Origin: Paracoccaceae bacterium
GTDB taxonomy: Bacteria > Pseudomonadota > Alphaproteobacteria > Rhodobacterales > Rhodobacteraceae
DNA: 32,275 nt
Direction of reading: 5' to 3'
NCBI GenBank assembly: GCA_947371955.1
Contig: CANBRQ010000026.1
Location: 1-32,275 of the forward strand
The first letter of the stretch is position 1; each line of letters begins with the position of its first letter. The position numbers and the translations under genes were made by a program. This document shows positions 1-32,275 of the stretch, piece by piece. The notes below the pieces were generated by a model. The model worked only from the letters and a program-made list of their open reading frames with translations, made no database searches and was not told where the DNA came from.

Positions 1-118
1 ACCCTGCGAAGCCAGAAGAGGACGCCCGCAAGGGCCAGCCGGATGGTTCAGTTTGGGATCGGGGCAGGATGCCTGATTGGGTCCGCCCCACAACATCGCC
101 TAAGAAAAGGGAACAGAT

Positions 119-2026
<1,908 letters not shown>

Positions 2027-2098
2027 CCAGCGCGGAACCGACCGTGGGCGGCCCTGTCATGGGGTCGCCCAAACGCGTTCTAGAACAGAGGTCCCGGC

Positions 2099-3247
2099 AT
2101 GCCAAAGCGCGATTACTACGACGTCTTGGGGGCTACCAAAGGCGCTTCGGCGGAGGAGCTGAAGAAAGCCTACCGCACTAAGGCCAAAGAACTGCACCCC
2201 GACCGCAATTCCGACAATCCCGAAGCTGAAGCCCAGTTCAAAGAGGTGAACGAGGCTTATGACGTCCTGAAAGACGCCGACAAGAAAGCCGCCTATGACC
2301 GCTACGGCCATGCCGCCTTCGAAGGCGGGCGCGGCGGTGGCGGTGGCGGCGCAGGCAATGCCGACTTCGCCTCGGCCTTCTCCGACGTGTTCGAGGATCT
2401 CTTCGGCGATTTCATGGGCCGTGGCGGCCAGCCCGGCCAGGGCAACCGCCGTCGCGCCCAGCGCGGGTCAGACCTGCGCTACAACCTGCGCGTCTCCTTG
2501 GAGGAAAGCTTCAAAGGCGTCCAGAAGACCGTCACCGTCCCCTCCTCCATCGCCTGTGACACCTGCCACGGCACCGGGGCCGAAGGCGGGGCAGAGCCTG
2601 TCACTTGCCCGACCTGCTCCGGCATGGGCAAGGTCCGCGCCCAGCAAGGCTTCTTCACGGTCGAACGCACCTGCCCAACCTGCCAAGGCGCAGGCCAGAC
2701 CATCAAGAACCCCTGCAAGATCTGCGCCGGTGCTGGCCGGATCGAGCGGGAACGTTCCCTCTCGGTCAACATCCCCGCCGGTGTTGAAACCGGCACCCGC
2801 ATCCGCCTTGCGGGCGAAGGCGAAGCCGGCATGCGCGGCGGCCCGGCCGGTGACCTGTACATCTTCATCGAAACCCGCGAACACCCGATCTTCCAGCGTG
2901 ATGGAGTCAACCTCTTCTGCCGCGTCCCGGTGTCCTTGATCACGGCGGCGCTGGGTGGAGAGGTCGAAGTCCCCACCATCGACGGCGGCAAGTCCCGTGT
3001 CAAAGTTCCCGCCGGCACGCAAACCGGCAAACAATTGCGCCTGCGCGCCAAGGGGATGCCCGCGCTGCGCGGTGGTGGTGCGGGTGACATGGTGGTTGAA
3101 CTGGCGGTGGAAACCCCGGTCAACCTGTCAAAACGCCAACAAGAACTGCTGCGCGAATTCGAGAAGCTGGAAGCCGAAGACAACAACCCCGAAGGCTCCT
3201 CGTTCTTCGCCAAGGTGAAGGGCTTCTGGGACGGCATGAAGAACTGA
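2099..3247 (+). CDS. dnaJ: Molecular chaperone DnaJ (Hsp40)
   Basis: 382 aa; J-domain with HPD (KELHPDRN), Gly-rich linker, four CxxCxGxG zinc motifs ([42 protein letters not shown]); directly downstream of dnaK. Confidence 0.99.
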
Positions 3248-3255
3248 CCTGGACC

Positions 3256-3299
3256 ATGGGCCAATGGCCCATCCTGCGTAGGATGGGCAATCTGCCCAT
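3256..3299 (+). repeat. Three overlapping perfect hairpins between dnaJ and its terminator
   Basis: ATGGGCC-AAT-GGCCCAT (3256-3272), CCCATCCT-GCGT-AGGATGGG (3268-3287), ATGGGCA-ATC-TGCCCAT (3283-3299); the central hairpin shares bases with both outer ones. Confidence 0.8.
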
Positions 3300-3307
3300 G
3301 CTCCCCG

Positions 3308-3339
3308 AAAGCCTCCCCCGCAAGGGCGGAGGCTTTTTT
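3308..3339 (+). terminator. Rho-independent terminator of dnaKJ
   Basis: AAAGCCTCC CCCGCAAGGGC GGAGGCTTT followed by a T-tract (six T at 3334-3339). Confidence 0.9.
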
Positions 3340-3558
3340 CTTGCGCCGCCCCTGCACCGCGCGTTGCGTTAATCCGGCCCCCATCGTCCGGCGTGTCGGT
3401 ACAGATGCCATACGGAAAACAGACGCAAACCCGACGGAGATCCGACACCCGCAAACACCGCATTTTGCAGCGTTAACCATGGGAATTCGTTCTGATTCGC
3501 CCCTCTACGGCCAAAGCCGTTAACCGTTCCTTCACCAAGCCCATGGCAGTCTCAACCC

Positions 3559-4326
3559 ATGGCACAGAATGGCTTTCAGGAATCACTCCTCCCGTTGTTC
3601 CCCACCCCGGGGGATGAGGATGAGGCGCGGGCAAATCCCCTGCCCGCCAAACTGCCGTCCTATATCGCCGACCACCGCAAACGCCTGCGCGACCGCTTCA
3701 TGGAAGGCGGGGCCGCCGCCCTGCCAGACTATGAACTGCTGGAACTCCTCCTCTTCCGCGCCATCCCCCGCATGGATGTCAAACCCCTCGCTCGCCTGCT
3801 GCTCGACACCTTCGGCGACTTCAACCGCGTGATTTCCGCCTCACCGCAACGCTTGGCAATGGTCAAAGGTGTCGGCGAAGCCGTTGTTATTGAACTGAAA
3901 CTGGTCGAAGCCGCCGCAGGCCGCCTGATGCGCGCCAAAGTCATGAACCGCCCCGTCCTGTCCTCCTGGAACGCGCTTCTCGACTATTGCCAGACCGTCA
4001 TGGCACATCGGGAAACGGAACAATTCCGCATCCTGTTCCTTGACCGCAAGAACGTGCTGATCGCGGATGAGGAGCAGGCCAAGGGCACCGTCGATCACGT
4101 GCCCGTCTACCCAAGGGAAGTCGTCAAGCGCGCCCTAGAACTCAACGCCTCAGCCATCATCCTTGTCCACAACCACCCCTCCGGCGACCCGACCCCGTCC
4201 GAGGCTGACATATCGATGACCATCCAAGTGCAAGAGGCCGCGCAAGTCCTTGGAATCATTGTGCATGATCACCTGATCATCGGGAAATCCCGCGAACTCA
4301 GCTTCAAGGCACAAGGGTATTTGTAG
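3559..4326 (+). CDS. radC: RadC family JAB/JAMM-domain protein
   Basis: 255 aa; helix-hairpin-helix-like [26 protein letters not shown]...[13 protein letters not shown], and JAMM motif [21 protein letters not shown]. Confidence 0.95.
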
Positions 4327-5815
4327 GCCTGTCCACCGCGAAAGTCGGCTTCAGCCAGACCTCCACCCGCCGGTTCAGCCGCCGCCCCGCAGGCACCGCA
4401 TCACAGGCAATCGGCAGCGCCGCGCCAAAGGCGGCAACGCCGGGCAAAAGCGCCTCCGGCATCCCCGGCACAATGGCTTTCAGCGCCGCCAGCACCGCAT
4501 CCGCCCGCCCCTGCGCTAGGTCCATCGTTGCCCCGGCATCGCCCTGACCATCCGAAAAACCGGCCAACATCAAGGCTTTACCCTTGAACATCCCAGCCTC
4601 CAGCATCTGCGCCAGATCAGCGAGATTGGCCTGACTGCCCGCATCCAGCGTGTTGGTCCCATCGTCAAACCGGAAGGTCAGTGACAGCCGGTCCGCCCCA
4701 TCCATTACCCCCACCAAGCGCTGCAAATCCTCCAGTGAGGTGGCCTTCCCCGCCCCCTTGATCGCGTTGATCAACCGCAAGCCATCCGCCGTCATCGGCT
4801 GGCGCTCCACACTCCGGTCAATATACCCCGCCCCTGCGACAGCCGCCTGCGCCTCGGGCGTTGACAAAAAATCCAGCAATTCCCGTGCTATAAGCGGCAA
4901 CCGATGCCGCGGCGTCAGGAAGAACACCGGCAGCGTCAAGGGATAATCCGCCGCCTTCACCGCCAGCCGAGACGGCAGCAGCGGAAACCCGCAACTGTCC
5001 GTCAAGGGCAGCAACTTCGCCGCCCCGGTCACAGACCGTCCCGTCACCGCAATCGCCCAAGGGTCCTTGGCCACCGCCGCCGCCAATTCCGCCAAGGTCT
5101 CATGCGGCACGGTCACCGCCGGGTCTTTGCCCAACCGTGCTCGCAAGGCCCGCGCCACATCGCTATCCACCGCCAAACCGTGCAGAATCAAGGGCATATC
5201 CGGCCCGCCGACCTCGCTCCAGTTCGTCACCTCTCCTGAAAGAACCCGTGCAAGATCGATGGTAGAAATCGCCGGCATCGGGTTATCGCGCGCCACGATC
5301 GGCACCATCGCGTCCAGTGCCACCGATTGCGCGCCCAGATCCGGCTCCACCGCCGAGGCAAAAGCCAGGGTCGCCCCGCCCGACAGCAGGGCATCATGCG
5401 CCGTCTTGGGGCTGGAGGCGGTGAAAGACACCTCCGCCAAAGTCTCACCCGAGACCGGATCGGCCAGAACCGTGGGCTGGCCCGGCGTCAGGGTCAGCCC
5501 CTTGGCCTTGGCAAAAGCCACCAGCAGCGGCGGCAACAGCTTGGCCCCGGCATCCGAAGCCCCGGTGATCGTGATCAGCGCTTTGGGTGCAATCAGATCC
5601 GGGCACGCCGGGCCGTCACAGACCACCCCCTGCCCGTCAATCGTCAGCGGCCCGTAAGCCGATGAAATCCTGAAGAATTCGCCATCGTAGCCGGTCAGTG
5701 TCCCCGAAATCGACAAAGCGCCATCGCGTGAGGTCAGGGTGATATCCTGCGCCACCGCCAATCCGGGAAACACAAACGCGGCGAAAACCGCCGCGCGCCA
5801 CGCCTTAAATGCCAT
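4304..5815 (-). CDS. Secreted PBP-like (phosphate-binding type) protein with C-terminal OmpA-like domain
   Basis: Start set to [23 protein letters not shown] (signal peptide) at 5815. Middle region [22 protein letters not shown]...[25 protein letters not shown] resembles PstS-type binding proteins. C-terminus [26 protein letters not shown]...[11 protein letters not shown] resembles OmpA domains. Confidence 0.8.
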
Positions 5816-5829
5816 CGAACCCGCCGTTC

Positions 5830-6771
5830 CTACTTGGTGGCAAGTTTCATGTCTGGCGCGAGATTCTTCAACACCAGAAAATCGCCCACCGCAGAACAAT
5901 CGGGCATGGCCAGCGTCAGATCAACCACCTTGGCGCTGCCCTCCATGCTGCTGATCGTCTGTCCCAGCATTTCCTGCGCACAATTGGCAGCGGTCACCGG
6001 GGCTTCGACCACCACCTCTGCTAGGCCTTCGGCGGGGAAGGTGTAAATCTGCGCCATAAGGGGGCTGTCGACGCTCATCTCACCCAGTGCCATCAGCGAG
6101 CTTCCTGTCGCCGTCGGCCCCGGCTGGGCCGCCGAGACATCGCCCGGCTGGCCGAAATCTGCGCCATTTTCAAAGCCATGCAGCACGAAGCCATCAAGCC
6201 CCAGCCATTGCACGGCAAAACGGCGGACGGTGGCAAGGTCAGGGACCGGATGCACGGCCGAAACATTGCGGCCATCGGCGAATCGAATCTCGAACTGTCC
6301 GGCCTGATCCAGCGCCGGAATGGCCAACGTCAGACGGCCGTTGGCACCCACGCGCTGCGTCACTGTCAGCCCGCCATGCGCCAGAACCACCCGCGCGCCG
6401 CTGTCGCAGGGCGCGCGCAGCGTCAGCGCAACTGTGGCACCCGGCTCGGTTGAGGCGGTCAGCACCGGCGTGCAATCGCGTGCGAGTGCGCTGTCCGTGG
6501 CAGGGGCAACGGGCGGGGTTAAGAAAATATGCTGTTCTGGCAAAGGCTTGACAGGAACATTTGTCGTGGCCTTCACTCCGGGATCGTCTGGCGAGGCGGA
6601 CAGCACCACGATCTTGGTCGGCAAGCTCACCGCAGCCGCCATGGGCGTGGCTTTGCGCGCCGCGAGGGTTTGCGCCAAATGGCCTGCCGCAAGAGCAATC
6701 GCCAGAACTGCCAATAACCGGCCGATCCTGCGGACTGGGCTTGTCGAAAGTGTTGACCAGAGGGATGCCAT
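5830..6771 (-). CDS. Hypothetical secreted/membrane-anchored protein
   Basis: 313 aa; N-terminal hydrophobic segment IGRLLAVLAIALAAGHLAQTLAA; 14-nt gap to the downstream PBP/OmpA gene implies co-transcription. Confidence 0.75.
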   Translation of the reverse strand: MASLWSTLSTSPVRRIGRLLAVLAIALAAGHLAQTLAARKATPMAAAVSLPTKIVVLSASPDDPGVKATTNVPVKPLPEQHIFLTPPVAPATDSALARDCTPVLTASTEPGATVALTLRAPCDSGARVVLAHGGLTVTQRVGANGRLTLAIPALDQAGQFEIRFADGRNVSAVHPVPDLATVRRFAVQWLGLDGFVLHGFENGADFGQPGDVSAAQPGPTATGSSLMALGEMSVDSPLMAQIYTFPAEGLAEVVVEAPVTAANCAQEMLGQTISSMEGSAKVVDLTLAMPDCSAVGDFLVLKNLAPDMKLATK

Positions 6772-6970
6772 GGCGCCTTTCCATCAGCTTACCCCTATGT
6801 GATCGGACTCAAACCGGGCTCTGTCGCGGCTCAAACAGGGAAAACCCAAGGCAATTCTTCGGAATTGAGGCAAACTGCCACATTTGCGGCCCGAATTTGC
6901 CCGGCGAGGAGCGGTTTACCATCCGCCGCATCGCCGCTAGGGTGCCCTCCCACACAGACGGAACGCGCAG

Positions 6971-8401
6971 ATGGCCTCCAGAACCACCCTCAACGCCAAG
7001 AACCTGGAGACGCTGGGGGCCGCCGCCCTGGCAGATCTGTTGATCGAGGTCAGCAGCGGCAATGCCGCCGCCAAGCGCCGTCTGCGGTTGGCGCTGGCCG
7101 GCGGGCAAGGTCCGAAAGAGGCGGCGGCAGAGGTGCGCAAGCGCCTGATAACCCTGGCAAAGTCGCGCGCCCGGGTCGGCTGGCGGCAGCGCAAGACCCT
7201 GACCGATGACCTGACCGCACAGCGCCGCGCCATTCTGGACCAGATCGCCCCCAACGACGCGGTCGAGGCCTTTGACCTCGCCTGGCAGTTCCTGTCGCTG
7301 GCCAACGGCATCTTCGACCGCTGCGAAGACAGCAGCGGCGCCCTGATGACCCTGTTCCGCGAGACCGTGGCCCAGCTTGCCCCCCTTGCCGAGGCCGTCG
7401 AAATCCCGCCAGACCGTTTGGCCGACCGGATTCTGGATGCCCTTCTGGCCAACGGCTACGGCCAATATGACGACCTCATCGCCAACCTGACGCAATCCTT
7501 GGGGGCAGAGGGTCTGGCCCACCTCAAGGCCTTGGTGCAGTCCATGGCCGACCGGGTGGAGCCTGTCCCGCCAAGGTCCGAATGGCAGAAGGTCGGCGTC
7601 GGTCTGGGCGGCACCGTCTATGCCCACCAGCTGGAGGAGCGACACCGCCGCCGCGTCATCGACAAGGCGCTGAAAGACATCGCAGATGCGACCGGCGACG
7701 TTGATGCCTTCATCGCCGGCTACGCCCCGCTGGCCCGCAAGCTGCCCGTTGTCGCCACCGAAATCGCCACCCGCCTCTTGTCCGCCGGCCGCGCTGCCGA
7801 GGCGCTGGAGGCGCTGGACGCTGCCAGTCTGGACGCCCGCCCCTCCGATGACTGGCAAGACGCCCGCCTTGCCGCACTGGAGGCGCTGAACCGCCCGGAA
7901 GAGGCGCAAGCCTTTCGCTGGCAAAGCTTTTCCCGCGCGCTGGCCATCCCACCGCTGCGGGCCTACCTCAAACGCCTGCCCGACTTTGACGATGTCGAGG
8001 CCGAAGAGCGCGCCATGGCCCATGCCCTGGCCTACCCCAACACGACGCTGGCCCTGTGGTTCCTGACCCAATGGCCCGCGCTGTCCCATGCCGCCACCCT
8101 CGTCCAGACCCGGGGTGAGGAGCTTGACGGCGACCACTATGAGATCCTCGCCCCCGCGGCAGAGGCTTTGGCCGACAGATATCCCCTCTCCGCCGTTCTG
8201 GTGCTGCGCTGTCTGATCGATTTCACGTTGGCGAAAGGCCGCGCCAGCCGCTATGCCCACGCCGCCCGCCACCTTGCCGAATGCGCTCGGCTGGACACGA
8301 TGATCGGGGACTATGGCGAGGCTCTGCCGCACACGACCTATCTCGCCCATCTTCACCGCGAGCATCCAAGGAAAACCTCGTTCTGGGCCGAGGTCGTCTA
8401 G
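6971..8401 (+). CDS. DUF6880-like hypothetical protein
   Basis: 476 aa; MASRTTLNAKNLETLGAAALADLLIEVSSGNAAAKRRLRLALAGGQGPKEAAAEVRKRLITLAKSRARVGWRQRKTL is recognisable as the family found next to assorted Alphaproteobacteria genes; family name from memory. Confidence 0.75.
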   Translation: MASRTTLNAKNLETLGAAALADLLIEVSSGNAAAKRRLRLALAGGQGPKEAAAEVRKRLITLAKSRARVGWRQRKTLTDDLTAQRRAILDQIAPNDAVEAFDLAWQFLSLANGIFDRCEDSSGALMTLFRETVAQLAPLAEAVEIPPDRLADRILDALLANGYGQYDDLIANLTQSLGAEGLAHLKALVQSMADRVEPVPPRSEWQKVGVGLGGTVYAHQLEERHRRRVIDKALKDIADATGDVDAFIAGYAPLARKLPVVATEIATRLLSAGRAAEALEALDAASLDARPSDDWQDARLAALEALNRPEEAQAFRWQSFSRALAIPPLRAYLKRLPDFDDVEAEERAMAHALAYPNTTLALWFLTQWPALSHAATLVQTRGEELDGDHYEILAPAAEALADRYPLSAVLVLRCLIDFTLAKGRASRYAHAARHLAECARLDTMIGDYGEALPHTTYLAHLHREHPRKTSFWAEVV

Positions 8402-9672
8402 CGGCTTTCCAACCGGTCGCGGATCATGCTGATCGGCAGCAGCACATTCGGCGCCATCCGTGACAGCGCATGGAACGGCAGTTCCTCGGCCTTGCGCAGT
8501 GGAATGGCCAAGTCTGCCAAGGGCTTGCCCAAGGCCCAGTCCGCCAGTTCGCGCCCCATCGCCGTCGTCAGGGCAATCCCTCGCCCGTTGCAGGCAAAGC
8601 CAGCCACCAGCCCCGGCGCCAGTTCCACCAGCCGGGGCAGAAAGTCCGGCATGACCGAGGCCATGCCAGACCAGGCAAATTCCAACGGCGGCAGGTCAGG
8701 CAGGCTCAGAAACTGCGCCAGACGCCGGTGAATAACCCGCGGCACCCGCGCCCCGGCCCCCAAAGACAGGATATGCATCCCCCCGCTGATCAACCGGTTC
8801 TGCGCATCAAAGCGGAAGGTGAACAGGTTGCGCCGCGTGTCCGAAACCGCCTGCCCGCCCGGCAGCAAGCGGCTGCGCACCGCCAAGGGCAAGGGCCGGG
8901 TTGCCACCTGAAACACCCTGAGCGGAAAGAAGCTCCGCGCCAGCCCGGGCCAAAGCGCCCCCACATAGGCATTCGTCGCCATCACCACCTTCGGCGCGCG
9001 CACCTGTCCGGCTAAGGTCCGCGCCACCCAGTCTGCGCCAACCTTCTCCAGCCCCAGCACCGGCGAGCCTTCAAACACCCGCACCCCCGCCGCCGCTCCA
9101 GCCCGTGCCAATCCCCGCGCATAGCCCACCGGATTGATCACCCCGCCCGAACGGTCGATCCACCCGCCGCGCCAGCCCTCGACACCCGTCAGCAGCGTAA
9201 CCCCTTGGGCGTCCAGCAATTCCACCGGCCGCCCCAAGTCCCCCCACTGGCGCACCCGCTCTTTTGCCTTGGCGAAAGCCGCAATTGAATGCGAGGGTTG
9301 TATCCAGCCAACCTGCGCCGCATCGCACGACATCCCATGCCGCTGGATCAGGTCAAACACCAGATCGCCGCTGCCGGCGGCCATCCGGATCAGCGGTTCC
9401 GCCCGCTCGCCCAGCAGCGCACGGATCCCATCCGGATCAACCTTGGCAAAGTTCGGCACGACAAACCCCGCATTGCGGCCCGAGGCGCCATGAGCGATCC
9501 GCTCGGCCTCCAGCAGCACCACCGATTGTCCCGCCTCCGCCGCGTGCAGCGCCGTCGAAAGCCCGGCAAAACCGCCGCCGATCACCAGAAGATCGGCCTC
9601 TTCGGCCCCTTTCAGCGCCGGAAAGCCGGCCACAGGTGCCGCGGTCGCGTGCCAAAGTGTGCGCGGAGTCAT
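8398..9672 (-). CDS. FAD-dependent oxidoreductase (DAO/DadA/PuuB-like amine or amino-acid oxidase)
   Basis: Start MTPRTLWHATAAPVAGFPALKG at 9672; Rossmann motif ADLLVIGGGFAGLSTALHAAEAGQSVVLLEAE; ASGRNAGFVVP; C-terminal LVAGFACNGRGIALTTAMGRELADWALG. Confidence 0.92.
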   Translation of the reverse strand: MTPRTLWHATAAPVAGFPALKGAEEADLLVIGGGFAGLSTALHAAEAGQSVVLLEAERIAHGASGRNAGFVVPNFAKVDPDGIRALLGERAEPLIRMAAGSGDLVFDLIQRHGMSCDAAQVGWIQPSHSIAAFAKAKERVRQWGDLGRPVELLDAQGVTLLTGVEGWRGGWIDRSGGVINPVGYARGLARAGAAAGVRVFEGSPVLGLEKVGADWVARTLAGQVRAPKVVMATNAYVGALWPGLARSFFPLRVFQVATRPLPLAVRSRLLPGGQAVSDTRRNLFTFRFDAQNRLISGGMHILSLGAGARVPRVIHRRLAQFLSLPDLPPLEFAWSGMASVMPDFLPRLVELAPGLVAGFACNGRGIALTTAMGRELADWALGKPLADLAIPLRKAEELPFHALSRMAPNVLLPISMIRDRLESR

Positions 9673-10598
9673 TGCCGCCGCCTTGGCCCGAAGAACCCCT
9701 GTGGCCGCCACAACAGGATCAGGCACAGCATCACCCCAATCGCCACGATCTGCAGCGAAGCCGCCCGCGCCTGCCAATCCTGCGGCACCAGTGAGGCCGT
9801 CACGGTCCCAGACCCCACCCAGATCGCCCAGACCACAATCGAGCCCAGCAGCGCCCCCCGGTTCGACCCCGACCCGCCCACCATCAGCATCGCCCAGACC
9901 TGAAACGTCAGCGTCGGCAGATAGTTGTCTGGCGCGATGAACCCGATGAAATGCGCCTGCACCGCGCCCGCCAGTCCCATCACCGCACCGCCGACCGCAA
10001 AGGCCTGAATCCGGTAGCTTTGCGCGCTTTTGCCCAAGGCAATCGCCGCCCGCTCGTCCTCTCGCAATGCCCGCAGCACCCGCCCCCAAGGGCTGCGCGA
10101 CAGCCGCTCCAGCGCCAGATAGGCCGCCAAAGTCACCACCGCGATGACCCCAAGGTTGGCAAAGTTGAACAGCACCGCCTGATCCTGCACCGATGCAAAA
10201 GGCCTTGGGATAAACGCCACCCCAAACGGCCCCCCCGTCAACCCTTGCGCGTTCAACGCCACCAGTTGCACCACAACCGCCACGCCAAAGGTCGTGATCG
10301 CCAGATAATCCGCCTTCAACCGCAGCGTCGCATAGCCCGTAAACGCCGCAGCCCCCGCCGTGATCAGCGCCGCCGCCAGCCATCCCGCCACAATCGGCCA
10401 GCCAAACCCGCCAATCCGGTCCGGCGTATCCGGCGAGGTCAGGATGGCCGAACTATAAGCCCCAATCGCCACGAACCCCGCAATCCCCACGTTGAACAGT
10501 CCCGTCAGCCCCCATTGCAGGTTCAGCCCCAGCGCAATCAGCCCGAAAATCAACGCGGTAGACAGAAAGAACGCGCCATAGCCCAGAAGGTCGATCAT
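9669..10598 (-). CDS. livM: Branched-chain amino acid-type ABC transporter permease LivM
   Basis: Start MIDLLGYGAFFLSTALIFGLIALGLNLQWGLTGLFNVGIAGFVAIGAY at 10598; typical LivM TM sequence and PWGRVLRALREDERAAIALGK EAA loop. ATGA overlap with the downstream gene. Confidence 0.95.
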   Translation of the reverse strand: MIDLLGYGAFFLSTALIFGLIALGLNLQWGLTGLFNVGIAGFVAIGAYSSAILTSPDTPDRIGGFGWPIVAGWLAAALITAGAAAFTGYATLRLKADYLAITTFGVAVVVQLVALNAQGLTGGPFGVAFIPRPFASVQDQAVLFNFANLGVIAVVTLAAYLALERLSRSPWGRVLRALREDERAAIALGKSAQSYRIQAFAVGGAVMGLAGAVQAHFIGFIAPDNYLPTLTFQVWAMLMVGGSGSNRGALLGSIVVWAIWVGSGTVTASLVPQDWQARAASLQIVAIGVMLCLILLWRPQGFFGPRRRQ

Positions 10599-11491
10599 CG
10601 CTCTGCCACTCCAAACAACCCGATGGGCCGGATCAGCAGCACCGCCATCAGGATCACGAAGGCCACCGCCTGCCGCCACTCCGCGCCGACAAACTGCACC
10701 GCCGCCGCCTCCGACAGCCCGATGATCAGCCCCCCCAAGACAGCCCCGCGCACCGACCCGATCCCCCCCAAAATCGCCGCCGCAAACATCGGCAACAGCA
10801 AGGACAGCCCCATCAACGGCCGGATCTGCACCAGCACCCCCACCATCACACCCGAAGCGCAGGCCAAAGCCGCCCCAATCACCCAGGTCGCCCGCACCAC
10901 AGCCGCCACATCAATCCCGACCACCTTCGCCAAAGCCGGGTTCTGTGAATAAGCCCGCATCTCCCGCCCGCGCTGGCTATGCGCCATGAACAAATGCATC
11001 CCCACCACCAGAACCAAAGTCAGCAGCAAAAGCGCCACCTGATCCGCCGTGATCTTGATCCCCAACCCCAACGGCGTGGCCATCTGAATGGCCCGACTGA
11101 AGTACGTAGGACGCGAGGTGAAGATGAACTCCAGCAAACTCCGCAGCGCCATCGAGGCACCGAACGAGGCCATCACCACAATGATCGACTGCCCCCTTGC
11201 CCTCAGCCTTGCAAACAGCAGCCAGTCCAGCACCAGCGCCAACAGCGCCGTCAAAGCCATCGCCACGACCAAGGCCACCAGCAACGGCAGCCCGAACGAC
11301 AAGGGTTTCAACGCCGTACTCCCGCCCAAGGCCCCCACCACCGCCAAAGCGGCATAGGCCCCCCATGCCATGAAATCCCCATGCGCGAAGTTGGAAAACC
11401 GCAGGATCGAATAGGTCAGCGTCACCCCAATCGCCCCCAGCCCGATCATCGAGCCGGCAATCACCCCATCCAGCAGAAATTGCAAACTCAT
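10595..11491 (-). CDS. livH: Branched-chain amino acid-type ABC transporter permease LivH
   Basis: 298 aa; MSLQFLLDGVIAGSMIGLGAIGVTLTYSILRFSNFAHGDFMAWGAY; REMRAYSQNPALAKVVGIDV. Confidence 0.95.
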   Translation of the reverse strand: MSLQFLLDGVIAGSMIGLGAIGVTLTYSILRFSNFAHGDFMAWGAYAALAVVGALGGSTALKPLSFGLPLLVALVVAMALTALLALVLDWLLFARLRARGQSIIVVMASFGASMALRSLLEFIFTSRPTYFSRAIQMATPLGLGIKITADQVALLLLTLVLVVGMHLFMAHSQRGREMRAYSQNPALAKVVGIDVAAVVRATWVIGAALACASGVMVGVLVQIRPLMGLSLLLPMFAAAILGGIGSVRGAVLGGLIIGLSEAAAVQFVGAEWRQAVAFVILMAVLLIRPIGLFGVAER

Positions 11492-12207
11492 GACGCCCTC
11501 CGATGCCCAAGGTACAGTTCCGCAATGATCGGATCATCCCACAGCGTCTTGGCCTTACCCTCATGCGCCTCGCGCCCCTCGACCAGCACATAGGCCCTAT
11601 CGCCAATCGCCAGCGCCGCCCGGGCGTTCTGCTCCACCAGCACAATCGTCAGACCCCGAGACCGGATCTCCTGCAACTGCGCAAAGACCTGCGCCACCAG
11701 CTTCGGCGACAACCCCGCCGAAGGCTCATCCAGCATCAACACCCGTGGCCGCACGATCAAAGCCCGCGCCACCGCCAGCATCTGCCGCTGTCCGCCCGAC
11801 AGGCTCCCCGCCATCAAAGCCCGCTGCCGGGCAAGATCGGGAAAAGCCTCATACATCTCGGCAATCCGGGGGCTAACTCCACTCCGAGGCAGAATCCCAC
11901 CCGAGACGCGCAAATTCTCCTCCACCGTCATCAAGGGAAAGATGTTCTCGGTCTGCGGCACAAAGGCCAGCCCCTGCCGCACCATCAGATGCGCCGGAAC
12001 CGCCGTAATATCCCGCCCATCCAGAAGCACCTGCCCCCCGGTAACAGGAACCAACCCCGCAATGGCCTTGATCAAACTGGATTTCCCCGCCCCATTCGGC
12101 CCGAGGATGACGACGATCTCCCCCTCCGCCGCGTGAATGGAGGCCCCCTTCACAATCGACAGCCCCGGCTCATAGCCCGCAATCAGCCCCTTCACCTGCA
12201 AGATCAT
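11488..12207 (-). CDS. livF: Branched-chain amino acid-type ABC transporter ATPase LivF
   Basis: 239 aa; Walker A GPNGAGKSS, signature LSGGQRQMLAVARAL, Walker B VLMLDEPSAGLSP. Confidence 0.96.
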   Translation of the reverse strand: MILQVKGLIAGYEPGLSIVKGASIHAAEGEIVVILGPNGAGKSSLIKAIAGLVPVTGGQVLLDGRDITAVPAHLMVRQGLAFVPQTENIFPLMTVEENLRVSGGILPRSGVSPRIAEMYEAFPDLARQRALMAGSLSGGQRQMLAVARALIVRPRVLMLDEPSAGLSPKLVAQVFAQLQEIRSRGLTIVLVEQNARAALAIGDRAYVLVEGREAHEGKAKTLWDDPIIAELYLGHRRAS

Positions 12208-12968
12208 GCCGCCGCCCCGCCCAGATAGGCCTCGATCACCCGAGGCTCGCGGGACACCTCATCCGGCTTGCCTTCAAACAGCAAAGCGCCTTGAGCCATC
12301 ACCACAATCCGGTTGCACAGGCGCGACACCATATCGATGTTGTGCTCGATCAGCACAAACGTCACACCCGAGGCGTTGATCTCCCGTATCCGCGCAATCA
12401 GCACCTCCAGCAGCGCAGGGTTTACCCCCGCCGCAGGCTCGTCCAGCAAGATCACCTTCGGGTCCGCCATCATCACCCTTGCGAGTTCCAACAACTTCCG
12501 TTGCCCACCAGACAAGACCCGCGCCGGATCATCCGCCAGCCGCCGCAATGCGACCAAGTCCAGCAAACTCAAAGCTTTCTCCTTCGCCGCCCGCTCCTCC
12601 GCCGCCACCCGCGCAAAGCTGGTGAAGTTCGCCCAGAACCGCTCCCCCGTCTGTGCCTGCCGCGCCAGCAGCATGTTCTCCAACAAGGTCAGTTCCGGAA
12701 ACGGACGGGGAATCTGAAACGTCCGCCCCATCCCCGCCGACAACCGCTGATGCGCAGGCTGCCCCGTAATCTCCGCCCCCATCAGGTGGATCGACCCCGA
12801 AGAAGGCCGCACCGACCCCGCCAGCAAATCAAACATCGTCGTCTTGCCCGCGCCGTTCGGCCCGATCAGCCCAAGGATCTCACCCTCGGTCACCGACAGC
12901 GACATATCACTGACCGCAGCTATACCGCCGAAGCGTTTGGTCAGGTTGCGGGCTTCCAGAACTGCCAT
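12204..12968 (-). CDS. livG: Branched-chain amino acid-type ABC transporter ATPase LivG
   Basis: Start MAVLEARNLTKRFGGIAAVSDMSL at 12968; Walker A GPNGAGKTT, LSGGQRKLLELARVMMADPKVILLDEPAAGVNP, H-loop FVLIEHNIDMV. Confidence 0.96.
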   Translation of the reverse strand: MAVLEARNLTKRFGGIAAVSDMSLSVTEGEILGLIGPNGAGKTTMFDLLAGSVRPSSGSIHLMGAEITGQPAHQRLSAGMGRTFQIPRPFPELTLLENMLLARQAQTGERFWANFTSFARVAAEERAAKEKALSLLDLVALRRLADDPARVLSGGQRKLLELARVMMADPKVILLDEPAAGVNPALLEVLIARIREINASGVTFVLIEHNIDMVSRLCNRIVVMAQGALLFEGKPDEVSREPRVIEAYLGGAAA

Positions 12969-12978
12969 GCCATCCACA

Positions 12979-13010
12979 TTTGATCTGTGATCACACTTGA
13001 TTTGATCACA
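12979..13010. promoter_or_regulatory. Candidate GntR/FCD operator in the livG/gntR divergent intergenic region
   Basis: Perfect 10-bp palindrome TGTGATCACA (12986-12995) and partial copy TTTGATCACA (13001-13010); TGTGATCA...TGATCACA arms; preceded by TTTGATC at 12979. Confidence 0.6.
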
Positions 13011-13059
13011 GTAAGAACGTCTACTTCCCAAAAGCAAGACGATTCGAAGGCGGGTTCTA

Positions 13060-13752
13060 ATGGTGGAAGCGGCAGGCTTGGCCCCAGTTGGGCGCGATAC
13101 GGTGCAGGACCGGGTCTATACCGAACTGCGCCGCGCGCTGATCGGCGGCCTGTTCGCGCCCGGTCAGGTGCTGACGATCCGCCAACTGGCCGATGCGCTG
13201 ATGACCTCGACCATGCCGGTGCGCGAGGCCTTGGGGCGTCTGATCACCGAACAAGCGCTGGAGATGCAGGCCAACCGCTCCATCCGCGTCCCGCCTGTCA
13301 CGCTTCACCGCATCGAAGACCTTTTGCGCGCCCGCATCCTGATCGAAGGCGAGGCGATGGCTTTGGCGGCAGGCCGCATCACCCCAAAAAGGCTCGACAC
13401 CCTGCGTGCCATCATGGCCGAGTGGGAGGAGTTGCGGCTGGGCGGCAACCCCGCCACGGTCGACAGCGAGGCGACGCTGAACCAGTCCTTTCACTTCGAG
13501 ATTTACCGCGCCTGCGGTTCCACCATCCTGCTGCCGATGATCGAAAGCCTTTGGCTGCAATCCGGCCCCTTCACCCGGGCCGCGATCTTTGCCTTTTCGG
13601 AAGCAGGGGCCCATGATGCCTCGCGGTTTCATCATGATATCCTGCATGCGCTGGAGGCTGGCGATGCCCCCGCCGCCCGGGCAGCACTGGTGGCCGACAT
13701 CAGCCGGCCCTTCGCATACCTCAAAGACAAACTCGGGAAGGAGGCCGCATGA
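13060..13752 (+). CDS. GntR family transcriptional regulator (FCD-type)
   Basis: 230 aa; winged HTH VQDRVYTELRRALIGGLFAPGQVLTIRQLADALMTSTMPVREALGRLITEQALEMQANRSIRVPP; C-terminal FCD-like all-helical domain. Confidence 0.93.
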   Translation: MVEAAGLAPVGRDTVQDRVYTELRRALIGGLFAPGQVLTIRQLADALMTSTMPVREALGRLITEQALEMQANRSIRVPPVTLHRIEDLLRARILIEGEAMALAAGRITPKRLDTLRAIMAEWEELRLGGNPATVDSEATLNQSFHFEIYRACGSTILLPMIESLWLQSGPFTRAAIFAFSEAGAHDASRFHHDILHALEAGDAPAARAALVADISRPFAYLKDKLGKEAA

Positions 13753-14225
13753 GCCTGCGTATCCAATCGGGCGCCTCTGGCCTTGATGTGACGGCCGACT
13801 TCCTGCCCGGCAAGGCACCGGAGAATGCGGCCTTTCTGCGGGCCTATCTGGCCAGCCCCCGCGTCGTACCGGGCCTGCATGCCATGTGGACCGGACCCGA
13901 GATTTCCTGCCCCATCCCATCTCAGCACCTCGTCGACGCGGACTATGCCCATGCTCTGCCGCCCGAAAACGCCACTCTGCACCCCCAACCCGGCGACATC
14001 GTTCTGGCCTACGTCCCCGCGAGGGTCTGGGGCGGCAACCCCAACCCGATCTTCGACATCGGCCTGTTCTACGGCCCCGGCGCGCGGATGCTCTTCCCGA
14101 TCGGCTGGCTGGCCGGTTCCGTGGTGGCGCAAGTCCGCCCCGAGGACCGCGCCGCACTGGCAGACGCCTGCGGACGCATCCGCCGATTCGGCGCCTGTGA
14201 CATCAGCTTCAGTCTGGAGGCGTGA
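13749..14225 (+). CDS. DUF3830 family protein (cyclophilin-like fold expected)
   Basis: 158 aa; LDVTADFLPGKAPENAAFLRAYL...MWTGPEISCPIP...PQPGDIVLAYVPARVWGGNPNPIFDIGLFYGPGARMLFPIGWLAGSVVAQV. ATGA overlap with the regulator stop. Confidence 0.8.
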   Translation: MSLRIQSGASGLDVTADFLPGKAPENAAFLRAYLASPRVVPGLHAMWTGPEISCPIPSQHLVDADYAHALPPENATLHPQPGDIVLAYVPARVWGGNPNPIFDIGLFYGPGARMLFPIGWLAGSVVAQVRPEDRAALADACGRIRRFGACDISFSLEA

Positions 14226-14578
14226 TGGACGACCGCTTCGAACTCTACGACCTGCGGGTTGAAATCATCGCCCCCGAGGGTGCAAAAATCTATTGCGGCA
14301 AGGTGGGCGACTGGTTTGAACTGAGGGGAGAGCAGTTGCACCTGCCGCCCGGCCAAAGCTTCTCGATCTACTCGCTGTCCTCGATCCTGCCCCTGTTGCC
14401 CGCCAAGCAGCGCCAGACCCATCCGCATGACTGGATGACGTCAGATGCCGAAATTGCCTGCCCTGACCCGAACTGCCCGTCTCGGCTCAAGATCACCCGG
14501 ATCGGCAAACGCAGCTTCTCCCACGCCGAAACCACTGCCGTTCCCCTGCCGCCCGAATCTGAATCGGACTCGAAATGA
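14225..14578 (+). CDS. TIGR04076 family protein
   Basis: 117 aa from the ATG at 14225 (GTG at 14222 is an alternative); YDLRVEIIAPEGAKIYCGKVGDWFELRGEQLHLPPGQSFSIYSLSSILPLLPAKQR...ACPDPNCPSRLKITRIGKR with the typical CPDP motif. Confidence 0.75.
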   Translation: MDDRFELYDLRVEIIAPEGAKIYCGKVGDWFELRGEQLHLPPGQSFSIYSLSSILPLLPAKQRQTHPHDWMTSDAEIACPDPNCPSRLKITRIGKRSFSHAETTAVPLPPESESDSK

Positions 14579-15627
14579 CCGTATCCCGCATCACCCTCCG
14601 CCCCGGCCATGAAATCTCCCGCGTGATCCGCGGCGGCTGGCAACTGGCGGGTGGCCACGGCCCGGTGGACCGCGCCGCGGCGGTCGAGGACATGATCGCC
14701 TTCGCCGACGCCGGGATCACCACCTTCGACTGCGCCGATATCTACACCGGCGTGGAAGAGCTGATCGGCGCTTTCCGGATGGCCTACCTCAAATGTTCCG
14801 GCACCGAGGCGTTGGCGCGGATCAAGGTGCATACAAAGCTGGTGCCGGATCTTGCGCGGCTTGCAACGGTGGACAAGGACTACATCCGCAGCATCGTGGA
14901 CACCTCGATCCACCGGCTTCGGGCGGAACGCCTGGACCTCGTGCAGTTCCATTGGTGGGACTATGACGTGCCGCGTTACATGGATGTGGTCGGCTGGCTG
15001 AACGACCTGCGGCTGGAGGGCAAAATCGCCAATGCTTCCGGCACCAACTTCGACAGCGTCAAGACAGCCGAAATTCTGGCGGCAGGGGTGCCGCTGACCT
15101 CGATGCAGGTGCAATACAGCCTCTTGGACGCGCGGCCCGAACGGCATCTGGCCAAGCTGGCCATGGCGAACGACATCTGGCTTCTCTGCTATGGCACCGT
15201 GGCGGGCGGCTTCCTGGGCGACCGCTGGCTGGGCCAGACCGAGCCGAAAGAGCCGCTCGAAAACCGGTCCCTGACGAAATACAAGCTGATCATCGACGAT
15301 TTCGGCGGTTGGGACCTGTTTCAGGCCCTCTTGCAAACCCTCCGCCAGATTGCCAACCGGCATCAGACCGACATCGCCACCGTGGCCTCTGCTGCCATGC
15401 TGGACCGTCCCGGAGTAGCCGCCGTCATCGTAGGGGCCCGCAACCGCAGCCACTTGGCCCGGAACGTCGCCATCTCGGAATTGCGCCTGACCGAGGCAGA
15501 CCTTGCCGAAATCGCCGCGATTCAGGCGCAGGGCCACATCCCGGAGGGCGACACCTACACTCTGGAACGCGACCGTCATGGGCGGCACGGCTCCATCATG
15601 AAATACAACCTCAACTCCGAGAGTTGA
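14575..15627 (+). CDS. Aldo/keto reductase
   Basis: 350 aa; tetrad-like residues visible in FDCADIYTG (D, Y), KVHTKLVPD (K), LDLVQFHWWDY (H); C-terminal VIVGARNRSHLARNV. ATGA overlap with the upstream gene. Confidence 0.92.
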   Translation: MTVSRITLRPGHEISRVIRGGWQLAGGHGPVDRAAAVEDMIAFADAGITTFDCADIYTGVEELIGAFRMAYLKCSGTEALARIKVHTKLVPDLARLATVDKDYIRSIVDTSIHRLRAERLDLVQFHWWDYDVPRYMDVVGWLNDLRLEGKIANASGTNFDSVKTAEILAAGVPLTSMQVQYSLLDARPERHLAKLAMANDIWLLCYGTVAGGFLGDRWLGQTEPKEPLENRSLTKYKLIIDDFGGWDLFQALLQTLRQIANRHQTDIATVASAAMLDRPGVAAVIVGARNRSHLARNVAISELRLTEADLAEIAAIQAQGHIPEGDTYTLERDRHGRHGSIMKYNLNSES

Positions 15628-15700
15628 GCACGAAAAGCCGCCGGGAAGCCCAGACCGGCGGGCAAAGATCAAGGGCATCCAATCAACAGCGAGATATCAG

Positions 15701-16948
15701 ATGAAAAGAACCCTTCTTGCGACCGCGGCGGCCCTGGCCTTCCTGCCGGGCGCATCCTTTGCCTGCGACATCACCGTGGGCCTCGTGCTGGAATTGACCG
15801 GAGAAGCCGGGGCCTATGGCCAGGCCGGGGCCAAGTCGGTCGAAATGGCCTTCCGTGACCTGAACGACGCCGGTGGCGTCGCGGGCTGCACGCTGAAGAC
15901 CGACACCCGTGACAGCCAGACCCAAGCCAACGTGGCCGTCGACGCGGCCACCCAACTGGTGCAGGTCGCCAAGGTTCCTGCGATCATCGGCGGCATCATC
16001 AGCCCGATGTCGATCCCGATCCTGACCTCGGTCACCGGTCCCGCCAAGGTCCTGCAAGTCTCCCCCGCCTCCTCCTCGCCCACGCTGACGGCACTGGGGC
16101 GTGAGGGCAAGACCAATGGCGTCTTCTTCCGCACCATCACCTCGGACGCGCTGCAAGGCGCTGCGGCGGCCAAGTTCGCCATCGACAACGGCTTCAAGAA
16201 GATCACCATCATCCACCAGAACAACGACTTCGGCGTGAACCTCGTCAAGGAATTCACCGACCCCTACAAGGCCCTGGGTGGAGAGATCGTCTCGGTCACG
16301 CCCTACAACGCCAAGCAGTCGGACTATTCGGCTGAAGTCACGGCAGCGATGGCTGGCGGGGCGGATGCGCTGTACCTGATCTCTGACCCGGTCGACGGTG
16401 CCACGATTGCGCGTCAGTGGGTCAGCCAAGGCGGCGTGCAGAAGTTCCTGCTGAATGACGGCATGAACTCGGATGACTTCATCAACGCGGTCGGCAAGGA
16501 GTATCTGGGCAACGCCTTCGGCACCTCCTCGGGCACCGTCACCACCCCCTCGACCGAGTATTTCAACGCCAACTACAAGGCCTTCTCCGGAATTGACCCT
16601 GCTGCCCCTGCGGCCGACCGCAGCTATGACGCGGGTGCTTTGGTGGGCCTCGCCATCGCCATCGCCGGCGGCCCCGATGCCGCCAAACTGCCCGACGCCC
16701 TGCGCAAGGCCGTCGATCCGGCAGGCGAAGTGATCCATGCCGGCAAGGACGAATTCGTCAAGGCGCTTGGCCTGATCAAGGATGGCAAGGCGATCCGCTA
16801 CGAAGGCGTCATCGGCCCGGTGGCTTTCGACCAGTACGGCGACATCGCAGGCCCGTTCCGCCTGTGGCAGATCGTCGACGGCAAGGTCACCACGGTGGGC
16901 GAGCTTTCGACGGCGGACGTTGAAGCCATCAAGGCGCAAGTGAAGTAA
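15701..16948 (+). CDS. Liv-type ABC transporter substrate-binding protein
   Basis: 415 aa; signal peptide MKRTLLATAAALAFLPGASFA; CDITVGLVLELTGEAGAYGQAGAKSVEMAFRDLNDAGGVAG; type I periplasmic binding fold. Confidence 0.94.
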   Translation: MKRTLLATAAALAFLPGASFACDITVGLVLELTGEAGAYGQAGAKSVEMAFRDLNDAGGVAGCTLKTDTRDSQTQANVAVDAATQLVQVAKVPAIIGGIISPMSIPILTSVTGPAKVLQVSPASSSPTLTALGREGKTNGVFFRTITSDALQGAAAAKFAIDNGFKKITIIHQNNDFGVNLVKEFTDPYKALGGEIVSVTPYNAKQSDYSAEVTAAMAGGADALYLISDPVDGATIARQWVSQGGVQKFLLNDGMNSDDFINAVGKEYLGNAFGTSSGTVTTPSTEYFNANYKAFSGIDPAAPAADRSYDAGALVGLAIAIAGGPDAAKLPDALRKAVDPAGEVIHAGKDEFVKALGLIKDGKAIRYEGVIGPVAFDQYGDIAGPFRLWQIVDGKVTTVGELSTADVEAIKAQVK

Positions 16949-16958
16949 GCACCCTGCA

Positions 16959-16988
16959 CGCGGGCGCATCTGACCTGACGCGCCCGCG
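16959..16988 (+). terminator. Terminator-like hairpin downstream of the Liv substrate-binding gene
   Basis: Perfect 9-bp stem CGCGGGCGC / GCGCCCGCG, 12-nt loop; no clear T-tract. Confidence 0.5.
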
Positions 16989-17152
16989 ATCAGCTGTATT
17001 GAACAGAGAAAACGCTTGTGACACGGGCGGATTGGCCCTTTGATGGCTCCGGACGGTCTTGGCACAGGCGTCTCGCCTGGTGACGGGACAGTCACACTCT
17101 CGCCCGGCGCGGGGTGTTTCAGCCTTATCGCCACCAGCGGGAACTCTGCCTC

Positions 17153-18976
17153 ATGTCTTTCGGATTTCCGCATTTTGCAGGCCGGATCGGATTGGCGGTG
17201 CAGTCCTATCTCTCGGGGCTTGCGTCTTATGTCTACGGCATCAAGCAGCAGGCCCAGATCCCCGACCCCGATCAGAAAGCCCAACTGCACGTCGATGAGG
17301 TGCATGCCCAACGCGATGCGATCCGGCGCGAAAGGCCGATCCGGATCATTGTCGTGGCCCTGCTTGCGGCGATCTTCTACCTGTACCTGCCCAAGGTCGT
17401 CGTCGTGCTTTGGCTGGCCGGGGTGCTGGCCTGTGACTTGCTTGAGGCCCGGCTGTTCCGACTGGTCGACGAAGCCGCAGACCGTCAACGCAACTACCCC
17501 TTCGCCCTCTTCACGGTTTATCTGGACGAATTCTGCTATTCGATTCCCTCCGCGATGATCTGGCATCTGGAGGATGCCTTCTCAAAAGGCATCTCGATCG
17601 GCGTCATGGCGGCCGCGATGATGCGGCTGACGACAATCCGCTCCATCCATCCCGCCACGGGCTATGCAGGAACGGCGGCCATAGCGACGCTGATCAGCAT
17701 CTCGAACAGCTATTACTGGCTGCATCTGCAGGACTATCGCGGATTTGCCTTCACCTCGGTCATCGCCATTGTCTCGGTCGGCTATGTCGTGGCGGCCATC
17801 ACCGAAAACCACCTGCAGCAACAGCAGGCCGCACTCAGCCGCATGGAAGTGCAGCGCACCAGCGAGGCGAAAAGCCATTTCCTGTCGCAGATGAGCCATG
17901 AACTGCGCACCCCGCTCAACGCCATCATCGGCATCGGTCTGGCAGCCCACCGGGCGGTCCCGCATCCCGAGGTGCGCGAACAGCTTGGCATTCTGGTGCA
18001 GTCGGCCAAGGGTCTCAGCATGGTGCTGGACGATGTGCTGGACCTTTCGGCCATCGAAGAGGGCCGCATTTCGCTGCGCCCCCGGATGGCCGACCTTCGG
18101 GACGAGATTGGTCAGGCCGTGGCCCTGTTCCGCCTGCAAGCCGAAGCGGCTGGGGTCACCCTGGTGGTCAGCTTCGGCCCAGACCTGCCACGCTCCGCCC
18201 GGTTGGACTTTGACCGACTGCGGCAGTGCATTTCGAATCTGATCTCGAATGCCCTGAAGCACACGAAGGCCGGCCATGTGGCCCTTCGGGCGAGTTTCGA
18301 AGGCGACTATGTGTTGCGGATCGTGGTGGAGGATACCGGCACCGGTATTCCGCCGGGCTTTGCCGAAGCGATCTTCAACCGCTATGAACGCGCGACGAAA
18401 GCCGCGGCCGGCTATGGGCTGGGCCTGACGATCTGCCGCGCCATCGCCCGCCGGATGGGCGGAGACGTCCGCGCCCTGCCCTCCACAAGCGGGGCGGCCT
18501 TCGATCTGTGGGTGCCGGTGGACGCAACCTCAGACCTGCCGATGCTGCGGCCAGAGGTCACGATCCTGCCACAGGTCAAGGGCCGCACAGTTCTGATCGT
18601 CGACGACATCGGCACCAACCGCATCGTGGCCGCGTCTTATCTGGCCCAGATGAACTGCCGCGCCATCGAGGCCTCCAGCGGGACAGAGGCGCTTGGCATT
18701 CTGGCCGGGCGGTCCGACATCGACATTGTCCTGATGGACATCAACATGCCGCAGATGGACGGTCTGGAAACCCTGCGCTCGATCCGCGCGCTGTCACCAG
18801 GCCCCGATGGACCTCCGGTCATCGCCATGACGGCAGACGCATCGGACCGCGACAGGCGCATTTATCTGGATGCCGGGATGGATGGCTATGTCGCCAAACC
18901 GATTGATCTGGCCGCCCTGAATGCCGAGATTGCCCGGATTATCCTGCTGAAACATGGCGCCGGGTCCAAGGCCTGA
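17153..18976 (+). CDS. Membrane hybrid sensor histidine kinase with C-terminal receiver
   Basis: Start MSFGFPHFAGRIGLAVQSYL at 17153 (the ORF is open from a GTG at 17114). TM-rich N-terminus; H-box FLSQMSHELRTPLNAIIG; N-box NLISNALKHTKAGHV; G-box VEDTGTGIPPG; receiver VLIVDDIGTNR...IVLMDINMPQMDGLETL...VAKPIDL. Confidence 0.95.
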   Translation: MSFGFPHFAGRIGLAVQSYLSGLASYVYGIKQQAQIPDPDQKAQLHVDEVHAQRDAIRRERPIRIIVVALLAAIFYLYLPKVVVVLWLAGVLACDLLEARLFRLVDEAADRQRNYPFALFTVYLDEFCYSIPSAMIWHLEDAFSKGISIGVMAAAMMRLTTIRSIHPATGYAGTAAIATLISISNSYYWLHLQDYRGFAFTSVIAIVSVGYVVAAITENHLQQQQAALSRMEVQRTSEAKSHFLSQMSHELRTPLNAIIGIGLAAHRAVPHPEVREQLGILVQSAKGLSMVLDDVLDLSAIEEGRISLRPRMADLRDEIGQAVALFRLQAEAAGVTLVVSFGPDLPRSARLDFDRLRQCISNLISNALKHTKAGHVALRASFEGDYVLRIVVEDTGTGIPPGFAEAIFNRYERATKAAAGYGLGLTICRAIARRMGGDVRALPSTSGAAFDLWVPVDATSDLPMLRPEVTILPQVKGRTVLIVDDIGTNRIVAASYLAQMNCRAIEASSGTEALGILAGRSDIDIVLMDINMPQMDGLETLRSIRALSPGPDGPPVIAMTADASDRDRRIYLDAGMDGYVAKPIDLAALNAEIARIILLKHGAGSKA

Positions 18977-18988
18977 CCCGGGGACAGG

Positions 18989-19765
18989 CTAGCGCTGGCT
19001 GAAGTGGCGCAGCCAGCCCAGACCGGCGACGGTCTCTCCGGCCGGGCGATATTCGCAGCCGACAAAGCCTGTGTAGCCCAGCGCATCCAGCGCCCCCAGC
19101 ACCCGCACATCGTCCAACTCGCCCGAGCAGGGTTCATGCCGGTCTGGAATTGCGGCGATCTGGACATGGCCGATGATGTGCATCAGGGCTTGCAGGCCTT
19201 TGATCACGTCACCATGCAGGATCTGCCGGTGGTAGATGTCGAACTGCAGCTTCAGGTTGGGCAGGGCGAGACTGGCGATCAGATCAGCCGCATAGTTGAA
19301 ATCGTTCAGGAAATACCCCGGCATGTCGCGCTTGTTGATCGGCTCGATCACCACATCCAGCCCGACAGCGCCGGCCTTGTCGCACAGGTACAAAAGCGAC
19401 TCGCCATAAGTCGCACGCGCCGTCGTGTCGACCCGGTCTGCAATCCCCGCCATCACATGCACCCGCCCGACCTTGGTGGCCGCCGCATAGGTCAGCGCGG
19501 TGGCGACCGAGGCGCGGAATTCCTCGCGACGGGCTGGCAAGGCGGCAAGCCCACGATCTCCGGCGGCCCAATCGCCCGGCGGCAGGTTGAACAGCGCTTG
19601 CGTCAGGCCATTCGCTTGCAATGCCTCGGCGATCTGGGCGGGCGGATAGGCATAAGGGAACAGGAACTCCACCGCGTCGAACCCAGCCCCGGCTGCGGCA
19701 GCGAAACGGTCCGGGAAATCGACCTCGGTGAACATCATCGACAGGTTGGCGGCGAAATGCGGCAT
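18989..19765 (-). CDS. Hydroxypyruvate isomerase-like TIM-barrel protein
   Basis: 258 aa; MPHFAANLSMMFTEVDFPDRFAAAAGAGFDAVEFLFPYAYP...VVIEPINKRDMPGYFLNDFNYAADLI...LQFDIYHRQILHGD...HVQIAAIPDRHEP, characteristic of the Hyi/OtnI family. Confidence 0.92.
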   Translation of the reverse strand: MPHFAANLSMMFTEVDFPDRFAAAAGAGFDAVEFLFPYAYPPAQIAEALQANGLTQALFNLPPGDWAAGDRGLAALPARREEFRASVATALTYAAATKVGRVHVMAGIADRVDTTARATYGESLLYLCDKAGAVGLDVVIEPINKRDMPGYFLNDFNYAADLIASLALPNLKLQFDIYHRQILHGDVIKGLQALMHIIGHVQIAAIPDRHEPCSGELDDVRVLGALDALGYTGFVGCEYRPAGETVAGLGWLRHFSQR

Positions 19766-19838
19766 GGCGTGGTCTCCTCGTCCCGGCAGGGTCAGCCGCG
19801 ACGATAGCCATGGGCAAGTCCGGGCGATAGCCCCCGCG

Positions 19839-21059
19839 CTACAGCCTGCGCACCGCCACCCAGCTTGCCGCAGCCATGGCCCCCGCCGTAGCAAGGCACA
19901 ACGGCAGCCCGCCCAACTGATAGCTGATGCCCGACAGCGCCGTGCCCAAAAGCCGCCCCGCCGCATTGGCCATGTAGTAGAACCCCACATCCATCGAGAC
20001 CCTCTCTGCCCGCGAGAAGGCCAGGATCAGATAGGAATGCACCGAGGAATTCACCGCAAAGACAAAGCCGAAGGCCATCAGGCCAAGCACCAACACCACC
20101 GTGAACCACATCGCCGGGGCGGCAAAGGACAAAGCCGCCAGCACCAGTGGAATAGGCGTCAGAATCGCCGCCCAAAGCACGGCCTTGCCGATGATGGCCG
20201 ACTCGGGCTGGCCCTTCGCCTTCAGAAGCTGCGGCGCAAAGGCCTGCACTGCCCCGTAAGCGATGGTCCACAAAGCCATGAAGCCGCCTATCAGGAAAAA
20301 CGCCGTCCGGCGGCCATCCGGGGTGCCATCCGACAGAACCGCCTGAAAATACACCGGAATCCCCACGACAAACCAGACATCCCGCGCCCCGAACAGAAAC
20401 ATCCGCGCCAGCGACAACTGGTTGATGCGCCTGTCCTTCGACCAGATCTGCGAGATCTTCGCCTCTTTCTTGCCCGGCGGCAGACCCTTCGGCAGGAACA
20501 GCACCACGGCTGCCAGGATCACCGCCAGCACCGCCGCCATCCCCCAGACTGCCGTCTTGAACCCCACCAGCGCCAGCAAGGCCGCGCCCAGAAAGAACCC
20601 CAGCCCCTTGACCGCGTTCTTCGACCCGGTCAGCACCGCCACCCAGCGGAACAGCACACCCTCCCCCTTCGGCGCCAGCACCTTGACCGCCGACTTGGAA
20701 GACATCTTCGCCAGATCCTTGGCCACCCCCGACACACCCTGCACCGCCGTGACAAAGGCAACCGAGGCCGCAATGCTCCACGCCGGGTCCAGTTGCGCCA
20801 GCGCAACCAAAGCGGCGATCTGCAGGCACAGGCCCGCATACAGCGTGGTCGCCAGCCCGAAGCGCGCCGCAATCCAGCCCGCGTAAAGGTTGGTCACCAC
20901 CCCGGCCAGTTCATACAGCAGGAACAGCCACGCCAGTTGAATAGGCGTGAACCCCAACCCGTTGAACTGCAGCAACACCAGCAGCCGCAACGCGCCGTCT
21001 GACAGCATGAAAGCCCAATAGGCCGCCGTCACCGCCACATAGGCACGAAGGCCGTTCAC
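19839..21059 (-). CDS. arsJ: ArsJ organoarsenical efflux MFS transporter
   Basis: 406 aa, GTG start; [56 protein letters not shown]...[21 protein letters not shown]...[14 protein letters not shown]; adjacent to GAPDH. Confidence 0.92.
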
Positions 21060-22066
21060 AGCGACCCTGCAACCATGCGAACCACATCAGCCAGACGGCA
21101 GGAATAGCCCCACTCATTGTCATACCAAGCGTAGATCTTCACCTGCGTGCCGTTCACCACCATCGTACTCGCCGCATCAATGATTGAAGACCTCGGGTCA
21201 TTCACATAGTCGGTCGACACCAAAGGCCGCGTCTCAAACCCCAGAATCCCCTTCAACACCCCCTCCGATGCCGCCTTGAACAGCCCGTTCACCTCCTGAA
21301 CCGAGGTCTCCCGTTCCACTTCAAACACACAATCGGTCAGCGAGGCATTCAAAAGCGGCACCCTTACCGCATGGCCATTCAACCGCCCCTTCAACTCCGG
21401 ATAAATCAGCGTGATCGCCGTAGCCGACCCGGTGGAGGTCGGGATCAGGTTCATCAAAGCCGACCGCGCCCGCCGCATGTCCTTGGCCGGACGGTCCACG
21501 ATGGTCTGCGTGTTGGTCACATCATGGATCGTGGTGATCGACCCATGCCGGATGCCAATCCCCTCATGAATCACCTTGACCACCGGGGCGAGGCAGTTGG
21601 TCGTGCAACTCGCCGCCGTGATCAGGTTGTGCACCGCCGGGTCATAAAGGTGATGGTTCACCCCATAGACCAGATTCAAAGCCCCGCCGTCCTTGACCGG
21701 GGCCGAGACGACCACCTTCTTCACCCCCGCCGCATAGTAGGGCGCAATCTTCTCGGCAGTCTTGAAAATGCCGGTGCAGTCGATCACCAGATCAATCCCC
21801 ATCTCCGCCAACGGCAAATCCTCGATCCGCTTCGCAGCGGTCAGCCGGATACGCTGCCCCGACAAGGTCAGGCTTCCGGCATCAAAAGAAATAGACCGGG
21901 GCCAGCGGCCGTGCACCGAGTCGAACTCCATCAGCAAGGCATGCTGTTCCGGCTCCCCCACCGGGTCGTTGATCAGAACGATCTCTCCGCCTGCCCCGCT
22001 GTCGATCAGGTCACGCAGGGCAAGCTTGCCAATCCGGCCAAGGCCGTTCAGGGCGATACGGGTCAT
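21056..22066 (-). CDS. ArsJ-associated glyceraldehyde-3-phosphate dehydrogenase
   Basis: 336 aa; [19 protein letters not shown]; catalytic Cys motif [41 protein letters not shown] overlap with arsJ. Confidence 0.95.
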
Positions 22067-22875
22067 GTGAGGCGTCCAATTCGGTCAAGGTTCTGTTGCA
22101 GCGCAACTTTCTGCAATTCGGCAAAGGGCAAAGCGGCAAAGGCCGTGATGCGGCGGTGCAGTTCGGCATAGGCTTGGGCGAAAGCGAGCGCCTTTTCGGC
22201 GTCAGTTCCAGTGGCCTTGACCGGGTCCGGCACACCCCAGTGCGCGGTCATCGGCTGACCCGGCCAAGGGGCGCATTCCTCGGCGGCGGACAAATCGCAG
22301 ACGGTAAAGACGAAATCCATCTGCGGCGCATCGGCTGCGGCAAACTCGGACACATGTTTCGACCGAAGCGGCGCGACGTCATGCCCGGCCCGCGCCAGAA
22401 CCTCGATCGCGAAGGGGTTCAACTGTGTGCCGGGGCGCGTACCCGCCGAATAGGCGGTGAAGCGCCCCTTCCCCGCATCGCGCAGGATGGCTTCGGCAAA
22501 GATCGACCGGGCCGAGTTGCCCGAGCAGATGAACAGCACATTCCAAGGACGGTCAGCCATGGCAAACTCCTTTGGGTGGATGTGGGCGGAAAGATCCGGG
22601 CGGCCGCGCCCGGCGTCATTGACCAGATAGCCGACAAGATCCGCCACCTGTTCCAGCCGGACGCTGTAGAACAAGGACCGCCCCTGCCGTTCGGCCTCGA
22701 TCAACCCGGCGGCTTCAAGGTCTGACAGGTGGTGCGACAGCGTATTGGCCTTGAGGTCCAGCGCCTGCGAAATCTCGGTCGGCCGCACGCCCTGCGGCGC
22801 AAAGCGCATCAGCAACCGGAAGACGGCAAGGCGTCCGGGATGGCCAAGGGTGGCGAAGGCGAGGCTCTGTTCCAT
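22063..22875 (-). CDS. ArsR-type regulator fused to low-molecular-weight phosphatase-type arsenate reductase (ArsC)
   Basis: 270 aa; N-terminal [54 protein letters not shown]-terminal [22 protein letters not shown] (CX5R) ... [26 protein letters not shown] overlap with GAPDH. Confidence 0.92.
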
Positions 22876-22877
22876 AC

Positions 22878-22893
22878 TTCCTGAATACAGGAA
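22878..22893. promoter_or_regulatory. Candidate ArsR-family operator
   Basis: Perfect inverted repeat TTCCTG-AATA-CAGGAA, 2 nt upstream of the arsR-arsC start codon. Confidence 0.65.
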
Positions 22894-22929
22894 ATATCGC
22901 CGTGCCCTAGTGAAGGTTTTATGACAGCG

Positions 22930-24261
22930 TCACTCGCCCTGCCCAAGGTAAGGCGTCCGCATCGGCCCCGCCGCATTGGCATGGGCTGGAAAGCCCTCAT
23001 ACTCCGCCAGCCTCCGCGCATGGCCCGACAGTTCCGGCCAGGCCTTCGCGGTGACATAGCCAATCGAACTGCGCTTCATGAAATCCGTCACCGACAAGGG
23101 CCCATGACTGCGCGCGCCCGAGGAGGTCGGCAGCACATTGTTCGGCCCCAGACAGAAGTTCGCCACCGTCACCGGCGTATGCGGCCCCAGCAAGATCTCG
23201 GCAGCCTCGGTCAACTCGCCCAAGTGTTCAAAGGGCCGGGTCGACAAAATCTCCAGATGCTCCGGCGCATAGTCGTTGATAAACGCGTAAGCCTCCGCCA
23301 GCGACCCCGCCAGAATGATCCCCCCCGACCGCCCCGTCAGCACGGTCTGTGAAAACCCCTGCCGCTGCGGCGTCATCTGCGCCCAATGGGCCGGCAAGGC
23401 CTCCAACGCCTGCGCCACGACCGTCTCCGATGTGGTCACCAGCCAGGCCGAGGAATCCGGCCCATGCTCCGCCTCGATCAGCAAATCCAAGGCCGCAAGC
23501 CCGCCATGCACCGTCCCATCATCAAAGATGATGCATTCCGAGGGCCCCGCCGGAAGCCCCGGATCAATCACATCCGACAACAACCGCTTGGCCGCCACCA
23601 CATAAGGCGACCCCGGCCCGACGATCTTGATGGCCCGCTTCACCGTCTCAGTCCCAAACGCCGCTGCCGCCACTGCCTGCGCGCCGCCCACCTTGTAGAC
23701 CGTCTCAACCCCCGCCAACCGCGCCGCCACCAGCGTCGCCGCATCCACCTTCCCGTCCAAGGTCGGCGGCGTGAAGATCGCCACATCCTTCACCCCGGCC
23801 AATACCGCCGGAACCGAGGTCATCATCGTCACCGACGGAAAACTCCCTTTCCCCCGCGGCACATACAGCGCAACCGACCGCAGCGGCGTAAACCTGTCCC
23901 CCGCAAAGGCCCCCGGCCGGATTTCCTTGAGAAACATCGGGTCCGGCACCTGTTCCTCATGAAACCAGCGGATATTGCCAATCGCATAGCGGATCGTCTC
24001 GACCAAATCCGGCTCCAGCAGCGCAAAGGCCTCGTCAAACTCCGCTTCCGACGCCTTCAGCCCCTCAGGCCGCAACCCCTCCGCCCCATCCAGCTCCCGG
24101 CCAAACCGCGCCAGCGCCACATCGCCTTCCAGCCTCACGGCTTCAATGATCGGGCGCACCTTGTCGAAGAACTCGGCCAGATTGCCCTCCGACCGGCGCA
24201 GCAGGTCCCCCCGCGCCTCGGCCGACAAGCCTGCCAGTCTGACCACATTCACGTCTGCCAT
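22930..24261 (-). CDS. Histidinol dehydrogenase family protein (paralog; probably not biosynthetic HisD)
   Basis: Start MADVNVVRLAGLS at 24261; PRGKGSFPSVTMMTSVPAVLAGV, VGGAQAVAAAAFGTETV, KIVGPGSPYVVAAKR, EAEHGPDSSAWLVT, NDYAPEHLEI, EGFPAHANA; differs from canonical HisD at two metal-site positions. Confidence 0.9.
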   Translation of the reverse strand: MADVNVVRLAGLSAEARGDLLRRSEGNLAEFFDKVRPIIEAVRLEGDVALARFGRELDGAEGLRPEGLKASEAEFDEAFALLEPDLVETIRYAIGNIRWFHEEQVPDPMFLKEIRPGAFAGDRFTPLRSVALYVPRGKGSFPSVTMMTSVPAVLAGVKDVAIFTPPTLDGKVDAATLVAARLAGVETVYKVGGAQAVAAAAFGTETVKRAIKIVGPGSPYVVAAKRLLSDVIDPGLPAGPSECIIFDDGTVHGGLAALDLLIEAEHGPDSSAWLVTTSETVVAQALEALPAHWAQMTPQRQGFSQTVLTGRSGGIILAGSLAEAYAFINDYAPEHLEILSTRPFEHLGELTEAAEILLGPHTPVTVANFCLGPNNVLPTSSGARSHGPLSVTDFMKRSSIGYVTAKAWPELSGHARRLAEYEGFPAHANAAGPMRTPYLGQGE

Positions 24262-24288
24262 ATCCGCCCCACCCATCCCACAAAGCCC

Positions 24289-25038
24289 CTAGATAGAGGC
24301 CAGATAGCCGCCATCAATGCCAAGGCATTGCCCCGTGATATAGGCCGAAGCGTCCGAGGCCAAGAACACCACCGCCCCCACCAGATCCTGCCCGACCCCA
24401 AACCGCCCCTGCGGGATTTTCCCCAGCATCGCCTCGGCCCAGTCCTGATCCTGATAAAACACTTCCGTCAGGTCGGTGCGGAAATAGCCGGGTGCAATCG
24501 CATTCACCCTGACCCCCCGCCCGGCCCATTCCGCAGCCAAACCCCTTGTCATCCCCAACAGCCCCGATTTCGAAGACCCATAAGGCACCGCCGTCGGCAC
24601 GCCCACGAACGAAGTCAGCGAGGCCAGATTCACCACCGAACCCCGCCCCCGCGCCAGCATCCCCTTGCCCACCGCCTGCGTCGTGAAAAACGCGCCCTTC
24701 AGGTTGGTATCCACAATCCTGTCCCACAAAGCCGGGGTCACCTCGTTCGAGGGCATCACCTCCTCCACCCCCGCATTGTTGACCAGAATATCCACCTCCA
24801 GCCCCTCCAGCGCCGGCCCGATCCCCTCCGCCTCCGCCTGATCCAGCGCGAGGCATCTCACCCCCCGCCCCAGCCCCCTGATCCGCGCAGCCGTCTCCCC
24901 CAACGCCACCAAACTCCGGGCCGTAACCCCCAAATCCGCCCCCGCCTCAGCAAGTCCAACCGCCATAGCAGCCCCCAGCCCCCGACTGGCCCCCGTCACC
25001 AAAGCCGTCCGCCCCGAGAGTGAGAAAAGTTGCGACAT
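24289..25038 (-). CDS. Short-chain dehydrogenase/reductase (SDR)
   Basis: 249 aa; LVTGASRGLGAAMAVGLAEAG, DILVNNAGVE, YGSSKSG (YxxxK), C-terminal ITGQCLGIDGGYLASI; 27-nt gap to the hisD-like gene. Confidence 0.95.
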   Translation of the reverse strand: MSQLFSLSGRTALVTGASRGLGAAMAVGLAEAGADLGVTARSLVALGETAARIRGLGRGVRCLALDQAEAEGIGPALEGLEVDILVNNAGVEEVMPSNEVTPALWDRIVDTNLKGAFFTTQAVGKGMLARGRGSVVNLASLTSFVGVPTAVPYGSSKSGLLGMTRGLAAEWAGRGVRVNAIAPGYFRTDLTEVFYQDQDWAEAMLGKIPQGRFGVGQDLVGAVVFLASDASAYITGQCLGIDGGYLASI

Positions 25039-25121
25039 GGATCACCTCCGAGGGCATCTTGCGAGGGTTTGAAGGGAAGCGGAAGGGCGTGTGGCAGGCA
25101 CTGTTCAACAACCTGCATTCG

Positions 25122-25778
25122 TCAATTCGCCCCGACTTCAAAATACCTCACGATGTATTCTGAATAGCGCGAGGTATTCCTCCGGTCCCATATTTCGACA
25201 CCGATACCGTAAATCTCACCATCGCTGGCGAAGGTGGTTAGCGTTCGCCGGAAGTTCGGCTCGTCCAGGAAGAAGATTGCGGTCGCTGTCGCGGATATAC
25301 TCTCAAGCGAACGACGCTCAATACACAGGGAAAAATCTGTAGCCGTGTAGCCCGTTCGGGGCTTTACGTTATCATATCCCGTGCACTCAAGTCTGAGTTT
25401 CTTCAGCTTCTGCCCGACGAACCGGTTTTGAAAGCTGTAAACAAAGTTCATCGGCACCGGCCCGTTCTTGTCATAACTGTTGAACTCAAGAAATTTGCCA
25501 AATCTGTAGAAACCAAACTCACCGGATCGGAAAAGCAAATGGCATCCGCTGCCTTTTGCCCCAACAGAGAACAAGAAGATGTCCTTTTCTGCAGGATCAT
25601 CAGCGCGCGAAACGATCAGGTCGCCTTGCCTTTCGACAACCTTTCCCTTCTGCGCTTGGCAAACGTAGCTGACGTCGGCCACGGGTTTATCAAGTGTTTG
25701 AGCGGAGAGATGCGGCGCAAGAAGGCCCGACATCAAAAATAGGGCGCACGAACCCAACAGCGCGAATGTTCTTACCAT
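25122..25778 (-). CDS. Hypothetical secreted protein
   Basis: Start MVRTFALLGSCALFLMSGLLAPHLSAQ (signal peptide) at 25778; noticeably lower GC than the flanks; no family recognised. Confidence 0.7.
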   Translation of the reverse strand: MVRTFALLGSCALFLMSGLLAPHLSAQTLDKPVADVSYVCQAQKGKVVERQGDLIVSRADDPAEKDIFLFSVGAKGSGCHLLFRSGEFGFYRFGKFLEFNSYDKNGPVPMNFVYSFQNRFVGQKLKKLRLECTGYDNVKPRTGYTATDFSLCIERRSLESISATATAIFFLDEPNFRRTLTTFASDGEIYGIGVEIWDRRNTSRYSEYIVRYFEVGAN

Positions 25779-25866
25779 TCCCAACTACCCCTCTTCAAAC
25801 GCCCGCACTTAAACCCCGATTCGCGCATCATGGTTAACACAGCCAAACACCTCCGCGCGTAGAGAC

Positions 25867-25899
25867 GGAAGGAAGACCGAAGGAAGACGCAAGGAAGAC
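25867..25899. repeat. Short 11-bp tandem repeat (3 units)
   Basis: GGAAGGAAGAC / CGAAGGAAGAC / GCAAGGAAGAC, consensus NNAAGGAAGAC. Confidence 0.85.
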
Positions 25900-26026
25900 A
25901 GCGCTTTCCCCTCAAATCCCGCCGATTAATCCAGCGTTCGCAAGCCCTTGCGGCCCGTTGTGCGGTGTTGGCAGGCTCCGGCGTCTTGCGAGGCGGAGGA
26001 AAGACGCTCAGTCATCGCTTCGTCGG

Positions 26027-26122
26027 TTTGCCTGAATTTCAGGCAAAGTCCTACGTAGGAGAAACCTAACCCACGCGGCGAAAATCCGTCATTGTTTCCC
26101 ATGGGCAAACATGTTTGCCTGA
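26027..26122. promoter_or_regulatory. Palindrome array upstream of the NitT/TauT-type ABC operon
   Basis: TTTGCCTGA-ATT-TCAGGCAAA (26027-26047); TCCTACGTAGGA (26049-26060); GGCAAACATGTTTGCC (26104-26119) followed by TGA, giving a third TTTGCCTGA at 26114-26122. Confidence 0.7.
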
Positions 26123-26167
26123 CGCCCACAACAGCGCCGCAAGGGTGCGATGAACAGGGAGACTGCG

Positions 26168-27124
26168 ATGACCAAGTATCTGGCCTCGGTGGCGCTCATC
26201 GGTCTGATGGCCGGATCGGTGCAGGCGGGCGAAATCAAGCTCGGGATGACGACTTGGGTCGGCTACGGCGAGATCTTCCTCGCCAAAGAGCTGGGCTATT
26301 TCAGTGACTTGGGCCTGACCGTCGATCCGCAGATCATCGAGGAAGGCTCGCTGACCATGGCCGCGGTCGCGTCCGGTGAGTTGCAGGGCACCGCCGCCAC
26401 GATCGACGAGATCATGAAGTACCGCACGCCCGAGATGTGCTTCAAGGCCGTCTATGCGCTGGATGACAGCCACGGCGGCGATGGCATTCTGGCGGGCACG
26501 GATGTGAAGTCGATTGCCGATCTGAAGGGCAAGGATGTGGCGATGAACGAGGGTTCGGTCAGCCAGTTCTGGTTCAATATTCTGTTGAAACAGAATGGGT
26601 TGACCGAAAAGGACGTCAACATCGTCAACATGACCGCCGACGACGCCGCCGCCGCTTTCATGGCGGGCCAAGTGCCGGTTGCAGTGACTTGGGAGCCGCA
26701 TCTGACGCTCGCCAAGGATCAGCATATCGGTCAGGTGCTGATTTCCTCAGACAAGACCCCAGGCCTGATCGTGGACGTGATCGCGCTGCGCTGCGACACG
26801 GTCAAGGACCATCCAGAAGACGTGAAGGCGCTGGTGGCAGGTCTTGAAAAGGCGCATGAATACCTGCTGGCCAATCAGGAAAAAGCCTATGAAATCATGG
26901 CGAAAGGCGTCGGCGGCTGGCTTTCGGACCCGAAGGATTTCGCAGCCTCCGCCGCTGGCGTTCAGTTCTACGGCAAGGACCGCAACGCCGAATTCTTCAA
27001 GGACGGTGCCACAGGCGAATCCGGCAAACTGGTGACCTTGGGCGGCGAGATCTGGGGTGGTCTGGGCAAGCTGCACATGGATGTGAAATACGACGATCTG
27101 GTCGACACCTCCTTCCTGCAATGA
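26168..27124 (+). CDS. NitT/TauT-type ABC transporter substrate-binding protein
   Basis: Start MTKYLASVALIGLMAGSVQAGEIKLGMTTWVGYGEIFLAKELGYFSDLGLTVDPQIIEEGSLTMAAVASGELQGTAATID; signal peptide; GGGAG RBS; in-frame ATG at 26150 is an alternative. Confidence 0.93.
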   Translation: MTKYLASVALIGLMAGSVQAGEIKLGMTTWVGYGEIFLAKELGYFSDLGLTVDPQIIEEGSLTMAAVASGELQGTAATIDEIMKYRTPEMCFKAVYALDDSHGGDGILAGTDVKSIADLKGKDVAMNEGSVSQFWFNILLKQNGLTEKDVNIVNMTADDAAAAFMAGQVPVAVTWEPHLTLAKDQHIGQVLISSDKTPGLIVDVIALRCDTVKDHPEDVKALVAGLEKAHEYLLANQEKAYEIMAKGVGGWLSDPKDFAASAAGVQFYGKDRNAEFFKDGATGESGKLVTLGGEIWGGLGKLHMDVKYDDLVDTSFLQ

Positions 27125-27132
27125 CATCGGAC

Positions 27133-27149
27133 CGGGGCTAACAGCCCCG
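27133..27149 (+). other. Intra-operonic hairpin between substrate-binding and permease genes
   Basis: CGGGGCT-AAC-AGCCCCG perfect 7-bp stem, no T-tract. Confidence 0.7.
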
Positions 27150-27173
27150 ATTCTTTCACACAAGGTTCCCCAA

Positions 27174-27974
27174 GTGTCTGATAAATCCGCTTTTTCTGCG
27201 GCCCTCGTCCCGTATCGTCCGATTTCTGCGGGACTGTCGGTGACCTTGGGCGTGCTGGTCTGGGCCTTGGTTCTGGGTGGCTGGATGTATTTGGCCAACG
27301 GCAACCATGTGCCCGCCATGTTCCTGCCTGATCCTGGCAAGGTGCTGGCCACCGCTGGCAAACTGGCAATGGACGGCTCGTTGTGGAGCAACACGATCGC
27401 CTCGGCTCAGGTAGTACTGATTGGGTTTGTGGTATCCTCGGTCGTGGCGGTTCCCTTGGGGCTTTACATGGGCACCTACAGGGCGGTGCAGGCGGCGCTG
27501 GACCCTTTGGTGAACTTTATCAGGTACTTGCCGGTGACCTCTTTCGTGCCGCTGTTCATCCTGTGGATCGGGATTGGTCTGGAGGAGCGGGTCGCCGTGA
27601 TCGTCTTCGGCACCTTCTTCCAGCAGTTGGTCATGATCGCCGATGCCGCGCGATCCGTGCCCCGAGACCTTGTGAACGCCGCCTATACCCTTGGCACCAA
27701 ACGGTCGACGACCGTGCGGCACATCGTCTTCCCCTCCACCCTTCCGGCGGTGCTGGATGTGCTGCGGGTGACGGTGGGCTGGGCCTGGACCTATCTGGTG
27801 GTGGCCGAACTCGTCGCCGCGAAATCCGGCCTTGGCTACATGAGCCTGAAGGCCATGCGCGGCTTTCAGGTCGATATCATTTTCCTCGCCATCGCCATGA
27901 TCGGCATTCTGGGGCTGATCACGGATCAGGGCTTCCGGTTGCTGCGCCGGGTGATTGCCCCTTGGGCCATCTGA
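27174..27974 (+). CDS. NitT/TauT-type ABC transporter permease
   Basis: 266 aa, GTG start; SNTIASAQVVLIGFVVSSVVAVPLGLYMGTYRAVQAALDPLVNFIRYLPVTSFVPLFILWIGIGLEERVAVIVFGTFFQQLVMIADAARSVPRDLVNAAYTLG (EAA loop). Confidence 0.95.
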   Translation: MSDKSAFSAALVPYRPISAGLSVTLGVLVWALVLGGWMYLANGNHVPAMFLPDPGKVLATAGKLAMDGSLWSNTIASAQVVLIGFVVSSVVAVPLGLYMGTYRAVQAALDPLVNFIRYLPVTSFVPLFILWIGIGLEERVAVIVFGTFFQQLVMIADAARSVPRDLVNAAYTLGTKRSTTVRHIVFPSTLPAVLDVLRVTVGWAWTYLVVAELVAAKSGLGYMSLKAMRGFQVDIIFLAIAMIGILGLITDQGFRLLRRVIAPWAI

Positions 27975-27975
27975 C

Positions 27976-28752
27976 ATGACCTCCTCCGCCGATATCACCA
28001 TCTCCGACGTGTCCTTGCGCTATGGCAAAGGGGCCAAGACCGTGCTGGCGCTGGACGGCATATCCTTGGACGTCAAGCCCAACGAATTCGCCGTCATCGT
28101 CGGGCCTTCCGGTTGCGGCAAGTCGAGCCTTCTGTACCTGATCGCCGGGCTGGAGGATCTGACCGGAGGCCGCATCACCGTCGGTGGCCAAGGCATTGAA
28201 GGACCGGGGCCGGATCGGGGGATGGTGTTTCAAAGCTATACCTTGTTCCCGTGGCTGACTGTGGCGCAGAATGTGGAATATGGCCCGCGTCGGCGCGGGT
28301 TGGGGGAGGCCGAGCGCAAGGCACTGGTCGATCACTATCTGGAGGAGGTCGGCCTTGCCTCCTTTCGCAACCACTACCCCGCGCAACTGTCTGGCGGCAT
28401 GAAGCAGCGCGTTGCGATTGCCCGGGCTTTGGCCAATGACCCGGCGGTTCTGCTGATGGACGAGCCCTTCGGCGCTTTGGACAGCCAGACCCGCCACACC
28501 ATGCAGCGGCTTTTGCTGCGGGTCTGGGATCACAGCCACAAGACGGTTCTGTTTGTCACGCATGACATCGAGGAAGCCATCCTTCTGGCCGACCGCGTCT
28601 TCGTCATGTCAGGCAGACCGGGGCAAATCCGCAAGGTCCTGACCGTGGATTTCCCAAGGCCAAGGGTCGGAGATATCGTGCTGGACCCCGCCTTCATCGC
28701 CATGAAGCGCGAGATCATGGGCCTTCTGCGCAGCGAAGACGACGATCACTGA
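27976..28752 (+). CDS. NitT/TauT-type ABC transporter ATPase
   Basis: Start MTSSADITISDVSLRYG at 27976; Walker A GPSGCGKSS, LSGGMKQRVAIARAL, LLMDEPFGALD, VTHDIEEAILLADRVFVM. Confidence 0.96.
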   Translation: MTSSADITISDVSLRYGKGAKTVLALDGISLDVKPNEFAVIVGPSGCGKSSLLYLIAGLEDLTGGRITVGGQGIEGPGPDRGMVFQSYTLFPWLTVAQNVEYGPRRRGLGEAERKALVDHYLEEVGLASFRNHYPAQLSGGMKQRVAIARALANDPAVLLMDEPFGALDSQTRHTMQRLLLRVWDHSHKTVLFVTHDIEEAILLADRVFVMSGRPGQIRKVLTVDFPRPRVGDIVLDPAFIAMKREIMGLLRSEDDDH

Positions 28753-28805
28753 GCTGGACAGGTGTATGAACCCGTCCTAGCCTTCCTCCAAAATGGGAGG
28801 CGAAG

Positions 28806-30431
28806 ATGTCATTCACCCTGTCAGGAACCGTGATCGTCAGCGGCACCAAGGCGCATCCCCACGCCTTCCGCCGGCTGAAAGAGGCCCTCCCGGGCATCGA
28901 CTGGCAAGAAGGCGGGGCCTTAGACCGGCCTGCCGTGATCCTGAAAACCGGTGACAGGCCCGAGGGCAGCTTCCGCATCACGGCTTCTGCCCCCGTCGTC
29001 ACGGTGGAAGGCGGTCCGTTCTCTGGCGTGATCTTCGGCGTGGAAGAGTTGATTGCCAAGGCCGAGAATCCCTCTCGCCTGACCGTGACCGAGACGGACC
29101 AGACCCCCGGCCTGACCTACCGCACTTTCTGGACATGGGATCATTCGACCAACTGGGAACTCTCCCAAATCGGCCAGCAGGAAATCGGTGTCTTCAACCC
29201 CTATGGCAAACCGCCCTCGGGCTTCCTGCGCGACTACAAACGCTGCGTGGATTTCTGCAGCCGCAACAAGATCGCTGCGATCGTGATCTATGGCTTCCTG
29301 CGCGATCCGCATGGCGGGGTGGAGGCGGCTCGGGAACTTTGCCGCTACGCCACAGAACGCGGCGTGCGCATCCTTCCAGGCATCGCGATAGGCTCCTATG
29401 GCGGGGTCTATTGGGAAGGTGCCAGCAGGTACAACCTCGCCACTTGGCTGCGCCAAAACCCGCAGCACGCGGCGACGCTGGAGAAGGGCGTGGGCTTCCA
29501 GATCGCCGATCTGGCGTTTCCTTTGAACTTCCCGAAGTCGGACTACACCCTGTCGGCCTGCCCCTCCGCCCCGGAAACCATGGCGTGGATGGAGGAGGGC
29601 GTGGCCTGGCTGACCGAGACTTTCGACATCGGCGGCATCAACATCGAGGCAGGGGACTATGGCGTCTGCGGCTGTGCCCGTTGCGTGGCGCGGCGCGACA
29701 ATGAGCGGGAGGCTGCACGTAGGCGCGAGGTGCACGGCGACTATTGGTCCCACACCGACATGGCAGACAACTTCCCAAGGCTGTACCGCACCGCCAAGGC
29801 GATCAAGCCGGACCTGTGGATTTATTCAGAAATCCAGTGGGATAACCTGTTGGACCCCGTGGCCCACGAGGCGCAGCGGCGCCTCCCAAAGGGCGGCATC
29901 TACCAGCACACCACCAACCGCAGCTATTGGGGTCGCATCCAGCAAGGGCTGACTCGTGGGTATGTCGAAAGCCTGCCGACCCAGCCCAATGTCCTGCGCT
30001 GCCAGTTCGCCTGCCAGTGGAACGGCGATGAGCGGTCAGAGCGCTATGCCCTCAACGCCCGCGTCTTTGGCGAAATGGCGCGGGTTTGTGACCGGACGGG
30101 GATGAACGGCCTGACGATCTGGGGCGAACCCTCGCCGTATCACGCGACGGTGGAACTGTCCTACCTCGCCTTCGCCCGCTTCAGCTGGAACCCAAGCCTG
30201 AGCTTCGAGGACTTCGTCGAACAGGACGCCGCATCCCGGTTGGGCGGGTTGGAGGCGGCGCAGCGCTTCATTGCGATTGCCGAAGAGCTTGACGCCGCAC
30301 AGACCCTGCCAACCGACCGTTTGGAAACCTTGCGGCAAGCCGCGGCAGAGCACCGCGCCGGTGGCGAGATCGGCCGTCGCTGGCTGAGCCTTGAAGACCA
30401 GATCACCCGCAGGCTTTACATGGGGGCCTAG
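28806..30431 (+). CDS. Putative glycoside-hydrolase-like protein (alpha/beta N-domain plus TIM-barrel-like region)
   Basis: 541 aa; GVIFGVEELIAKAENPSRLTVTETDQTPGLTYRTFWTWDHSTNW layout like alpha-glucuronidase/hexosaminidase enzymes with an N-terminal alpha/beta domain; GGINIEAGDYGVCGCARCVARR; RBS GGGAGG upstream. No exact family assigned. Confidence 0.6.
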   Translation: MSFTLSGTVIVSGTKAHPHAFRRLKEALPGIDWQEGGALDRPAVILKTGDRPEGSFRITASAPVVTVEGGPFSGVIFGVEELIAKAENPSRLTVTETDQTPGLTYRTFWTWDHSTNWELSQIGQQEIGVFNPYGKPPSGFLRDYKRCVDFCSRNKIAAIVIYGFLRDPHGGVEAARELCRYATERGVRILPGIAIGSYGGVYWEGASRYNLATWLRQNPQHAATLEKGVGFQIADLAFPLNFPKSDYTLSACPSAPETMAWMEEGVAWLTETFDIGGINIEAGDYGVCGCARCVARRDNEREAARRREVHGDYWSHTDMADNFPRLYRTAKAIKPDLWIYSEIQWDNLLDPVAHEAQRRLPKGGIYQHTTNRSYWGRIQQGLTRGYVESLPTQPNVLRCQFACQWNGDERSERYALNARVFGEMARVCDRTGMNGLTIWGEPSPYHATVELSYLAFARFSWNPSLSFEDFVEQDAASRLGGLEAAQRFIAIAEELDAAQTLPTDRLETLRQAAAEHRAGGEIGRRWLSLEDQITRRLYMGA

Positions 30432-31354
30432 ACGGTGGGCCGCAAAGCCTCGGCCACGGCGAGGTCTGCCATGGCCAATGCGGCCTCGCGTGTTTTAGCG
30501 GCGGCGATGAAGCGGCCATTGTGGCAGAAGCTGGCACCCGGAATACCAGAGGCGGCTTCAAGGTCAGCCCCAGTCAGACCGGCCCATGTGGCGGGCAGGT
30601 CGGCGCGCAAGACGAAGCCGTCTTCGGCGCGGCGGATGCCCGTCACGCACCAGTCCTTGTCCCGGGGATGCACGACGAACAGCAGGTGATCCGCACCGGC
30701 CTTCACGATGGCGGGGCGGAAGGGCATGCCCATCGGCAGTTCCAGCACCCGGCCCGCCCCCGCCGCCACGATGGCTTCTGCCACCACGCCCTCGGCCCGC
30801 AGCTTGGCGGCACTGCGGGAGACACGCGCCTCGACAAAGGCCCGCGCGATGGTCACGGCGCCGTGGAAGGCGCGGGTTTCGGCCTCGGGATCGGTCTCGT
30901 CAAAGTCAGGTTTCAGCATTTCCAGCAGGCCGGGCAGAGTCATGCCGGCCAAGGGGCCAGCGACAGACAGGCTGACGGTGCCGTTGTCCACCTGATCGAC
31001 CGGAAGCACGAAACTGGCATCGAACGAAGCCCATATCGCGTCAACCCGCGCCTCGGGTACGGCCATCGCGGCCAGATAGGCGCGACCGAAGTGCTGCCAG
31101 ATCAACCCGAAGGAACTGAGCGGCTGGCCATCCGCCCGCAAAGGTGCGCCGCGCTGGTGGTGGTCGAAAATCTGTGCCTCGGCATCATACTTGCCACCCA
31201 CGTCATAGATGATCCGGTCCGGCGCGGGGCTGATCCACTCTGCCGCACGGCTGCGCATCAGTTGCGCCTCCGGGTAAAGCCGCGTCAGGATGACCGAGGA
31301 CATCACCTCATCCGCATGAAACCCGCCGGAATGGGTGACGAGGTATTTCACCAT
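30428..31354 (-). CDS. MYG1 family protein (UPF0160; DHH-like predicted metal-dependent hydrolase/exonuclease)
   Basis: 308 aa from ATG 31354; MVKYLVTHSGGFHADEVMSSVILTRLYPEAQLMRSR...IIYDVGGKYDAEAQIFDHHQRGAP...SSFGLIWQHFGRAYL. Confidence 0.93.
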   Translation of the reverse strand: MVKYLVTHSGGFHADEVMSSVILTRLYPEAQLMRSRAAEWISPAPDRIIYDVGGKYDAEAQIFDHHQRGAPLRADGQPLSSFGLIWQHFGRAYLAAMAVPEARVDAIWASFDASFVLPVDQVDNGTVSLSVAGPLAGMTLPGLLEMLKPDFDETDPEAETRAFHGAVTIARAFVEARVSRSAAKLRAEGVVAEAIVAAGAGRVLELPMGMPFRPAIVKAGADHLLFVVHPRDKDWCVTGIRRAEDGFVLRADLPATWAGLTGADLEAASGIPGASFCHNGRFIAAAKTREAALAMADLAVAEALRPTV

Positions 31355-31572
31355 CACGCAGCCTTCCCCATGCGCGTGGTGAAGAGGGTCTGCCAGCCCG
31401 CCACGACCTCTTCCGACAGGAACAGCAGGCCCGCCACATCCTCGACCGACAACCCGTCGGACAGCAGAAGCAGGGCATTGGCCATCCGGGCCTGCACGAC
31501 GTCAGAGGATTTGCTTTGCAGGGCCTTCAGCAGCATGGCGTGATCGTCGGCGGAAAGAAGCATTTGGGTCAT
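31354..31572 (-). CDS. Small helix-turn-helix protein
   Basis: 72 aa from MTQMLLSADDHAML; RMANALLLLSDGLSVEDVAGLLFLSEEVVAGWQTLF has a homeodomain-like HTH pattern; overlaps the MYG1 start by 1 nt. Confidence 0.7.
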   Translation of the reverse strand: MTQMLLSADDHAMLLKALQSKSSDVVQARMANALLLLSDGLSVEDVAGLLFLSEEVVAGWQTLFTTRMGKAA

Positions 31573-31769
31573 CGTCTTTGTGATCTGGGTGAAGCGAGGG
31601 GTGCGCTTGCCACAAAGCGGCGACGGCGGCAACCACTGCCTTGGTCCAAGCCGGGTGCCGCACAGGAACCCGCCGACACGCCCTGAACGGGTCCGATCCG
31701 GGTTTGGGGCCCTTGTCGCCAGCGCTCCAGCGGGTACAATGCCTTCGACCCTTGACCCCGGAGACCGCC

Positions 31770-31955
31770 ATGCCCGCAGCCCCTCAGCAAACCGAACTGG
31801 TGACCTCCTGGAAGGTCGCCTGTGATGGCGGCGTGGGTGCGCTTGGGCATCCCCGGGTCTGGCTGACCATCCCGGAGGACACCGGCTTTGTCGAATGCGG
31901 CTATTGCGACAAGAGGTTCGAGATCGACCGAGAGCACGCCCACAGCGACCACTGA
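31770..31955 (+). CDS. zf-CHCC-type zinc-finger domain protein (NDUFS6-like)
   Basis: 61 aa; [38 protein letters not shown] matches the [11 protein letters not shown]..CxYC layout; ATG at 31770. Confidence 0.85.
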
Positions 31956-31958
31956 CCT

Positions 31959-32275
31959 TTAGGCCAGTTCAACCTTGAACCTTGGCCCGTACTGGACCTC
32001 TTGCAGACCCATGTCGCGATAGGCCGTCTGGGCTCCAAGATTTTCGCGGTAGGTGCCGATCATCAGAACCTCGGCCTCTGCATCGCGGCTGATCTGCCGA
32101 GCGGCAGCAATCATCGCGCGGCCAAGCCCCGCCCGCCGCCGCCATTCCATGATGAACAGATGTTCGATTTCATGCCGCACCCCGCCCGTCACCAGATTGG
32201 GGCGCGCGACGATCATCGCATAGCCCACCAGCCCTTCTTCCTCGGCCACGACCAGAATGCTGGCCTGCCGTTTCA
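31959..32275 (-). CDS. GNAT family N-acetyltransferase (5' end beyond window)
   Basis: Frame stays open to the window edge (...KRQASILVVAEEEGLVGYAMIVARPN); HLFIMEWRRRAGLGRAMIAAARQ acetyl-CoA-binding motif; AQTAYRDMGLQEV. Confidence 0.85.
   Translation of the reverse strand, partial: KRQASILVVAEEEGLVGYAMIVARPNLVTGGVRHEIEHLFIMEWRRRAGLGRAMIAAARQISRDAEAEVLMIGTYRENLGAQTAYRDMGLQEVQYGPRFKVELA

Follow-up and report, generated by a model that had tools for sequence, protein, structure and literature searches.

A NitT/TauT-type importer next to a glycoside-hydrolase-like gene in a Paracoccaceae genome: probably an accident of gene order

Gene layout and conserved partners of the importer

The window analysed here is a stretch of 32,275 nts from a Paracoccaceae bacterium (contig CANBRQ010000026.1 of assembly GCA_947371955.1). 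Between positions 26168 and 30431, four ORFs follow one another on the + strand in the order given by the original prediction, namely a binding protein, a permease, an ATPase and, 53 nts from the ATPase stop codon to its ATG, a 541-aa protein. The genes of this region are the following:

22930..24276, - strand: HisD-family dehydrogenase (PF00815, 2.6e-126)
24289..25038, - strand: SDR dehydrogenase, divergent from the importer, which it adjoins in 8/8 other genus members having the importer
25122..25784, - strand: 220-aa probably exported protein, between the SDR and binding-protein genes (no Pfam or PHROG match)
26168..27124, + strand: NitT/TauT-type periplasmic substrate-binding protein (Pfam NMT1, 1.3e-24; SsuA_fam, 5.2e-37)
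27174..27974, + strand: ABC permease, TauC/SsuC-like (BPD_transp_1, 1.5e-26; TauC model, 4.1e-38, under its cut-off)
27976..28752, + strand: ABC ATPase, TauB/NrtCD-like (ABC_tran, 4.3e-33; TauB model, 8.5e-75, under its cut-off)
28806..30431, + strand: glycoside-hydrolase-like (GH-like) protein of 541 aa, with a predicted GH20b-like N-terminal domain and (beta/alpha)8 barrel (AlphaFold2, Foldseek, invariant residues)
30428..31357, - strand: MYG1/UPF0160 family protein, convergent with the GH-like gene (MYG1_exonuc, 9.3e-70)

The binding-protein ORF opens at 26150 but, on inspection, translation more likely begins at the ATG at 26168, which follows an AGGGAG ribosome site. The ATPase starts either at 27976 or at a TTG at 27955. 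Inspection of the N-terminus of the GH-like protein revealed no obvious signal peptide, in agreement with the cytosolic location proposed for it. The GC content of the region is lowest around the gene of the 220-aa protein. On the far side of the HisD-family gene, the - strand of 21056-22875 encodes an ArsR/arsenate-reductase-like fusion protein and, beside it, an ArsJ-associated GAPDH, which together constitute an arsenic detoxification set of the 1-arseno-3-phosphoglycerate type.

Pfam and NCBIfam models place the importer in the NitT/TauT superfamily, with an NMT1/SsuA-type binding protein and, in one operon with it, the matching TauC/SsuC-type permease and TauB/NrtCD-type ATPase. The sequence relatives of the binding protein in the PDB are SsuA, taurine and nitrate/sulfonate binding proteins. 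All three subunits thus belong to the same superfamily as SsuABC, TauABC and NrtABCD, but none of them reaches the NCBIfam cut-off of any of these named equivalogs, and the importer differs from those systems in having SDR and HisD-like dehydrogenases as partners.

These two dehydrogenases appear to be the real partners of the importer. The SDR gene is divergent beside it in all eight other importer-bearing genomes of the genus (one SDR copy is cut by a contig end), and the HisD-like gene follows the SDR gene in seven of them, the eighth contig ending inside the SDR gene. The window genome contains three HisD-family genes, and the importer-side copy is the third paralogue. This paralogue carries a Glu where the main HisD of the genome has a Gln (LLIEAEH vs LLSQAEH). 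The best PDB relatives of the SDR are 4j2h and hexonate and gluconate dehydrogenases, with HpsO lower down. The cluster of importer, SDR and HisD-like genes may define an import-and-oxidise module, which would probably serve the uptake and oxidation of a small polyol, amino-alcohol or sulfonate-like compound.

The same combination of a HisD-family enzyme and an SDR is found in the HpsN/HpsO pair, and both window dehydrogenases have HpsN/HpsO relatives in the PDB. However, the G-R-Y-A/S-H motif of HpsN (PMC11382572), with its sulfonate-binding His, is replaced by GKGSF in the window HisD-like protein, which also scores higher to HisD than to HpsN. Because the HpsN motif is absent, DHPS (sulfopropanediol) was rejected as the substrate of the importer cluster.

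The gene slot 3′ of the importer varies among genus members, where translations inspected by eye indicate an IS630-like transposase, an apparent Rieske oxygenase or a kinase-like or GGDEF-like ORF. In two members of the genus (L075 and L077) the Rieske-type ORF (~335 aa, by eye) comes immediately after the ATPase gene, and it may say more about the substrate of the importer than the GH-like gene does.

The importer and GH-like genes in other genomes

The original prediction read the four genes as an operon for the import and processing of an unusual, perhaps glycosylated, small molecule. In such an operon the NitT/TauT importer would take up a glycosylated small molecule or a sulfonated sugar, to be cleaved by the cytosolic GH-like protein. 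The shared strand and the 53-nt gap make co-transcription possible in this strain, and the arrangement could have acquired a function. A ribosome-site-like sequence also precedes the ATG of the GH-like gene, no terminator-like site was found between it and the ATPase gene, and the apparent Rieske ORF of two genus members (by eye) indicates that the slot after the importer may hold co-transcribed enzymes elsewhere.

Against this, the adjacency expected of a functional operon was absent from every other genome examined. Across 16 genomes of the genus, the window genome included, the GH-like gene is present in 5 (the window genome and 4 others) and the binding protein in 9 (the window genome and 8 of the 15 others), the importer homologues being 83-95% identical. 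Four genomes contain both, and the two are adjacent only in the window genome, whereas the other three carry them on different contigs. The importer-containing stretches of the eight other genus genomes hold no GH-like gene, nor do the GH-like stretches of the same genus genomes hold an importer gene. Similarly, at 55 other loci of the GH-like family, tblastn (1e-3) found no homologue of the binding protein or of the permease nearby, and the ATPase matched only by general ABC similarity. In a family sample of 397 genomes, the GH-like gene was found in 5 and an importer homologue (E 1e-60) in 2, with the window genome counted in each.

Hence the pair is not conserved outside the window genome, an outcome that the original prediction itself had named as speaking against it. 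Because the genes stand together only here and have different partners elsewhere, the arrangement read as an import-and-digest operon probably arose by chance, and a true operon is now quite improbable. The importer and the GH-like protein would then have no functional link in the window genome. A sulfoquinovose-type variant, combining a sulfonate importer with a glycosidase, was dropped, since the pair is not conserved.

Comparison with the nearest genome suggests how the two genes came together. Shared DNA stops at 28754, 2 bp past the ATPase stop codon, and resumes at 30456 inside the MYG1 gene. Window positions 25816-28754 match one contig of that genome and the MYG1 gene from 30456 matches another, the 1.7 kb between the two breaks corresponding to the GH-like gene. 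Since homology is lost after the ATPase gene and restored in the gene next to the GH-like one, the latter sits at a rearrangement junction, and a rearrangement would have placed it behind the importer in the window genome. At the corresponding places in the nearest genome, an IS630-like transposase ORF (by eye) lies 3′ of the importer and an ABC-type ATPase gene lies beside MYG1. In five other genus members MYG1 does not adjoin the GH-like gene. The 220-aa protein is also absent from the nearest genome, where the positions equivalent to 25088 and 25816 are 9 bp apart.

A mis-assembly joining the importer, GH-like and MYG1 regions would make the adjacency artefactual. The draft genome comprises 353 contigs and the homology breaks coincide with gene ends (28754 and near 30456), as might be expected of such an error. 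However, all three segments have homologues in the genus, the GH-like protein being 84-85% identical to those of three other genus members, and there is no sharp composition step at the joins, so that a mis-assembly is very improbable.

Sequence family, predicted fold and candidate catalytic residues of the GH-like protein

Searched alone, the 541-aa protein has no significant match in Pfam or NCBIfam and no relative in a PDB sequence search. Scanning of genome contigs identified 55 loci with relatives (43-84% identity in the best segment; seven repeat records of loci were counted once). Most of the family comes from Hyphomicrobiales and Rhodobacterales, and a small number from Microbacteriaceae. 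An alignment of 46 family proteins, including that of the window, has a mean column identity of 72% and 131 invariant columns. A profile of this alignment returned only the window protein from 385 alphaproteobacterial genomes searched for distant members, so that it led to no intermediate family, and a plasmid search gave no relative. Against the PDB, the N-terminal part of the family profile hits GH20 enzymes (E 4e-4), and Glyco_hydro_20b, the N-terminal domain of GH20, matches 18 of the 46 members (best 6.8e-5). No Pfam match to the GH20 catalytic domain was found for the window protein or among the 46 members, and the DUF4838 signal was not significant, with a weak Pfam trace in 2 of the 46 (best E 0.23).

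An AlphaFold2 model of the protein (pLDDT 87, pTM 0.89) consists of an N-terminal alpha/beta domain and a (beta/alpha)8 barrel, the arrangement of the GH20/GH67/GH138-like fold group. Foldseek against the PDB ranked GH138 BP0997 first (E 4.6e-16, TMq 0.53), followed by GH20 enzymes, with a GH67 alpha-glucuronidase also high; these matches have ~12% identity and moderate TM-scores (about 0.5). The model, the Foldseek matches and the weak GH20b profile traces bear out the earlier GH-like assignment at the level of the fold group, and the protein does look like a member of an undescribed glycoside-hydrolase-like family. GH138 BP0997/BT0997 is an exo-alpha-galacturonidase of rhamnogalacturonan II. 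The window protein shares with it the alpha/beta domain and the barrel, a likeness of fold only, but is ~12% identical, shorter (541 vs about 850 aa), cytosolic and differently surrounded, and matches it in none of the PDB searches at the sequence level.

Several residues are invariant in all 46 proteins, namely W109/W111/D112/H113, E204, E281, D284, E342, W345, D346 and E441, as are four cysteines (252, 288, 290 and 293). As read off the model, Glu281 ends beta4, Glu342 ends beta5 and Glu441 follows beta8. These three are candidate catalytic residues, invariant Glu positions being compatible with hydrolase activity, and the first of them, Glu281, is the strongest candidate for the general acid. 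The four cysteines point to a site of an unusual kind, which perhaps binds a metal. The Cys-rich CxCxxC segment after beta4 presumably resembles DUF4838, a domain linked to GH163 endo-glycosidases, but the profile likeness is not significant and the family is not assigned to DUF4838/GH163.

GH20 beta-N-acetylhexosaminidases share the GH20b-like N-terminal domain and the overall fold. However, the consecutive acidic pair of the type Asp437-Glu438, given for a Vibrio GH20 enzyme in PMC4752478, is not invariant in the family, and Asn-Ile precedes Glu281 in the window protein. With neither a catalytic-domain match nor an invariant pair of consecutive acidic residues where beta4 ends, the family falls outside GH20.

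The fold could also belong to a protein that lost glycosidase activity or never had it, such as a sugar-binding protein or a non-hydrolytic lyase or isomerase. No characterised family member was found, the invariant acidic pair of GH20 is missing and the four invariant cysteines point to an unusual site, all of which would suit such a protein. Nevertheless, several invariant acidic and aromatic residues are located at strand ends, as in active hydrolases, and the mutarotase genes adjoining the family in other genomes suggest that a free reducing sugar is released, which makes a non-glycosidase role unlikely. The most fitting interpretation of the GH-like protein is an exo-glycosidase acting inside the cell, its hydrolytic activity being inferred from these features.

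Genomic neighbourhoods and a possible pathway

Neighbourhoods were counted within eight genes of the GH-like gene at the 55 loci, using locus-specific gene calling, clustering and Pfam/NCBIfam labels; cluster labels come from one representative each, and some permeases and CUT2 parts were labelled by eye from sequence. A Gfo/Idh/MocA oxidoreductase was found at 27/55 loci, a DoeB-like deacylase at 22 and a lactonase-like amidohydrolase at 19, the closest NCBIfam model of the last being L-fucono-1,5-lactonase (9.7e-30, under its cut-off). The mutarotase RhaM is present at 17 loci and FucU at 6, so that 23 of the 55 have either one. Less frequent neighbours are an IclR regulator (15 loci), CUT1 and CUT2 binding proteins (12 and 10, respectively), a serine/threonine dehydratase-like protein (9) and a PfkB kinase (7). 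This sugar-gene context is seen in two phyla, in Hyphomicrobiales and in Microbacteriaceae. The Microbacteriaceae loci combine the same functional set with another type of importer, a recurrence that would be difficult to account for without a common pathway. Five loci (L013, L015, L016, L050 and L051), from four Kaistia species and a Hyphomicrobiales MAG, form a Kaistia-type group in which a GH4-like enzyme and an ABC operon of the peptide/oligosaccharide type, both labelled by eye, adjoin the GH-like gene.

The exo-glycosidase possibly feeds a deoxyhexose-type oxidative pathway. In such a pathway a sugar ABC system would import a small glycoside, which the GH-like enzyme would hydrolyse inside the cell by means of its invariant barrel Glu. 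The released sugar, at best guess a deoxyhexose such as L-fucose or L-rhamnose, would be mutarotated by RhaM or FucU and oxidised to a lactone by the Gfo/Idh/MocA oxidoreductase, and the lactone would be opened by the lactonase-like amidohydrolase. As speculation, the deacylase and dehydratase genes, together with aminotransferase genes in Microbacteriaceae, might point to an aglycone resembling an amino acid.

In the phylogenetic tree of the family, the window protein belongs to a clade of 14 that is otherwise mostly rhodobacteral. Because this clade mostly lacks the sugar-gene context, the substrate proposed for the window genome is extrapolated from other clades. Sugar ABC genes occur within the clade only at L008 and, by gene list, at L007. 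The window genome has three RhaM genes; a search around them revealed no partner genes, and one of the three looks by eye like part of an ordinary rhamnose ABC/kinase cluster.

Taken together, the region is best explained as two unrelated modules side by side, a NitT/TauT importer with its dehydrogenases and a single-gene intracellular exo-glycosidase of the GH20/GH67/GH138-like fold group, a reading to which we give a probability of about 0.75. A more specific proposal, tentative and open to considerable doubt, is that the Pfam-absent family acts intracellularly, with a four-Cys site next to beta4, to free a deoxyhexose-type sugar from a small glycoside with an amino-acid-like aglycone, and that the sugar enters a mutarotase, Gfo/Idh dehydrogenase and lactonase route common to Alphaproteobacteria and Microbacteriaceae.

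The locus is a cautionary case, in which the short gap between genes on one strand looked like a sign of an operon and comparison at the genus level showed the pairing to be strain-specific. Ordinary as an operon claim, it is moderately interesting for its hydrolase-like family, which is strongly conserved, has no Pfam model and has catabolic neighbours defined well enough for its substrate to be tested.
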